Part shown: positions 1 through 64,000 of the stretch, piece by piece | Position numbering within the stretch: position 1 is the first letter of the stretch | Layout: each line of letters begins with the position of its first letter | Assembly: GCF_000332275.1 (NCBI RefSeq) | Contig: NZ_CM001776.1 | Coordinates: 2,376,789-2,440,788 of the forward strand | Origin: Synechococcus sp. PCC 7336 | Lineage (GTDB): Bacteria; Cyanobacteriota; Cyanobacteriia; Thermostichales; PCC-7336 | DNA: 64,000 nt | Direction: 5' to 3' | The notes under the pieces: model-generated | The model's database searches: none | The model's input: only the letters and a program-made list of their open reading frames with translations | Told to the model about the DNA's origin: nothing | Translations under genes and position numbers: made by a program

Positions 1-3000
1 AAGTTTATGCAGAAGGTTGCAGCAGCAGAGCAGATTGACCTGCCGCAACCCGGCCAGTATGGGGTCGGAATCATTTATGCCTCCCCCGATGCCGACGAGC
101 GAGAGCGGGGTCGGCGGGCCTTCGAACAGATTGCGGCCGAGGAAGGTCAGCAGGTACTGGGCTGGCGGGACGTACCGACAGACAACTCGACGCTGGGCAA
201 CACGGCGAAAGCTAGCGAACCCTTTATGCAGCAGGTGTTCGTTCAGCGAGGGGAAGCGATTGCCGACGAGTTAGCCTTCGAGCGCAAGCTTTACATCATT
301 CGCAAGCGCACTCACACTGCCATCCGCGCCACAGATCTCGATCCCTACTGGTATCCCTCCAGCATCTCCTGCCGCACGATTGTCTACAAAGGGATGCTCA
401 TGCCCTTGCAGGTGAGGGAGTACTATCCCGACTTGCACGATCCCGATATGGAGAGCGCCCTCGCGCTGGTCCACTCCCGCTTCAGTACCAACACCTTCCC
501 CAGTTGGGAACGCGCCCATCCCTACCGCTATATCGCCCACAACGGCGAATTTAACACTCTGCGCGGCAATACCAACTGGATGCACGCCCGCCAGTCCATG
601 TTTGAGTCAGGCTTGCTGGGGGACGACCTCGCCAAAGCTCAGCCCATCTTCAACATCCACGGCAGCGATTCGGGCATTTACGACAACACCTTGGAATTAC
701 TCGTGCTGGCAGGGCGATCGCTACCTCAAGCGGTGATGATGACGATCCCCGAGCCTTGGTCTCAGCACGAGTCCATGAGCGACGAGAAAAAAGCCTTCTA
801 CCAATATCATTCCTGTCTGATGGAACCGTGGGACGGTCCCGCCTCGGTTGCGTTTACCGATGGCAAGTCGATCGGGGCGGTGCTCGATCGCAATGGCTTG
901 CGCCCTTCCCGCTATTACGTCACCAAAGACGATCTCGTGATTATGGCCTCCGAGGCAGGGGTGTTGCCGATCGCCCCCGAACGGGTGGCGTTGAAGGGTC
1001 GCTTGGAACCGGGGCGGATGTTTCTGGTGGATATGAAAGCGGGTCGCATTGTTGAGGACGCAGAACTCAAGCATCAAATTGCCAGCGAGCAGCCCTATCG
1101 CGAATGGCTCGATCGCTTCTTGGTGAATTTAGAGGATCTGGCCGCCGCCCCCGAGCCTGAGGCATCAGACCCCGACACCGTGCTGCAGCGCCAGATGGCC
1201 TTTGGCTATACGTTTGAAGAACTGCGCATGTTGCTGACGCCGATGGCGGCGAACGGGGTGGAGGCGATCGGCTCCATGGGCTCGGATACACCGCTGGCGG
1301 TGCTCTCCGATCGCCCCAAGCTGCTCTACGAATACTTCCAGCAACTGTTCGCGCAAGTGACCAATCCGCCGATCGATCCGATTCGAGAGGCGATCGTCAC
1401 ATCGGCCCAAACCACCATCGGAGCCGAACGAAATTTGCTGGAGCCCGTACCGGAGAGCTGCCATCTCATCAATCTGAAGACTCCGGTGCTGAGTAACGCG
1501 GAACTGGCCAAGCTGAAGTACGTTTCCCAAGGCGCATTTCGGTCGGTAACGCTGCCTATCTTGTTCGATCCCCAGCAGGGGGCGGCAGGACTGGAAGCCG
1601 CCATGGACGAGATTTGCGCCCGGGCCGATCGGGCGATCGCCGACGGTATCAGCATCGTCATCCTGTCCGACCGAGGCACAGACCGAGACAATGCGCCGAT
1701 CCCGGCACTGCTGGCAGTCTCTGGCTTGCACCACCACTTGATTCGAGCTGGGACGAGAACGCGGGTGGGGATCGTGCTGGAATCGGGCGAACCGCGAGAG
1801 GTACATCATTTTGCCCTCTTGCTGGGCTACGGCTGCGGAGCCATCAATCCCTATCTGGCCTTCGAGACGTTAGAGGACATGATTCATCAGGGCTTGCTAG
1901 TCGATATCGACCCCGACAAGGCTTGTCAGAACTACGTTAAAGCCGTAACCAAAGGGGTGATTAAAATTGCCTCGAAGATTGGCATCTCCACCATCCAGAG
2001 CTATCGCGGCGCGCAGATCTTTGAAGCCATTGGCCTGAACCAAGCCTTCATCGATAAGTATTTCACCTGGACAGCTTCTCGGATTGAAGGAGTGGGGATA
2101 GAGGCGATCGCCCGCGAGGCGATTTTGCGGCACCGCCACGCCTTCCCCGATCGCGACGTCAACACTCAAACCCTCGATGTCGGGGGCGAGTATCAATGGC
2201 GTAAGGACGGCGAACGGCACCTATTCAGCCCGGAAACCATCCACGCCCTGCAGCAGGCAGTGCGGGCGGGGGACTACGCTCTATTTAAGAAATATTCTGC
2301 GCTCGTGAACGATCGCAGTCAGGGACACTTCACCCTGCGCGGCCTGCTGGAATTCAAAGCTCGAACGCCAATCCCGCTTGAGGAAGTGGAACCGGTTGAA
2401 GCCATTACCAAACGCTTCAAGACGGGGGCCATGAGTTACGGCTCGATCTCGAAAGAGGCCCACGAGTCGCTGGCGATCGCCATGAACCGCATCGGCGGCA
2501 AGTCCAACACGGGCGAAGGGGGGGAAGATCCCGAGCGCTATACCTGGACCAACGAGCAGGGCGATTCTAAAAACAGCGCCATCAAACAGGTGGCCTCCGG
2601 GCGCTTCGGGGTGACTAGTCTGTATCTCTCGCAGGCAAAAGAACTGCAAATCAAGATGGCGCAGGGGGCCAAACCCGGGGAAGGAGGTCAGCTCCCCGGT
2701 CGCAAGGTCTATCCCTGGATTGCCAAGGTGCGTCACTCCACCCCCGGCGTGGGTCTGATTTCTCCGCCCCCCCACCACGATATTTACTCGATCGAGGATC
2801 TGGCCGAGCTCATCCACGATTTAAAGAACGCCAACCGCGAGGCTCGCATCAACGTCAAGCTGGTGTCGGCAGTGGGGGTGGGCACGATCGCCGCAGGCGT
2901 CGCCAAAGCCCATGCCGATGTCGTGCTGATCTCCGGCTTCGATGGCGGCACGGGGGCATCGCCGCAGACCTCCATCAAACATGCAGGGCTGCCTTGGGAG

Positions 3001-4371
3001 CTGGGTCTGGCCGAAACCCACCAAACCTTGGTGCTCAACAACCTGCGCAGCCGCATTACCGTCGAGGTGGACGGCCAGATGAAGACGGGGCGCGATGTGG
3101 CGATCGCCGCGTTGCTCGGGGCCGAAGAATTTGGCTTCTCCACCGCACCGCTGGTCACCCTCGGCTGCATCATGATGCGCGTGTGCCAGAAAAACACTTG
3201 TCCGGCAGGCATTGCCACCCAAGATCCGCGACTGCGGGCCAACTTCATTGGCGATCCCGCCTACACGGTCCACTTTATGAATTTCATCGCCCAGGAAGTG
3301 CGGGAGATTATGGCCCAGTTGGGCTTCCGCACCTTCAATGAGATGGTGGGTCGGGCGGATGTGCTGGAAGCGCACAAGGCGATCGACCATTGGAAGGCCG
3401 AGGGACTGGACTTCTCCAAGATCCTCTACCAACCACAGGTGGGTCCCGAAATCGGACGCTACTGCCAGATCCCGCAGGATCACGGCTTGGAAAAATCCCT
3501 CGATATGACCCTGCTGCTCGATCTGTGCAAGCCTGCGATCGAGCGTGGCGAAAAGGTCAAAGCCACACTCCCAATCGCCAACATTCATCGCGTCGTCGGC
3601 ACCATCCTCGGCAACGAGATTGTCAAGCGCCACTGGGACGGATTGCCCGACGACACCGTTCACCTGCACTTTCAGGGCAGCGCCGGACAAAGCTTTGGGG
3701 CGTTTGTGCCCAAGGGCGTCACCTTGGAACTGGAAGGAGACGCGAACGATTACCTCGGCAAGGGGCTGAGTGGCGGCAAGATTGTTGTCTATCCTCCGAA
3801 GGAATCCAGCTTCACTCCCGAAGAAAACATCATCATTGGTAACGTCGCTTTCTATGGTGCCACCAGCGGCGAAGCTTATATCTACGGTGTCGCGGGCGAG
3901 CGCTTCTGCGTTCGCAATTCGGGCGTCCGCGCCGTGGTCGAATCCGTCGGCGATCATGCTTGCGAATACATGACCGGCGGTCAGGTGGTCGTGCTCGGAC
4001 CCACCGGCCGGAACTTCGCAGCAGGCATGAGCGGCGGTGTGGCTTATGTTCTAGACGAGCGGGAGGACTTCGCCAGCCGCTGCAATACTGAGATGGTGGA
4101 TCTGGAAGTGCTCGAAGAGCCCGAAGAGATTGAGGATCTGCGCCAGACGATCCAGAAACATGCTGACGTTACTGGCAGCAAGCAAGCCCAGCGGGTGGGC
4201 GATCGCTGGACCGAGATGGTGCCGAAGTTCGTCAAAGTCATGCCCAGAGATTACAAGCGCGTGATTCAGAACATCAAGAAATCGCTGGCAGAAGGCATGA
4301 GCAACGACGATGCGTTAGCAGCAGCCTTCGAGCAAAACTCCCGCGATGTCGCCCGTATTAGCGGCAGTTAG
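1..4371 (+). CDS. gltB: Glutamate synthase large (alpha) subunit, 5' truncated by window edge
   Basis: This subunit hydrolyses glutamine and passes the ammonia to 2-oxoglutarate to form glutamate. The reading frame is open from the first base. The ATG at position 7 is internal, because the N-terminal catalytic Cys of the class II amidotransferase domain is missing and lies before the window. What is visible is the rest of the amidotransferase domain, the central domain, and the FMN synthase domain with the Cys-rich 3Fe-4S segment [16 protein letters not shown] (about residues 1052-1067 counted from that ATG). The glycine-rich C-terminal beta-helix domain follows. The gltD gene starts 57 bases downstream on the same strand, so this is the NAD(P)H-type two-subunit enzyme. 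The family call is secure; only the true start is unknown. Confidence 0.97.
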
Positions 4372-4428
4372 GGCGATCGCCCACTCTCTCTATTTCCATC
4401 CCCACCATTAATCCCCCAAGACACCACC

Positions 4429-5913
4429 ATGGGAAAACCAACCGGCTTTATCGAATATCTGCGGGAACTGCCCCCCGAACAGTCGGCGATCGAGCGCATT
4501 CGCAACTGGGACGAATTCCACCTGCCGATGCCAGAGGACAACCTCCGCACGCAAGCGGCGCGCTGTATGGACTGCGGCACGCCCTTTTGCCATAACGGCA
4601 CCGTCATTAACCGAATGGCGAGCGGCTGCCCAATTAATAACCTGATCCCCGAATGGAACGATTTGGTCTATCGCGGTCTCTGGAAAGAAGCCCTCGATCG
4701 CCTGCACAAGACCAATAACTTTCCCGAATTCACGGGCCGCGTCTGTCCCGCCCCCTGCGAAGGCTCCTGCGTGCTCGGCATCCACGATCCGCCGGTCACG
4801 ATTAAGAACATCGAATATTCCATCGCCGAAAGGGGCTGGCAAGAAGGCTGGATCGTTGCGGAACCGCCTGCCGAGCGCACCGGCAAAAAAGTTGCCATTG
4901 TGGGTTCCGGTCCTGCCGGTCTGTGTGCGGCTGCCCAACTCAACAAAGCCGGTCATTGGGTCACGGTGTTCGAGCGGGAGGATCGCCCGGGGGGGTTGCT
5001 GATGTATGGCATTCCCAACATGAAGCTGGATAAGCAAAAGGTGGTCTCGCGCCGGATCGATTTGCTGGAACAGGAAGGGGTGAAATTTATCTGCAATACT
5101 GCGGTGGGTCAGGATCTGCCTGCGGATCGGCTCCTGCAGGAGTTTGATGCCGTGGTGCTCTGCATTGGGGCAGGCAAGCCGCGCGATTTGCCGGTGGCAG
5201 GCCGAGAGTTAAAGGGCGTCCACTTTGCGATGGATTTTCTGACGGCGAATACAAAGGCCATTTTGGCTGGCAGTAGGAATAACGAGTTTATTTCTGCCGC
5301 AGGGAAGGATGTCGTCATTATTGGCGGCGGCGACACCGGGACAGATTGCGTCGGCACATCCATTCGCCACGGTTGCACCAGCCTAGTGCAACTGGAAATT
5401 ATGCCCCGTCCGCCGCAAGAACGGGCTGCCGATAACCCCTGGCCCGAGTATCCCAAGGTCTATCGCCTCGATTACGGTCAAGAGGAGGCGGTGGCCAAGT
5501 TTGGGAACGATCCTCGGGTTTATCTCAACACGGCGATGAAATTTGAGGGGGATAGCAACGGTCAGGTCAAAGCGGTCCATACCGTGCAGATTGAGTGGGC
5601 CGAGGATGATGCGGGGCGCTTTGTACCCCAGCATGTTCCCGGCACCGAGCAGGTGATGCCCGCACAGTTGGTGCTGCTGGCGATGGGCTTTTTAGGCCCC
5701 GAGCAACCGCTGATTGACGCCCTCGAACTGGAACGAGATGGCCGCAGCAATGTTAAAGCGGACTACGGGCAATATGCCACGAGCATTCCGGGTGTGTTTG
5801 CGGCGGGCGACTGTCGCAGGGGGCAAAGTCTGGTGGTTTGGGCGTTTGATGAAGGGCGGGGGGCTGCTCGCGAATGCGATCGCTACCTCATGGGCAGTAC
5901 CGACCTGCCTTAA
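4429..5913 (+). CDS. gltD: Glutamate synthase small (beta) subunit
   Basis: This is the NAD(P)H-oxidising flavoprotein subunit that feeds electrons to GltB. It has 494 residues, normal for the family. The N-terminal Fe-S region has CMDCGTPFC (residues 46-54) and CPAPCEGSC (106-114). A Rossmann FAD motif GSGPAG follows near 157 and a second dinucleotide motif GGGDTG near 299. Near the C-terminus the segment [13 protein letters not shown] is the usual FAD-contacting motif. The ATG start lies 57 bases after gltB and the two are probably one operon. No hairpin terminator was recognised in the 112 bases before the next gene. Confidence 0.97.
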
Positions 5914-6025
5914 GGGGCTGTGTTCGGATTGAGTTTCTACGTCTCTGCGCAGGCAAGACTGGCAGAGATTGCTCTTGCCAGCCGAGAATGGCGATCGCTT
6001 AGACTAGAAACTCTCTCATCGGACG

Positions 6026-8020
6026 ATGCCGCAATTGTCGCCAAACGCTTCAACGTCCCCAAGCACTTCGCGCAGTTCCCGCCAGTGGATGTGGGGGCTA
6101 GCTTGGGGGTTGGGCTGGACGATCGCCCTCAACCTACTGGCCAATACCCCAATTGTCTTGCAAGCGGAGCGAGCCCTACAGCGTCAGGTATGGCGCTGGC
6201 GCGGCCCCCAAGCCCCTCCCGAAACTGTGGCAATAGTGGGGATTGACGGGCGGATTGAGGGTCGCGAGGCAGGAAATGCCCCAGATTTTTCGTTAGAGCG
6301 ATCGAATTATGCGGCCCTGACGGTGCGCTTGCTGAAGGAGGGGGGAGCGCGGACGGTGGTGCTCAACTTGCCGGGAAGCTTTGTGGTGCCCCAAACCCTA
6401 GGCGATGCCGATCTCGATGCGCCGCTGCGTCGAGTGGTCGAACAACATCCCGATCGCCTCCTGCTAGCCACCCGGACGAGTGAAAGTTTTAGCCAGATTG
6501 AAATTCCGATTTTCAACCACTTTATGCCCTTTTCCTTTCGCGATCTGCAGTACATCGTCCCCCCCGAATGGATGCAGGGGTTCATGCAGTTTCGCAGCGA
6601 CAGTCTGGGGATTGTGCGCCAAATTCAGGTCCGAGAGGAAATGGTGCGGCGAGACAGCCAGCGGCTTCAGCCCTTTTGGGCGGTGGAAGCTCTGGCGATC
6701 GCCAAAGCCTTTCCCCATCGCCGCAGCCTCATTCCCGACTCCAACACCCAACTGTTTTATAAACCGTGGGGACCGTCAGGACAGATTCCAATTGTGCCAA
6801 TTGAGGCGATCTGCCCGCCCCAACCGATTGACTCTTGCCTAGCTCCCCCCGAGTCGGGGGCGATCGCCTCGCTGCGGGACAAGATTGTGTTGGTAGGGTT
6901 TGTGGGGGGGAGTCCAGAAGTGGCATCGGTGCGGGCGGCGGATGGCAGCCAACTGGCGGCGGTGGAGTTGCAGGCCCAGGTGCTCTCCAGCTTGCTGCAA
7001 CAACAGGTCTATCGGGAAGTGGACTCTGCCGTGGCGATGGGGGTGGTGGCGATCGCCGGAGTGGGGACGGGGCTGCTGCTGACGGCGGGCATCAACCTGA
7101 AATCCACCAGCTTGGGTCAGCAGCTTAGAAGGCGATCGCTGGTTTTGCGAATAGCCGTTGTGACCACTGCGATCGCGGGCTATTCCAGCGCTGGCATTGC
7201 GGCTCTCTGGTGGGGTCAGTGGCTGTGGCCGCTGGCGCTGCCGGTTTTGGTCGGCACAGCCACTGCCATTTGCACAATTTTGACGGTGGTGTTGTTGCAC
7301 AATCGCGATCGCCTGCAGGCTCAGCAGCGGGAGTTGGAGATTCTGCGACAGGCAGAACAAGAAGCCGCCATCCACCAAGCCCGCAAGTTGCTGTATCGGG
7401 TAGCCACCGACATTCACGATCGCGAGTTGCAAGAACTCAAGCTGGCCATGGACGAGTTGGAACTCTTGCAGTGGCAGGACCCCAACCTCAAAGTGGATGG
7501 CTTGCTCGACCAACTAGAGCACATCGGGGCAGGCATTCGCAGCCAACTCAACGATGCTCGCATGCTGGCCAGCAAAGTAGGAATTTCTGCCAATCTCAAA
7601 GAGGGACTGCATCGCGGCATTGCCGATCACATTGGCGAGCTGATGGATGAAGGCTGCCTCACGATTGAAGTGAAGCAAAACTTGCCTCCCCTGCAAGAGC
7701 CCCACACCAGCGATTGGTTCGACGCCCGCGAAGACATCTTTCGGTTTGCCCGAGAGGCGATCGCCAATGTCATGCACCACGTTCATCCCCCTAGAGGATC
7801 GGCGACTTACATGCACATCGAGTTGGTTCGGGAGGGCAATCGTTGTTTGCTACAGGTGACGAACGATGGCGTCGAGCTGGTGCCAGCCAAAAAAGGGGGT
7901 TACGGTACCAAGGCGATGAACACTATTGCCGAGCAATTACCGAATGGTCAGTGGGAGCGCCAGCATTTAGCGGATGGTCGCACAGTAGTGAGTTTGAAAT
8001 GGGATCTACAGCCAGATTAA
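6026..8020 (+). CDS. CHASE2-domain sensor histidine kinase
   Basis: This is a membrane sensor kinase of 664 residues. An N-terminal hydrophobic segment (about 22-40) precedes an extracytoplasmic domain with the CHASE2 pattern: it opens with an ETVAIVGIDG strand and later has DKIVLVGFVGG. Three hydrophobic helices follow (about 335-355, 372-395 and 400-425). The cytoplasmic part has a coiled segment with DIHDRELQ near 460, which resembles the phospho-acceptor helix of NarL-type kinases. A HATPase has its N box at REAIANVMHH (near 575) and its G box at GYGTKAMN (near 625). No response regulator is adjacent, so its partner is unknown. The ligand cannot be read from sequence. The ATG at 6026 has no strong ribosome site, so the start is provisional. 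Confidence 0.85.
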   Translation: MPQLSPNASTSPSTSRSSRQWMWGLAWGLGWTIALNLLANTPIVLQAERALQRQVWRWRGPQAPPETVAIVGIDGRIEGREAGNAPDFSLERSNYAALTVRLLKEGGARTVVLNLPGSFVVPQTLGDADLDAPLRRVVEQHPDRLLLATRTSESFSQIEIPIFNHFMPFSFRDLQYIVPPEWMQGFMQFRSDSLGIVRQIQVREEMVRRDSQRLQPFWAVEALAIAKAFPHRRSLIPDSNTQLFYKPWGPSGQIPIVPIEAICPPQPIDSCLAPPESGAIASLRDKIVLVGFVGGSPEVASVRAADGSQLAAVELQAQVLSSLLQQQVYREVDSAVAMGVVAIAGVGTGLLLTAGINLKSTSLGQQLRRRSLVLRIAVVTTAIAGYSSAGIAALWWGQWLWPLALPVLVGTATAICTILTVVLLHNRDRLQAQQRELEILRQAEQEAAIHQARKLLYRVATDIHDRELQELKLAMDELELLQWQDPNLKVDGLLDQLEHIGAGIRSQLNDARMLASKVGISANLKEGLHRGIADHIGELMDEGCLTIEVKQNLPPLQEPHTSDWFDAREDIFRFAREAIANVMHHVHPPRGSATYMHIELVREGNRCLLQVTNDGVELVPAKKGGYGTKAMNTIAEQLPNGQWERQHLADGRTVVSLKWDLQPD

Positions 8021-8228
8021 GAATTATTGAGATTTAACTTTCAGTGATGCTGAGACTGAAAGGCGACTGTCATTCGAGTTCGCCTGCGAAGTATCTCGGA
8101 TTGTTTCGGTACGGTAATGTTGCTGGAATTCTCAGCATCGATCTTTCAGAATCTAAATAGAACAATCACCAGATTGGCAATGAGGTTTTTGTCGACTAAA
8201 TAATATAACTGTAAGGGAGATTACGATC

Positions 8229-8702
8229 GTGCTAGAGTCAGCAGCACCCGTCGATCGCCGCCAGCAAATTACTGCCCTGTGGACAGCCTTCTTACTCGGA
8301 CTCTTGTTTCATACCCAACTGGGCTTAATGCCGCTGTTTCACGGTATCGATGTCGCCCACGCACACCTGCACGATACGGGCTCGGTAAAGATGTCGCTCA
8401 TTTTGTGGCTGATGCTGGGGTTCTTTCTACTTCCCTTAATTGCAATTATAGGAACTGTCTTTTGGGGCTCTATTCAATACCGCAGAGCCCATTTCACCGT
8501 AACTGTTGCCTATTCGGTCATGAACTTTTTACATGTCATTGCCGATTTGCAGGTTCGCCCAATTGAGTGGTATCAAATTCTATTGATGGTATTTTTGTTT
8601 GTCATTGGTTTGCTATTAAATAAAGTTGCTTTTGAGTGGATGCGAGAGGGGGACAGACGGCATCCTGCACGAAGCGAATATTCCACCGCAATGAAACGAT
8701 AG
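8229..8702 (+). CDS. Small four-helix membrane protein of unknown function
   Basis: This is a 157-residue protein starting with GTG. The start is supported by AAGGGAGA at 8213-8220, eight bases upstream. Four hydrophobic stretches are visible: ITALWTAFLLGLLFH, a long segment around LILWLMLGFFLLPLIAIIG, a less hydrophobic one around VAYSVMNFLHVIADL, and WYQILLMVFLFVIGLLL. The first loop is His-rich (HGIDVAHAHLHD), which could bind a metal or haem, but this is only a suggestion. The family is not recognised. It lies between the sensor kinase and the SpoIID protein on the same strand, with about 210 bases on each side, so it is probably its own transcription unit. Confidence 0.7.
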   Translation: MLESAAPVDRRQQITALWTAFLLGLLFHTQLGLMPLFHGIDVAHAHLHDTGSVKMSLILWLMLGFFLLPLIAIIGTVFWGSIQYRRAHFTVTVAYSVMNFLHVIADLQVRPIEWYQILLMVFLFVIGLLLNKVAFEWMREGDRRHPARSEYSTAMKR

Positions 8703-8912
8703 AAGGCACTATTTTTGAAGGTGCTGGGTTGAAATATTCTTGCCCACACAATCTAAGCCTGCAAAATTCTGTAGACCGTCATGTGGCTGGGGCATATGGA
8801 TCGAAGCAAAGAAACCCTTGCTCATCTCAACATCTCATCACTTCAGACATCGAGGTCTGTTCCGCCCCCGAAAAACTTGGCATGATGGAGAGCATGAGCT
8901 TTGGGTGAAAAC

Positions 8913-10514
8913 ATGGCGATGAAAACTCGCGGCTGGCTGGTAGCCGCAGGCGTCGGAATGGGGTTTGTCGGTACAGCAATTTGGGGCGGTAGCACTGGTG
9001 CAGCTCCTGCCAACCCAGACTTAGAAATCGGCATCGTGCAGCGATTTGGGGAAAGTTCGACCGATCGCCTCAACATCTCCACTAGCGGCGGCGCACACTT
9101 GGTGATGGAATACGACGATGCCAGCGGTGAAGAGATCGTGCGGAACGTCCCAGCGATCGCCATTGGCATCCACAACCGCTTGCTCGATCGCCCGTTTGAG
9201 GACAGTCGACTCATCCTCAGTAGCCACCGCAGTTTCGAAAGTGCTGCGGCCAGTGCCGAGGAATGGGAGGCCAGAGGTGTGCGCACGCTCGTGGTCCAAC
9301 CGGATGAATGGCAGGTGTGGGCGCATCCAGAGGAATACACGCTTACCGCACGCTTAGAAATTTTGGAGCGAGCTCGAGCGCAGAACCGCCCTGGCGTTCG
9401 CCTCGAACGGCAACTCATCTCCACCAACCCCGAGCTCAGTTGGACCATTCTGGGAGAAACCTTTACCGATCGCGAACTGCAGATCCGCTCCAGCAATGGC
9501 TCTCCCCTCACCGTCAACGGCAAAACCTACGCCGGCACCCTCACCCTCCAGCCCAACACTTTCGACACCTACACCCTAGTCAACACCGTCCCGCTCGAAA
9601 CTTACCTGCGCGGCGTCGTTCCCCACGAGATCGGCCCCGGTGCGCCATTCGAAGCCATCAAAGCTCAAGCCATTTTGGCCCGTACCTACGCCCTCCAAAA
9701 TCGACACCGTTTCACCCCCGACAACTACGAGTTGTGTGCTGACACTCAATGCCAGGTCTATCGAGGGCTGAGCGGTACAATTCCTAGTGCCGATCGGGCG
9801 ATCGCCTCAACTGCAGGATTAGTGCTCACCTTCGACGGGCAATTGGCAGATGCAGTCTACTCCTCTACAACGGGAGGCATCACGGCTGCTTTCAACCACA
9901 TTTGGGATGGCGACCCCCGCCCCTACCTGCAACCAATCCCCGATACCTTATTACTCGGACAACAGGTGGTCGATCTCGACCTCACCCGCGACGATCATTT
10001 CCGCCGATTTCTCAGCCTGCGCTCGGGCTTTAACGAAACAGGTATCTCCAATTACTTCCGCTGGGAAATTCCGCAACCCCTGCCCAAACTGACCCACAAT
10101 TTGCAGGAAAATCAAAAATATCTCAGTCTGCCCTTTCCCCCCTACCAATCCATTGCCAGCCTCGAAATTTTGGAGCGATCGCCGAGCGGTCGCGTGCAGG
10201 CATTAAAGGTGAATCTGCGCCAAGCGGACAGCAACATCATTCCCGTCACACTCCGAAAAGATGCGATTTTACTGGGTTTGCGAGCGACCTATAGCTTGCT
10301 GTTTACGGTTGACCCGATCGCTTCAGGTGGGGTTTTGCGCGGATATAACTTCAGCGGTGGCGGCCTCGGTCACGGGGTAGGGATGAGCCAGTACGGCTCG
10401 TACCACTTAGCCCGCCAGGGATACCGCGCCACTGACATTCTGGCCTTCTACTATCCCGGCACCACCCTCACTCCCCTCACTCCTGCTCTTGCCGCCCTCT
10501 GGCCAGCCAACTAA
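8913..10514 (+). CDS. SpoIID/LytB-domain protein, probable secreted peptidoglycan lytic enzyme
   Basis: This has 533 residues from the ATG at 8913. A TTG at 8901 would add only four residues. The N-terminus has two positive charges and a hydrophobic stretch (GWLVAAGVGMGFVGTAIWGG), a credible export signal or anchor. The SpoIID domain starts near residue 225 with VPLETYLRGVVPHEIG and includes IKAQAILARTYAL and the invariant STTGG. It ends near 485 with GHGVGMSQYGS. SpoIID proteins are lytic transglycosylases that cleave denuded glycan strands. Cyanobacterial homologues are taken to act in wall remodelling, but which step cannot be seen here. No operon partner is evident. Confidence 0.9.
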   Translation: MAMKTRGWLVAAGVGMGFVGTAIWGGSTGAAPANPDLEIGIVQRFGESSTDRLNISTSGGAHLVMEYDDASGEEIVRNVPAIAIGIHNRLLDRPFEDSRLILSSHRSFESAAASAEEWEARGVRTLVVQPDEWQVWAHPEEYTLTARLEILERARAQNRPGVRLERQLISTNPELSWTILGETFTDRELQIRSSNGSPLTVNGKTYAGTLTLQPNTFDTYTLVNTVPLETYLRGVVPHEIGPGAPFEAIKAQAILARTYALQNRHRFTPDNYELCADTQCQVYRGLSGTIPSADRAIASTAGLVLTFDGQLADAVYSSTTGGITAAFNHIWDGDPRPYLQPIPDTLLLGQQVVDLDLTRDDHFRRFLSLRSGFNETGISNYFRWEIPQPLPKLTHNLQENQKYLSLPFPPYQSIASLEILERSPSGRVQALKVNLRQADSNIIPVTLRKDAILLGLRATYSLLFTVDPIASGGVLRGYNFSGGGLGHGVGMSQYGSYHLARQGYRATDILAFYYPGTTLTPLTPALAALWPAN

Positions 10515-10794
10515 CGGTTCTGGGCGAGTTCCTCATTCTCTCGTCAAGCTGACAGCGCCGCACGTAGGTCCGCGAGCTGGTGCGGGATCTCTCAATCAAT
10601 GGACATCGCTTGAGACTGACGATCGCCTGCCATTATTACGGAACCAATGTATTCCTGGCACTTGTTGTGGATAAGCCGCCCGCTATATGGTTGCTGCGGT
10701 CAAGCGGGACAACGGGTGCAAGCCAGTTGCAATCAATACTGCGTAGTTGCTCTGAATCCTTACGGGCCACTGCCCTCAATATGTGTGAAAACAT

Positions 10795-13700
10795 ATGTCA
10801 ACTGTTTTTATCAACGAAATTCATTACGACAATAGCGGCGCTGATGTGGGAGAGGCGATCGAGATCGCCGGCTTAGCCGGAATCGATCTCGCCGGTTGGA
10901 GCCTCGTGCTCTACAACGGCAATGGGGGTGCTCCCTACGACACCATCGCCCTCGGCGGCATCATCCCAGACCAAGACAGCGGGTTTGGCACCCTCGCATT
11001 TAGCAATAGTGGCATTCAGAATGGCTCGCCCGACGGCATTGCACTGGTGGATAACAGTGGCACTGTCGTAGAGTTTCTCAGCTACGAAGGGAGCTTCACC
11101 GCTGTGGGCGGTCCTGCCGATGGCTTGACTAGCACCGATATTGGCGTGGCCGAAACGAGCAGTACGCCAGTAGGCTTCTCAGTCCAGCGCACCGGTACGG
11201 GCACTGCTGCTGCTGATTTTGTCTTTGTGGCTCCTGCAGACGATAACTTCGGCACTGTCAACAGCGGCCAATCCTTTGGCAGCACGGCGATCGCCAATGT
11301 GTTTATTAACGAAATTCACTACGACAACACTGGGGCTGATGTCGGCGAAGCGATTGAAGTGGCAGGCACTGCCGGGACCGACCTCTCCGGTTTCAGCCTC
11401 GTGCTCTACAACGGCAATGACGGCGCTCCCTACGACACTATTGCCCTCAGCGGCGTCATCCCAGACCAGCAAGGCGGCTTCGGCACCCTCGCGTTTAGCA
11501 ATAGCGGCATTCAGAATGGCTCGCCCGACGGCATTGCACTGGTGGACAACAACAATAACGTGCTGCAGTTTCTCAGCTACGAAGGCAGTTTCACTGCCGT
11601 GGGCGGTCCCGCCGACGGCCTCGCCAGCACCGATATCGGCGTCGCCGAATCGGGCACCACCCCAGCTGGCTTCTCGGTGCAACTGACCGGCATTGGCTTG
11701 AGTGCCGATGACTTCTTATTTTCGCCCCCCAGCGCCGATAGCTTTGGCAGCATCAATGAGGGCCAGACCTTTGCGGAACCGCCACCGTCGGCCGAACTCG
11801 GGATCTTCGACATTCAGGGGGCGGACCACATTTCCCCCTTTGTCAGCCAGTCGGTTCTCACCAGCGGCATTGTGACGGGGATTGACAGTTCCGGCTCGGT
11901 GCGGGGCTTTTATTTGCAGGATGCTTTGGGGGACGGCAACATCGCTACCGCCGACGGCATTTTTGTCTTCACTGGGGGCACCACGCCGACGGTGGCTGTG
12001 GGGGATGAAGTGGAAGTGGAAGCGATCGTGACCGAGTTCAGCGGTTCCGGCAGCGATTTGAGTGTGACCCAGTTGGTCAGCCCGACTTTGACGGTGCTGT
12101 CGTCGGGGAATTTGTTGCCCGATGCGGTGGTGCTGGGGGTCGATCGCACAGCCCCAACCGAGATTATCGATAACGACGGTCTCACCAGCTTCGATCCCCT
12201 CGAAGATGGCATCGACTTCTACGAAAGCTTGGAGGGGGTGCGCGTTGCCATTCAGGGGGGGACGGCGCTGACGGCCACCAATGTCTTCGGCGAAATTATC
12301 CTGCTGCCCGACAATGTCGGAGCCACCGGCATTAACTCTCGCGGCGGCCTGACCATTTCTGCAGGCGACTTCAATCCCGAGCGTCTCCAGATTGACGATT
12401 CATTGCTGGCAGGCTCCTCGCCGCTGGTGGACCCCGGTGACTTACTCGGTCCGGTGGAGGGCATTCTCAGCTACAGCTTCGGCAGTTTCGAGTTGCTGGC
12501 GACCGAAACCCCCACGGCGACTCCGGTGACGCTGACTCCGGAAACCACGACTCTGGTGGGCGGCGCGGACCAACTCACCATCGCCAGCTACAACGTCGAA
12601 AACCTCGATCCCGGCGACGGCACTCGCTTCGACGCGATCGCCGCTCAGATTGTCAACAATCTCAACTCCCCCGATATTATCGGTCTGCAGGAGGTTCAGG
12701 ATAACGACGGTCCGGGCAACGCCAGTGGCAGTTCAGTCACCTCTGCCGACCAAACCCTGCAGGAGTTGGTGGATGCGATCGCCCGCATCAGCGGCGTCAC
12801 CTACGAATTCATCGACAATCCCTTCATTGGCGACGACACCAACGGCGGCGAACCCGGCGGCAACATCCGCACCGCCTTTTTGTACAACCCCAATCGAGTC
12901 AGCCTGGTGCCGGGGTCTGTCCAAACTGCCGTCGATCCGCTCGACCAGCAAACCAATCCCGACAATCCCTTTTTCGGCAGCCGCTTACCGCTGGCGGCCA
13001 CCTTTAGCTTCAATGGCAACGATGTCACGCTGGTCTCCAACCACTTCACCTCTCGCGGCGGCAGCGATCCGCTATTCGGTCAGGTGCAGCCCCCCAGCAT
13101 CGGCGGCGAAGCGCGGCGGGAAGCTCAGGCTCAGGCGTTGAATGATTTTGTCGACGGGATTTTGGCGGCAGATCCCAATGCCAATGTGGCGGTATTGGGG
13201 GATTTCAATGGCTTCCCCTTCGAGAGCTTTCAGACCAGTACTCTCTCGGGTGGCGTACTCGATAGCCTCCTCTCCACATTGCCGGCGGAGGAGCAGTACA
13301 CGTTTGTGTTTGAGGGGAATTCTCAAGCCCTGGATAACATCCTCGCCACGGGTGGCTTGTCGGCGATCGCCGAGGTGGACATCGTTCACGTCAATGCTGA
13401 ATTCCCCAACACGCAACCGAGCGATCACGATCCGATTGTGGCTCAGTTTAGCTTTGCCAATCACGTCAACGAGCTAGTGGGTATCAATAGCCACGATGTG
13501 CTGGAGGGGACTGCCGAGAACGATCTCATTTCCGGTCTGGGAGGCCGGGATACGATTGTCGGCGGTGCTGGCGATGACATCATTGTTGGCGGTCGCGGAC
13601 GCGATCTCCTCAGCGGTGGTGCTGGCAGTGACGTATTTGTTTACGAGGCATTCTCGGCTCGGCGCGATCGCATTACTGACTTCGAAGTAACTCAGGATGC

Positions 13701-13911
13701 GATCGACTTCAGTCAGATCTTCGCGTCAGAACCCTATGGCGATAGCTCGAATCCTTTCGAAGACTACGTCCGGCTGGTTCAGCGGGGTACCGGCACTGCA
13801 GTGCAGATCGATCGCCGGGGGGATATTGGCGATCGAGATGTGTTTAGAACGGTGGCCTTTTTGGCAGATGTCTCGGTATTGGAGCTCTCCTCAGCCAATG
13901 TCATTGTCTGA
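10795..13911 (+). CDS. Secreted endonuclease/exonuclease/phosphatase-family nuclease with duplicated lamin-tail-like module and RTX repeats
   Basis: This 1038-residue protein has no signal peptide. The N-terminus (about 1-325) holds two near-identical modules beginning VFINEIHYDN, the signature of bacterial lamin-tail domains. An OB-like linker follows (about 340-590). The catalytic domain (about 600-890) opens with IASYNVENL, has the metal-binding Glu in LQEVQ, an internal LGDFN segment, and the catalytic His in PSDHDPIV. The C-terminus (about 905-975) has glycine/aspartate nonapeptides such as GGAGDDIIVG, which bind calcium and mark type I secretion substrates. Close relatives are ExeM/NucH-type extracellular nucleases that degrade extracellular DNA. 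No ABC exporter is nearby, so secretion must use a distant system. Confidence 0.9.
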   Translation: MSTVFINEIHYDNSGADVGEAIEIAGLAGIDLAGWSLVLYNGNGGAPYDTIALGGIIPDQDSGFGTLAFSNSGIQNGSPDGIALVDNSGTVVEFLSYEGSFTAVGGPADGLTSTDIGVAETSSTPVGFSVQRTGTGTAAADFVFVAPADDNFGTVNSGQSFGSTAIANVFINEIHYDNTGADVGEAIEVAGTAGTDLSGFSLVLYNGNDGAPYDTIALSGVIPDQQGGFGTLAFSNSGIQNGSPDGIALVDNNNNVLQFLSYEGSFTAVGGPADGLASTDIGVAESGTTPAGFSVQLTGIGLSADDFLFSPPSADSFGSINEGQTFAEPPPSAELGIFDIQGADHISPFVSQSVLTSGIVTGIDSSGSVRGFYLQDALGDGNIATADGIFVFTGGTTPTVAVGDEVEVEAIVTEFSGSGSDLSVTQLVSPTLTVLSSGNLLPDAVVLGVDRTAPTEIIDNDGLTSFDPLEDGIDFYESLEGVRVAIQGGTALTATNVFGEIILLPDNVGATGINSRGGLTISAGDFNPERLQIDDSLLAGSSPLVDPGDLLGPVEGILSYSFGSFELLATETPTATPVTLTPETTTLVGGADQLTIASYNVENLDPGDGTRFDAIAAQIVNNLNSPDIIGLQEVQDNDGPGNASGSSVTSADQTLQELVDAIARISGVTYEFIDNPFIGDDTNGGEPGGNIRTAFLYNPNRVSLVPGSVQTAVDPLDQQTNPDNPFFGSRLPLAATFSFNGNDVTLVSNHFTSRGGSDPLFGQVQPPSIGGEARREAQAQALNDFVDGILAADPNANVAVLGDFNGFPFESFQTSTLSGGVLDSLLSTLPAEEQYTFVFEGNSQALDNILATGGLSAIAEVDIVHVNAEFPNTQPSDHDPIVAQFSFANHVNELVGINSHDVLEGTAENDLISGLGGRDTIVGGAGDDIIVGGRGRDLLSGGAGSDVFVYEAFSARRDRITDFEVTQDAIDFSQIFASEPYGDSSNPFEDYVRLVQRGTGTAVQIDRRGDIGDRDVFRTVAFLADVSVLELSSANVIV
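10799..11775 (+). repeat. Intragenic tandem duplication of about 490 bp
   Basis: Two direct copies, about 10800-11280 and 11299-11770, encode the two lamin-tail-like modules. Long stretches are almost identical in DNA, for example TTTAGCAATAGTGGCATTCA against TTTAGCAATAGCGGCATTCA. The copies therefore look like a recent duplication or are kept alike by gene conversion. Confidence 0.88.
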
Positions 13912-14087
13912 TGCGAGATGATTTCGCCGCTTTTTTAGGCTAGACACCTAACCGCGTCTGCATTGAGACCGAAAGTTTTTCGGGGGAGAACCTGGAAAGT
14001 TTATAGACCTTGGCCTGCAAGCTTTTTAGACATCCCTTCGAAGCGACGGTTTTGACGCTAGACGCGGTTTATTGTGTCTCAGCGACG

Positions 14088-14127
14088 GCCCTCACCTCCG
14101 ACCTCTCTCCCAATCCCGGGCGCGGGG
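14088..14127. repeat. Copy of a dispersed C-rich intergenic repeat
   Basis: The text GGCCCTCACCTCCGACC followed by TCTCCCAATCCCGGG resembles the four C- or G-rich arms at 25365-25653 (CCCTCACCCCCGG...CTCTCCCAA). It lies between the nuclease gene and the YefM-YoeB pair. It belongs to a dispersed cyanobacterial intergenic repeat type, with no coding role seen. Confidence 0.6.
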
Positions 14128-14152
14128 AGTAACAGCCTCGATCGCCTCACCT

Positions 14153-14407
14153 TCACTCGTAGTGGCTCCACATCCGCAAGACTTTAACCACTTTTTGCTC
14201 GTCCGAGACCTCGTACACCAGCCGATGCTGGCGATTGATTCTGCGCGAATAATATCCCCTCAAATCGCCAGCTAACTTCTCGTAAGGGGGGCTGTAGGGA
14301 TTCTCTTGCAAAGCCTCTAGCAATTTCAAAACCTTATGCTTGAGACTAGCCGCCGCAATCTTCTTCGCATCCTTCGCAGCCTGCTTGGAGAGCACGACCT
14401 CCCACAT
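14153..14407 (-). CDS. yoeB: YoeB-family ribosome-dependent mRNA interferase toxin
   Basis: This 84-residue protein matches the family's usual length when started at the ATG at 14407. A longer frame exists but would run into the antitoxin. The C-terminal half carries the RelE/YoeB core SRRINRQHRLVYEV and ends with RMWSHYE, close to the catalytic tail of YoeB. Toxins of this family bind the ribosome and cut mRNA in the A site. The start codon shares one base with the TGA of the upstream antitoxin gene (TGATG), which indicates translational coupling. The pair is probably autoregulated by the antitoxin and the complex. Confidence 0.9.
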   Translation of the reverse strand: MWEVVLSKQAAKDAKKIAAASLKHKVLKLLEALQENPYSPPYEKLAGDLRGYYSRRINRQHRLVYEVSDEQKVVKVLRMWSHYE

Positions 14408-14655
14408 CACCAATCGAGATCGTCCAATGGGACGCATTCCTCAACCGGCTCCGCAGCTGCTTTTTTAATCGATTCAATCATGCCAGGAATGCTACTCAAA
14501 TAAAGCGTCTCCTGAATTGCATCCCAGTCTTGCTTCGCAATCAAAATTGCCTCGTGCTGTTGCCCCAAGATTGCGATCGGTTTGTGCTGCTCGGCCACGA
14601 GATCGACCAATCGAGACAAGTTATCTCCAGCTTCCCGAACTGTCAGCGATTCCAT
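14407..14655 (-). CDS. yefM: YefM/Phd-family antitoxin
   Basis: This 82-residue protein starts at the ATG at 14655 (MESLTVREAGDNLSRLVD), which matches the Phd/YefM N-terminal DNA-binding fold. The segment KPIAILGQQHEAILIAKQDWDAIQETLYL is the typical core with the conserved DW. The acidic C-terminus (EECVPLDDLDW) is the toxin-neutralising tail. The in-frame extension upstream to 14751 has no family resemblance and was discarded. It is the first gene of a two-gene operon with the YoeB toxin and overlaps it by one base. Confidence 0.9.
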   Translation of the reverse strand: MESLTVREAGDNLSRLVDLVAEQHKPIAILGQQHEAILIAKQDWDAIQETLYLSSIPGMIESIKKAAAEPVEECVPLDDLDW

Positions 14656-14940
14656 CGGTCCAGCCTGTCCAGCGCAACATTGAGGGTGATGATAAAACCA
14701 TAGCATCGGCTTGAGAGGAGCACCGCGAGGAGCGATGATTGCGATCGCCACTCTCCCATTTCCCTCAAGCTCACGCCAACAGCCCCATTGCCTCCAACAG
14801 TGAGGGGGTATCGGCTAGAGCAATGCTCGAGGTTGAACTGGCGCAGGTAGGGTTGCAGTATCGGGATGGGCGGCGTTCTCTATTGCCTGAGGGTAGCTTT
14901 GAGAGGTTATTGGGGCCGATCGCCACCGCTGGAGGACAAT

Positions 14941-15324
14941 GTGCTGCGCTTAATCTTAAACATCTTGTGGATTGTCTTTGGGGGCCTGCTGTTGGCGCTG
15001 CAGTACTGGCTGGGAGGATTGCTACTGTGCTTGACGATTATTGGCATTCCATTTGGCTTGCAGATTATCAAACTGGGCTCGTTTGCTCTGCTGCCCTTTG
15101 GCAAAGAGCTGGTGGAGGAACCCACCGAGGGGCTGGGAGGGTGTCTGCGGCTCGTCCTCAATGTCATTTGGCTGCTCACCTTTGGCCTGTCCCTTGCCAT
15201 CACCCACCTGACGGCGGCGATCGCCACTGCTGTCACCATCATCGGCATTCCTTTCGCCCTACAACATCTCAAGATGGTCCCCCTAGCATTGCTGCCATTT
15301 GGCCAAAGTTGGCGGGAGATCTAG
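14941..15324 (+). CDS. yccF: YccF-domain inner membrane protein
   Basis: This 127-residue protein consists of two repeated YccF modules. Each starts with a long hydrophobic helix (LRLILNILWIVFGGLLLAL, then LRLVLNVIWLLTFGLSLAI) and ends with TIIGIPFGLQIIKLGSFALLPFG or TIIGIPFALQHLKMVPLALLPFG. The GTG start at 14941 is chosen because GGAGG sits at 14931-14935, five bases upstream, and because family homology starts there. The frame is open further upstream, but that part has no resemblance to the family. The function of YccF proteins is not established. The next gene is 247 bases away. Confidence 0.88.
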   Translation: MLRLILNILWIVFGGLLLALQYWLGGLLLCLTIIGIPFGLQIIKLGSFALLPFGKELVEEPTEGLGGCLRLVLNVIWLLTFGLSLAITHLTAAIATAVTIIGIPFALQHLKMVPLALLPFGQSWREI

Positions 15325-15571
15325 TCGCGGAAAATCCACCGGAAACGCTTCGCAAGCGGAGCGAGGGACACCTCAAACGCTTGGGCCAGATCGTTCGAGG
15401 GGCCTGACGGTCAACTAAACGATCGCCTCTCCCGACTGCCAGCGATCGAGCGGGACTGGTCACTGGCGATAACCCGCTCGAGCAGCCAATTATTGCAATC
15501 CATAAATATTTATAGCTGGCGCAACACAGCTCTGTATTCTAGCAATCGGGCCGTTTCCATGCCGTATTGCC

Positions 15572-16423
15572 ATGCTTGCAGTTCCCGAGAGACTCAGTAG
15601 CAGCCGCTGCTTCGGCGGCACAGTAGCCTTCTATCGCCACCATTCAATCGCCTGTAGCAGTCCGATGCAGTTTTCGGTCTATCTGCCGCCGCAGGTGGAA
15701 GGCGATCGCGTGCCTGTCTTGTACTTTCTATCCGGCCTGACTTGTACGGAAGAGAACTTTATGGTGAAGGCAGGGGCACAGCGGTATGCGGCAGAGTTGA
15801 GGATCGCGATCGTGGTGCCCGATACCAGCCCTCGCGATACAGGCATTGCCGGCGAGGACGATGACTGGGATTTAGGTAGCGGGGCAGGATTTTATCTGGA
15901 TGCCACCGAAGAGCCTTGGTGCAATCACTACCGCATGTATAGCTATGTGACTGAAGAGCTACCCCAGTTGATTGCCGAACACTTTCCCATCCAACCCGAG
16001 CGCCAAAGTATTTTTGGCCATTCGATGGGGGGACACGGTGCGCTGATTTGTGCCCTGAAAAACCCCGATCGCTATCGTTCTATCTCGGCGTTGGCTCCGA
16101 TCGCAGCTCCGATGCAGTGTCCTTGGGGACAGAAGGCGTTTTCCGCTTATTTGGGAGGCGATCGCGAGCGGTGGCTGGCCTACGATGCCAGTGAATTGGT
16201 CAAAACCTCGAATTGGAGTCAATCCATTCTCATCGACCAGGGCAGCGCAGATCCCTTCCTAGAGCAAAATCAGCTACTGCCGGATGTGTTCGAGCGGGCC
16301 TGCAAAACAGCCAACGTTCCTCTAGAGCTTCGCTATCGTCAGGGCTACGAGCACGGATATTATTTCATTGCCAGCTTCATCGAAGATCATATTAAACATC
16401 ACGGGTCGGCCTTGTATGCTTAA
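15572..16423 (+). CDS. fghA: S-formylglutathione hydrolase
   Basis: This 283-residue esterase hydrolyses S-formylglutathione to formate and glutathione, the last step of glutathione-dependent formaldehyde detoxification. The alpha/beta-hydrolase nucleophile Ser151 is in GHSMGG, the catalytic Asp in GSADPF and the catalytic His in GYEHGYYF. The family segments LSGLTCTEENF and PDTSPRG-like (PDTSPRDTGI) are present. Length is normal for the family. No glutathione-dependent formaldehyde dehydrogenase gene is adjacent, so any partner lies elsewhere. Confidence 0.93.
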   Translation: MLAVPERLSSSRCFGGTVAFYRHHSIACSSPMQFSVYLPPQVEGDRVPVLYFLSGLTCTEENFMVKAGAQRYAAELRIAIVVPDTSPRDTGIAGEDDDWDLGSGAGFYLDATEEPWCNHYRMYSYVTEELPQLIAEHFPIQPERQSIFGHSMGGHGALICALKNPDRYRSISALAPIAAPMQCPWGQKAFSAYLGGDRERWLAYDASELVKTSNWSQSILIDQGSADPFLEQNQLLPDVFERACKTANVPLELRYRQGYEHGYYFIASFIEDHIKHHGSALYA

Positions 16424-16522
16424 GTACCTGCAGGTTGTTCGACGGACTACTTTGCGCGAGACCTAGACGATAGGGGTGCAATGGCTGAATTGACCGTTAT
16501 ATCTTGCCCTCGGCCCTCTAAA

Positions 16523-16540
16523 TCCCCCACCAGTGGGGGA
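16523..16540. repeat. Short perfect palindrome (intergenic hairpin)
   Basis: TCCCCCAC-CA-GTGGGGGA forms a perfect 8-bp stem in the 185-base gap before the MFS gene. Related text (GTGGGGGATTTAGGGG) occurs at 32629-32644. It looks like a dispersed cyanobacterial hairpin. No T-run follows, so it is not called a terminator. Confidence 0.6.
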
Positions 16541-16608
16541 CTTGTGAGAGCTTTTTGGCTTCGTTCTATTGCTTTCAATACCGGCAGGATCCATCTCTGT
16601 CTCCGCCC

Positions 16609-17838
16609 GTGACGCGCATAAACTATCAGAAGTGGCGGAACCTGTTGCTCTTGTCTGTCGCAGAATTGCTGGCGATGGCCTTGTGGTTTTCCGCTTCGGC
16701 CGTTGTGCCGCAACTCACCCAAGCATGGCAGTTGTCTGGCGGTCAGCAGTCGTGGATGACCATGAGCGTCCAAATTGGATTTGTGATTGGGGCACTGATT
16801 AGTGCCGTTTTCAACCTGGCCGATCGCTTTCCCATTCCCTACTTCTTCGCACTCAACGCCCTTGCCGGAGCCGCATTCAACGCCTGCATTGCACTGTTTG
16901 TCTACCATCCCGAGCCTGCCCTCCTCATGCGCTTCTGCACCGGAGTCACCTTGGCAGGTATCTATCCCCCCGGCATGAAACTGGTTGCCACTTGGTGCAA
17001 AGCCGACCGAGGCTTGGGGGTGGGGTTATTGGTGGGTGCTATCACAGTCGGTTCGGCATTACCCCATTTACTCAATGCGATTCCCTCTCTATTTGCTGCG
17101 GGAAGTATCCCTCCCTGGCGACCGGTGCTGCTGGCGGCTTCCGGTGCCGCCACGATCGCTGCAGCGATCGCCGCAATCGGGGTTAAAACCGGCCCCTTTC
17201 TGACCGCAGCACCCAAACTCAACTGGCGATATGCGGGAGCTGTGTTTGCCGAGCGAGGCACCCGGCTAGCTAATTTCGGCTATTTGGGCCATATGTGGGA
17301 GCTGTATGCCATGTGGGCTTGGACGCCGCTGTTGTTACTGACCAGCTATCAACAGGCGGGCTGGAGCGAAGCTGGAGCGCGTTTAGCTGGGTTTGGGATT
17401 GTGGCGATCGGTGGGGTCGGCAGTGTCGTTGCCGGGGTTTTGGCCGATCGCTGGGGACGCACCAGCGTAACTTTAGCGAGTTTGGCAGCCTCTGGCAGTT
17501 GTGCGCTATTGGTGGGGTTTTGCTTTCATGCACCCTTACTGCTGACACTGGTGTGCCTCTTGTGGGGATTTGCCGTGGTGGCAGATAGCGCCCAGTTCAG
17601 TACGGCCATTACGGAACTCGGCGATCCTCGTTATGTGGGGACGGCACTGACCGTGCAAACCAGTTTGGGGTTTCTGCTGACTCTGTTTACGATTCGGATG
17701 ATTCCGCCGTTGGTGGAGGCTTGGGGTTGGGAATGGGCGTTTTGGATCTTGGCACTCGGGCCGGTATTTGGGATTTGGAACATGTGGCGGCTGCGGCAGT
17801 TGCCCGAGGCGATCGCGATGGCATCTGGCAATCGCTAG
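16609..17838 (+). CDS. Major facilitator superfamily transporter
   Basis: This is a 12-helix transporter of about 409 residues from the GTG at 16609 (VTRINYQKWRN). The TTG further upstream at 16555 adds a non-hydrophobic tail with no family resemblance. The first helix begins LLLLSVAELLAMALWFSASAV. MFS motif A-like residues occur after helix 2 (NLADRFP) and, better conserved, in the second half (LADRWGR). The substrate cannot be assigned. Members with this ALWFSASAV start are commonly annotated only as MFS transporters. The next gene, ispD, starts 109 bases later on the same strand. Confidence 0.85.
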   Translation: MTRINYQKWRNLLLLSVAELLAMALWFSASAVVPQLTQAWQLSGGQQSWMTMSVQIGFVIGALISAVFNLADRFPIPYFFALNALAGAAFNACIALFVYHPEPALLMRFCTGVTLAGIYPPGMKLVATWCKADRGLGVGLLVGAITVGSALPHLLNAIPSLFAAGSIPPWRPVLLAASGAATIAAAIAAIGVKTGPFLTAAPKLNWRYAGAVFAERGTRLANFGYLGHMWELYAMWAWTPLLLLTSYQQAGWSEAGARLAGFGIVAIGGVGSVVAGVLADRWGRTSVTLASLAASGSCALLVGFCFHAPLLLTLVCLLWGFAVVADSAQFSTAITELGDPRYVGTALTVQTSLGFLLTLFTIRMIPPLVEAWGWEWAFWILALGPVFGIWNMWRLRQLPEAIAMASGNR

Positions 17839-17947
17839 GGCGAGGCGATCGCCCCATTTCGTCCGCATGCCGCGATCGCGTAGGATATCTCAGTGATGGC
17901 ACCTGTCGCCGAGATGGCTCCATCCCTTCACTAGATATTGCCTGCCC

Positions 17948-18691
17948 ATGCACTTGCTCATCCCTGCCGCCGGTAGCGGTCGCCGCATGGGAGCAGACTG
18001 TAATAAACTGCTCCTTCCCCTGTTCGATCGCGCCATTCTGGCTTGGACCTTAAGAGCCGCAAACGCGGCCAAAACGATCGAATGGATCGGTGTTTTGGGC
18101 CAGCCCAAAGACTTTGCCCAATTCGAACAGATCTGCCAATCGGAGCAGCTAGACACTCCAGTCGAGTTGATTGAGGGGGGTAAAACTCGCCAAGAATCTG
18201 TGTTTCGCGGCTTGGAACGATTGCTGGAATTAGGGGGGGTCGATCGCGTCTCCATTCACGATGGGGCGCGCTGTCTGGCCACACCCGGGCTGTTCGATCG
18301 CTGTTCGGCTGCGTTAGAGGTGGCCGCAGGGGCGATCGCCGCTACTCCCGTCAAAGACACCATCAAACAAGTGGTGCCGTCCCAGACATCCTCCCAATTG
18401 CTGGCGGGATATACGATCGCCTCTACGCCCGATCGCAGTCAACTGTGGGCGGCCCAGACGCCACAGGCATTTGCTCTAGCACCGCTGGCAAAAGCGCACG
18501 CGCAGGCCCGCGCTCTGGGATGGGCCGTCACGGACGATGCCTCTTTGTTTGAAAAAGTGGGTCTTGCGGTCCAGTTAGTGATGGGGGAAGAGACTAACCT
18601 CAAGCTGACCACCCCCTGGGATTTGGCGATCGCAGAACAGATTTTACAGCAGCGATGGCAGGACTCGACCGATGCGGGCTCGCCCCTCTGA
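17948..18691 (+). CDS. ispD: 2-C-methyl-D-erythritol 4-phosphate cytidylyltransferase
   Basis: This enzyme activates MEP with CTP to give CDP-methylerythritol, the third step of the plastid-type (MEP) isoprenoid pathway that supplies carotenoids and the phytol chain. It has 247 residues. The N-terminal nucleotide-binding motif IPAAGSGRRMG comes at residues 5-15, followed by NKLLLPLFDRAILAWTL. The middle has VSIHDGARCLATP, and the C-terminal half has TPQAFALAPLAKAH, VTDDASLFE and GEETNLKLTTPWDL. All family blocks are present and the length is normal. Confidence 0.95.
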   Translation: MHLLIPAAGSGRRMGADCNKLLLPLFDRAILAWTLRAANAAKTIEWIGVLGQPKDFAQFEQICQSEQLDTPVELIEGGKTRQESVFRGLERLLELGGVDRVSIHDGARCLATPGLFDRCSAALEVAAGAIAATPVKDTIKQVVPSQTSSQLLAGYTIASTPDRSQLWAAQTPQAFALAPLAKAHAQARALGWAVTDDASLFEKVGLAVQLVMGEETNLKLTTPWDLAIAEQILQQRWQDSTDAGSPL

Positions 18692-18886
18692 AGCTAGCCT
18701 ACACTGAGTACTGTGCTAGCTGTGCTGGCCGTTTGGTAGATATGGGTACACTATCGACTACAATTAGTGGTTTTTGCTAAGATCGAGCAAATTTTTCGAT
18801 CGATGTTTCGCCATTAGGTTAAGCTATCGATCTACTCTGGGTTAGCGCCGTATCCCATCGGGGTTAGCAGCTCGATCTTAGAGTTA

Positions 18887-19453
18887 TTGTCGCGTAAAGG
18901 ATTGCTAACGCACTTGGCCAGACATCCGAGCCCCCGTCGTCCCAGACGAGACCTTCCCAATATTAACGAGCGCATCCGCTTTCCAAAAATTCGAGTCATT
19001 GACGGTGACGGTACCCAGCTAGGTATCATGAGCCCCGATGAGGCTCTGCAAATTGCGCAGGATAAGGAATTCGATCTGGTGCTGGTCAGCGACAAAGCCG
19101 ATCCGCCCGTCTGCAGGATTATGGACTATGGCAAGTTCAAGTTCGAGCAGGAAAAGAAGGCCCGCGAAGCGAAGAAGAAGCAACACACCTCGGATGTTAA
19201 AGAGGTGAAGATGCGATACAAGATTGAAGAGCACGATTACAATGTTCGCCTGCGCAATGCTCAGAAGTTTCTCAAGCATGGCGATAAAGTCAAGGCAACA
19301 GTGATTTTCAAAGGTCGCGAGATTCAACACACCGATTTGGCCCATCAATTATTAAGGCGGTTGGCTGACGATCTCGAAGAGCTGGGCGAAGTGCAGCAGC
19401 GGCCGAAAAAAGAAGGCCGCAACATGATTATGATTTTGGCCCCTCGGAAATAA
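18887..19453 (+). CDS. infC: Translation initiation factor IF-3
   Basis: IF-3 binds the 30S subunit, prevents premature 50S joining and proofreads the initiator tRNA. The protein is strongly conserved from [18 protein letters not shown] to the C-terminal [12 protein letters not shown], with both IF-3 domains and the linker LDEKARE-type segment ([10 protein letters not shown]). No ATG or GTG exists in frame upstream of the conserved part. The candidates are TTG at 18887, 18902 or 18914. An AAAGG at 18896-18900 lies 13 bases before the TTG at 18914, so that start (179 residues) is also plausible. Atypical infC starts are known in other bacteria, where IF-3 discriminates against them and so regulates itself. 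Confidence 0.93.
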
Positions 19454-19780
19454 TTGCTGTCGTGGCTTGACGCAGTAGCCCTTGTAGGCAATCAGCCACG
19501 ATCGCGACCCGTTCGCGGGTGGTCCTACAATCTATGTTTTTAAAATCGTTAATTCCCAATTCTCAGGACAATTCAGTTGCCGGTATTTGCCCCTTACGAT
19601 CGCCCATATAGTGGTGCGAGTGCGAACCTTTGCCCGTTCCCTTAGCACTGGATCGCGAGGATACGGGTAAGGTTATGAGAAGACGGTAAGACAGGGCCCC
19701 AAAGAGTGCCCTCTCGTCGCTAATTGCGAAGCCGGATATCCTGGCATGTAGAGACGCGATCGCCAGCGGGTGTGTTGCGA
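19454..19780. other. Intergenic region of 327 bases, no gene seen
   Basis: This separates infC from the usher-like gene. Imperfect complementary blocks (GTGGCT at about 19468 and AGCCAC about 25 bases later) may form a hairpin after infC, but there is no clear T-run. No open frame with protein-like composition was recognised. Confidence 0.5.
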
Positions 19781-21349
19781 ATGGAATCTCGGAGCAAGGT
19801 TGTGGTTGCGTTCTCTCGACAGCAGCAACAAAAAACAATACAGAGATTGATAGGGTCGAGTCTGGGGGCGATCGCCTGCAGCGTAGGGCTCGGAGAGCTA
19901 GCCGCGATTGCGCAGGCCCGACCCCTGCCTCTCGAGTTGGCAGCGCCGCTATCCTCGACAACTGTCCGGGTTTTTGTCAATGGAGTTCAGCAGGAAACGC
20001 TCCCCATTGTGCTGCAGGCAGGCTCGCCGCCGCAGGTGAAGTTTCCTGTCGCGCCGTTGCTGGCCCTGCTGGACAGTGACTTGCCATCGGGTGTCTCAGT
20101 CCGCCTCTCGCAAGCAGCGCAGGCGCGCGACGGCATTTTGACCCCGAGCGATCTGCAACAACAGGGAATGGAGGTTGCCTTCAGTCAGGAATTTTTAGAA
20201 CTCCACATTCAGGCGGAAGATCGACCGCCTGCAGAGTCGTCGATTGCGATCGCCGATGGTTCGATTGCCGCCCGCCTGGAGAGCTCTAGTCCGCTGCGGG
20301 TCTCGGCAAGCGATCGAGGCGCGAGACTCGATCGCTTGCCCAATGGGCTGTCTCTGACCGGTAATCTTCGTTTGGCGACAGGGTGGCACCTGGTAGCGGG
20401 CGGATCGCTACAGGCAGGGAACAAATCCCCCTGGCAGCGCAATAGTTTGCAGCTCGTCCGCACTGATGTCGAGCGATCGGTCACTTATACGGTCGGCGAA
20501 TTTTCCGTATCCGACACTGGCTATCAAAGTCGACTTGCACTGCTGGGCTTGCGGGCTACCTCTGGTACTTCCAACCACCCGTCAACCTCCCAACTCGAAA
20601 TTGCAGCAGACGGCAAGCCACTACAAACTCTGAAAATTCCAGATGCGATCGCCTCTTCTGCCGATTCGCCCGATCGCTCGGATTTAGCAGTCCCGTCAAA
20701 TTTGGCAGACTCGTCGGACCCATTGAGCGAGTCAACTGCCCCCATCGGCGAGTATGCCTACGCGATCGGAGTATTGTGGCCCATTCCAGCCCGGGAAAAG
20801 CCTGCCAAGGTTGAAGATCGGCTGGTTCTCTCCCTCTCAAATCGCTGGAATGCCAGCGATACTCTGGCGGCAGAGGCATACGTTCAAGCCACAACGCTGC
20901 AACAGGTTATCGGGACGGGGGCCAGTTGGGCCACCCCCGCAGGCGAGCTAGACTGGGATATAGCCGCGAGTCAAGCAGCAGTAGCGGACCCAGGGGTAGC
21001 TGCCGAACTGCAGTACCGTCCGAGCCTGCCCATTTCCGAGAGTTCTTTACAACTGAGTGCGGCCTACCGGGATGCCAGATTCTTGACTTTGGGTGAGAAC
21101 ACGCCCCTCGACGATCCCCGCTGGACGCTTTCGGCCACCTACGACCAGCAGTGGTTTAACGGGTTCGAGACCAATCTTTTCGGCACCTACCGCTTGCGGG
21201 ACGGTCAAATCCCCGAGTCATTTCGCATGGGCCTGAGGGTTTCGACTTCCCTCACCGAGAGCCTGGGGCTAACGATCGACCTCGCGCAAACCGAGCGATC
21301 GAATCACCCCACCTCTCGCCAAGCGACCCTGCGTTTGTACTTGCGCTAG
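19781..21349 (+). CDS. Secreted protein with usher-like N-terminus, probable outer-membrane or periplasmic protein
   Basis: This 522-residue protein starts at the ATG at 19781 (MESRSKVVVAF). An upstream TTG is less likely. A basic N-terminus and the hydrophobic run LIGSSLGAIACSVGLGELAAIAQA form an export signal ending near residue 48. The following part (VFVNGVQQETLPIVLQAGSP, then PLLALLDSDLPSG) resembles the N-terminal region of fimbrial ushers. The C-terminal half alternates short polar and aromatic stretches (LSNRWNASDTLAAEAYVQA, RLRDGQIPESFRMGLRVSTSL), as in a beta-barrel, and ends in RLYLR. No pilin or chaperone gene is adjacent, so the usher role is doubtful. The function is unknown. 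Confidence 0.6.
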   Translation: MESRSKVVVAFSRQQQQKTIQRLIGSSLGAIACSVGLGELAAIAQARPLPLELAAPLSSTTVRVFVNGVQQETLPIVLQAGSPPQVKFPVAPLLALLDSDLPSGVSVRLSQAAQARDGILTPSDLQQQGMEVAFSQEFLELHIQAEDRPPAESSIAIADGSIAARLESSSPLRVSASDRGARLDRLPNGLSLTGNLRLATGWHLVAGGSLQAGNKSPWQRNSLQLVRTDVERSVTYTVGEFSVSDTGYQSRLALLGLRATSGTSNHPSTSQLEIAADGKPLQTLKIPDAIASSADSPDRSDLAVPSNLADSSDPLSESTAPIGEYAYAIGVLWPIPAREKPAKVEDRLVLSLSNRWNASDTLAAEAYVQATTLQQVIGTGASWATPAGELDWDIAASQAAVADPGVAAELQYRPSLPISESSLQLSAAYRDARFLTLGENTPLDDPRWTLSATYDQQWFNGFETNLFGTYRLRDGQIPESFRMGLRVSTSLTESLGLTIDLAQTERSNHPTSRQATLRLYLR

Positions 21350-21425
21350 CGAGCGAGTGACAGGAACGTGTCGGCATCTCCTGCCGCTCGCACAAAGTTT
21401 CGAGGCAAAATCGCACGAGCGCTCG

Positions 21426-21962
21426 TTACACCAATGCAGCTCGTTTCAATTGCCCTCGGCACTTCCCGCAACGGTGTCGTTTCAGATCGATGGTGTTGCG
21501 CTGCCGGCGATAGACTTTGCCGCACTCTATGCAATCCCAGCGGCACTTGGCATACTTCTGGACCTCCGCCATGAAGCTGTGATGCTGGGTTACGCGAAAT
21601 CGATCGGTAGCCCGATTAATCTCCGCCATCTTGTTGCAAAACAAAACTCCATGGCCGTGCCGCAACTCCTGCAGGTGTAGACCCACCCAAGCATGAATCA
21701 TTTCGTGGGCTAAAGTAGCTTCCAGATCCCTTAGAGGGCGATCGCCCAACAGGGGCAGCGACAGCCGAATACCGCTCTCGAACTCCAGTCCCCGCTGCCG
21801 CCACCAGAAAATCCCTGCCGATCGCGTCATCCGCTTCGACCACACCACCGGTATCGACGGAATCTCGTCGTTAAAGTAGTGGGAGTTCATCTGCTGGAAG
21901 AGCCGCTCCAGGTTCGGTAGGCGATCGCCAGGTTGGTGGGATTCAATCGCAACAGGTGACAT
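21426..21962 (-). CDS. SprT-like zinc metalloprotease-domain protein
   Basis: This 178-residue protein starts at the ATG at 21962. The longer frame to 22085 would run into radA on the opposite strand. The zinc-protease motif HEMIHAW is near residue 95, and the third ligand is probably in the HGHG segment that follows. The C-terminus has a zinc ribbon, with CIECG and CGKCRG as paired cysteines. This is the SprT architecture, related to SPRTN/Spartan, which cleaves DNA-protein crosslinks; the bacterial role is not settled. It diverges from radA with only 37 bases between starts, so the two may share a control region. Confidence 0.85.
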   Translation of the reverse strand: MSPVAIESHQPGDRLPNLERLFQQMNSHYFNDEIPSIPVVWSKRMTRSAGIFWWRQRGLEFESGIRLSLPLLGDRPLRDLEATLAHEMIHAWVGLHLQELRHGHGVLFCNKMAEINRATDRFRVTQHHSFMAEVQKYAKCRWDCIECGKVYRRQRNTIDLKRHRCGKCRGQLKRAALV

Positions 21963-21999
21963 ATTTGCTCGGCACTCACTTCTCCCAGTAAATCTCAGG

Positions 22000-23409
22000 A
22001 TGGCTAAAACGAAAACAGAATGGATCTGCAGTGAGTGTGGCGATCGGTTTCCGCGATCGCTGGGGCGCTGCACCAGCTGCGGCACTTGGGGCAGTCTAGT
22101 CGAGCAAGTGCTCGCCTCCCCAGCCGCAAAATCTCCCCAAGCTCAACTGAGTTCTAGAACCCGAAAAAAGCGCCTGCAGGCCACGGGGCAGCCTCTAGCG
22201 GCCATCACCCTGCCCCAAATCGAGCAGAGCCAGCTCGCCCGCATTCCCTCCGGTTATGGCGAATTCGATCGCGTCTTGGGGGGCGGCATTGTTCCCGGCT
22301 CGTTAGTGCTGATCGGCGGCGACCCCGGCGTGGGCAAATCCACCTTACTCCTGCAATCCGCCAGCTACTTATCGCAAAACGGTCGAGTCCTCTATGTGTG
22401 CGCTGAAGAATCGGGCCAGCAGATTAAACTGCGGGCCAGTCGCTTAAATATTGACGGCAGCAAACTCTATATTCTGCCAGAAACAGATTTAGACGCCATT
22501 CTGCTAGAGCTAGAAACCCTACAGCCCCAAGTGGCGATCGTTGACAGCATTCAGGCTATTTTCTGGGCGGAATTGAGCTCGGCTCCAGGATCGGTGTCGC
22601 AGGTGCGCGAGTGTACCAGCGCTCTGATGCGGATTGCCAAACAGCGGAATATTGCTCTCGCAATCGTGGGCCACGTCACCAAAGATGGGGCGATCGCCGG
22701 CCCCAAAGTGCTGGAGCACTTGGTGGATACGGTGCTGTACTTCGAGGGCGATCGCTTCCAGACCCATCGCCTCTTGCGCTCCGTCAAAAACCGCTTCGGA
22801 GCCACCCAAGAGGTGGGGGTTTTCGATATGGCCAGTGGCGGACTGCAAGAGGTCACCAATCCCTCCGAGCTGTTTATTTCGGGGCGAGATGAAATCGCCC
22901 CCGGCACCGCCACCATCGTGGCCTGCGAAGGCACCCGACCCTTGGTGGTGGAAGTGCAAGCCTTGGTGAGTCCGACCAGCTACAGCTCGCCGCGACGCAC
23001 CACTACGGGGATTGAAACCAGTCGATTTCTGCAGATCTTGGCGGTTTTGGAAAAGCGGGTGGGGATCCCCCTCTCGAAGTTAGATGCCTATATCGCATCG
23101 GCGGGGGGGATAAATGTGGCGGAGCCCGCAGCGGATTTGGGAGTGGCGGTGGCGATCGCCGCTAGCTTCCGCGATCGCATTGTCGATCCCTATACAGTCT
23201 TGATGGGCGAAGTGGGGTTGGGAGGACAGGTGCGCCCGATCTCGCAATTGGAACAGCGGTTGAAGGAAGCCTCGAAGTTGGGATTTCGGCACGCTATTAT
23301 TCCGAAGGGTCAGGTGTTGCAAACCCACGGTTTGCGAGTGACGCAGGTGAGTCGGGTGTTAGAGGCGTTGGTGGCGGCGTTGCCGGGGGTGGACGAAGGG
23401 GACGATTAG
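22000..23409 (+). CDS. radA: DNA repair protein RadA (Sms)
   Basis: RadA is a RecA-like, DnaB-type helicase that drives branch migration in recombination. It has 469 residues. An N-terminal C4 zinc finger (C-x2-C-x10-C-x2-C, opening ICSECGDRF) is followed by Walker A GGDPGVGKST near 105. The RadA-specific KNRFG motif is near 262. A C-terminal Lon-like domain begins VGIPLSKLDAYIASAGG and contains GEVGLGGQVRP. Length and domain order are standard. It diverges from the SprT-like gene, which may link two DNA-repair functions. A strong hairpin follows at 23435. Confidence 0.97.
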   Translation: MAKTKTEWICSECGDRFPRSLGRCTSCGTWGSLVEQVLASPAAKSPQAQLSSRTRKKRLQATGQPLAAITLPQIEQSQLARIPSGYGEFDRVLGGGIVPGSLVLIGGDPGVGKSTLLLQSASYLSQNGRVLYVCAEESGQQIKLRASRLNIDGSKLYILPETDLDAILLELETLQPQVAIVDSIQAIFWAELSSAPGSVSQVRECTSALMRIAKQRNIALAIVGHVTKDGAIAGPKVLEHLVDTVLYFEGDRFQTHRLLRSVKNRFGATQEVGVFDMASGGLQEVTNPSELFISGRDEIAPGTATIVACEGTRPLVVEVQALVSPTSYSSPRRTTTGIETSRFLQILAVLEKRVGIPLSKLDAYIASAGGINVAEPAADLGVAVAIAASFRDRIVDPYTVLMGEVGLGGQVRPISQLEQRLKEASKLGFRHAIIPKGQVLQTHGLRVTQVSRVLEALVAALPGVDEGDD

Positions 23410-23434
23410 GGTTTCCAGTGCCGCGAGCAAAAAA

Positions 23435-23454
23435 GCTCTAGCGCGAGCTAGAGC
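23435..23454. terminator. Bidirectional hairpin between radA and tRNA-Pro
   Basis: GCTCTAGC-GCGA-GCTAGAGC is a perfect 8-bp stem. Reading on the minus strand it is followed by six T, a good intrinsic terminator for the tRNA gene. On the plus strand it is followed by CTTTC, a weaker terminator for radA. Confidence 0.85.
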
Positions 23455-23480
23455 CTTTCAAGGGTGGGGGTTTATGCGAA

Positions 23481-23554
23481 TCGGAGCGGCGGGATTTGAA
23501 CCCACGACCCCCACTACCCCAAAGTGGTGCGCTACCAAGCTGCGCTACGCCCCG
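23481..23554 (-). tRNA. tRNA-Pro, anticodon GGG
   Basis: On the minus strand the acceptor stem CGGGGCG pairs with CGCTCCG (one G-T pair), followed by discriminator A. The D stem is GCGC/GCGC. The anticodon stem CCACT/AGTGG encloses the loop TTGGGGT, which gives anticodon GGG, read as proline. The T arm contains GGTTCAAATCC. The CCA end is not encoded. Length is 74 bases. A hairpin with a T-run follows it on the minus strand. Confidence 0.95.
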
Positions 23555-23631
23555 GAGCCGCCTTGCTACTATAGCATTCACTGCAATCCGATCGACTCTC
23601 AGTTTCTCAGGGCTGCGGCTCGGACTCTCGC

Positions 23632-24375
23632 TCAAGCCTCAACGGGAATTTGATAGTTAACGATGCGGGCAAACCCGTCTGGCGTCAGGCTCGCTCCCCC
23701 CACTAAAACACCATCAATTTCCGGTTGAGCCATAATTTCATCAATATTGCCGGGTTTAACCGAACCGCCATATTGGATAGGCACGTCGGGATGGTTCAAC
23801 TTGCCCCGAATCAGACCGATGATGCGGTTGGCTTCGGCAGCCTCGCAGGTTGCTCCAGTGCCGATCGCCCAGATGGGTTCGTAGGCAACGATCAGGTTGG
23901 ATTGGTCTACACCTACTAAGTCTTGCTGGAGTTGGCGGAAAATCCAGGCTTCGGTTTCGCCTGCATCGCGGGTCGCTTTGCTTTCACCCACACATAGGAT
24001 AGGGGTGAGACCGCTGCTTTGTGCGGCCCGCAATCGCTGATTGACAGTTTGGTCGGTGTCGCCGAAATACTCGCGGCGCTCGCTGTGGCCGACGATCGCG
24101 TAGGCAATGCCCAACTCTTTCAACATCGCCGCCGAGATTTCGCCAGTAAATGCCCCTTGCTCCTCCCAGTGGACATTCTGAGCCCCGATGCTGACTGCGG
24201 CTGTATTGGCGGTGGCCTCGAGGGCCGCCGCCAGATCGGTGAAGGGGACGCACAAAATCACCTGTCTAGCTGGGTCTAGACTCGCCAGTTGAGGCAAAAA
24301 TCCGGCAAAAAACTCTCGCGTTTCGGCTTGAGTTTTGTGCATTTTCCAATTTCCGGCAAGCACAATCTGGCGCAA
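23632..24375 (-). CDS. tpiA: Triosephosphate isomerase
   Basis: This interconverts dihydroxyacetone phosphate and glyceraldehyde 3-phosphate in the Calvin cycle and glycolysis. From the TTG at 24375 the protein has 247 residues and begins [14 protein letters not shown], the family N-terminus. GGGAG lies nine bases upstream of this TTG, which is why it is preferred over the TTG at 24396. The substrate Lys is in NWKMHK, the electrophilic His in VGHSERR and the catalytic Glu in [11 protein letters not shown]. The phosphate-binding [10 protein letters not shown] is near the C-terminus. An apparent terminator for the upstream hydrolase gene ends just before this gene. Confidence 0.96.
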
Positions 24376-24394
24376 GTTTCCGATCTCCCAACCC

Positions 24395-24422
24395 AAACAA
24401 CAAAACTCGCTGAAGGAGCGAG
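24395..24422 (-). terminator. Intrinsic terminator of the alpha/beta-hydrolase gene
   Basis: On the minus strand CTCGCT-CCTTC-AGCGAG is followed by TTTTGTTGTTT. It lies directly after the hydrolase stop codon and about 20 bases before the tpiA start, so it separates the two genes or attenuates read-through into tpiA. Confidence 0.8.
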
Positions 24423-24428
24423 CTGCAA

Positions 24429-25283
24429 CTACTCAGTTCGAAATTTTCGTGATAACCAGTCTACCAGGATATCCACCGCCGCTGGGTCAATTCTCCAATG
24501 GGGCTGTAGTTGTTCGGCTAGCGATCGCCATTGCTGCGTGGCGATCAGCCAGCGATCGACCCCTGTCAGCTCGCAGTAGGTCCAATCCTGCGGACCGCTG
24601 CCCCGTCTCTCTAGTTCTGCGGACAGTTGCCGGGAACAATGCACCGGGCAGATCCAATCCATGTCACCGTGAATGGCGAGGGTGGGGCAGGCGATCTCGA
24701 AGATAGGCTTAAACATAAATAGAGGAGAGCTGGCAGCGTAGTTGTCTGTGAGTTCCTGCACGATCGCCCGATGTTTTTCGACAGGGGCAGTTGCCAGCGC
24801 ATCTTCTGCATCTTGGCGATAGCGAAACATGTCCCCCACAGCTCCGGTGGGGGGAGATACCAGAATTAACCCATCCACCTTTTCTGCTCGACGAGTAGCC
24901 AATAACCCCGCCCAAGCTGCGGCTTCCCCCAACCCCAGCACGACCCAAGGGCGCGGCAGTTCGGGAAGGGTTTCAGCAGCATCGAGTACAGCCAGAAAAT
25001 CTTGTAATTCTTCGGCGGGGCTGGCAATGTCTCCCCCGGTTGCGCCCGTGCCTCGGCGATCGAAACGGAGGGAGTTAAATCCGGCGTTGCCGAGGGCGAT
25101 CGCGATTTGAGCCAGGGGAGCAAAGCCAATATCGCTGTCGTTGCCGTCGCCATCGCTCAATCCGCTTCCCGGCAAGATGAAGACTGATGGTCCCTGTGGT
25201 TCTCTCTCCGCTACAGTAAGACGCCCTTGCAGAGCTGTGGCGGCATGGGGAAGGGGTAGCGCGATCGTAAAGGTTGCACTCAT
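24429..25283 (-). CDS. Alpha/beta-hydrolase-fold protein with apparently degenerate catalytic triad
   Basis: This 284-residue protein has the fold of serine hydrolases. The oxyanion region is [17 protein letters not shown], and [11 protein letters not shown] is the usual strand-4 segment. The nucleophile elbow, normally G-x-S-x-G, reads GLGEAAA and has no Ser. The acid segment [10 protein letters not shown] is intact. The position expected to hold the catalytic His reads GVDRWL, with Arg instead of His. The protein is therefore probably not a conventional hydrolase and may act in binding or as a scaffold. It precedes tpiA on the minus strand but is separated by a terminator. The physiological role is unknown. 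Confidence 0.75.
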
Positions 25284-25359
25284 ACCCTCAGTCTATTGCA
25301 GCGGCTAGTAACCGAGCCTTGCTCTGGATGTCGTAACTTCGAGACGTGAGTTCGACAAG

Positions 25360-25655
25360 GGACTGGCCCCCATCCCCTAACCCCTTCCCCCAATTTTGAT
25401 GCTGCTGGCGAAATTCATATTCCGAAACATTGGCCATTTGTCTAGATGCCTGTGGCCCCCTTCCCCTAACTTTTGGGGCAGGGGAACAAGGCCCTGTAAG
25501 GATTTTCGGCTGTTTCTCCCCTCTCCCAAGTTTGGGAGAGGGACCGGGGGTGAGGGCCATGCAGAGGACTTGCACCATGCCAATATTTCTAAATGTTAAA
25601 TTGGCCAGCAGTATCAAATTTGGGAGAGGGGCCGGGGGTGAGGGCAATGCAGAGT
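25360..25655. mobile_element. Nested-palindrome, MITE-like intergenic element
   Basis: About 300 bases without a gene between the hydrolase gene and the CCB gene. The outer arms (about 25365-25437 and 25578-25653) are imperfect inverted repeats, matching over roughly 70 bases: GATGCTGCTGG on the left corresponds to GATACTGCTGG in the reverse complement of the right. Inner arms (25454-25485 and 25518-25558) are also inverted, with a perfect stem CTCTCCCAA-GT-TTGGGAGAG at 25521-25540. No transposase frame is inside, so any mobility would depend on other factors. It could also fold as a large hairpin terminator. Confidence 0.6.
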
Positions 25656-25680
25656 CATCGAACTCAGGCTTCGAGGATTG

Positions 25681-26241
25681 CTACAGCTCTTCTAGCGGCA
25701 ACTGTTGCTGCAACTCGTTTAGCTCGTCCCGATGGGCCGCAATATCCACCCCGGTCAGCTCCGGGCTATCCCCTTGTCGCACTCGCACCCGCAGCGTTTC
25801 TTCCCGGCTGGCTGTCTTGCGGTAATACCATCCCGCCAGCGGAGATAACGCCAGCAATAGGAAGGTAAACCCTTGCAATTGCGGCTGCACCATTTGCCAG
25901 ACTAAAACCAGACATAACAAGCCAACGGCGGCCAGCGCCGTCAGCAATCCCGTCAAAAATCCGCTCGGCTGAGCCTGTCCCACAAATGTGGCCAGCCCCG
26001 TCTCATCTGTCTCCAGCAACCGATACGATCGCCCCTTCAGATAAGCTTGCAACTGCGATCCCAAATCCTGCACCGATAATTCGCTGCGATATCGGCGAAT
26101 TTCAATCCGATCCTTACCAGAAGCGCGAATAAAAAAGAACAAGCCAATCGACAGCAGAACCGTCATGATAAATGTAGATACAATCGTTATGCGATCGCCG
26201 CTCTCAACCGCGATCGCCTCTGCCAACAAACTCGCCATCAT
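25681..26241 (-). CDS. Cofactor assembly of complex C subunit B (CCB2/CCB4 family)
   Basis: Proteins of this family help attach haem ci covalently to cytochrome b6 of the b6f complex on the stromal/cytoplasmic side of the thylakoid. The protein has 186 residues from the ATG at 26241. The frame is open to a TTG at 26259, and an ATG at 26238 is equally possible. It has an N-terminal transmembrane helix (TIVSTFIMTVLLSIGLFFFIRASGKDR). A soluble stretch with YLKGRSYRLLETDETGLATFVG precedes PSGFLTGLLTALAAVGLLCLVLV, a second helix, and SPLAGWYYRKTASREE. This matches the cyanobacterial CCB pattern. The assignment rests on remembered family features, not a search. Confidence 0.75.
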   Translation of the reverse strand: MMASLLAEAIAVESGDRITIVSTFIMTVLLSIGLFFFIRASGKDRIEIRRYRSELSVQDLGSQLQAYLKGRSYRLLETDETGLATFVGQAQPSGFLTGLLTALAAVGLLCLVLVWQMVQPQLQGFTFLLLALSPLAGWYYRKTASREETLRVRVRQGDSPELTGVDIAAHRDELNELQQQLPLEEL

Positions 26242-26649
26242 GAGTCCCAATCCCTGCAATTCGATCGCAATCTCCGCCTCTGCTCCAGTATGTCTCGCCC
26301 CAACACCAATCCTAAACTCTGCCCCTCGGGCAAGATGCAGAAACCGTTCTTAAAAGACTGCCGTTTCTAGCAGTCTTGAGGGGTTGGAAAGACCGGTTTC
26401 GGTACGGATGTTACCCAACTCGGGTCCCGGTACTCGGTTTAGAATGAGTACAGATAGCATCCCTGAGAAGTCGACTCAGGTCAAATCGAGGCCCGAGGGC
26501 GCTCTTCATTCGATTGAGCGTCTGGGTCGCAAAGTAGCCCATGCAGTTATCTGACTCAAAAAACCTGCAATTGGGAACTTTATTGTTTTAACGCTCCCTC
26601 AGTACGAGCTGCCGAGAGCATTACCGCAAGGGCAGGTAAATCAACACCT
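26242..26649. other. 408-base divergent intergenic region upstream of the sigma-factor gene, with a hairpin
   Basis: This region separates the divergent CCB and sigma-factor genes and must hold both promoters. A stem-loop AAGACTGC-CGTTTCTA-GCAGTCTT sits at 26353-26376. It is not followed by a T-run on the plus strand and is far from any gene end, so it may be regulatory. No coding frame was recognised. Confidence 0.5.
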
Positions 26650-27732
26650 ATGCCAGTAACACCTTACAACACCGATTACGAATCCGATCGCGATGACTCC
26701 TCACTAGCAACCGAGTTGCCTCAAGCTGTGGAAGTCGAATATGGCGAGCGATCTACCCCAAGTCGATCTAGCAGTCGTCGTTCGACCGATTTGGTTCGTC
26801 TTTACCTGCAAGAAATTGGTCGCGTTCCCTTACTGGGGCGCGATGAAGAGGTTGCTTTAGCCCAGAAAGTTCAGCGCTACATGGAGTTGGTCGAGCAGCG
26901 AGAGCAGTTGGCATCCGAATTAGATAGCCAGCCCAGCCTAGAAGCCTGGGCCGAGCGCGTCAGCCTCTCCGTTTCCGAACTGCGCCAGTTTCAACGCACG
27001 GGCAGTCGGGCTAAAGATCACATGATCAAGGCCAACCTGCGTCTGGTGGTATCCGTAGCCAAAAAGTACCAAAATCGCGGCCTGGAACTACTGGACTTGA
27101 TTCAGGAAGGCACCTTGGGCTTGGAACGTGCCGTCGAGAAATTTGACCCCACCAAAGGCTATCGATTTAGCACCTATGCCTATTGGTGGATTCGTCAGGG
27201 CATTACGCGGGCGATCGCCACCCAAAGTCGGACCATCCGCTTGCCCGTCCACATCACGGAAAAGCTCAACAAGATCAAAAAAGCTCAGCGCAAGATTTCT
27301 CAAGAGAAAGGTCGTACGGCCACGATTGAGGACATTGCCAAGGAGCTCGACCTGAGTAAAGTCCAAGTGCGCGATCTGTTGGTGCGGGTACCTCGTTCCG
27401 TTTCGCTGGAAACCAAAGTCGGTAAAGACAAAGATACCGAGTTGGGAGACTTGCTCGAAGCCGAAGACATGTCCCCCGAAGAGTTGGTGACGCGGGAATC
27501 CCTCAGCCGCGATCTGAGCACGCTACTGGCGGAACTGAGCAGCCGCGAACGGGATGTCTTGCGGATGCGTTTCGGCTTAGAAGATGGCCGCACCTACTCC
27601 CTAGCCGAAATTGGCCGTACCCTCGACCTCTCCCGCGAGCGGGTTCGCCAAATTGAATCCAAAGCACTGCAAAAGCTACGTCAGCCCAAACGCCGCAACC
27701 GCATTCGCGACTATTTGGAAGTCTTGGACTAG
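26650..27732 (+). CDS. sigC: Group 2 RNA polymerase sigma factor (SigC-like)
   Basis: This is a primary-type sigma-70 factor of 360 residues. Region 1.2 begins TDLVRLYLQEIGRVPLLGRDEE (about 45-68). Region 2 has LLDLIQEGTLGLERAVEKFD and the DNA-melting FSTYAYWWIRQGITRAI. Region 3 is LPVHITEKLNKIKKAQR, and region 4 has SLAEIGRTLDLSRERVRQIESKALQKLRQP. It lacks the long acidic N-terminus of the principal SigA, which makes it a non-essential group 2 factor. The exact letter is a judgement from the region 1.2 text, and SigB or SigD are alternatives. Group 2 factors adjust transcription to stress and nutrient status. It is convergent with purA. Confidence 0.9.
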   Translation: MPVTPYNTDYESDRDDSSLATELPQAVEVEYGERSTPSRSSSRRSTDLVRLYLQEIGRVPLLGRDEEVALAQKVQRYMELVEQREQLASELDSQPSLEAWAERVSLSVSELRQFQRTGSRAKDHMIKANLRLVVSVAKKYQNRGLELLDLIQEGTLGLERAVEKFDPTKGYRFSTYAYWWIRQGITRAIATQSRTIRLPVHITEKLNKIKKAQRKISQEKGRTATIEDIAKELDLSKVQVRDLLVRVPRSVSLETKVGKDKDTELGDLLEAEDMSPEELVTRESLSRDLSTLLAELSSRERDVLRMRFGLEDGRTYSLAEIGRTLDLSRERVRQIESKALQKLRQPKRRNRIRDYLEVLD

Positions 27733-27750
27733 GCTGTCCGATGGTTTTCA

Positions 27751-27795
27751 ATTCCCCTGAGTTCCTCTGACACAGAGTGACTCGGGGGATTTCTT
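27751..27795. terminator. Bidirectional terminator between the sigma-factor gene and purA
   Basis: ATTCCCCTGAGTTCCTCTG (27751-27769) pairs with CAGAGTGACTCGGGGGAT (27773-27790), with mismatches. T-rich text follows on the plus strand (TTCTTCT). It lies between two converging genes. Confidence 0.7.
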
Positions 27796-29178
27796 CTATC
27801 TTCTCGATTGGCGTACAGTCTTGGCTGGAGCCTCTGGACTGAGTTCGTGGCTGCTGCGGTGGCCGTTTTCGTAGCGCAGAGCGCGTTTGGGGCCATGGAT
27901 GGGGTCTTCCACAATGATGGTTTGCTCGCGGCTTGCACCGAGGGAGACGATCGCGATCGGCACATCCATTAGATGGGCTAAAAACTTCAGGTAGTTGTAG
28001 GCCGCAGGGGGCAAATCCTCGGTGGAGCGACAGTGACTGGTAGAAGTGCGCCAACCGGGCAAGGTTTCGTAAATGGGCTTGCACTCGGCAAAAATGCGGG
28101 CATTGCTGGGGAAGTGGTCGATGCGCTGGCCGTCCCGCTCGTAGGCAACGCAGACCTTAATTTCGTCCAGTTGGTCGAGCACATCCAGTTTGGTAATGGC
28201 CAAACAATCGAGTCCGTTAACGCGCACCGCATAGCGACCGATGATGGCATCGAACCAACCGCAGCGGCGCTGGCGTCCGGTGGTGGTGCCAAACTCTGCC
28301 CCCATATGACAGAGGTAATTGCCCCGCTCGTCCAACAGTTCGGTGGGGAAAGGGCCTTCGCCCACGCGGGTGGTATAGGCTTTGGCCACGCCAATGACGC
28401 GATCGATCGTGGTGGGACCGACGCCCGCACCAATACAAGCACCACCGGCAATGGGATGGGAAGAGGTGACGTAGGGATAGGTGCCGTAATCGAGGTCGAG
28501 GAGGGTTCCCTGCGCCCCCTCGAACAGAACGTTCTTGCGCTCGCCGATCGCCTCGCTCAGTTTCAGCCCCACATCGGTCACGTAGGGACGCAGCCGCTCG
28601 GCATAACCCAAATACTCCTCAATCACACTGTCGGGATCGAGGGGCGATAGACCGTAGAGCTTTTCGAGCAATAAGTTTTTGTTGGGAATGGCCCAATTGA
28701 GCCGATCGCGCAGGAGATCGGGGTCCATCAAATCGAGCATGCGAATGCCGGTGCGATCGGCTTTATCCGCATAGGTGGGACCAATACCGCGCCCGGTGGT
28801 GCCAATTTTACGATCGCCCTTGCATTCTTCCGAGGCCAGATCGATCGAGCGGTGGTAGGGCAAGGTGACGTGGGCGGTTTCAGCAATAAACAGATTGTCG
28901 GTGGAAACCCCCAGACTGTGGAGCTGGTCGATTTCCCCCAACAGGATGCTGGGATCGATGACGGTGCCGCTGGCGATCGCGCACTGCTTGTCGGGGTACA
29001 AAATGCCTGAGGGGATGAGGTGCAGCTTAAAAGTGCGATCGTCGACCACCACTGTATGGCCTGCATTCACTCCCCCCTGATAGCGCACCACGACATCGGC
29101 GTTTTCGCTCAGCAGATCGGTGATCTTGCCTTTCCCTTCGTCGCCCCACTGAGCGCCGATCACAACTACATTGGCCAA
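27796..29178 (-). CDS. purA: Adenylosuccinate synthetase
   Basis: This condenses IMP with aspartate, using GTP, in the first committed step of AMP synthesis. It has 460 residues. The N-terminal [11 protein letters not shown] is the GTP-binding loop, followed by [10 protein letters not shown] with the catalytic His. Further segments are [46 protein letters not shown] and AITKLDVLD. The last 25 or so residues ([23 protein letters not shown]) extend beyond the usual end, which is about 430-435 residues. They may be a lineage-specific tail or the product of a lost stop codon. The gene is convergent with the sigma-factor gene. Confidence 0.96.
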
Positions 29179-29313
29179 AGGTTACGTTTCTCCAGTCAAA
29201 CCATACAGCGTCAGCCGCGCATGCCATCTTGCGAGGGCTTCTTAAGGCGCAAGTGCAAATCCTAACAGCGTCTAAAAAGAGGTGTCAAACGAGTGTGAAC
29301 GAATGTGTCGGGC

Positions 29314-29802
29314 CTATTTCACTCCCAACAATTCCACCTCAAACGTCAGCGTGGCATTCGGGGGAATGACACCACCGGCTCCGCGACTGCCGTAGGCTAA
29401 ATCGGGGGGGATCGTCAACTTGCGCTTGCCGCCCACCTTCATGCTGGAGACGCCTTCGTCCCAGCCCTTAATGACTTGACCGATACCAATGGTGAACTCA
29501 AAGGGACGGTTGCGCCGGACGGAGCTATCGAAGATGGTGCCATCGTCCAGCGTGCCAGTGTAATGGACGGTAACGGCTTGACCGGGTTCGGGGCTGGGGC
29601 CATCCCCTTCAACTAAATCGACATATTGCAGGCCAGATTCGGTGGTGGTGGTCATTAATTCGCCTGAGGTGGAGTTCTCGGGGGCACTGGCCGATACCGG
29701 TAGAAGATCTGCGGCATTACCTTGGGCCAATACAGGGTAGGGAGCTAGCCAGACAAACGCGGCCGAGCAGAGGGCAAAGCACAGAGTGAGAACGGCTTTC
29801 AT
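29314..29802 (-). CDS. Secreted FKBP-type peptidyl-prolyl cis-trans isomerase
   Basis: This has 162 residues from the ATG at 29802 ([27 protein letters not shown]). It has a clear signal peptide, cleaved near residue 26, so it should act in the periplasm or thylakoid lumen. A Ser/Thr-rich linker follows. The single FKBP domain starts at [14 protein letters not shown] and has the active-site segments [48 protein letters not shown] and [14 protein letters not shown]. This matches the cyanobacterial and chloroplast-lumen FKBPs. The longer in-frame ORF to 29853 would hide the signal peptide and was not used. Confidence 0.93.
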
Positions 29803-30067
29803 GAAACGGCTGGGAGTAAAGAACGCTGTTATGAGGTTTGCCCGAACAGTCAAGGCGATCGCAGGCCCGCGTCAGACAAGCCCCCACACAGTATACGACA
29901 GTCGGTACAGACGCCAGTTGATAGAGGAGTCCAGCAATGAACGGTACTGAAATAAGGGCATAGAAAAAGGCTCCAAGGCTTGATATGAGAGAATCTCAGC
30001 CTGAAGAGCCCCAAACAAATTATCCCCACGATGCCGATAGAAGCCTGCGCAATGCGGTCGATCGCCT

Positions 30068-30664
30068 TCACGACTGTTCGAGTTGTGCCTCCAGTTCGGC
30101 AATCCGCTGTTGCAAAGGAGCTAGCTTGCAAGCCACATCTCGCTCCGAATATTTGAGGGGAATGTGCTGCGGACAGTTCCAATCCAGCGCTTCCACATGT
30201 ATGAGGATGGCTCGTGCTACCTCAGCAGGATAATCGGGATCGGCCAGACGAGCCAGCAGTTCGGGATTGTCTTCCACCACCTCGGCTCGACCCCACAGTT
30301 TGAGGCGACGGCGATGGGCGTAGTCCATCAGAAATAAAAAGACGCGATCGTTGCGGGAGAGATTGCCAACTGTGATGTATTGCAAGTTGCCCTGAAAGTC
30401 GGCAAATCCGAGGGTTTTCTCGTCCAGAATTTTGAGAAAGCCAACGGGACCGCCGCGAAATTGAATGTAGGGCCAGCCATCTTCCCCCACGGTACTCAAG
30501 TAAAAACTATCCCGCTCGACGATAAACTGAGAAGCTTTTTCATTGATGTCGTCGTTGGCGGGACCGTTCGCCACAAACCGCTCGTAGGTTTCCCGCGAGC
30601 CGAGGCGGGTTTGGGTGGCTTTGACGGCGGGTGTGAAGGCGATATCGGCGAATTTTCGAGGCAT
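30068..30664 (-). CDS. Pyridoxamine 5'-phosphate oxidase-like flavin protein
   Basis: This 198-residue protein belongs to the split-barrel FMN family. Characteristic segments are INEKASQFIVERDSFYLSTVGEDGWPYIQFRGGP (strands and FMN site), LGFADFQGNLQYITVGNLSRNDRVFLFLMDY and RRRLKLWGRAEVVED. The C-terminus is a short coiled coil (APLQQRIAELEAQLEQ). The relatives are usually annotated as PNPOx-family proteins of unknown substrate, not the vitamin B6 enzyme. GGGAGG lies 5 bases before the ATG. It is the last gene of a three-gene minus-strand run divergent from a tetR gene, which suggests a stress or detoxification role. Confidence 0.85.
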   Translation of the reverse strand: MPRKFADIAFTPAVKATQTRLGSRETYERFVANGPANDDINEKASQFIVERDSFYLSTVGEDGWPYIQFRGGPVGFLKILDEKTLGFADFQGNLQYITVGNLSRNDRVFLFLMDYAHRRRLKLWGRAEVVEDNPELLARLADPDYPAEVARAILIHVEALDWNCPQHIPLKYSERDVACKLAPLQQRIAELEAQLEQS

Positions 30665-30741
30665 GGGACACCTCCCGATGCAGTGAGGGTGAGGAATAAA
30701 AGCAAAAAGAATTAGGAGGGGTCAGAGGACCCCTGTGCCAA

Positions 30742-31365
30742 TTACACTCCAACAGTGTCGGGTGCGGGGATGCTTCTCATACCGACAAAGCCTGGGAGAT
30801 GGCGAATGCGATCGATCCAGGCGCGGATGTTAGGGTAGTCATCTAGAGAAATATGACCGTCTGGGGCGAGGGCAATGTAGGGGAACGCAGCGATGTCGGC
30901 GATGGTGGGGGTGTCGGTGGCGAGCCAGTCGCGATCGCTTAAATGCTGTTCGATCGCCTCCAAAATAAAGGCTGATTTTTGAGCTGCCATCTCAATATCG
31001 ATGGTTTTGACTCCGAACAGGTGGAAGAGTCGGGCGAATTCCGGGCCTTGGCGAATTTCGCCACTGGTGGTGGAGAGCCAGCGGGTGACTGCACTGAGAG
31101 AAAAGGCATCGAGGGGCAACCAAGACTCATTACCGTATTTGCGGGCTAGATAGACCAAAATGGCTTGAGCATCTAGGATGACTTCTTCTCCGTCGACCAG
31201 AGCGGGTACTTGGCCGAAGGGATTGATGGCGAGATACTCGGGGGATTTGTGCTCTCCTTTCATCAGATCTACGGTTTTGACTTCGCGATCGAGGCCGAGC
31301 AGCGACAGGAATAGACGGGCTTTATAGCTGTTGCCAGAAAGGGGGTGGCTGTATAGAACAATCAT
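30742..31365 (-). CDS. Glutathione S-transferase family protein
   Basis: This 207-residue protein has the N-terminal thioredoxin-like domain starting IVLYSHPLSGNSYKARLFLSLLG, where Ser takes the catalytic position. It has the glutathione-site INPFGQVPALVDG and LDAQAILVYLARKYG, and the C-terminal helical domain with LATDTPTIADIAAFPYIAL. These enzymes conjugate or reduce electrophiles with glutathione in the cytoplasm. AGGAG lies seven bases before the ATG. It is the middle gene of the run (45 bases after the DUF1348 gene, 77 bases before the PNPOx-like gene). Confidence 0.93.
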   Translation of the reverse strand: MIVLYSHPLSGNSYKARLFLSLLGLDREVKTVDLMKGEHKSPEYLAINPFGQVPALVDGEEVILDAQAILVYLARKYGNESWLPLDAFSLSAVTRWLSTTSGEIRQGPEFARLFHLFGVKTIDIEMAAQKSAFILEAIEQHLSDRDWLATDTPTIADIAAFPYIALAPDGHISLDDYPNIRAWIDRIRHLPGFVGMRSIPAPDTVGV

Positions 31366-31410
31366 GGAGTTTCTCCTAAGGGATGGGTGAGGGTGAAGCG
31401 ACGGGCCGGC

Positions 31411-31839
31411 CTAGGCTTTGCGCTCCCAACGAAATTTGCGCTCGGATTCTGAGATGGGAACGTCATTGATGCTGGCTTCTCGCCGTTGCATCAAGCCATT
31501 GGGGGCAAATTCCCATTGCTCGTTGCCGTAGGCGCGATACCAGAAGTCGCCATCGTCGTGCCATTCGTACTCAAAACGCACCGAAATGCGGTTGTCGGTA
31601 AAACTCCACAACTCTTTTTTGAGTCGATAATCGAGTTCTTTAGTCCACTTTCGCTGCAGGAATTCTTTGATTTTTTCGCGTCCGCGAAAGAATTCCGCTC
31701 GATTTCTCCATACAGAGTCTTCGGTATAGGCCAAACAGACTCGTTCGGGGTCGCGGGTATTCCAGGCATCTTCTGCTGCCTGGACTTTGGCCTTCGCACT
31801 TTCCAGGGTGAACGGCGGATAAGGGGGTTTTCCTTCCAT
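31411..31839 (-). CDS. DUF1348/NTF2-like protein
   Basis: This 142-residue protein starts at the ATG at 31839, with AGAGG about eight bases upstream. An in-frame ATG nine codons earlier is less well placed. The NTF2-like fold is seen in [36 protein letters not shown], then [11 protein letters not shown] and [23 protein letters not shown], which are DUF1348 hallmarks. The function of DUF1348 proteins is unknown. It is the first gene after the TetR operator region, reading away from it, so it is the best candidate for direct repression by the TetR protein. Confidence 0.85.
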
Positions 31840-31963
31840 CAATGACCTCTTTTGAAACGATCGCAAGTTGTTCGGACCAATACAGTTTGGGGCAGCTCGG
31901 GCCTGGAAAATGGCAATTGAGGGTCATCTGCTGGCCAAATTTAGATTTCCTTGTCAGGCTTGT

Positions 31964-32009
31964 ACCGAACGTTCAGTCCAATTTAAAAATACCGAACGTT
32001 CAGTATACT
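31964..32009. promoter_or_regulatory. Two TetR-type operator boxes and a -10 element between divergent genes
   Basis: ACCGAACGTTCAGT occurs at 31964-31977 and again, identical, at 31991-32004. The centre-to-centre distance is 27 bases. Each box is a near-palindrome around GAACGTTC. The second box runs into a possible -10 hexamer TATACT (32004-32009) of the tetR promoter, nine bases before the ATG at 32018. Repressor binding would block this promoter and, if the opposite promoter lies nearby, the divergent DUF1348-GST-PNPOx run. Confidence 0.78.
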
Positions 32010-32017
32010 GTCAATAG

Positions 32018-32608
32018 ATGCTCTTGAATTCGTTAGCAATGTCGAAGCAGCAGGCGATCGCTCAATTAGTACCCGTCTTTCGTCGCTATGGCTACGAGGG
32101 GGCCACGCTGTCGCGACTCTCGCAGGCGTCGGGTCTGGGTCGAGCGAGTCTTTACCATTACTTTCCAGAGGGCAAAGAGGAGATGGCGGCGGCGGTGTTG
32201 CAGTATGTCAACCGCTGGTTTGCCGAGACGGTGTTGGCTCCGTTAAAGGGGGACGGAGAACCGGGCGATCGCCTGCGGGCGATGAGCGAGGGTTTGGCGG
32301 AGTTTTATCGCCATGGCGAGGAGACTTGTTTGCTGTCGGCGATGTCGTTGGGAGAGGCGGACGATTTGTTTCACGCTCAACTGCAAGAGGCAATGGCGGC
32401 GTGGATGGGGGCGATCGCTAAAGTATTGCAGGAGGCAGGATTGTCTCCCGAGCTGGCTCGACAGCGGGCAGAAGGATCGGTGATGCAGATTCAAGGGGCG
32501 TTGGTGGTGGCGCGGGTGATGGGGGATATGACTGCGTTCGAACGGGCGATTCAACGCCTACCGGTCATGCTGTTAGAGCGTGATTGGGATGGTTTCACAG
32601 AATCTTGA
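32018..32608 (+). CDS. TetR-family transcriptional repressor
   Basis: This 196-residue protein has a helix-turn-helix near the N-terminus, with YGYEGATLSRLSQASGLGRASLYHYFPEGKEEM, the normal TetR signature. The rest is a helical ligand-binding domain with no identifiable inducer. The ATG at 32018 is only nine bases after the possible -10 box. The ATG at 32039 (MSKQQAIAQLV) is the more usual distance and also gives a full HTH, so the start is uncertain. It diverges from the DUF1348-GST-PNPOx genes and is flanked by two identical operator boxes, so it probably controls itself and them. Confidence 0.88.
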   Translation: MLLNSLAMSKQQAIAQLVPVFRRYGYEGATLSRLSQASGLGRASLYHYFPEGKEEMAAAVLQYVNRWFAETVLAPLKGDGEPGDRLRAMSEGLAEFYRHGEETCLLSAMSLGEADDLFHAQLQEAMAAWMGAIAKVLQEAGLSPELARQRAEGSVMQIQGALVVARVMGDMTAFERAIQRLPVMLLERDWDGFTES

Positions 32609-32734
32609 AAGTTGCATTTAAATTGAGTGGGGGATTTAGGGGACTGAGTGCAATGTCTGAAAACTCCAGGTTTCAATATAGATGAGGTTTAGCCCGAGCC
32701 TGCGGCAGGTTCGCCTCTTGCACTTGCTGATAAA

Positions 32735-33169
32735 CTACGCCTCTGGCAGCCAGTTATCGTCCAGTATTTGTTCCACTGAGTAAGGACAGTCTAGAGGGAA
32801 TTTTTCGATACTGAGTCCAGTTTGCTTTGCTGCATAGCGGCGAGCATCTTCATAATCCTCAGCAAGTCGTATGGCTGGAAACGTTTTTAAACTAGGGCTG
32901 TCTTTCAAGATTTTATAAATCTGGACCCGTCCGTCGTTGCTAAAATCCAGCCAACTATCTGTTCGTCGCTGTGGCTGGTATTGCCATTTCAAGAGATGAA
33001 TCAGAATTCGCTCTAACTGACTGCTAAGAGCTCTACGTTCGCTCTTACCCAAGTCTTCCACCTCTTCAATGAGATGCTCTAAGTCAAGCTCGTGCCATCG
33101 TTTTTCTCGCAGGAGTCGAGCAGTTTCTCGAGCCCAGCAATTGAAGTCAGTGTCGTAGCCACCAGTCAT
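32735..33169 (-). CDS. DUF29-domain protein
   Basis: This 144-residue protein shows the DUF29 pattern: YDTDFNCWARETARLLREKRWHELDLEHLIEEVEDLGKSERRALSSQLERILIHLLKWQYQPQRR, then a downstream SW. DUF29 proteins are small, often duplicated in cyanobacteria and of unknown function. They are sometimes found near mobile or toxin-type genes. It is followed on the same strand by nothing within 120 bases. Upstream there are 267 bases up to the TIR-like pair, in which no gene was recognised. Confidence 0.85.
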   Translation of the reverse strand: MTGGYDTDFNCWARETARLLREKRWHELDLEHLIEEVEDLGKSERRALSSQLERILIHLLKWQYQPQRRTDSWLDFSNDGRVQIYKILKDSPSLKTFPAIRLAEDYEDARRYAAKQTGLSIEKFPLDCPYSVEQILDDNWLPEA

Positions 33170-33436
33170 ACGATTGCGTCTTTCCTTTCAGACAATTCTG
33201 CCTCTTGCTTTGCTCGTATAGATTTCAATTCACATCATTCCTATCTAAACTTGCGCTTAATATTGTCCGAGACTGTTGCACCGTCTAGCCTACTGCTATT
33301 GTTTTTAGGGCGAATCCTTTTGAAGCTTACCGCTCTGGGACGAAAGCCAAACGTCTATCCTCCTCATCGCGACGATTTCGGTGGCTTCAGAGATGATTTT
33401 TGGAAGCAGGAATTCACGCAGAGACGCTTCATCTGC

Positions 33437-33973
33437 TCAGTCGGGAAGACCTTCGAAGCGCTCTCCGCGGATTGCCCGAGTCTGAAACTCCTCAAGGGAC
33501 GCCGCAGTGTAGTTTGAGTCGGCTGTACCATTGAATTCTTGGAGGATCGAGAGCGCGCGATCGTACAGATCTCGGTATCCAGAACCAAAGACATGCTTCA
33601 CGGCATTGTCCAGTCTCGCCAGCAGCTCCTGGTGTCTAGCCAGGTCGTATTGGATGTATTCAAACTGGCGAACGTCAACGGGTGCCTTTTCCGGCTCGTC
33701 CTGAGTCAAGAAAATGATAGGCTTCCGGTTTGCCCGCACGATACCCAACTCATAAAAAACGTTGGGATTGGGATATGAAATATCCCCAATAATGAGATCG
33801 GCTTCCTGGATTTCTGATTCGATCTTATCCATGAGTGCCTTTGTAAGAACGCTTGTGTCCCCACGGCGAACCTGCAGTCCGTGCCGATCCTCCAAGTAGA
33901 GCTGAAGGTAAAGGAAAAAGAAGTTCAGCTCCGGACGGAAGGGCATGATGACAAAGCAGATCCGCGTACTCAT
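33437..33973 (-). CDS. TIR/nucleoside 2-deoxyribosyltransferase-like protein, second of a pair
   Basis: This 178-residue protein starts CFVIMPFRPELN, a beta-strand with the typical R/D-rich loop. It then has RRGDTSVLTKALMDKIESEIQEADLIIGDIS, then the conserved NPNVFYELGIVRANRKPIIFL. The Glu in FYELG corresponds to the catalytic Glu of deoxyribosyltransferase and TIR-type NAD hydrolases. The last 45 residues are a polar helical tail. The start overlaps the stop of the upstream paralogue (ATGA at 33970-33973), a sign of co-translation. Families with this fold include NAD-cleaving immune effectors, but no biochemical role can be assigned from sequence. Confidence 0.7.
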   Translation of the reverse strand: MSTRICFVIMPFRPELNFFFLYLQLYLEDRHGLQVRRGDTSVLTKALMDKIESEIQEADLIIGDISYPNPNVFYELGIVRANRKPIIFLTQDEPEKAPVDVRQFEYIQYDLARHQELLARLDNAVKHVFGSGYRDLYDRALSILQEFNGTADSNYTAASLEEFQTRAIRGERFEGLPD

Positions 33974-34386
33974 CGGGTCGTTTCGAGACGACTCTGCATC
34001 GCGCGCACGAGCTTTTCGAGTCGCATCTCTAGTTCTAAGAGGTTTTGGGGATTGTATGTGATGTACTGATAGCCCAGTAGATCGCTGGGAAAACTTCCGT
34101 TACCTTCCGTGCTGACGAGGATAACGATCGGTTTGCGCAGACTATGTGCTACCCCCAGTTCGAAGAAAACATTAGGGTTTGCTTCTGACAAGTCAGCGAT
34201 GATGAAATCGCTCCTACGCAGAGATTCCAACCTCTCGTCAGAACCTCGAGCGCCAGCGACAAACTCTTGGGGTAAAACAGCCACCACAGCCATACGTTCG
34301 AGAACCTCAACGATTAGACTCCTGATGCGATCCTGAGAACGCCCGTAAGGTATCAAGACGAGGCATCTAGAAGTGTCCATCTTCAC
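33970..34386 (-). CDS. TIR/nucleoside 2-deoxyribosyltransferase-like protein, first of a pair
   Basis: This 138-residue protein is a paralogue of the next gene. It starts with CLVLIPYGRSQDRIRSLIVEVLE and contains SLRRSDFIIADLSEANPNVFFELGVAHSLRKPIVILVS, the same NPNVF(F/Y)ELG signature. It is smaller than its partner and lacks the C-terminal tail. GTG at 34386 is chosen because AAAGGG lies eight bases upstream; the ATG at 34380 is also possible. It is the promoter-proximal gene and overlaps its partner by four bases. It could be a sensor or effector of a two-protein system, but this is inference. Confidence 0.68.
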   Translation of the reverse strand: MKMDTSRCLVLIPYGRSQDRIRSLIVEVLERMAVVAVLPQEFVAGARGSDERLESLRRSDFIIADLSEANPNVFFELGVAHSLRKPIVILVSTEGNGSFPSDLLGYQYITYNPQNLLELEMRLEKLVRAMQSRLETTR

Positions 34387-34476
34387 ATCTCATCCCTTTG
34401 CAGCTCGTGCAGCCTAACTCACGTAGAGGAAAAATTCCCACCTAACCGGTGTCTAGCTTTAAAAGCATTCTGGCTT

Positions 34477-34508
34477 TTAGTTATAGACAAAGTTAGTTAT
34501 AGACAAAG
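34477..34508. repeat. 16-bp tandem duplication
   Basis: TTAGTTATAGACAAAG occurs twice in direct succession (34477-34492 and 34493-34508). It sits between the 3' end of flv1 and the start of the TIR-like pair. A small hairpin TAAAAGC-ATTCTG-GCTTTTA (34460-34479) overlaps its left end. Confidence 0.85.
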
Positions 34509-34518
34509 TCGGACTCGG

Positions 34519-36258
34519 TTAATAGTGAGTGCCAGTTTGACGGTAGTGCAGTGCTGCCTTGCCATCGGCATCTAACAAATCTCCTGCCTCAACAACACTG
34601 TAAACAACCCAATGGTCGCCACATTCCATCCGCTGCTCGACCCGACACTCCAAGTAGGCCAAACCATCCGACAAAATTGGCGTGCCATCCTCAGCCTCGG
34701 CAGACTCCACCCCCTCAAACCGGTCCTCCCCCGGACCAAAGGGTTTGAGAAAATGCTTCATCAGTGGAATGTACTTGCCCTCGGCCAAAATATTGAGCAC
34801 AAACGTATCGCCCGGAAACAGCAGCGACTCGATCGCCCGATCCTTCGCCACCGCCACCGTCAACCCCGGCGGATCGAACGTCGCCTGCGACACCCAAGAG
34901 GCCAACATTGCACTCGAAGCGCTCTCCCGTTTGGCCGTCACCACGCACAAACTGCCAATAATGCGACCCACCGCCTGCTCCACATTCGTCGCCGGTTGAC
35001 GAGCCGCCTTGGTCTTCTGCTTCAGCCCCTTCTTCAGCGCCTGCCCGAAATCAGTGCCCAATTCCTCGCACTTCTGCAACATCGCCGCATCCGGCGTAAA
35101 CTTCACCGACAGCGGCTCGAACCCAAACAGATAGCCAGCATCCCGTAACTTGTTCGCAATAATGTCCACCGCTTCGCCACTCCAACCGTAGGAGCCAAAT
35201 ACCCCCACGAGCTGTTCTTTACTCGCTATAGACAGCGCCGTGCCCAAAGCCGTTTGAACCGGCGTCGGCGCGTGTCCGCCCAAGGTGGGAGAACCGAAAA
35301 TGAAACCGGAGGTTTTCTCCAGCACTGACTTAATCTCCTCAGTGGAGGCAAATTCGCAGTTGATCGATTCCACCGTCACGCCAGCTTTGGCAATGCCCCG
35401 CCCGATCGCCTGGGCCATTGTGGCCGTATTGCCATAAGCCGAGGCATAAATCACCGCCGCCGACAGCATTTGCGTCGATTGAACCCGATTCCACTCGCGA
35501 TAGCTTTGGGTGAGGGGAGTCAAACCGTAGCGTACTAACGGGCCGTGACCGGGGGCATAGCCTTTAATCTCGAACGACTCGAAGCGATCGAGTGCCGCAT
35601 CCACCTGGCGGGCTTGGGTGGCCATGAGACTGTCGTAGTAATAGCGGCGATCGCTCTCGTACACCTTCCAGCCTTCATCCCACACTTGGTCGCCGCAGAC
35701 GTGCGCGCCAAACAATTTATCGGTGAAGAGGATCTGCGTGGCTGGGTCGTAGGTGGCCATGCCATCTGGCCATTTGGGGGTGGGGATCGGGCAAAACTCA
35801 AGCCGGTGGCCTTGACCCAAGTCGAGGATGTCGCCCCGTTTGACGGCGCGGATGTTGACCTCTGCCGTGAATTCTTCTTTCTCAAATAGTTGTGGCAGTT
35901 GCTTGGCGGCAGGTGTGGAGCACAGCACCTCGATTTGAGGAGCGCGTTCGAGCAATTGAATCAGGGTTTTGACACGGTTGGGGTTGATGTGGCCCAAGAC
36001 AACCAGATCGATCGCCTTCAGCTCCACCAATTGCTCTAGGGTCTCTAAAAAAATCTCGCTGAAAGACTCGCCAGGAGGATCGATTAGGGCAGTACGATCG
36101 GCTTGAATCAAAAAGGAATTCGCTGTCGTCCCCTTTTGCAGCGCATATTCGATCTCGAATTTGAGCCGCTCCCAAGTTCGCGATCGCAACGCAAAGGTAT
36201 TTTTGAGCAGAAACAGCTTTTGAACGTCACGCTGCTGTTTGGGCAGAGAAGCAATCAC
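34519..36258 (-). CDS. flv1: Flavodiiron protein Flv1-type
   Basis: Flv1 and Flv3 reduce oxygen to water at photosystem I using NADPH/ferredoxin electrons. This has 579 residues with an N-terminal metallo-beta-lactamase-like part, a flavodoxin part (about 265-410, starting SAAVIYASAYGNTATMAQAI) and a C-terminal flavin reductase part. The diiron motif reads GHINPNR instead of HxExDH, and the next ligand position reads PKWPDG (Lys for His). GHGP is kept. These changes are typical of Flv1. The GTG start has AGGAG about nine bases upstream. It lies 115 bases after flv3 on the same strand, so the pair is probably one operon. Confidence 0.93.
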   Translation of the reverse strand: MIASLPKQQRDVQKLFLLKNTFALRSRTWERLKFEIEYALQKGTTANSFLIQADRTALIDPPGESFSEIFLETLEQLVELKAIDLVVLGHINPNRVKTLIQLLERAPQIEVLCSTPAAKQLPQLFEKEEFTAEVNIRAVKRGDILDLGQGHRLEFCPIPTPKWPDGMATYDPATQILFTDKLFGAHVCGDQVWDEGWKVYESDRRYYYDSLMATQARQVDAALDRFESFEIKGYAPGHGPLVRYGLTPLTQSYREWNRVQSTQMLSAAVIYASAYGNTATMAQAIGRGIAKAGVTVESINCEFASTEEIKSVLEKTSGFIFGSPTLGGHAPTPVQTALGTALSIASKEQLVGVFGSYGWSGEAVDIIANKLRDAGYLFGFEPLSVKFTPDAAMLQKCEELGTDFGQALKKGLKQKTKAARQPATNVEQAVGRIIGSLCVVTAKRESASSAMLASWVSQATFDPPGLTVAVAKDRAIESLLFPGDTFVLNILAEGKYIPLMKHFLKPFGPGEDRFEGVESAEAEDGTPILSDGLAYLECRVEQRMECGDHWVVYSVVEAGDLLDADGKAALHYRQTGTHY

Positions 36259-36373
36259 GACGACAATCTCCTGAGGTAAGGACGAATGGAGGTTCGGGGA
36301 GCGGCGAACCGAGCTGCAAAGGACAACGGTAAAATCAGCGATCTAGGCCGACTGGAGCTGGCTAAATGCCGGC

Positions 36374-38107
36374 TTAGTAGTAGTTGCCCACTTTGCGACG
36401 ATGGGAGGCGGTGCGAGCCTCTTGGTTTGAGACTCGACCCTCCTGCACAGTGGAGTAGACAATCCAATGATCGCTCGTCTCCATGCGGCGGCTGACGGTG
36501 CATTCGAGATAGGTCAACGCATCCGTCAGAATGGGGGAGCCGTTTTTGGCGGGTTGGGTGTTGACCTCGGCAAAGCGATCGGCCCCCGGGGCGAAGCGCT
36601 TGAGGAAGTGCTTCATCAGCTTGAGGTGATTGCCCTCCTCCAAGACATTGAGGACAAAGGTATCGCCCACCTGCATGAGGGATTCAATCGCACGGTCTTT
36701 GGCCACGGCAATGGTGAATCCGAGGGGTTCGAAGCTAGCTTGGGAGACCCAAGAGGCCAGCATGGCACTGCGTAACTCCCCCTTTTGAGCAGTGATGATA
36801 TACAAGCCGCTGCTGATGCGACCCAATGCCTGAATTAGGCTACTGTCGAGGGATTGTTTCTTCCGGTTCGTCTTTTTCTGGCTCAGCTTTTGACCCAAGT
36901 CAGTGCCAGATTCTTCGCACAGTTGGTAGGTATTCTCGCTGGGCTCTTCCTTCACTCGAATGGGCTCGAAGCCCAGATCTAGGCCCGCCTCGCGGAACTG
37001 GGTCAGAATCGGGTCGATGGGTTCGTCGTCACCGCCATAAGACTCCACTAAGCCCAACAGTTGCTTGTGATTGGCGGCAGCCACAATGGTGCCGAATGCG
37101 GCCTGAATCTGTTCGGTCATGGCACCGCTAGCCGGGGGCATCGAGATGACCAATCCCGCCACGTCCCCTACGAGTTCGTAAGCCTCTTGGGGATCGGCCC
37201 CTTTCAGATCCATCATTTCCACCGCGACGCCGGTTTTGGTGATGCCTCGGGCGATCGCTTGGGTGAGGCGATCGCTATAGCCGTAATCGGAAATATAGAA
37301 CACAGCTACAGCCGTGCTGGCCTGGGTTTGGTTGGCGCTCCAAGTGCGATAGCGACCTAACAACTCCTGCAAGTGAAAGCGCAGCAGCGGACCGTGCCCG
37401 GTGGCCACCAGCTTGATGTCATAGTCTTGCTGCAGCTTGTCCAAACCCTTCAGCGCTTTGGTCACCGATCGCGCATTCGGAGCCATGAGGCATTCGTAGT
37501 AGAACTGAAAGTCCTTTTCGATCGCCGCGAGATTTTCGTCGTAAATCAAGTCACTGCAGTAGTGCAGGCCAAAGGCATCGCAGGTGTAGAGCACCCCCGT
37601 AGCGGTATCGAAGCTGAAGATGGTGTCGGGCCAGTGCAGGTTGGGGGCCAGCAGAAATTGGAGTTCGTGGCCGTTGCCCAAATCTAGGCTGTCGCCGCTC
37701 TTGACGGTTCGCCGTTGAAACTCCCGATGCACCTGGTTTTCCAGAAACGTCATGGCGACTTTGGAGCCCACCACTGTAATGTCGGGATTGAGGTCGAGAA
37801 TGTCCCCCACTAGACCGCTGTGATCCGGTTCGGTGTGGCTGATAACGAGGTAGTCAATCGTGGCGGGATCGATTTCGCCTTTCAGCAACTCCAGATAGAG
37901 CTGGCGGAATTTGGCGTGGGAGGTGTCTACGAGGGCAACTTTCTCGCCGCGAATAATGAAAGAGTTGTAAGTGGTGCCGTTTTGCAGGCCGAATTCGATG
38001 TCAAAGCGATCGCGATCCCAATCCAGGCTGCGGATGGCGGTCGTGTCGGCGGCGATCGCTTCGGTCTGAACGGTAAGGCGTTTGGTCGGCGCGACGGTAG
38101 TGACCAT
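36374..38107 (-). CDS. flv3: Flavodiiron protein Flv3-type
   Basis: This has 577 residues from the ATG at 38107. It is the canonical partner of Flv1. Diiron ligands are intact: SHTEPDHSG (H-x-E-x-D-H), then NLHWPDT with His, CDAFG with Asp and ATGHGPLLR with His. The flavodoxin domain begins VAVFYISDYGYSDRLTQAI. The C-terminal flavin reductase domain is similar to that of flv1 (AMLASWVSQASFEPLGFTIAVAKDRAIESLM). Flv1/Flv3 protect photosystem I under fluctuating light. It is first in the flv3-flv1 order. The 227 bases to the divergent glycosyltransferase should hold the promoter. Confidence 0.94.
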   Translation of the reverse strand: MVTTVAPTKRLTVQTEAIAADTTAIRSLDWDRDRFDIEFGLQNGTTYNSFIIRGEKVALVDTSHAKFRQLYLELLKGEIDPATIDYLVISHTEPDHSGLVGDILDLNPDITVVGSKVAMTFLENQVHREFQRRTVKSGDSLDLGNGHELQFLLAPNLHWPDTIFSFDTATGVLYTCDAFGLHYCSDLIYDENLAAIEKDFQFYYECLMAPNARSVTKALKGLDKLQQDYDIKLVATGHGPLLRFHLQELLGRYRTWSANQTQASTAVAVFYISDYGYSDRLTQAIARGITKTGVAVEMMDLKGADPQEAYELVGDVAGLVISMPPASGAMTEQIQAAFGTIVAAANHKQLLGLVESYGGDDEPIDPILTQFREAGLDLGFEPIRVKEEPSENTYQLCEESGTDLGQKLSQKKTNRKKQSLDSSLIQALGRISSGLYIITAQKGELRSAMLASWVSQASFEPLGFTIAVAKDRAIESLMQVGDTFVLNVLEEGNHLKLMKHFLKRFAPGADRFAEVNTQPAKNGSPILTDALTYLECTVSRRMETSDHWIVYSTVQEGRVSNQEARTASHRRKVGNYY

Positions 38108-38334
38108 AGTCAATCCACCCAATCGTTAAGTTTTCTTACTCATTCACTCTAATCCAACTTTTGGGGAGCGCCTAGCGGCGATCGCCCTAACTTGTCTGTA
38201 TTCCCTGTAACGATCGGCCCGGGATCGATCTAGACATTTTGTACGATCGCCAGTCGAGAAACACTTCGGAGATGACGATCGCACCCCTTGGAGCGGGTAA
38301 ATTCAGCTTTTGAGACTGTAGAGGCATTTCGATC

Positions 38335-39309
38335 GTGATAAGTGCTGGCGTCGATACTGGCGAACTCACCCAAGTCACCCCGCATATCGCCAAAATTGCG
38401 ATTATCTCCCCCGTTCGCAACGAGGCTGAGTTTATTGCCGGCACATTGCAGTCAGTCGTCAATCAGACCGTCCGTCCGATGGAGTGGCTAATTGTAGACG
38501 ACGGCTCGACGGATGCCACTGCAGAAATCGTGCGGGCATTTGCGGACGAGCACGATTGGATTCGGCTCGTTTCTAAGCCCGATCGCGGCGGGCGATCGGT
38601 CGGTCCCGGCGTTGTCGAGACGTTTTATTTTGGCTACGAGCACCTGCAATCCAAAGATTACGATTTCATCTGCAAACTGGACGGAGATGTCGAATTTGGG
38701 CCGCATTATTTTGCCACTTTACTGGAGTTATTTGCTGCCGATCGCTATCTCGGAGCTGCCAGTGGCAAGCCGTTTCAGCAAGCGGGCGATCGCCTGGTGG
38801 AAGAACGCAGCAGTGACGAAATGGTGGCGGGGATGATTAATTTCTATCGGCGCGACTGTTTTGAGGCGATCGGCGGGTTTGTCAGAGAAGTCCATTGGGA
38901 TGGAATTGCCTTTCATCGGGCTCGCATGGCAGGCTGGCGCACCTGCAGTCTCCGCCACCCCGAACTCAACTTCATCCACAAGCGAGTCATGGGCTCTTCC
39001 CACAAACATGTTTTGGTGGGTCGATTGCGCTGGGGGCGGGGGCAGTACTTTATGGGGACTCATCCGCTGTATATCTTTGCAATCGGCCTCTATCGTCTCT
39101 GGGAAAAACCCTCTGTGGTGGGTGGTTTGACGATTGTGGCGGGTTATTTTGGGGCGATGTTGAAAGGGATGCCTCGCTATAGCGATCGCCGCTTCCGTCA
39201 GTCTTTACATGCTTGGCAGTTCGAGCGAATGAGGTTAGGCCAGCGGTTGGAGAACTTACCTCCCTTTTCCGATCGGGAAAGAGTGACACCCAACGTCCAG
39301 GGGGACTGA
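38335..39309 (+). CDS. Family 2 glycosyltransferase
   Basis: This 324-residue protein starts with GTG at 38335. The GT-A fold is seen in IAIISPVRNEAEFIAGTLQSVVNQTVRPMEWLIVDDGSTDATAEIV (residues about 21-66), then the metal-binding region KLDGDVEFG near 115. Acceptor-side text includes GFVREVHWDGIAFHRARMAGWRTCSL. A hydrophobic segment near the C-terminus (YIFAIGLYRL, GLTIVAGYFGAML) may be a membrane anchor. The sugar and acceptor are unknown; cell-surface polysaccharide or lipid glycosylation is most likely. It diverges from flv3 with no evident functional link. Confidence 0.88.
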   Translation: MISAGVDTGELTQVTPHIAKIAIISPVRNEAEFIAGTLQSVVNQTVRPMEWLIVDDGSTDATAEIVRAFADEHDWIRLVSKPDRGGRSVGPGVVETFYFGYEHLQSKDYDFICKLDGDVEFGPHYFATLLELFAADRYLGAASGKPFQQAGDRLVEERSSDEMVAGMINFYRRDCFEAIGGFVREVHWDGIAFHRARMAGWRTCSLRHPELNFIHKRVMGSSHKHVLVGRLRWGRGQYFMGTHPLYIFAIGLYRLWEKPSVVGGLTIVAGYFGAMLKGMPRYSDRRFRQSLHAWQFERMRLGQRLENLPPFSDRERVTPNVQGD

Positions 39310-39317
39310 CCCTTTAA

Positions 39318-39488
39318 CGTGACGGTGCCTATTGGCAACAGGGAAGAGATGGGATAGCGCGCGCCCTGTATGTGACAGCTAGAAACGAACGGGTTGTAAT
39401 TGTTCGCGCGTTTGTCAAAAAAACTCAAAAAACCCCTCGTCGAGAGATAGGGCTTGCCCTAAAAAGAGTCAAGGAGATCTCGGAATGA
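39318..39488 (+). pseudogene. higB: Remnant of a HigB (phage Gp49-like) toxin, 5' truncated
   Basis: In the frame ending with TGA at 39486-39488 the DNA encodes GIARALYVTARNERVVIV, then RAFVKKTQKTPRREIGLALK and RVKEISE. This is the C-terminal half of Gp49/HigB toxins, whose usual ending is FxKKTQKTPxxEIxxAxxR. A stop at 39315 closes the frame upstream and there is no ATG, so the first half (about 55-60 residues) is missing. The stop overlaps the ATG of the antitoxin (ATGA), as in intact higBA operons. It directly follows the glycosyltransferase gene, so a deletion may have joined them. Confidence 0.75.
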
Positions 39489-39772
39489 CTGGGATTCAAG
39501 AATTACACCAGAAGTGGTCGGTAGATTCAGATTATCAGGCTGAATACGACAAACTCAATGAAGAGTTTGAAATCGCTAAAGCCTTGATTCAGGCCCGTGT
39601 GAGCGCGGATCTCACCCAAGCAGAAGTCGCAAGACGGATGCAAACCACTCAATCTGTCATCGCTCGTCTTGAAGGAGGAAAAGGGAACCCTTCAATCTCT
39701 TTGGGTCAGATTCCCCGGCGCTTGCGACGATTCACCGGAGCGAAAGTGCGTTCCGAAGGAAAAATTCCGTAA
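39485..39772 (+). CDS. higA: HigA-type XRE-family antitoxin
   Basis: This 95-residue protein has an N-terminal helical segment (HQKWSVDSDYQAEYDKLNEEFEIAKALIQARVSADLT) and a helix-turn-helix QAEVARRMQTTQSVIARLEGGKGNPSI. That is the layout of HigA partners of Gp49-like toxins. The end (LGQIPRRLRRFTGAKVRSEGKIP) departs from the usual TLxRFAxATGxKLxI strand and is shorter, which suggests decay after toxin loss. The start overlaps the stop of the higB remnant. It may still act as a DNA-binding protein or be inert. Confidence 0.8.
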   Translation: MTGIQELHQKWSVDSDYQAEYDKLNEEFEIAKALIQARVSADLTQAEVARRMQTTQSVIARLEGGKGNPSISLGQIPRRLRRFTGAKVRSEGKIP

Positions 39773-39821
39773 TGCCCCGTCCGCTTGCGGCGGGGATAGA
39801 AATTTTAGCGCTTCATAATTT

Positions 39822-40985
39822 TTACTTTGCCCCCTGGGAGATCCGCATCCACATCGGTAGCTGCGCCGCTCCACCCGTTTCAATGCGTTCTAGTGCCGCC
39901 TCCATCTCCAGTCGCACATCAAATTCTGTCTCGCAATCGATCGCTTGTTGCAATGACTCCACAGCCGTTGGGTCACCTCTCTCGGTCAGAAACCGAGCTG
40001 CCCGCCAGCGGACCAAGGGAGATGAATCACTCAGAGCCTGACAGAAGGTAGGAATAGCTTTTGGATCGCCCAAATCGCTCAGAGCATCGCCAGCAATTCG
40101 TCGCACGATTGCCGAGCGATCGCCGAGCACGACATCGCATAGTGGCTCCGCCGCCTCAGCCATTTCGCTGGCTCCCAAAATCGCCGCAGCCCATCGCCGG
40201 ATCGCGTTGTTTTCATCCCTCAAAGCTGCTGCCACAGCGGGGAAGGTTGCTGAATTGACATCAATCCGCTGGAGGGCTTTCAGTCGCTGCTTCCAATCCG
40301 TGCTTTTCAGAGCTTTCAGTAGAGCCGCCTGCGAGTGTTGGGAACCGGCTGATTCCACATCGGCGATCGCCTCTCGTTCTAAGCGCATCAGTTCTTCGGC
40401 ATCCATCAGGCTGACGATTTCTTCGGCAACCCTTTGGGCCACTTCCTGCGGCGGACCAAATTGAGGAGGATAAGCCTCCCAGCGACGCTCTTGTACGTAA
40501 TCGGCCTGAGTCGCACCGATCGCCCTCTGCAGGACCTGCCCGAATTGCTCTGGCAACCCGACTCGCGCTTGCTGTCCATCTGCAGCGGTCGCTCTGACTT
40601 GTACTGGGATCCCTCGCCACGCCTGAACGGCCACATCAACTTGTCCCAGGTTTGGCCCGCGCGGGCCGGTCTCATCCAAGTGCTTGATCGGGGTCACCCG
40701 AGCGGCTAAGTTGGCATCGGCTTGCTGAGAAAGCCCAATTAACTGAGCTGCTGCTGCCAAGATTGGCTGCCAGTCGGCACTGGGCTTGCGTGTGAGGGTG
40801 ATGAAGTCATTCATCAAAAAAACCGACTTGACGGACTCCATCGCCACGAGCTGGCGAGCAATTTCAGGTACATCTGATGGGGCCGCATCTGTCTCGAGGG
40901 TGAGGGGCGTCAGGCTAATTGAGCTGTCGAGATTGAGCTTCATGCAGTGGGGACTGGGTGTTGTTTCGATCGAACAAAGTTTCAT
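39822..40985 (-). CDS. Nfu-N/virulence-factor domain and HEAT-repeat protein (CvfC-like)
   Basis: This 387-residue protein has three parts. Residues about 16-90 resemble the N-terminal Nfu/NifU scaffold domain (VPEIARQLVAMESVKSVFLMNDFITLTRKPSADW). Residues about 120-215 resemble the 'virulence factor' domain of CvfC (GIPVQVRATAADGQQARVGLPEQFGQVLQRAI, then a Gln/Pro-rich loop). The rest is HEAT-like repeats (ALLKALKSTDWKQRLKALQRI, AVAAALRDENNAIRRWAAAIL, LCDVVLGDRSAIVRRIAGDAL, FCQALSDSSPLVRWRAARFL). The biochemical role is not established. The gene stands alone, convergent with the higA remnant region. Confidence 0.8.
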   Translation of the reverse strand: MKLCSIETTPSPHCMKLNLDSSISLTPLTLETDAAPSDVPEIARQLVAMESVKSVFLMNDFITLTRKPSADWQPILAAAAQLIGLSQQADANLAARVTPIKHLDETGPRGPNLGQVDVAVQAWRGIPVQVRATAADGQQARVGLPEQFGQVLQRAIGATQADYVQERRWEAYPPQFGPPQEVAQRVAEEIVSLMDAEELMRLEREAIADVESAGSQHSQAALLKALKSTDWKQRLKALQRIDVNSATFPAVAAALRDENNAIRRWAAAILGASEMAEAAEPLCDVVLGDRSAIVRRIAGDALSDLGDPKAIPTFCQALSDSSPLVRWRAARFLTERGDPTAVESLQQAIDCETEFDVRLEMEAALERIETGGAAQLPMWMRISQGAK

Positions 40986-41330
40986 GGCATAAAGGTCAAC
41001 GCTTCTCTCTTCAGCTTGGCATTAGATTTCAGTCATCTATCAATTCGAGCTTGCACTCTCGGGCTCGGGGCCTGCAGAGATTCATCTGCTAGCAACCCCG
41101 GTCAGCGATCGCCCCCTTTTTCGACCCTTTCAGCTCACCCTGATTCCACAGGCATCGGCTAATCCCGAGCGATCGCGAACTGGCCTTCCAGCGAATGTGA
41201 ATGTGTCAGCGCTTAGCATCGTTATAAAATATTTTTAGACTGTCGATATTTTTAGACTGCCGAGCTGAGTCGTTCGGTAACTGTCTTGCTATCGAGAGTC
41301 TCGCCCTCAAAAGTTGTTTATAACAGAAGC
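40986..41330. other. 345-base intergenic region with a 17-bp tandem repeat
   Basis: This separates the divergent HEAT-repeat gene and the VapBC-like pair. ATATTTTTAGACTG-TCG (41229-41245) is repeated with one change at 41246-41262. The repeat lies about 70 bases before the antitoxin start and could be an operator for the pair. No coding frame was recognised. Confidence 0.6.
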
Positions 41331-41624
41331 ATGGCTATAGACCTTAGAGAACTCACCGAGCAAGCCCAACAGCTCCCGTTAACCCAGAAGCTGGAGTTGA
41401 TTGCGATCCTCTCGAACAACATCGCCAATGATGCTCAGCTACAAGAGGCTTCTCAAAGCTTTTGGGAGCCCCGAACAATTCAAGAGCATTCGCAAGCCCA
41501 TCCTGTCACCCCCGTCGTCAATGTGGATGAGCTTCGCTCCAAAGCATGGCCACAGACCGATCGCCTCGATGAGTTCCTGAACTTCCTACAGGACCAGCGA
41601 ACAACAACACTCCTGGAGCAATAA
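41331..41624 (+). CDS. Putative antitoxin of a VapC pair
   Basis: This 97-residue protein starts at the ATG at 41331 (MAIDLRELTEQAQQLPLTQKLELIAILSNNIA). It has an N-terminal amphipathic helix pair and a Ser/Glu-rich centre, then LRSKAWPQTDRLDEFLNFL and a short Thr-rich tail. The family is not recognised with confidence. Its role is inferred from position: it ends two bases before the start of a PIN-domain toxin. A possible operator repeat lies upstream at 41229-41262. Confidence 0.6.
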   Translation: MAIDLRELTEQAQQLPLTQKLELIAILSNNIANDAQLQEASQSFWEPRTIQEHSQAHPVTPVVNVDELRSKAWPQTDRLDEFLNFLQDQRTTTLLEQ

Positions 41625-41626
41625 GG

Positions 41627-42025
41627 GTGGATGTTGTTCTGCTCGACACTGATGTCTTTTCTATTATCCTCAAGGGGGCAAGTCAGGCTCGGGATTACCA
41701 GTACATCATTGCAGGAAAGCGCATGGCTCTGTCTTTCATGACCGTTGCCGAATTGTTCCAATGGGGTTACATGCGTAACTGGGGTAGCAGGCGCATAGCT
41801 ACGCTGGAAACAGAAATGCAAAACTATCTGGTCCTTCCCCCAGATATCGAGGCTTGCCGTATCTGGGCTCAGGTTCGCGCTCGGGCCAAGGACAAAGGCA
41901 GACCCATTTCACCCCAAGATGCCTGGAACGCAGCTATGGCTCTGCGATATTCCTTGCCGCTAGTCACTAATAATGCCAAGGATTACCAGACGATTGACCT
42001 TCTCCAGGTTTTGACTCCTCTATGA
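41627..42025 (+). CDS. vapC: VapC-type PIN-domain ribonuclease toxin
   Basis: This 132-residue PIN protein starts with GTG at 41627, with GGAG at 41615-41618, eight bases upstream. The first acidic pair is in VVLLDTDVFS. Family text continues with MTVAELFQWGY (acidic Glu) and ISPQDAWNAAMALRYSLPLVTNNAKDYQTI, with the conserved Asp/Asn near the C-terminus. PIN toxins cleave tRNA or rRNA. The gene is 2 bases after the putative antitoxin and should be co-translated with it. The toxin family is clear; the RNA target is not. Confidence 0.88.
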   Translation: MDVVLLDTDVFSIILKGASQARDYQYIIAGKRMALSFMTVAELFQWGYMRNWGSRRIATLETEMQNYLVLPPDIEACRIWAQVRARAKDKGRPISPQDAWNAAMALRYSLPLVTNNAKDYQTIDLLQVLTPL

Positions 42026-42141
42026 GCATGTCTGCAAGCACAGCTCATTTGGATGGCCTCGAGCGAGCGAGATCGAGCAAAGGCCGAGCCAATCTCGTGT
42101 AGATAGTAGAGAATGGCGATCGAGCGCTGGGCAATCCCCTC

Positions 42142-42969
42142 ATGGCTTACCTGCTATCTGCGACCAAACTGCAAACCTATCAACGCTGCCCGCAGTCCTA
42201 CTACTTCAAATACGAACGCAAGGTTGCGGCTCCCAGCTTCTTTGGTTCCCCGCAACTCGGTCTCGCGCTCCATCGGGCCTTGGCCGCGATTTATGGCGAT
42301 TGGGATTATGGCTTCTCCATACCCGACAGTAGCTGGATCGAGCAGTGCTGGGAACAATACTCGTCCGAGCTCTCGCCCACGCAAGTGGAGGAGGGGCACA
42401 AACTATTACTGGCTTACTATCGACAACACATCGCAACCTCAGTCACCCTGCACCGTCCGCTCGGAATTGAAGGGCGGTTTAAGGGGGAGTTGCAGGTGGG
42501 CTGCCTGCAATTTAAGTTGACAGGACGGTACGACCGGCTCGATTTCCTTCACCCTGACGGCTTGCATCTGGTGGATTACAAACTGTCGCGTCCCGCGATC
42601 GCCTTAGATGCCGAAGCCTTGGAGTTGCAGTTGGGGCTTTACTATCTGGCTTTGCGTCAAACCTACGGCCAGAGCCTCAAACGTCTCACCTTGATTTTTC
42701 TGCGCGATAGGGAGGCAGATTCATACGAAGTCACTCCCGCGCACGAACAACGTTTGGAGGAGGCTGTCAGCGATTTGGCCGATCGGCTCGTGCAGGATAG
42801 CCATTGGCCCGCCACCCCTGGCGAGCAATGCGATCGCTGTGGGTTTGCCAAATACTGCGCTGCTGTGCGAGATGAACCGCTGTCTCTGCCGGAAACTGCT
42901 GCCCGTCCGAGTGACCTGCAGTTAGCCATACCCCTCGCTCGCTCGAGTTCCACTGAAAAGTTCCGCTGA
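42142..42969 (+). CDS. PD-(D/E)XK nuclease with Cas4/AddB-like 4Fe-4S cysteines
   Basis: This 275-residue protein has a Cas4/RecB-like nuclease fold. A Cys is near the start (YQRCPQSYYFKY), then GLALHRAL, the metal-binding GRYDRLDF and the catalytic D-x-K in HLVDYKLSRP. A downstream helix has the Q-x-x-x-Y motif (QLGLYYLAL). C-x2-C-x5-C follows near residue 230 (CDRCGFAKYC). Together with the first Cys this is the four-cysteine pattern of AddB and Cas4 exonucleases. It is not associated with cas genes or a CRISPR array in this window. A role in DNA repair or end processing is likely. Confidence 0.85.
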   Translation: MAYLLSATKLQTYQRCPQSYYFKYERKVAAPSFFGSPQLGLALHRALAAIYGDWDYGFSIPDSSWIEQCWEQYSSELSPTQVEEGHKLLLAYYRQHIATSVTLHRPLGIEGRFKGELQVGCLQFKLTGRYDRLDFLHPDGLHLVDYKLSRPAIALDAEALELQLGLYYLALRQTYGQSLKRLTLIFLRDREADSYEVTPAHEQRLEEAVSDLADRLVQDSHWPATPGEQCDRCGFAKYCAAVRDEPLSLPETAARPSDLQLAIPLARSSSTEKFR

Positions 42970-43245
42970 GCGTTGGCTTTGGAGTCCTGGAGTCCCGCCA
43001 GCGTTCTGCTCGTGAAGGCCGCAACCTCAAGACGGGTGATTGGCAGCAATTCAAGCGAACAGGGCCACGAGCCCAAAATAATCTTTCAGCAATTTCAATA
43101 ATTTCAATGCTACACTGACGGCAGAGAATTAAAAATCGGCTGCGGCATTTGTTTCTAGTATTAACGAGATTTTCGCGTTTTTCAATTGACAGATTTCTCT
43201 CTGAAATTTCACTCTCTACATTCCTTCAGATTACGGAAACGATCT

Positions 43246-43494
43246 ATGTCAATTTATGTAGGTAACCTGTCTTATGAGGTTACAGACACCGATCTGACTA
43301 CTGTGTTTACAGAGTACGGGTCAGTAAAGCGAGTTCAGCTCCCTACCGATCGCGAAACGGGTCGCGTGCGTGGCTTTGCTTTTGTCGAGATGGGAACAGA
43401 GGACGAAGAAACCGCAGCGATTGAAGCGCTAGATGGCTCCGAATGGATGGGGCGAGATCTCAAAGTCAACAAGGCAAAGCCTCGTACGAGATAG
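43246..43494 (+). CDS. rbp: RRM-type RNA-binding protein
   Basis: This 82-residue protein consists of one RNA-recognition motif. RNP2 is SIYVGNLSYE (residues 2-11) and RNP1 is RGFAFVEM. It lacks the glycine-rich C-terminal tail of the cold-inducible Rbp type. Such proteins bind RNA in cyanobacteria and rise in the cold or under other stress. The long leader (276 bases from the previous gene) would allow mRNA-level control, but no motif could be identified. A hairpin terminator follows 26 bases after the stop. Confidence 0.93.
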   Translation: MSIYVGNLSYEVTDTDLTTVFTEYGSVKRVQLPTDRETGRVRGFAFVEMGTEDEETAAIEALDGSEWMGRDLKVNKAKPRTR

Positions 43495-43520
43495 TCTATA
43501 GCTCTTAGTCAATGGGTCGC

Positions 43521-43567
43521 AACCGCTTTTTTCACAAGATTTTACCCTGTGAAAAAAGCGGTTTTTA
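43521..43567 (+). terminator. Intrinsic terminator after rbp
   Basis: AACCGCTTTTTTCACA (43521-43536) pairs with TGTGAAAAAAGCGGTT (43549-43564), a perfect 16-bp stem. TTTTTA spans the downstream end. It works on the plus strand for rbp. Confidence 0.92.
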
Positions 43568-43681
43568 ATCAGGTATAGGTTGACATTAGACCCCTTTGCT
43601 TGAATCTAGTCAACCCGAGTTCAATGGCTCTGCATTGCCCTCACCATCGGCCTCTCATCCCAAGGGAGTTAGAGAATCGAA

Positions 43682-44344
43682 ATGTGTGGCCGCTTTTCCC
43701 TCGCCACCCCTGCCGAAGCGATCGCCGAACGATTCAACCTGGATGCGACCCCTCCTATCCAGCCCCGCTACAACATCGCCCCCTCGCAACCCGTGGCCGC
43801 CATTAGAGCCAATGCAAAGGGCGAGCCAGAGTTTGCGTTGCTGCTCTGGGGACTGATCCCCCGCTGGTCGAAAGATCCCAACAAAGGCCCGCGACCGATT
43901 AATGCCAGAGCCGAAACAATTGCAGAAAAGCCCATGTTTAAGGGCCTGTTGAGATATCGGCGTTGCGCGATCGTAGCTGATGGTTTCTACGAATGGAAAA
44001 AAGAAGGAAACCGCAAGCGCCCCTATCACATCCATCTCGAAAATCATCGACCCTTTGCCTTCGCCGGCTTGTGGGAATTGTGGAATGGTCCCAACGGAGA
44101 GGAGCTAGAGTCCTGCACGATTATTACAACTGCTGCCAACGCAACCATGCAGCAAATCCACAGTCGCATGCCTGCGATCTTGTCCCCAGGCAACTACACA
44201 GACTGGCTCGATCCCCAAATTCAGGAAACAGCCAAGCCTCTCCAACTCCTTCAAGCTGATGCTGGGCCCTTGCTGCTCAATGAAGTCAGTCCACTTGCGA
44301 ACAATCCCCGCAATGACGTGCCGGAGTGCATTAATCCCGTCTGA
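43682..44344 (+). CDS. SRAP-domain protein (YedK/HMCES family)
   Basis: This 220-residue protein starts MCGRF. Cys2, exposed after removal of Met1, forms a covalent adduct with abasic sites in single-stranded DNA. Other conserved blocks are RYNIAPSQPVAAIRAN, GLIPRW, PINARAET, RCAIVADGFYEWKK (catalytic Glu), FAFAGLWE and IHSRMPAIL (His). The enzyme shields abasic sites during replication. Length is normal. The gene is alone between rbp and the nitrile hydratase cluster, and no SOS-like operator could be seen. Confidence 0.94.
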   Translation: MCGRFSLATPAEAIAERFNLDATPPIQPRYNIAPSQPVAAIRANAKGEPEFALLLWGLIPRWSKDPNKGPRPINARAETIAEKPMFKGLLRYRRCAIVADGFYEWKKEGNRKRPYHIHLENHRPFAFAGLWELWNGPNGEELESCTIITTAANATMQQIHSRMPAILSPGNYTDWLDPQIQETAKPLQLLQADAGPLLLNEVSPLANNPRNDVPECINPV

Positions 44345-44550
44345 GTGTTGGAAATCCCTTGCTGCTGCACTCCTAGATCCTCCGCTTGGCGTTATTGTGC
44401 CTTTGACTACAACAAGTATCGATCGGAGCCTTTAGGCTTCTTAAGCATCCAGCTTCAATTTCTCCCGAGTTGTTCCTTGGGCGAGAGATTTGTTTGATGA
44501 TACGCCACCCACAATGCTTTGGCGAGAGTTGATACGGCAGAGGTTAAGCC

Positions 44551-45510
44551 ATGCAAAACCTGATTCCCGCTACGGTATTAACCGGCTATTTAGGTGCGGG
44601 CAAAACAACACTTTTGAATCGAATTCTTACGACTCAGCACGGCAAACGAATTGCGGTTATTGTGAATGAGTTTGGTGAAATTGGTATTGACAACCAGCTT
44701 ATTATTGATGCTGATGAAGAAATTTTCGAAATGAATAATGGCTGCATTTGCTGTACTGTCAGAGGCGATTTAATTCGTATTGTCAGCGATCTCGTGCAGC
44801 GCTCCGATGCTTTTGACTATTTGATGATTGAAACGACAGGCTTAGCCGATCCCGCGCCAGTGATTCAATCGTTTTTCGTTGACGAGGTGATGCGATCGCT
44901 ATTGCAACTGGATGCGATCGTGACCGTGGTTGACGCCAAGCACATTGGAGAGCACTGGGACAGCAGCAGTGAAGCCCAGGAGCAAATCGCCTTTGCCGAC
45001 GTCATTGTGCTGAACAAAGTCGATCTAGTCTCGCCTGCGCTGGTGGATAAACTCGAACAGCGGATTCGCGGTATGAATGCCCTCGCTAAGATCCATCGGA
45101 CTCAGCATTGCCAACTGCCGCTGGACGCAGTGCTGGGTATCGGTGCCTTCGACCTCAAAACTGCGTTGAGTATCGATCCCGAGTTTCTCGATGAAGATGC
45201 CCACGAGCACGATCGGTCGGTGTCATCCATTGCTATCCGCGAGTCTGGGGTAGTCGATAGCGATCGGCTCAATCGCTGGCTCTACCAACTCGTACAAAAA
45301 CGCGGCCCCGATATCTTTCGCATGAAAGGCATCCTGGATATGGATGATGAGGATCGGCGCTTTGTATTTCAAGGCGTTCATATGACGCTGGATGGTCGTC
45401 CGGGTCGTCCGTGGAAAGTGAGCGAACCCCGTCGTAACGAGCTCGTCTTTATTGGCCGCAATTTAGATGAATCTGAATTGCGAAGCGGCTTCAATGCGTG
45501 CTTAATGTAG
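44551..45510 (+). CDS. CobW/P47K-family GTPase, metallochaperone of the nitrile hydratase cluster
   Basis: This 319-residue COG0523 GTPase has the Walker A GYLGAGKTTL (residues 9-18) and the metal-binding CxCC in NNGCICCTVRGD near 68. The segment ETTGLADPAPV has the second nucleotide contact, and NKVDLV is the G4 motif. A short C-terminal domain (WLYQLVQKRGPDIFRMKG, GRPWKVSEPRRNELVFIGRN) follows. The family delivers metals such as cobalt, zinc or iron. AGAGG precedes the ATG. The next genes are the DUF1097 and nitrile hydratase genes, which suggests metal loading of that enzyme. Confidence 0.9.
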   Translation: MQNLIPATVLTGYLGAGKTTLLNRILTTQHGKRIAVIVNEFGEIGIDNQLIIDADEEIFEMNNGCICCTVRGDLIRIVSDLVQRSDAFDYLMIETTGLADPAPVIQSFFVDEVMRSLLQLDAIVTVVDAKHIGEHWDSSSEAQEQIAFADVIVLNKVDLVSPALVDKLEQRIRGMNALAKIHRTQHCQLPLDAVLGIGAFDLKTALSIDPEFLDEDAHEHDRSVSSIAIRESGVVDSDRLNRWLYQLVQKRGPDIFRMKGILDMDDEDRRFVFQGVHMTLDGRPGRPWKVSEPRRNELVFIGRNLDESELRSGFNACLM

Positions 45511-45542
45511 TTTCAGGGCCATCCATAGAGAAGCAATATGCC

Positions 45543-46061
45543 ATGAAACAATCTGAAGCATTAACGATTAGCATTGGCGTGCTCGGAGGGGTCGATGTTT
45601 TTCTCACAGCAACTGTAATTCCATTACCTGTTTGGGTTACATTTACTGCTTGGGCATCTTTTTTTGTTGTGGGAGGGGGGATTCAGGGGTTTGTTAAATC
45701 GGTTTCGTGCAACATTACCGGCATTATTATTGCAGCTCTGTCTCTATTAGCAATTGATTTAATAGGGAATCATCCTTTAGTCGCTGCAATTTGTGTTGGC
45801 ATTGGCAGTGCAGCAATGGTGCAGGCGTCGAAGCTGCCATTTACCTACGGTATTACACCTGCCATTGTCTGGGGCTTTTCACAAGCCGTCGGTACGGTAG
45901 CCGTCACTGGCTTACCCGTTACAGCTATGCCACCCAACAATCCTGTCTTGATTGCGATCTCAGCGATGATTTTAGGTGCCATCTTTGGTTACCTCTCAGA
46001 AGTTGGGGGGAAAGCCATGACCACTTCGTTAAAAACGGCTGGCGGTGGTAATGACCTCTAG
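45543..46061 (+). CDS. DUF1097 membrane protein
   Basis: This 172-residue protein starts at the ATG at 45543; the GTG at 45498 would overlap the previous gene's end. Five or so hydrophobic helices are visible, including ALTISIGVLGGVDVFLTATVI, VTFTAWASFFVVGGG, IIIAALSLLAIDLIG, ITPAIVWGFSQAVGTVAV and PVLIAISAMILGAIFGYLSEVG. DUF1097 (YcdZ-like) proteins have no established function. The position, between the metallochaperone and the enzyme subunits on the same strand, makes a metal or substrate transporter of the nitrile pathway plausible, but this is inference. Confidence 0.8.
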   Translation: MKQSEALTISIGVLGGVDVFLTATVIPLPVWVTFTAWASFFVVGGGIQGFVKSVSCNITGIIIAALSLLAIDLIGNHPLVAAICVGIGSAAMVQASKLPFTYGITPAIVWGFSQAVGTVAVTGLPVTAMPPNNPVLIAISAMILGAIFGYLSEVGGKAMTTSLKTAGGGNDL

Positions 46062-46130
46062 TTATGTGCTTTGGAAAAAATAGATCTCGATTTGATTAAT
46101 GGTACTGCTAAAAAAGGGGATGAGAGAACC

Positions 46131-46877
46131 ATGAAATTACAACACAATCTGGGAGGCTTAGAAGGATTAGGTTCGGTTGACTTTCAAAAAAAAGTATTTG
46201 TTGAAGCATGGGAAAAGCGTATCTTTGGCATTCACGCTGCCATGATGGGGCTGAGTAAACACCTCAGTGAGTCTTTGCCTGACTATCCGATCGAACAGGT
46301 GCCTACCCGGTTTCAAGATATTTGGACCTGGGCCGATCTGCGCCGAGGAGCAGAAGCCATGAATCCCTTCGACTACTTCAGGCTGCGATATTACGAAAAA
46401 TGGCTAGGAGGTATCGCTAGTTTCTTTGTCGAGAAAGGCTACATTTCTCAAGCAGAGCTGGATGACAAAATGAGCTTTTATCTGAAGGAGGGAAATGTCG
46501 ATCCGACGCCTTTACCTCAAAAGGATGTCCCTGCTATTGACGAGCAAGTGATTAAGTATCTGCAGTTGGGCGATTCTCCCAAACGTACGGCCGATATTCA
46601 ACCCAAGTTTGCGGTTGGCGATGCCATTATCGTTAAGGATATGCCGGTGGCCGAACATACCCGTCTACCCGGCCACCTGCGGGGTAAATCTGGAGTTGTC
46701 GACTTAGTCTATGATGGCTGTTATGCCTATTTCCCCGGCCCCGCCGATGGCTTGGGACCTGCCCAACCGAGCTATAGCATTCGCTTTGACGTGAAAGATA
46801 TCTGGGGTGACGATTTGGCTGAGCCCGGCTCGGTATTTTACGCCGATCTATTTGAGCTGTATCTTGCTGCCGCATAG
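46131..46877 (+). CDS. nthB: Nitrile hydratase beta subunit
   Basis: This 248-residue protein starts at the ATG at 46131 (MKLQHNLGGLEGLGSV), the usual DLGG-type N-terminus of the beta subunit. FVEAWEKRIFGIHAAMMG, WADLRRGAEAMNPFDYFRLRYYEKWLGGI and the C-terminal FAVGDAIIVKDM, HTRLPGHLRGKSGVVDLVYDG and YSIRFDVKDIWGDD are all family blocks. Nitrile hydratase converts nitriles to amides in the cytoplasm. The beta-alpha order with a small accessory gene after them is typical of cobalt-type operons. The alpha gene follows after 39 bases. Confidence 0.95.
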   Translation: MKLQHNLGGLEGLGSVDFQKKVFVEAWEKRIFGIHAAMMGLSKHLSESLPDYPIEQVPTRFQDIWTWADLRRGAEAMNPFDYFRLRYYEKWLGGIASFFVEKGYISQAELDDKMSFYLKEGNVDPTPLPQKDVPAIDEQVIKYLQLGDSPKRTADIQPKFAVGDAIIVKDMPVAEHTRLPGHLRGKSGVVDLVYDGCYAYFPGPADGLGPAQPSYSIRFDVKDIWGDDLAEPGSVFYADLFELYLAAA

Positions 46878-46916
46878 CTTTACGTGCAACCATTATTGAG
46901 AGAGGGAAGCTTGCCA

Positions 46917-47546
46917 ATGTCTATTCCAGGAGATGAGCGTTTTAGCTACGATACTAATCGCGAGCTTAAAAGTGCTGCAAAAGTTAGAGCATTGGAAGCT
47001 CTTTTGATTGAGAAAGGTATCATCGGCGGCGAAACGGTCAATAAAGTTTTGCAATACTTCGATTCCCAGATGGGGCCGTTCAATGGAGCAAAACTGGTTG
47101 CCCGAGCCTGGGTCGATCCAGAGTTTAAGCAGCGCTTAATTGAAGATTGCAATGCTGTTTGTGCAGAGCTCGACCTTCCAACCGGTATGTCTGGAGCAGA
47201 AGGCGAACACATGCGGGTGGCTGAGAATACCCCTTCGGTGCATAACTTAATTAACTGTACGCTATGTTCTTGCTACCCTTGGCCCACCCTAGGGCTCCCT
47301 CCATACTGGTATAAAGACCCAACCTTTCGAGCGAGAGCGGCCCGCGAACCCAGAGCCGTGCTCAAAGAGTTTGGCCTCGATTTGGATGACTCAGTGCAGA
47401 TTCGAGTGTGGGATAGCAGCGGACAAATCCGCTGGTGGGTCTTGCCCGAACGACCTGCGGGCACAGAGCATATGAGGGAAGAGGAACTGGCTGCTCTGGT
47501 AACGCCGGAGTCCATGATGGGTGTGGCGAAGGTAAAGGCTCCCTAG
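46917..47546 (+). CDS. nthA: Nitrile hydratase alpha subunit, cobalt-type
   Basis: This 209-residue protein starts at the ATG at 46917, preceded by GAGAGAGGGAAG. The active-site metal motif reads C114-T-L-C117-S-C119, then YPWPTLGLPPYWYKDP. Thr after the first Cys is the mark of cobalt-type enzymes (iron-type has Ser). Cys117 and Cys119 should be the oxidised sulfinic and sulfenic ligands. The C-terminus has REPRAVLKEFGLDL and WWVLPERPAGTEHM, which are conserved. It lies between the beta subunit and the accessory gene. Product amides could feed nitrogen assimilation through an amidase, though none is seen in the window. Confidence 0.96.
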   Translation: MSIPGDERFSYDTNRELKSAAKVRALEALLIEKGIIGGETVNKVLQYFDSQMGPFNGAKLVARAWVDPEFKQRLIEDCNAVCAELDLPTGMSGAEGEHMRVAENTPSVHNLINCTLCSCYPWPTLGLPPYWYKDPTFRARAAREPRAVLKEFGLDLDDSVQIRVWDSSGQIRWWVLPERPAGTEHMREEELAALVTPESMMGVAKVKAP

Positions 47547-47565
47547 TGATTGTGTTGGTTGCATT

Positions 47566-47922
47566 ATGTTTACTCAATTCGAACACTTTGCGGCTTCTAG
47601 CCTGATGGGTTCTGAGGAAGCTCTACCCCGCGAGAATGGCCAGCTTGCCTTTAATCGCAGTTGGGAACAAGTTGCATTTGCCCTGGCGATCGCCCTCTCT
47701 AAAAAGGGCTATTACGAATGGGAAGAGTTTCGTCAGAATCTGATCGACACGATTCGCGAGTGGGAGTCAGACCATGACTTGGACGATCCAACTTGGGATT
47801 ACTACCAACGCTGGTATGCGGTCCTAGAGAAGTTAGCGTTGGAGTCGGGCGCGATCGATCGGGCAGAACTTGAGGAGAAGGTCGCAATCCTGTTAGCCTG
47901 CGAGCCTATCCACGAGGAATAG
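47566..47922 (+). CDS. Nitrile hydratase accessory protein
   Basis: This 118-residue protein starts with ATG, 19 bases after the alpha gene. It resembles the N-terminal part of the beta subunit in its helix FNRSWEQVAFALAIALSKKGYYEWEEFRQNLID and in DPTWDYYQRWYAVLEKLALESG. This matches the small activator proteins of cobalt-type nitrile hydratase, which form a complex with the alpha subunit and deliver metal by subunit exchange. Its presence together with a CobW-like protein upstream is unusual and may mean two metal-loading routes. Confidence 0.9.
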   Translation: MFTQFEHFAASSLMGSEEALPRENGQLAFNRSWEQVAFALAIALSKKGYYEWEEFRQNLIDTIREWESDHDLDDPTWDYYQRWYAVLEKLALESGAIDRAELEEKVAILLACEPIHEE

Positions 47923-48014
47923 GAGGACTCCGACGCACGGCCCATCAGCCCATTAGGGGATTCCTGACGCGAATATTATCGAAACAAGCTATCACCTGAG
48001 CTCAGCAGCGTTTG

Positions 48015-48629
48015 TTATGCGCGTGCCTCAACCCACTGCTCCATGAAGCGCATCAATTCAGCGATCGATAGCCGCTCGATATTCCGTGGAGAGAACCCTC
48101 GGGCCGTCAGCTCATCATAGTTGTCAGCCATGAAGTCGGTAAACGCGCCCCATATTGCCGCGGGGCCATCGGCTGCCAAATTGGCTTCGTGATTCAGCCA
48201 GTTTCGGACTACAGCGACAATTTCTTCTGGCTCATTTTCATGGACTTCGATGTCTGAACCAGAAACGTCAGAAAGTGCGGCCTGGTAGCGGTGGCGCTCC
48301 GCCTCAAGTATCAGACATTTCTTTTCCGACGATTCCCCACCCTTGAAGCGTCGGCACCCGAAATCTATGCCAAGTTCAAACGGCATGTTGAGCCGGTAGA
48401 ACTCTCCCGCTGTTTCAGCTTTTAACCTGGACAGGTCGTGAATTGAATACTTCGATTCTTCAATGAGTCCGATGATTTTCTCAATACGAACTTCAGCAGA
48501 ATTTAGGCGCTCCAGCGCAATTCGCGGCGTGAAGCCAAGATAATAGATTGTGAATAGTAGTGGGCGAAGGAGTGGCCGAAATTTATCGTCGAATGGACAA
48601 TTGACGAATACGTTACGTTCAAATGTCAT
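48015..48629 (-). CDS. TIR/deoxyribosyltransferase-like protein downstream of a DUF2188 gene
   Basis: This 204-residue protein starts VFVNCPFDDKFRPLLRPLLFTIYYLG. It continues with IGLIEESKYSIHDLSRLKAETAGEFYRLNMPFELGIDFG, then LSDVSGSDIEVHENEP and VVRNWLN. HDLS plus NMPFELG parallels DLSEANPNVFFELG of the pair at 33437-34386, so a Rossmann-type nucleotide-recognition fold with a conserved Glu is likely. The C-terminal 60 residues are helical. GGAG precedes the ATG by four bases. It lies 14 bases after the DUF2188 gene. The function is unknown; NAD-linked immunity is a hypothesis. Confidence 0.72.
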   Translation of the reverse strand: MTFERNVFVNCPFDDKFRPLLRPLLFTIYYLGFTPRIALERLNSAEVRIEKIIGLIEESKYSIHDLSRLKAETAGEFYRLNMPFELGIDFGCRRFKGGESSEKKCLILEAERHRYQAALSDVSGSDIEVHENEPEEIVAVVRNWLNHEANLAADGPAAIWGAFTDFMADNYDELTARGFSPRNIERLSIAELMRFMEQWVEARA

Positions 48630-48643
48630 TCACTCCAGCGCCC

Positions 48644-48919
48644 TTAGCCCCGCGGCGGATGGGGATCCTGGCCGTAGCTATCTCTTTGGCGGATAGTTCC
48701 ATCCTTACGGTGGATGTACAGCTCTGCGTGTTCCTTCTTAGCAAGGTCTCGCGCGAATTTTTCCGCGGCCTTCTGGGTGTCGAAGACGCGTGTGGCCCGC
48801 TCAGCACCCGATTTCCGTACGGCCCAACCGCCCTTCAGGCTAGGAACTACGTGTCTTCCAGTCTTGCTCACGGTCGATGCCCTTGGATGCTTCACGGTGT
48901 GTCGCTTATTGTAGCGCAT
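48644..48919 (-). CDS. DUF2188-domain protein
   Basis: This 91-residue protein starts at the ATG at 48919 (MRYNKRHTVKHPRAST). The DUF2188 core is GRHVVPSLKGGWAVRKSGAERATRVFDTQKAAEKFARDLAKKEHAELYIHRKDGTIRQRDSYGQDPHPP. That matches the usual HVVPxxDGWAVxxEGxxRAxxxFxTKxEAxxxAR pattern with the GRIxxxxSYGxDPxP end. No strong ribosome site precedes the ATG. DUF2188 proteins are small and basic, of unknown function. It stands between the DUF1173-like gene (26 bases upstream) and the TIR-like gene (14 bases downstream), all on one strand. Confidence 0.85.
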   Translation of the reverse strand: MRYNKRHTVKHPRASTVSKTGRHVVPSLKGGWAVRKSGAERATRVFDTQKAAEKFARDLAKKEHAELYIHRKDGTIRQRDSYGQDPHPPRG

Positions 48920-48945
48920 AACTATAGTTTGGCGAGGATGCGAGA

Positions 48946-50352
48946 TTACTGAAATATTCGCTCGATCGCCTGGGTCAGGGCCTGTTGAAACGCGCGTTTC
49001 CGTCTGGGGGTGAGAGGCTGGCTCCAATCCAAGGGAATCACTTCGCCCAATTCCGCCATGCGAGGGTGAGTTCTATCTTTGCGTGCTAGATACGCCGAGT
49101 TGTCAAATCCCATCGTTTCCACCACAATGTTGTGCTGTCCTTTGCGGTCGAGGCGATCGCGATAGAGGACAAAATCCGGTCGGTAAGGCTCCCCCTCACT
49201 CGACGCAAAATCGTGCAAGGGTTTGGTAACGGTCAGAGGGATACCCTGCCGACAAACCAATCTCTGCAACTCCAGTAACAGCGCCAGGGTTTGCCGCTCG
49301 GCATCGCTATCCACCGGCACCAGCAGGGAAGTGCTGTAAACGGGATGGGTATACGCCTGCCGCAAGACATACTGTCCCGGTGCGAGTTTGCTTTCGCCAA
49401 GCTGGGCGATCGCCCAGTAGGGGGCCGAGCGGTGGGAATGAGGGGGAGCAAAGCAAATGGGGGGCTCTTCAATCGCGATCGAGTCGGGTTTCCCCACAAA
49501 ATAGAGCTGGCGACGCTCGATATCCACTTGACTGGCAAGGCCCACAAACCAAGCTTGGGGTTTGACGTGCGGCGGCCAGTCGCCCCCGCCCCGAGACAGA
49601 AGTGCTTCCAATCGCTGGCATCCTGCCGCGATCGCCTCGGGCTCCGTTGTCAAATAGTGTCGCAGGGGAATGCGATTGATGATGTGGCGTTTGGTGCGCT
49701 GCAGGCGGCGGTACTGCTGCTGGGGATAATTCGATCGCCGCCACCAGCCGGGACGAATGACATTGAGCTGAGCTTCTTCTAAGAGCGTAAACAGCATGCG
49801 GGCCAGCTTGGGCCAGCGATGGGAACGACGGCGATCCGTTTGGATGGCCAGTTGGGTGGGCTGTTGGCTGACCGGGCGAGCCTCGGGCGCTCGATCGGTC
49901 AGATCGAGCACAAAGCTGGTGCTTGAAGCTAAAGGTCTGAGGGCATGGCCCACTTGCGAGGCTGAGCGAGAGTTTGGGAGAGAGGATTCTGGCCTAGTGC
50001 GATCGAAGGCAAACCGATCTTCCAGTCGGTCGGGAATATGAAAAATGCAGGTGGGATGGTGGGGAAATTGCGATCGAATGCGTCGAAAGGAATAACGGCT
50101 TCCCCAACTGTCTAGCTGAATGGGGCAGAGCAGCGGTTGGCGATCGGCTTCCCCCTGGCAGTCGCAGGCGATCCACAAATGGCGATCGCGCAGCCGCTTG
50201 AGAACTTCGGCAATCTGGGCATCCAATCGGAACGTGCGCTCGCCTCGAAGCTGAGAATCATACCACTGATTGAAGAGAGCTTCGTCGCCTGCGACAGACT
50301 CCCCTGCGGGGAGAAGAGGCTGACCGGGTTTGGTTTTACGGACGATCCGCAT
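48946..50352 (-). CDS. DUF1173-like protein, typical of integrative elements, with possible nuclease domain
   Basis: This 468-residue protein has a Cys/His cluster near the N-terminus (IACDCQGEADRQPLLC, then HHPTCIFH), which may bind zinc. The centre has RMLFTLLEEAQLNVIRPGWWRR. The C-terminal region has YRPDFVLYRDRL, then IVVETMGFDNSAYLARKDRTHPRMAELGE, a PD-x..E-x-like arrangement suggestive of a restriction-endonuclease fold. This matches my recollection of the DUF1173 family, which is often found in integrative and conjugative elements, but no search was run. It is the first gene of a minus-strand trio with DUF2188 and TIR-like genes. Confidence 0.6.
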   Translation of the reverse strand: MRIVRKTKPGQPLLPAGESVAGDEALFNQWYDSQLRGERTFRLDAQIAEVLKRLRDRHLWIACDCQGEADRQPLLCPIQLDSWGSRYSFRRIRSQFPHHPTCIFHIPDRLEDRFAFDRTRPESSLPNSRSASQVGHALRPLASSTSFVLDLTDRAPEARPVSQQPTQLAIQTDRRRSHRWPKLARMLFTLLEEAQLNVIRPGWWRRSNYPQQQYRRLQRTKRHIINRIPLRHYLTTEPEAIAAGCQRLEALLSRGGGDWPPHVKPQAWFVGLASQVDIERRQLYFVGKPDSIAIEEPPICFAPPHSHRSAPYWAIAQLGESKLAPGQYVLRQAYTHPVYSTSLLVPVDSDAERQTLALLLELQRLVCRQGIPLTVTKPLHDFASSEGEPYRPDFVLYRDRLDRKGQHNIVVETMGFDNSAYLARKDRTHPRMAELGEVIPLDWSQPLTPRRKRAFQQALTQAIERIFQ

Positions 50353-50518
50353 TATCTGCAGTTGCGCGCTAAGGCCATTGTTCCAAGCTTCCGAGCAACG
50401 TCAAGGGAAGACTGAAACCTCGTGACTCGGTGCTGGCTATTGCTTCGCCAAGTTGAAGGGTTGCCCTGACCCTGGATGCCCGGTCTACATCTAGTGAAAT
50501 CCGGCTGTCGGTGGCGGT

Positions 50519-51244
50519 TTATTCAGACGCGGCAGGTTGAGAGCCAAACCGATAGCCTTTGCCATACACCGACTGGATTAGAGGGCGCGATCGCTTTTTC
50601 TGCCCTTCAAGCTTGCGCCGCAATAACTTCACTTGAGCAGCCAACACATTACTACTCGGTTTCTCCTCATCCGGCCATAAATGCCGATAGATCTGCTCGC
50701 GACCGAGCAGTTGACCGGGATGAGTCATGAAATAGTCCAGCAGTTGAAATTCCTTTTCAGACAGGGCGATCGCTTTGCCTTGTCGGTACGCCATGCGATT
50801 GTCGCGATCGAGCTCCAGATCCTCCACCTGCAATCGCTGCGGGGTTGGAACTGTAGTTGGAGAGGACTGCGATCGCCGCAGTTGTGCCCTCACCCGCGCC
50901 ATCAACTCCCGCAATTCGAAGGGCTTGACTAAATAGTCATCCGCTCCGGCATCCAGCCCTTCGACGCGATCGTCGAGGGTATCCTTTGCGGTCAGAAACA
51001 GCACGGGAGTCGCTCCGCACGCCGTCCGCACGCGCTGACACAACTCCAAGCCCGAGTGATGGGGCAACATCCAATCGAGCACAATCAGGTCGTAGGGCGA
51101 ATCGGTGACGGAGGAATGGGTTTCGAGCAATGCCAGAGCCCCTCGACCGTCGTAGGCCACATCCACTTCATACCCTTCGCGGGCAAATAACTGTGCCAGC
51201 GAGTCGGTTAATTCCACTTCGTCATCCACCAGCAGAATTCGCAT
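50519..51244 (-). CDS. OmpR/PhoB-family response regulator
   Basis: This 241-residue regulator has an N-terminal receiver domain with D7, D8, the phospho-acceptor D57 in LIVLDWML, and K107 in DDYLVKPFE. The C-terminal winged helix starts near 140 (LQVEDLELDRDNRMAYRQGKAIALSEKEFQLLDYF) and ends with SVYGKGYRFG. It belongs to the RppA/NrsR-like cyanobacterial type. No histidine kinase is next to it; the nearest in the window is the CHASE2 kinase at 6026. The minus-strand neighbour upstream is a Uma2 protein. Confidence 0.93.
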   Translation of the reverse strand: MRILLVDDEVELTDSLAQLFAREGYEVDVAYDGRGALALLETHSSVTDSPYDLIVLDWMLPHHSGLELCQRVRTACGATPVLFLTAKDTLDDRVEGLDAGADDYLVKPFELRELMARVRAQLRRSQSSPTTVPTPQRLQVEDLELDRDNRMAYRQGKAIALSEKEFQLLDYFMTHPGQLLGREQIYRHLWPDEEKPSSNVLAAQVKLLRRKLEGQKKRSRPLIQSVYGKGYRFGSQPAASE

Positions 51245-51316
51245 GTCTTCGAATCGAAGGGGTTTCTACCCTCCAGCTTGCTCGACAAACTCACAATAAC
51301 GCCGCACTGCCACAAG

Positions 51317-51868
51317 TCAGCTTAGCAACTGCTTCACTGAAACTTCGAGATCTGGAAAAGCCAGGGGTACAACGATCCCTGCTTGTAAGGACGTTTTACT
51401 GCGGTATCGACCTGCTGAAGGTTGGCGGTGAACCCACAATACTTTGGCCTGCACGTCAGCCACCCAGTATTCTCTCAACTGAGCCCGGGCATACGTTCGT
51501 GCCTTCTGCTCCAGATCGTATTCGAGCGTTGTATTAGAAATCTCCACCACCCAATAGATGTCCGCAGGGGTTGGATGGCGATCGTCGTAGCGTTCCAAAG
51601 GGGACTGCGCAATTGTCAAGTCGGGCTCTGGCTCTGAATCTGTTTCGCTCAGGTCGATCGGGGTTGCAGGTAAGACTTCAGCGCGCTCTCCTAGCAATTG
51701 CTGCAAATACCTCAAGGCTTTTCGATATGTAGATGCATGAATCGGTCTTTCGGGAGGCATGTCTACGATCTGGCCCTGCAGTAATTCGACCCGGCGATCG
51801 ACAAAAGCTCCCGCATCAATCCTGCGGTGGTAGTCGTCTACGGTCACAGTCGGCAGTTCCAATACCAT
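51317..51868 (-). CDS. Uma2-family putative restriction-endonuclease-like protein
   Basis: This 183-residue protein starts at the ATG at 51868. The frame is open upstream for another 117 codons, but that part overlaps the GNAT gene and has no family text. Typical segments are TVDDYHRRIDAGAFVDRRVELLQGQIVDMPP, SEPEPDLTIAQ (acidic core), IYWVVEISNTTLEYDLEQKARTYARAQLREYWVADVQAKVLWVHR. The family has a PD-(D/E)XK-like fold and is greatly expanded in cyanobacteria; its role is not established. It is 26 bases after the GNAT gene on the same strand. Confidence 0.88.
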   Translation of the reverse strand: MVLELPTVTVDDYHRRIDAGAFVDRRVELLQGQIVDMPPERPIHASTYRKALRYLQQLLGERAEVLPATPIDLSETDSEPEPDLTIAQSPLERYDDRHPTPADIYWVVEISNTTLEYDLEQKARTYARAQLREYWVADVQAKVLWVHRQPSAGRYRSKTSLQAGIVVPLAFPDLEVSVKQLLS

Positions 51869-51894
51869 GTTTTTTCTCGCATTCGATCGCCCGC

Positions 51895-52350
51895 CTACTC
51901 CCCATCGTCCGCCAACTGGCCGCAGACCATCAACAGGTGGTCGATATTGGCTTCTCGAAAGACTTCCCCTCGTGCCACAAAACCGTGCTTGCGATAAAAC
52001 TCTGTTGTCTGCACCTGTGCGTGCAGTTTTAGGCTGGGAAAACTGCGATCGCGAGCTACTGACATCATAAACTCCAAGAGTTGAGAGCCATATCCTCGCC
52101 CGCGATACGCTTTGCGAATCGCCAAGCGCTCTAACTTGGCGTAATGGCTGAAAAACCGAATCCGTCCTGCCGCAAACGGCTCTGCATCGATTTCCCCCAA
52201 GATATGAGTGGACGACCAATCTCGACCGTCCACTTCAATCTCATAGGGGCAGTTTTGCTCCTCGATAAACACGATCGCCCTCACTGCCAAAACAGCGATC
52301 GTCTCGTCTAAACTACGAGTCACCCGAAACAGCGGCTGTCCCAACGTCAA
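51895..52350 (-). CDS. GNAT-family N-acetyltransferase
   Basis: This 151-residue protein has the GNAT fold: VLAVRAIVFIEEQNCPYEIEVDGRDWSSTHILGE, RIRFFSHYAKLERLAIRKAYRGRGYGSQLLEFMM with the acetyl-CoA-binding RGRGYG, and KLHAQVQTTEFYRKHGFVARGEVF. This is the ElaA-like subgroup. The start is TTG at 52350, with GGGGAG five bases upstream; no better ATG is in frame nearby. The substrate is unknown. It precedes the Uma2 gene by 26 bases. Confidence 0.9.
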   Translation of the reverse strand: MTLGQPLFRVTRSLDETIAVLAVRAIVFIEEQNCPYEIEVDGRDWSSTHILGEIDAEPFAAGRIRFFSHYAKLERLAIRKAYRGRGYGSQLLEFMMSVARDRSFPSLKLHAQVQTTEFYRKHGFVARGEVFREANIDHLLMVCGQLADDGE

Positions 52351-52409
52351 GCGTTCTCCCCAATCCTGTCCCTAAAAGTGTCAGTGGCGTGGCTGAGGCG
52401 ATCGCCCCT

Positions 52410-53288
52410 CTAGCGAGTTGAATCTTGTAGGAAATCGCCAAAATTCAGAATGGTATTTTGGTCGCTTACCACCGTCTTGACACCATCCGGCAGATTGCGC
52501 ACGTACTCCAACTGAATTACGTCGGGGTTTTTCTGGAGCGCCTCTCCCTTAAGCCGAATCGATTGGGCTTCCCCTTCCGCCTTGACGATGACCCGCTGGG
52601 CAATCAGCTTGGCCTGCTCCACTCGATAGACCTCTCGCTGTTTCTCCTGTTCCGCAATCTGCTTCGCCTCGATCGCCGATTGAAACTCGCGGGAGAATTC
52701 TACATTGCGCAACAGCAAACTCTGCAGTAACAGGCCCTCATCCGCCATCAACCCTGCTAACTCCGCCTGGATTTGGTCTTGAATCTCGGCCCGCTGCCCG
52801 GAATACACCCCAATGGCCGAAAAGCGCGCAATCACGTTACGCACCACTGCCTGCGAGGCTGGGCGGATGATTTTATTCAAATAGTCGGGACCGACGGCTT
52901 GATGCAGCACGGCGACGCGTTCGGGATTAATGCGGTAGCGCACCGATATATCCAGATCCACCCGCTGCCCGTCAGCAGTCAGAGCCGCAAGGGAATCGGC
53001 TACCCGCATGCTGCGCTCCTCACTTTGGGAGGTCATGTTGTAAGTTTGGGTGCGCACGTCGTAGAGTACCGGAAATTGCAGCACCGGAATCAGGATGTGG
53101 ATGCCTTCTCTGCGGGGGGCCATCTCGGTGCCCACCAAGCGATTGAACACCACTGCTTCATAACCGGGTTGCACGATCAGGAGGCAGCGGGGGATGACCA
53201 CCAACGCGGCTAGCAGCACCAGCAGCCAAGGCAGCAGATTGAACTGTGGGGTTGGTAAATTTTTTCCGGGCGAAAAGGGAGGACGCAT
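52410..53288 (-). CDS. Prohibitin/SPFH-domain membrane protein
   Basis: This 292-residue protein has an N-terminal transmembrane helix (FNLLPWLLVLLAALVVIPRCLLIV) followed by the SPFH/Band 7 domain: GYEAVVFNRLVGTEMAPRREGIHILIPVLQFPVLYDVRTQTYNM. A coiled coil follows near 195-245 (EAKQIAEQEKQREVYRVEQAKLIAQRVIVKAEGEAQSIRLKGEAL). Prohibitins form ring assemblies in the membrane and are linked to protein quality control. The start is ATG. The next gene on the plus strand diverges with 178 bases between, and no operon partner is evident. Confidence 0.93.
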   Translation of the reverse strand: MRPPFSPGKNLPTPQFNLLPWLLVLLAALVVIPRCLLIVQPGYEAVVFNRLVGTEMAPRREGIHILIPVLQFPVLYDVRTQTYNMTSQSEERSMRVADSLAALTADGQRVDLDISVRYRINPERVAVLHQAVGPDYLNKIIRPASQAVVRNVIARFSAIGVYSGQRAEIQDQIQAELAGLMADEGLLLQSLLLRNVEFSREFQSAIEAKQIAEQEKQREVYRVEQAKLIAQRVIVKAEGEAQSIRLKGEALQKNPDVIQLEYVRNLPDGVKTVVSDQNTILNFGDFLQDSTR

Positions 53289-53466
53289 GCAGCGGTTTCC
53301 ATCAACTCTGTTAAGAGCCTAATGCAAGCCGCGAAGCTTTGCTCGTCCATTTGCTCGATGTTTTCCCTTCCCACTCACTCCTGTTTCAACAGCTTCTCAG
53401 TCATGCAAGCTCGGCTTTATTGACCGCTTTCGCCAACTCCATCGGGCTGAGTGGGAATACTGAACG

Positions 53467-54966
53467 ATGTCTGGCGCAGTGACTGGAGTGAGAGGGACTA
53501 TGGACGGAACGCAGTTGAACGAAGCACGAGATATTGCTGCGGCGATTCAACGGGCCACAGGCTTGCCGATTGAAAGTTTCAAAATTAGGCAGAAGTCCAA
53601 CACTCTCCACATTCTAATAACACGCCCCTCTAGCGAGCCCCTCGATTACTCGACCCTGACCCCAGCCATCCAATCGGCGATCGCTCCCGTCCTCTCCCCC
53701 AAACTCGAGACCCTGAGTTTGTACAGCCGTGCCCCCGGTCAAAAACGGCCCGATTGGTCCGAACATCTTATCCTCTCCGCAAGCCCCTCTAGCTACTCTC
53801 CCACCCGCATTGCTCGCTCGTCGGCCCCTACTCAAGTTGTCTCGCCTCCCAGTCGCAACGCTCGCCTATCGGCAGCCAGCCCAATGGCATCTTCTTCTAC
53901 CACCCTATTGGCCGAGGACGACCTAGACCTCTCCCAATACAGTTTTGTGCGCAGTCAAAGAATGTTGACTGCGGATCTGCCGGCCCCTCCCGAGGCGATC
54001 GCCAGTGCCGTAGTACAGTTTCACAACTGGCCCAGCCTGCGCAAGCAAGAAGCCCTCAAGCTGCTCGAACGCTTTTTCCGCGCTCCCGCTCGTCTCGATA
54101 CCCATGACCTCGCCACCGGCCTGCAAAACTGGATTGGCGAGTTGCAGCAATTAAACGAGCAGAAACAACGCACAGCCGCCATTTGGTTCACCCGCTACTG
54201 CCAACATCCTGACGCCACGATTGAAACACTGGGGGGAAGTGGTGACAGCCCCGCCAGCCCTCCCCCCCGAGCTTCCTCCAGCAGCGCCAGCCCTCCTCCC
54301 CGAGCCCAAGCTTCCGCCCCCATTGACGACGACAGCCAAACCGGGCTGGCCAATTATTGCTTCGTGGGCAATCGTCGCCTGCTCAATGCCGATTTACCCG
54401 CTCCGACAGAAGAGATTATCCGATCCTTGCAAACATTCCACAATTGGCCCGAACCGATTAAATGGACTGTGTTGCCAGTCTTAGAAGCTTTTTTCAGCAG
54501 CCCCAGCCAAACTCCCAAGCACGACCTCCCTTTCGAGCAGCAACAATGGTTGCAGTCACTCGCCTCCCTCAAGGAGCAAAAACTGCGTTCGGCGGCCATT
54601 TGGTTCAGTCGGTATTGCAATCGGCCCGAGAGCGTGATTCCCCTGTTCGAAGTCTCAGTTCTAGCAGCAAGGGGTAGGTCCGACTCTCGCCAAGATCCCA
54701 CAGTCATGGCATATACGGCAGGGGCAAAGGGCAATCGCCGCACTCTATGGGAAGGCTCTGCCAATCGCAATCATTCCCCCGACAGCTTAGCAGGAGCAAG
54801 CGTTCCGGCTGCAGCATCCAGCGCTTCCTATACTCAGACAACTTCCTCTGCTTCCCAGCCATCAAAGTTAGGGGGCTTGATGAGCCTGCTCCTGCGAAAT
54901 CGCCGACTGGTGGGCATATTAGTAGGGGGCGCAATCCTGATCGGCAAGCTGATTTTGGGGTTGTGA
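53467..54966 (+). CDS. Protein with a duplicated unknown domain and C-terminal membrane anchor
   Basis: This 499-residue protein of unrecognised family has two similar blocks. Block 1 (about 154-255) has FVRSQRMLTADLPAPPEAI, VVQFHNWP and AAIWFTRYC. Block 2 (about 293-394) has FVGNRRLLNADLPAPTEEI, LQTFHNWP and AAIWFSRYC. They are joined by a Ser/Pro-rich linker. A further Ser-rich linker precedes a C-terminal helix LVGILVGGAILIGKLILGL (about 480-499), typical of a tail anchor. The N-terminal 100 residues form a separate alpha/beta-like region (IQRATGLPIESFKIRQKSNTLHILITR). Function unknown. The start may be the ATG 11 codons further on. Confidence 0.7.
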   Translation: MSGAVTGVRGTMDGTQLNEARDIAAAIQRATGLPIESFKIRQKSNTLHILITRPSSEPLDYSTLTPAIQSAIAPVLSPKLETLSLYSRAPGQKRPDWSEHLILSASPSSYSPTRIARSSAPTQVVSPPSRNARLSAASPMASSSTTLLAEDDLDLSQYSFVRSQRMLTADLPAPPEAIASAVVQFHNWPSLRKQEALKLLERFFRAPARLDTHDLATGLQNWIGELQQLNEQKQRTAAIWFTRYCQHPDATIETLGGSGDSPASPPPRASSSSASPPPRAQASAPIDDDSQTGLANYCFVGNRRLLNADLPAPTEEIIRSLQTFHNWPEPIKWTVLPVLEAFFSSPSQTPKHDLPFEQQQWLQSLASLKEQKLRSAAIWFSRYCNRPESVIPLFEVSVLAARGRSDSRQDPTVMAYTAGAKGNRRTLWEGSANRNHSPDSLAGASVPAAASSASYTQTTSSASQPSKLGGLMSLLLRNRRLVGILVGGAILIGKLILGL

Positions 54967-55017
54967 GGGATCGCTGTGGCCAGCGAAGCCAGCACGGCCT
55001 TCAATGGGTCGAACTCT

Positions 55018-55356
55018 CTAGCTCTCGAGAATGGCGCGGATGTAACTGGCGATGCGATCGCATCGTTGCTGAATCTGTTGCGAGCGGGCCTGCTGGGTTG
55101 CTGCCTGTTTGGCGATTTGCCAGCGCATTAAATCGGCCTCCAAGAGTTGAATTTCTTTGTAGATCTCGGTGTTGTAACGCTGGAGAGACTGTTGTAGCGG
55201 CGGCGGCATTGCTGCTAATAAGATCTGAAATTGGGATGGCAATGGCTGATATTGGGCTTTAGCCTCGTCAGCATCGCCAGCCGCGATCGCCTGGGCGATC
55301 GCGCCCACGGCAGCAAGCAGAGTCCGGTAGTCGCGGAGCGAGGATTCGGGCAGCAT
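55018..55356 (-). CDS. Small helical protein, PatD-like
   Basis: This 112-residue protein is almost entirely helical, with LRDYRTLLAAVGAIAQAIAAGDADEAKAQY, IYKEIQLLEADLMRWQIAKQAATQQARSQQIQQRCDRIASYIRAIL. The second half resembles the cyanobacterial PatD family, which limits heterocyst frequency in filamentous species and binds FtsZ. The match is from memory of the pattern, not a search. It is convergent with the duplicated-domain gene, 51 bases away. If it is a PatD homologue, it may exist here without a heterocyst role. Confidence 0.5.
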   Translation of the reverse strand: MLPESSLRDYRTLLAAVGAIAQAIAAGDADEAKAQYQPLPSQFQILLAAMPPPLQQSLQRYNTEIYKEIQLLEADLMRWQIAKQAATQQARSQQIQQRCDRIASYIRAILES

Positions 55357-55648
55357 CGGCAGGGTTGCGAATCGGCAGGGTTGCGAGCATCTGAGAATAC
55401 AGCCAAACAGGCACGGGATCGGTTGGGTTGGGCTATCCGTACATTTCAGTATGACGGTCAGCGAGACAAGGGAGACGAGCTGCTATCCTGACAGTGTCGG
55501 AGCCTGGTTTCATCCCAGGGCAGCGATCCATCACTTTATATCCCCCAGTTTTCAGAAAGCCTTTCAAAACCCTCCACATCCTCACGTTAAACTGGATTTA
55601 ACATTTCATTTAGCCTCCCCAGTTAACCCCAGCGAGGACAGCCTCAAC

Positions 55649-57139
55649 ATGAATACACTCCCCACCAGTGCCGAGCGGCTCGATGTGGAGATGGAGGTCG
55701 ATAAGCCCCAAGAGGCTTGCGGCGTTTTCGGTATCCTCGCCCCAGCGGAGGAAGTGGCAAAGCTCACCTATTTTGGCTTGTTTGCGCTCCAACATCGAGG
55801 CCAGGAATCGGCGGGGATTTCAGTCTTTGACGAACGAGGCAACTGCGACACCCACAAGGGCATGGGTTTAGTCTCGCAGGTGTTTGACGAACTGCACTTC
55901 TCGCGCCTGCAAGGGGTAATGGCGATCGGCCATACGCGCTATTCCACCACGGGCTCCAGTCGAGAGGCGAACGCGCAGCCGGTGGTGGTGGAAACGCGGC
56001 TGGGCTCGGTGGCGATCGCCCACAATGGCAATTTGGTCAATGCCAGTCAATTGCGGGACGAGCTCATCCGAGACAAGCGCAATTTGGTGTCGAGTACGGA
56101 CTCTGAAGGTATTGCCCATGCTATTGCCCAGGCGGTGGATGAGGGTGCTGATTGGGTAGATGGAATGCTCCAGGCTTTGGCACGCTGCCAGGGGGCGTTT
56201 AGCTTGACCGTCGGTACCCCAGCAGGCTTGGCGGGGGTGCGCGATCCCTATGGAGTGCGACCGTTGGTCATCGGCCTGCTCCCCCACGGCGATATAGAAG
56301 CGGGACAACCTGTGGCTGGCCCCCAATACGTACTTGCCTCCGAGACTTGTGCCCTAGATATTATTGGGGCCGAATTCGTTCGATCGGTAGAGCCAGGAGA
56401 ACTGGTGTGGATTGCCAACGGAGGACTCACCTCCTATCGTTTGGCAGCCGCGACGCCAAAACTGTGCGTGTTTGAAATGATTTACTTTGCCCGTCCCGAT
56501 AGCGAGGTCCACGACGAAAGTTTGTATGCCTATCGCACCCGCTTGGGAGAATTACTAGCGCGCGAGGCTCCGGCAGAGGTGGATTTTGTGGTCGCTGTCC
56601 CCGATTCGGGACGTCCGGCGGCGATCGGCTACGCCAACGAACTCCACATCCCCTACATGGATGGCCTGATCAAAAACCATTACGTCGGTCGCACCTTCAT
56701 CCAACCCACCCAGGCGATGCGAGAGCGGGGCATCCGCATGAAGCTCAATCCCCTCAAAGATGTGTTGAGGGGCCAGCGGATTGTGTTGGTGGACGACTCA
56801 ATTGTGCGGGGCACCACCAGTCGCAAAATCGTCAAGGCTCTGCGGAATGCTGGTGCGCGAGAAGTTCACATGCGTATCTCCAGCCCCCCCGTCACCCATC
56901 CTTGCTTTTACGGCATCGATACCGACAGTCAAGACCATTTGATCGCCGCTAACTACTCCGTTCGGGAGATCGAGCAACACATTGGGGTCGATTCGCTGGA
57001 GTATCTGAGTTGGGAAGGGATGCTGGCAGCAACTGGACGCGATCCCGATTCGTTCTGCTCTGCTTGCTTTACCGGCGACTATCCGATTGCCGTTCCCGAT
57101 CCACTCAAACGTCGGAAGTTGATGCTGGAAACAGTTTAG
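55649..57139 (+). CDS. purF: Amidophosphoribosyltransferase
   Basis: This makes phosphoribosylamine from PRPP and glutamine, the first committed step of purine synthesis. It has 496 residues from the ATG at 55649, with GAGGA ten bases upstream. After a 23-residue propeptide the catalytic Cys24 is at EACGVFGI. The glutaminase segment GHTRYSTTG and the PRPP loop VLVDDSIVRGTTS (near 376-388) are present. The C-terminus has HPCFYGID and DSFCSACF, the cysteines of the Bacillus-type enzyme that holds a 4Fe-4S cluster. Its stop codon TAG overlaps the stop of an opposite-strand small ORF. Confidence 0.96.
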   Translation: MNTLPTSAERLDVEMEVDKPQEACGVFGILAPAEEVAKLTYFGLFALQHRGQESAGISVFDERGNCDTHKGMGLVSQVFDELHFSRLQGVMAIGHTRYSTTGSSREANAQPVVVETRLGSVAIAHNGNLVNASQLRDELIRDKRNLVSSTDSEGIAHAIAQAVDEGADWVDGMLQALARCQGAFSLTVGTPAGLAGVRDPYGVRPLVIGLLPHGDIEAGQPVAGPQYVLASETCALDIIGAEFVRSVEPGELVWIANGGLTSYRLAAATPKLCVFEMIYFARPDSEVHDESLYAYRTRLGELLAREAPAEVDFVVAVPDSGRPAAIGYANELHIPYMDGLIKNHYVGRTFIQPTQAMRERGIRMKLNPLKDVLRGQRIVLVDDSIVRGTTSRKIVKALRNAGAREVHMRISSPPVTHPCFYGIDTDSQDHLIAANYSVREIEQHIGVDSLEYLSWEGMLAATGRDPDSFCSACFTGDYPIAVPDPLKRRKLMLETV

Positions 57140-57306
57140 CGAGCCTCTTGCTGCAACAGGGCTTCCAACTCTTGACGGCGTTCGTCGAGCCGGTCCAGTT
57201 CGTCCTCCTCTAAGGAGCAGCAGCCATTGGCTAGTTCGACATAGATTGCTTCCAACTCCTGTCTGAGCGGACAAGAGTCTTCATCGAGATAGTCGTTTTC
57301 ATCCAT
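57136..57306 (-). CDS. Small acidic protein of 56 residues, unknown
   Basis: This ORF is too short for usual length cut-offs. It starts ATG at 57306, with GGAG seven bases upstream, and ends TAA at 57136-57138. The protein begins MDENDYLDEDSCPL, then has a heptad-like helix rich in Leu, Glu and Arg (RQELEAIYVEL, ELDRLDERRQELEALLQQEAR) around NGCCSLEEDE. The composition is coherent and protein-like, with a good ribosome site. The last bases overlap the purF stop codon on the opposite strand. The function is unknown. Confidence 0.6.
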   Translation of the reverse strand: MDENDYLDEDSCPLRQELEAIYVELANGCCSLEEDELDRLDERRQELEALLQQEAR

Positions 57307-57343
57307 GATTTCGCTCCATTCTCACAGTGATATCGTGCCACTT

Positions 57344-57385
57344 CTCTACGCCTCAACGATGGGACTCTACGCCTCAACGATGGGA
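57344..57385. repeat. 21-bp tandem duplication at the end of the RluE-type gene
   Basis: CTCTACGCCTCAACGATGGGA occurs at 57344-57364 and 57365-57385. The stop codon of the pseudouridine synthase gene (57374) falls in the second copy, so the event may have set the current C-terminus. Confidence 0.85.
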
Positions 57386-58024
57386 ATCGACCGATCGCGA
57401 TTGGCGTCGCGATCGCCTGCGGGGCATCTTCCCCCCTACCCGCTGTCGCAGTTGCTCTATCTCCGATCTCGATAACTCCCGCCACTGTCCCGGTCTCAAG
57501 CCTGCGAGCGTCAGTTGCTCCAGTTGCACCCGCACGAGACGCAACGTCGGATAGCCTACAGCCGCTGTCATGCGGCGCACCTGACGATTGCGCCCCTCTG
57601 TCAGCACTAATTCAAGCCATTGGGTGGGCACCGATTTGCGATACCGAATCGGGCTCGATCGTGGCGGTAATTGAGGCTCCTCGATCGCCCGAGCTAATGC
57701 TGGACGGGTCTGGTATCCCTTAATTATCACTCCTCGGCACAGTTGGGCGATCGCCTCCTCCGTAGGTACTCCTTCCACTTGCGCCCAATAGGTGCGCTGG
57801 TGGCCGTAGCGAGGCTGAATCAACCGCGATGCCAGCACGCCATCATCCGTCAGCAGCAGCAACCCCTCGCTATCGCGATCGAGCCGTCCCACGGGATAGA
57901 CGTTGGCAACGTCTATAAAGGCTTTGAGCGTCAGACGTCTCTCTCCTCCAGTCTGTCGATCTGCTGCGCGATCGGTGAACTGGGTCAGAACGCCATAGGG
58001 CTTGTAAAACAGAAGATACCGCAC
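57374..58024 (-). CDS. rluE: RluE-type 23S rRNA pseudouridine synthase
   Basis: This 216-residue protein belongs to the RsuA/RluB/E/F family. The N-terminus reads [18 protein letters not shown], and the catalytic Asp is in [20 protein letters not shown]. The downstream KTYWAQVEG-type strand is RTYWAQVEG, and [24 protein letters not shown] is the C-terminal signature. RluE converts U2457 of 23S rRNA in E. coli. The start is GTG at 58024. The basic tail ([15 protein letters not shown]) is cyanobacterial in character. It is convergent with no gene and has the small ORF 67 bases downstream. Confidence 0.9.
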
Positions 58025-58480
58025 TCAACCAGTGTAGGATGTTAGCAGCTCGCTCGATTGCCACGCCGCTCCAAAGATTTGGGTTTGCCCGGGCCATGGT
58101 TGAAAGAGTCTTGCGTATGGAGAGCTGGGACTCCATTCGTAGAAATTTCCTTCTGGAGGCGAGTCAGATGACGATGGAGGTGATAAGCTGACGCCATAAA
58201 AAGGTAAACTAGCTTTCATTCATCTGAAAAACAAACATTAACACCGAGAACAAACAGCAAAAACGAACCCCCTCCAGCACTGCAAGAGAATGCCTGCGAA
58301 CACTATTTGGAGTTGTCGCGAGATCGAGCAATACAGCCTCACTCAATAAAGCAGTGCCAGTCACGCAAGTTTCCCTCGATCGGCGCTCGAACAGTTATGA
58401 TGCCGGTGATGCGATAGCGCTAACCCTAGGCCCAAATGTACGAACAGACCCAAATGTACTACGAATAGGAGTCGATAGTT
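58025..58480. other. 456-base divergent intergenic region upstream of dapA
   Basis: The region separates the RluE-type gene and dapA. CCCAAATGTAC occurs twice (58431-58441 and 58449-58459), 18 bases apart, just upstream of the AGGAG at 58467-58471 that serves the TTG start of dapA. Such placement could affect transcription or translation of dapA. No protein-like frame was recognised. Confidence 0.55.
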
Positions 58481-59398
58481 TTGGTCTTTGGTAGAGTCCT
58501 GACAGCTACGATCAGCCCTTTTACCCCATCCGGGAAGCTCAATGTTCCCGAAGCTGAGCGACTAGCCAAGTATCTAGCCGACAACGGTACCGATACACTG
58601 GTGGTCTGCGGAACCACTGGCGAGTCTCCCACCCTGACTTGGGATGAGGAATTCGAACTGTTTAAAGTCATGAAACAGGCTGTTGCCGGAAACGCAAAAG
58701 TGATTGCCGGTACTGGTTCCAATTCCACAGAAGAGGCGATCGCCGCCACCCGTCAAGCTGCCGCCCTCGATTTGGACGGTACGTTGCAAGTGGTTCCCTA
58801 TTACAACAAACCCACGCAAACAGGGCTGTACGAACATTTTCGCGCGATCGCCGCCTGTTCGGATCTGCCAGTTCTGCTGTACAATATACCTGGGCGGTCT
58901 GGGGTTTCATTACACCCAGAAACGGTTGCTAAGCTTGCCCAGCTACCTACAGTGGTTGGCATCAAAGAAGCCAGCGGTAGCATGGACACCGTCAGTGCCA
59001 TTCGGAAACTCACCCCCCCCGAGTTTGCCATCTATTCTGGAGATGATTCCCTAACGCTGCCGATGTTAGCTCTAGGGGCTTCTGGAGTCGTGAGTGTCGC
59101 CAGTCACCTCATCGGACCTCAGCTCCAGCAAATGATCCAAGATTTTTTCGCCGGTCGTCTCGAACTTGCATTAAAAACTCACCTTCGCCTATTCCCTCTG
59201 TTCGAGCATTTGTTTGTCGAGACAAACCCCACACCGGTCAAAACAGCGCTCCAATTGCAAGGATGGGATGTTGGTTCCGTCCGCCTACCTCTCGCCCCGC
59301 TTTCGCCTGCCTCGCTCGAAACTTTAAAATCTACTCTGCAACAGCTCGACTTACTCGATCTCTCTACCCCATCCGATCCCGTCTATGCCTCCTGCTAA
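58481..59398 (+). CDS. dapA: 4-Hydroxy-tetrahydrodipicolinate synthase
   Basis: This condenses pyruvate with aspartate semialdehyde, the first step of the lysine/diaminopimelate pathway. It has 305 residues. The start is TTG at 58481 with AGGAG nine bases upstream; the sequence then reads [17 protein letters not shown]. Blocks include [43 protein letters not shown] and the Schiff-base Lys162 in GIKEASG. The C-terminal half is intact. Immediately downstream on the same strand is rnj; this order is commonly seen in cyanobacteria. Confidence 0.96.
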
Positions 59399-59610
59399 AT
59401 CCGGCTAGTCAGCCAAGCTATCTATTGCTCGTCTCGATCTGCGCGGTTGCGCCTGCGAGTAGCCAAGACAATCGACTTCTCCTGCGGAGATCGCGCCTTT
59501 GAGGCCCGCCCCGACCTGCTACAGCGAGGTGGCCCCAACCCGCACCTCTGAGGGGGCCGCGCAACCTACTAGCTTTCAACCACATTGTTCAGTTACAAAG
59601 GACCATCCAT

Positions 59611-61452
59611 ATGCCAACCCAATCGAAGACTCAAGTTCCTCCCGTTCAAATGATCCCCCTGGGGGGCGAACAGGAGATTGGTAAGAATACCTGGGTCTTT
59701 CGTTGCGAAGACGATATCGTCTTGCTCGACGCTGGCCTCAGTTTCCCTGATGCCAATATGCACGGGGTGAATATCGTCTTACCTGACGTCACTTACCTGA
59801 AGCAAAATCGCGACAAAATTCGCGGCATGGTAGTCACCCACGGCCACGAAGATCACATCGGCGGGATTGCCTATCACCTCAAAGAATTCGACATTCCCGT
59901 CATTTACGGCCCCAAGCTGGCGCTGGCGATTTTGGCGGGCAAGCTCAAGGAAGCGGGCGTTCTCAACCGCACTGAATTGCGCACGGTCGAGCCTCGCGAT
60001 TTAGTCCCCTTGAGCCAGAATTTCTTTGCCGAGTTCATTCGCAACACCCACTCTTTTGCCGATAGCTACACCGTGGCATTGCATACTCCTGCTGGGGTGA
60101 TCGTGCAAACGGGTGACTTTAAGTTCGATCACACCCCCGTCGATGGCGAGACTTTCGATATCCAGCGATTGGCCGAGCATGGCGAAAAGGGAGTGCTGTG
60201 TTTGATCAGCGATTCCACCAATGCCGAAGTTCCCGGCTTCACCCCTTCTGAAGCTGCTGTACGGGCCGGTCTGTCGCGGGCCTTTTCTGGGGCGAAAGGT
60301 CGAATCATCATCACCACCTTTGCCTCGTCAGTTCACCGCGTCAACCTGATTTTACAGGAGGCGGAGGCCCAAGGTCGAGTTGTCTCCTTGTTGGGACGCT
60401 CGATGCTGAATGTGGTCGATCACGCTCGTCGCTTGGGTTACATCCGCTGCAAAGACGACACGCTGCAGCGCATGAACGTAGTGGATAAAATGCCGGACGA
60501 GAATGTGGTTATCCTGACCACCGGTTCTCAAGGGGAGCCGTTTTCTGCCCTGACGCGAATTGCCAATAAAGAACACCGCCAACTTTCCATCCGTCCTGGC
60601 GACACGGTGGTCTGGTCGGCCAACCCCATTCCTGGCAACACGATCCCTGTGGTGCGTACTATCGATAAGTTGGTGGCTCAGGGAGCCCACGTGATTTACG
60701 GCAAGGATAAAGGGTTGCACGTCTCCGGTCACGGCTGTCAGGAGGATCAGAAGCTGATGCTGGCTCTGACCAAGCCGAAGTTCTTTGTACCCACCCACGG
60801 CGAATACCGCATGTTGGTCAAGCATGCTGAAACCGCGATGAAGATGGGGGTACCCCAAGAAAACATTGTCATTATCGATAACGGCGATGTGGTGGAAGTG
60901 ACGCCCGATTCGATCGCCGCTGTCGGTAAAGTTCCTTGTGGATTGCAGCTAGTGGACCAAAGCCGCTCTGGCATCGTAGAAGACAAAGTCTTGCAAGAGC
61001 GCCAGCAGGTGGCGATCGATGGTTTGATCGCGATCGCCTGCAGCTTGACCGAAACGGGCAAGCTGCAGGCCCCCCCCAGCATCAACATCGTGGCTGTGGC
61101 CGCCGCCGGTAAAACGCTAGAGCAGCAGATTCGCCAAACCATTGCAGAGACGTTATTGGCAGCTTGGGGCCAATTCGCCCGCATCCCCACATCGGGTGCG
61201 GTCAGCCTCGATGATGTGGATTGGGCTGGGCTGAAGAATGCGATCGAGCGGTCTGTGGTGAAAATGCTCCGCAGTCGGTTGCAGGGCCGGCCCATGGTGG
61301 TGCTGATGCTGCAGACACCGGCAGATAGCGAAACCGCCCAAGGCAAGACAACTGCGACTGCAATTCCCGCCGTTGCTCCGGAAGGAGCGGTGACTCCTGC
61401 CGATGGTCGACGCAGCCGCAAACGTCGTTCGACTGCAGCAGCAACTGCTTAG
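59611..61452 (+). CDS. rnj: Ribonuclease J
   Basis: This 613-residue metallo-beta-lactamase/beta-CASP nuclease cuts and trims mRNA and rRNA. The N-terminus reads IPLGGEQEIGKNTWVF. The metal-binding H-x-H-x-D-H is HGHEDH at residues 77-82. Further blocks are NTHSFADSY, QTGDFKFDHTP, SDSTNAEVPGFT, TTFASSVHRV and, in beta-CASP, LLGRSM, TTGSQGEPFSAL and HVSGHGCQEDQKLML. The C-terminal tail (about 555-613) is Ala/Thr/Arg-rich (DGRRSRKRRSTAAATA), typical of cyanobacterial forms. A hairpin terminator follows. Confidence 0.96.
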   Translation: MPTQSKTQVPPVQMIPLGGEQEIGKNTWVFRCEDDIVLLDAGLSFPDANMHGVNIVLPDVTYLKQNRDKIRGMVVTHGHEDHIGGIAYHLKEFDIPVIYGPKLALAILAGKLKEAGVLNRTELRTVEPRDLVPLSQNFFAEFIRNTHSFADSYTVALHTPAGVIVQTGDFKFDHTPVDGETFDIQRLAEHGEKGVLCLISDSTNAEVPGFTPSEAAVRAGLSRAFSGAKGRIIITTFASSVHRVNLILQEAEAQGRVVSLLGRSMLNVVDHARRLGYIRCKDDTLQRMNVVDKMPDENVVILTTGSQGEPFSALTRIANKEHRQLSIRPGDTVVWSANPIPGNTIPVVRTIDKLVAQGAHVIYGKDKGLHVSGHGCQEDQKLMLALTKPKFFVPTHGEYRMLVKHAETAMKMGVPQENIVIIDNGDVVEVTPDSIAAVGKVPCGLQLVDQSRSGIVEDKVLQERQQVAIDGLIAIACSLTETGKLQAPPSINIVAVAAAGKTLEQQIRQTIAETLLAAWGQFARIPTSGAVSLDDVDWAGLKNAIERSVVKMLRSRLQGRPMVVLMLQTPADSETAQGKTTATAIPAVAPEGAVTPADGRRSRKRRSTAAATA

Positions 61453-61466
61453 CGGTGACTGCTTAG

Positions 61467-61487
61467 GGCGATCCTCGATCGCCTTTC
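61467..61487 (+). terminator. Intrinsic terminator after rnj
   Basis: GGCGATC-CTC-GATCGCC (61467-61483) followed by TTTC. It includes a HIP1-like core. The T-run is short, so efficiency may be partial. Confidence 0.65.
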
Positions 61488-61660
61488 AGACATTGCACTT
61501 CAAGTTCTGTCTTTCTGGAGCTTGGAGTGCTTTTACGCAACCTTCTCAGCCTCAAGACCGTCGCGATTGGGGCAATTGATGGGCAAAAGACAAAACATTC
61601 CCCATAGAGGAGTTCGGTTACTACTACCTCATTGTGGGGAAAGTCGCCAAGCCAGTTGTC

Positions 61661-61715
61661 TTGTCAGCTAAATTTGAGCGCTGGTAGACTAGCACTCGGT
61701 GGGCGAGAGTGCTAA
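61661..61715 (+). promoter_or_regulatory. groES promoter with CIRCE operator
   Basis: The CIRCE element is CTAGCACTC-N9-GAGTGCTAA (61689-61715), one mismatch from the consensus TTAGCACTC-N9-GAGTGCTAA. It is the binding site of the heat-shock repressor HrcA. A possible promoter TTGTCA (61661-61666), 18-base spacer, TAGACT (61685-61690) overlaps its left side, so HrcA binding would block it. The groES ATG is 79 bases downstream of the CIRCE element. Confidence 0.93.
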
Positions 61716-61793
61716 AGGTATTCCTTGCCCTTCTCTAATTTGGCAGAAACCACACTATATCGAGCTTCGTGACTACTCGCGAAGGGGATTCTT

Positions 61794-62105
61794 ATGGCAA
61801 CAATCACACTGAATGTATCTTCACTCAAACCCTTGGGCGATCGCGTCTTCATCAAGATCGCAGAGCGGGATGAAAGGACGACTGGCGGCATTTACTTGCC
61901 CGACGCCGCCCAAGAGAAGCCCCAAGTGGGGGAAATCGTGGCAGTTGGCCCCGGTAAGCGTAATGACAGCGGCGAGCTCGTGCCTCTCGATGTCAAGACG
62001 GGGGATAAGGTGCTCTATTCCAAGTACGCCGGAACCGAAGTCAAACTCGGCGACGATGAGTGCGTGCTGCTGGCAGAACGCGACATCTTGGCGATTGTGG
62101 AGTAA
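61794..62105 (+). CDS. groS: Co-chaperonin GroES
   Basis: This 103-residue lid protein closes the GroEL folding chamber. It contains [42 protein letters not shown] with the mobile loop RTTGGIYLP, and [42 protein letters not shown]. Length and text are standard. It is the first gene of the CIRCE-controlled operon; groEL follows after 93 bases. Confidence 0.97.
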
Positions 62106-62177
62106 TGCGATCGTGGAGTCATTCTGCTCCTCGCGCATTCGAGCGCGCTCATTTCACGACTGAATCTGTTCACTTAG

Positions 62178-63827
<1,650 letters not shown>

Positions 63828-63873
63828 AGCCCGCGATGGTTGGCATTTTCGCCAATCTCGCTAAACCTTCATA

Positions 63874-63903
63874 CTCCCGGCTGTTAGTGGCCGGGAGCTT
63901 TTT
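63874..63903 (+). terminator. Intrinsic terminator after groEL
   Basis: CTCCCGGC-TGTTAGTG-GCCGGGAG (63874-63897) is followed by CTTTTT. Nothing was recognised between this and the window end (63904-64000), which holds only about 97 bases. Confidence 0.92.
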
Positions 63904-64000
63904 GGGTTGGAAATTTTCCGATTCGTGCGTGCCCCTATGCTTAGGAATGCCGCTCGGCAGAAACTGTATGGATTGAACGACTAAAATCGGAGGGCGGCAC

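What the first reader, a model, noticed from the sequence alone, without database searches (positions are those of the whole stretch)
48015..50352. Same-strand trio of DUF1173-like, DUF2188 and TIR-like genes
Gaps of 26 and 14 bases suggest one transcription unit. The first protein has a Cys/His cluster and a possible PD-(D/E)XK-type C-terminal half, the second is a small basic DUF2188 protein and the third has the SIHDLS...NMPFELG signature. The third shares its core motif order with the pair at 33437-34386, although it is otherwise very different. A DNA-facing protein plus a nucleotide-recognition protein resembles the logic of defence or element-maintenance operons. No integrase or conjugation gene is present, so it is not a complete mobile element.
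Basis: partly seen in the sequence, partly recalled or inferred. Interest (0 to 1): 0.6.

Follow-up and report, generated by a model that had tools for sequence, protein, structure and literature searches.

The report
Mobile DUF2188–TIR/NDT-like two-gene immune module
Two of the three neighbouring genes form a tiny gene pair that travels as a unit across distant bacterial phyla and looks like a regulated, NAD- or nucleotide-destroying defence or toxin–antitoxin module; the third gene is an unrelated plasmid gene that happens to lie next to it.

Summary
The three same-strand genes exist as described, but they are two things, not one. Gene 1 (P0001) is a relative of plasmid-backbone YagA (IncI, Sphingobium and Rhizobium plasmids), with a conserved CxC…HxxC cluster and a PD-(D/E)XK-like C-terminus. 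It is not DUF1173, and none of the loci encoding relatives of gene 3 has it. Genes 2 and 3 are a real unit. DUF2188 (PADLOC candidate PDC-S16) lies directly upstream in 18 of 18 testable close relatives of gene 3 (five phyla besides the window's), mostly between different housekeeping genes. Gene 3 belongs to a family that no Pfam or PADLOC model detects. Its predicted fold is that of DNPH1, NDT and TIR N-glycosidases (Z 12–15). The nucleophile Glu (E85) and an Arg six residues before it are invariant in 25 of 25 relatives, and a Phe stands where deoxy-specific enzymes seem to have Tyr, which favours NAD+. A sister subfamily has a different small basic upstream gene. Some DUF2188 genes without this partner stand by Pycsar, patatin, Thoeris/TIR, type I RM and ubiquitin-like genes. 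Best reading: a horizontally spread two-gene module in which the small basic protein controls an N-glycosidase/NADase effector. Enzyme activity and anti-phage function are untested.

The parts
48644..48871 (-). DUF2188 / PDC-S16 small basic protein (75 aa from the homology-supported GTG start; the ATG ORF extends to 48919, 91 aa): proposed antitoxin/regulator/adaptor
   Evidence: Pfam DUF2188 3.5e-24; PADLOC PDC-S16 4e-33; start by alignment of 17 relatives; dN/dS 0.15 between two Methylorubrum copies; pI 10.3
48015..48629 (-). Effector of an unnamed TIR/NDT/DNPH1-superfamily family (204 aa): Rossmann-like domain about 1-150 with F8, R79 and E85, plus a C-terminal helical part about 156-204
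   Evidence: AF2 pLDDT 86; VIA-align Z 14.6 DNPH1, 13.0 BcmB, 13.2 SPARTA TIR, 12.7 AbTir; 0/14 members match Pfam or PADLOC; 20 invariant residues in 25/25 relatives; dN/dS 0.14
48908..48935 (-). promoter-like site (TCGCCA-16-TACAAT) that could serve the pair independently of gene 1
   Evidence: consensus match 9/12 only; not evidence of function
48946..50352 (-). Neighbour, not part of the module: YagA-like plasmid protein with CxC...HxxC cluster and PD-(D/E)XK-like C-terminus
   Evidence: tblastn to 1368 plasmid records, many annotated YagA; motif alignment; absent from all pair loci and from 291 other cyanobacterial genomes

Best explanation
Window 48015-48871 is a self-contained, horizontally mobile two-gene module. 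The downstream protein is an enzyme of the TIR/NDT/DNPH1 superfamily. It most likely cleaves an N-glycosidic bond, NAD+ being the favoured substrate and a nucleotide the alternative, using the invariant Glu85. The upstream DUF2188 protein is probably translated from the same transcript, carries opposite charge and probably binds the effector, holding it inactive (antitoxin-like) until phage infection or another stress releases it, giving growth arrest or abortive infection. Shown here: the conserved pairing, the fold match, invariant catalytic-site residues, purifying selection and patchy cross-phylum distribution. Inferred: co-transcription, substrate, complex formation, direction of control and defence role. 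The YagA-like gene is a neighbour and not a component.
For: Pairing: DUF2188 directly upstream in 18/18 testable subfamily-I loci: 14 GTDB loci plus L021, L027, L051, L052; gaps 2-39 bp where measured. G000 has exactly one DUF2188 gene and it is this one. Flanking genes are mostly unrelated housekeeping genes that differ in almost every locus. Fold and active site; E85, R79, F8, H64, D65 and N81 invariant in 25/25. NADase TIRs usually have Phe or Ala where NDT/DNPH1 have Tyr (PMC11204291). A sister subfamily keeps the architecture with another small basic upstream protein, and L105 links the two. Both genes are under purifying selection, dN/dS 0.14 and 0.15. Effector interrupted with DUF2188 intact in L009, L017, L019 and L027, and a decayed second effector lies elsewhere in G000. 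Other DUF2188 genes stand next to immune effectors.
Against: Flanks of the pairs show no clear defence-island enrichment over control regions. The fused-pair AF2 model has pTM 0.67 and shows no reliable interface. DUF2188 also occurs without this effector, often in unremarkable contexts, so its role need not be antitoxin. Three of the broken effectors are in MAGs and may be sequencing errors. The Phe-Tyr correspondence is read from alignment offsets, not from a residue-level structural alignment. No activity data exist.
Confidence: 0.5

Rival explanations
1. DUF2188 is a sensor/adaptor (DNA- or phage-component-binding) that activates the effector, rather than an antitoxin that restrains it; the effector alone is inert.
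For: TIR-type effectors can be activated through domains that sense phage parts (Swarozyc: PMC13174449). DUF2188 stands next to effectors as different as Pycsar, patatin and type I RM, easier for a generic accessory or sensor than for a dedicated antitoxin. It is basic, predicted bbb-a-bb, and the Pfam DUF2188 model picks up the N-terminus of an integrase weakly (L071).
Against: Small upstream basic partner, exchange of the partner between subfamilies, intact partner beside broken effectors and a DUF2188 stretch at the C-terminus of a protein annotated 'antitoxin' next to a BrnT-like toxin fit an antitoxin better.
Confidence: 0.25
2. The effector is a DNPH1-like nucleotide N-hydrolase that destroys (modified) deoxynucleotides, attacking phage DNA precursors or sanitising the host pool, rather than NAD+.
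For: Highest structural Z scores are to DNPH1, with the CMP hydrolases BcmB and MilB also high; invariant Arg79 near Glu85 could bind a phosphate (inference).
Against: Phe8 appears to stand where deoxy-specific DNPH1/NDT have Tyr. Z for NADase TIRs (AbTir, SPARTA) is within about 2 units.
Confidence: 0.15
3. DUF2188 (PDC-S16) is an independent single-gene defence or DNA-binding gene that merely travels next to many effectors.
For: PADLOC lists it with a single-gene candidate label; it stands without this effector in Streptococcus prophages and Klebsiella plasmids; most sampled DUF2188 genes lack this effector.
Against: Subfamily-I effectors never occur without it in 18/18 testable loci.
Confidence: 0.06
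4. One reading: one three-gene operon including the YagA-like nuclease.
For: Same strand, short gap, no terminator-like site found in the region.
Against: No P0001 relative near any of the 16 gene-3 relatives; the P0001 relatives inspected sit near plasmid replication or stability genes without DUF2188; a promoter-like match lies between.
Confidence: 0.04

Closest known systems
TIR-type NADase effectors of bacterial immunity (AbTir, SPARTA TIR, Thoeris ThsB, CAP12/Pycsar TIR; DUF4062/Swarozyc, PMC13174449)
   Same: Same Rossmann-like fold (Z 12-13 to AbTir and SPARTA TIR), conserved catalytic-type Glu, patchy cross-phylum distribution
   Different: No match to any TIR, CAP12 or ThsB Pfam or PADLOC model; stand-alone 204-aa protein with a short C-terminal helical part and a small upstream partner gene in every testable close relative
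DNPH1 / nucleoside 2'-deoxyribosyltransferase family (DNPH1, CtNDT, BcmB, MilB)
   Same: Best structural scores (Z 14.6); ELG motif with nucleophile Glu at the start of the following helix
   Different: Phe apparently at the position of the deoxy-specificity Tyr; invariant Arg six residues before the Glu, where human DNPH1 has Ser (recalled, not tested)
PADLOC PDC-S16 (DUF2188)
   Same: Gene 2 and all 16 aligned relatives next to this effector match both PDC-S16 models
   Different: PDC-S16 carries a single-gene label; here the protein is one half of a conserved pair whose effector PADLOC does not model
NADase toxin-antitoxin systems (NatR-NatT, PMC11535050; RES-Xre)
   Same: Proposed two-gene NAD-depleting toxin with small regulator
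   Different: Unrelated toxin fold (RES there, TIR/NDT-like here; from general knowledge); toxicity not tested here
YagA of IncI plasmids (for gene 1 only)
   Same: About 25-32% identity over 83-93% in the better hits, shared CxC, HxxC, PDF and VVETMG-region motifs
   Different: Here on a cyanobacterial chromosome, not in a plasmid stability region (PMC4541600)

Membership tests
DUF2188 / PADLOC PDC-S16 | match to the family model over its length | tested here: met
   Pfam 3.5e-24, 2-62/62; PDC-S16 4.3e-33, 4-75/75; 17/17 members
DUF2188 / PADLOC PDC-S16 | anti-phage activity | not testable with these tools
   no paper on PDC-S16 found; most PDCs are unvalidated (PMC12988326)
TIR-domain NADases | TIR-type Rossmann fold | tested here: met
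   AbTir Z 12.7, SPARTA TIR Z 13.2, RPPT-TIR Z 12.8, on a pLDDT 86 model
TIR-domain NADases | match to a TIR, CAP12 or ThsB family model | tested here: not met
   0/14 members at E 0.01 in Pfam and PADLOC; filed as superfamily kin only
TIR-domain NADases | conserved catalytic Glu | tested here: met
   E85 invariant in 25/25
TIR-domain NADases | NAD+ hydrolysis | not testable with these tools
   needs enzyme assay
DNPH1/NDT | fold | tested here: met
   Z 14.6 DNPH1, 12.5 CtNDT
DNPH1/NDT | Tyr next to the catalytic Glu (deoxy specificity) | tested here: inconclusive
   alignment offsets place invariant F8 at Tyr24 (human), Tyr13 (rat), Tyr7 (CtNDT) in several rows, one or two off in others; no residue-level structural alignment
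Type II toxin-antitoxin | small partner gene directly next to the toxin gene, conserved together | tested here: met
   18/18, gaps 2-39 bp
Type II toxin-antitoxin | toxicity of one protein neutralised by the other | not testable with these tools
   needs expression test
Type II toxin-antitoxin | protein-protein complex | tested here: inconclusive
   single-chain read-through model pTM 0.67, no interface read-out; opposite charges only
DUF1173 (gene 1) | Pfam DUF1173 match | tested here: not met
   none at E 1 for P0001, none at 0.01 for two YagA relatives
YagA-like plasmid proteins (gene 1) | near full-length similarity and shared motifs | tested here: met

The most novel reading that the evidence does not exclude
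DUF2188 proteins are a general, exchangeable control subunit of bacterial immunity: one small basic fold that restrains or triggers otherwise unrelated effectors (an unnamed TIR/NDT NADase family, patatins, ThsB/TIR, Pycsar, ubiquitin-like operons). The window holds its minimal two-gene form, a new toxin-antitoxin-like defence system.
Probability: 0.25. Interest if true: 0.8.

Novelty: new variant of a known kind. Interest (0 to 1): 0.58.

Why it matters
It attaches an unmodelled TIR/NDT effector family, invisible to the Pfam and PADLOC copies searched, to a candidate defence gene whose function is unknown, and gives a 0.9-kb two-gene unit small enough to test in one cloning step. If DUF2188 proves to be a common controller of different effectors, it would explain why this orphan domain recurs next to Pycsar, patatin, Thoeris-like and type I RM genes.

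Tried and rejected
DUF1173 for gene 1: no match. A YagA-family profile against the PDB gave nothing above noise. P0001 and the gene-3 family in IMG/VR: none; gene 3 in phage records: none. A gene-3 hit in another cyanobacterium (L002) proved to be a response-regulator/histidine-kinase gene in another frame. The conserved DUF2188 tail (YGNDPxPPKG) was first taken as an effector-binding signature, but DUF2188 genes without this effector have it too, so dropped. Defence-island enrichment around the pairs: not clearly above control. Fused read-through model for an interface: inconclusive. Low HIP1 content of the pair (0 sites, 1.4 expected) is too small a sample to prove recent transfer.

Full report
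What is there. P0002 is DUF2188 (E 3.5e-24) and matches PADLOC's PDC-S16 models almost end to end. Nearly all its relatives begin where a GTG at 48871 aligns. The first 16 residues of the ATG ORF are therefore probably not translated, and the gap to gene 1 is about 74 bp, with a promoter-like match between the two starts (consensus only). P0003 matches no Pfam, NCBIfam or PADLOC family above noise, and none of 14 aligned relatives matches Pfam or PADLOC.

The trio splits. A scan of GTDB species genomes gave 16 relatives of P0003 from Pseudomonadota, Acidobacteriota, Bacteroidota, Myxococcota and Calditrichota (phylum names of several). Fourteen have a DUF2188 gene immediately upstream on the same strand. 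Of the other two, one contig starts at the gene, and one (L018, 35% identity) is the most divergent and belongs to another subfamily. Four further close relatives, on plasmids and in other alphaproteobacteria, also have it (L021, L027, L051, L052). So 18 of 18 testable close relatives are paired, with gaps of 2–39 bp where measured. G000 has exactly one DUF2188 gene, this one. No P0001 relative occurs in any of the 16 GTDB loci. The genes flanking the pair are mostly housekeeping genes that differ from locus to locus (RadA/CvpA/PurF cluster, IspG, RnfC-like and others, judged from Pfam tallies and by reading); only the two Methylorubrum loci and L009 share neighbours. The pair is therefore a bare two-gene unit that moves on its own. 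It was found in 1 of 244 cyanobacterial genomes, its own, and the wider effector family in 5 of 289 alphaproteobacteria (two of these five, G380 and G602, carry only the sister subfamily).

Gene 1. P0001 has no relative in 291 other cyanobacterial genomes but matches 1368 plasmid records. Many of the enterobacterial ones are annotated YagA, and the one inspected is an IncI-gamma/K1 plasmid. A Sphingobium relative sits near a replication initiator. YagA is described as part of the plasmid stability region of IncI1 plasmids (PMC4541600).

What gene 3 is. With an alignment of 14 sequences AlphaFold2 gave pLDDT 86. Foldseek ranked CtNDT, TIR domains and SPARTA near the top, without any E below 0.001. 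VIA-align scored DNPH1 14.6, BcmB 13.0, SPARTA TIR 13.2, AbTir 12.7 and NDT 12.5 over about 118–137 residues. In 25 sequences spanning two subfamilies these are invariant: F8, N10, C11, F13, D14, R48, I63, H64, D65, R68, R79, N81, M82, P83, E85, L86, G87, K103, D121, D126 and H130. E85 lies in the ELG motif of the superfamily. Alignment offsets in several rows place F8 opposite Tyr24 of human DNPH1, Tyr13 of rat DNPH1 and Tyr7 of CtNDT; others are one or two off. Deoxy-specific enzymes keep this Tyr, while NADase TIRs usually have Phe or Ala there (PMC11204291). This favours a ribose substrate such as NAD+; it is inference.

What gene 2 does. DUF2188 is basic (charge about +8 at pH 7) and the effector acidic (about −9). 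The predicted fold is βββαββ. A sister effector subfamily on plasmids and in alphaproteobacteria lacks DUF2188 but has a different small basic gene in the same place. In L105, which branches first in that sister clade (tree, support not decisive), the upstream gene is DUF2188 followed by the same C-terminal helix-like motif. In L009, L017, L019 and L027 the effector is broken while DUF2188 is intact, and G000 carries a decayed effector remnant at C1:2902975–2903184. Both genes are under purifying selection, dN/dS 0.14 and 0.15 between two Methylorubrum copies. These are the habits of a toxin–antitoxin-like pair, but a sensor/activator role is not excluded.

Wider context. DUF2188 genes without this effector were examined in alphaproteobacteria, acidobacteria, cyanobacteria and plasmids. 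Several stand directly before, or a gene or two away from, immune effectors: patatin (L035, L080), multiubiquitin/ThiF operons (L058, L081), ThsB/TIR (L065, L089, L095), Pycsar cyclase + TM effector (L111) and type I restriction (L116, and by sequence resemblance L119). Several have a divergent HTH and/or ImmA/IrrE gene (annotated; by reading). These are selected examples; many DUF2188 genes have unremarkable neighbours, and no formal enrichment was computed. Flanks of the pairs themselves are not clearly richer in defence genes than control regions.

Verdict. The pairing is real and strongly conserved. The effector family is undescribed by the model libraries searched. An N-glycosidase/NADase effector held by a small partner is the best explanation (about 0.5). 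In the held library I found no paper on DUF2188 function (seven papers with passing mentions, judged from titles and abstracts) and none that mentions PDC-S16; subscription papers and most preprints are not held.

Noticed in passing
window 33437-34386 (-): Tandem genes overlapping by 4 bp, both of the NDT/TIR superfamily; P0005 hits the CAP12/Pycsar TIR model (6.7e-6), Nuc_deoxyrib_tr (1.2e-6) and PADLOC TIR effectors, and weakly DNPH1 in the PDB.
   Followed up: partly
L031 1501-1716 (G000:C1:2902975-2903184): Decayed C-terminal remnant of a second gene-3-like effector in the same genome, by eye most like the L010 lineage, with no DUF2188 beside it.
   Followed up: partly
L111, L035, L080, L065, L089, L095, L116, L119, L058, L081: DUF2188 genes stand before or close to Pycsar, patatin, ThsB/TIR, type I RM and ubiquitin-like/ThiF genes.
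   Followed up: partly
L035, L058-L060, L062, L079-L081: A divergent HTH and/or ImmA/IrrE metalloprotease gene lies upstream of DUF2188, suggesting stress-controlled expression (annotated; by reading).
   Followed up: no
L073 3632-4225: In a Mycobacterium abscessus prophage a DUF2188-like stretch lies at the C-terminal end of a protein annotated antitoxin, next to a BrnT-like toxin.
   Followed up: no
L027 6990-8569: Sinorhizobium fredii plasmid copy: effector split by an insert of about 680 bp, DUF2188 intact.
   Followed up: no
L022: A sister-subfamily effector on a Sphingomonas plasmid lies a few genes from TniB/TniQ/Mu-type transposase genes.
   Followed up: no
window 46071-47922 (+): Nitrile-hydratase-like genes next to the finding, judged by reading the sequence only.
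   Followed up: no
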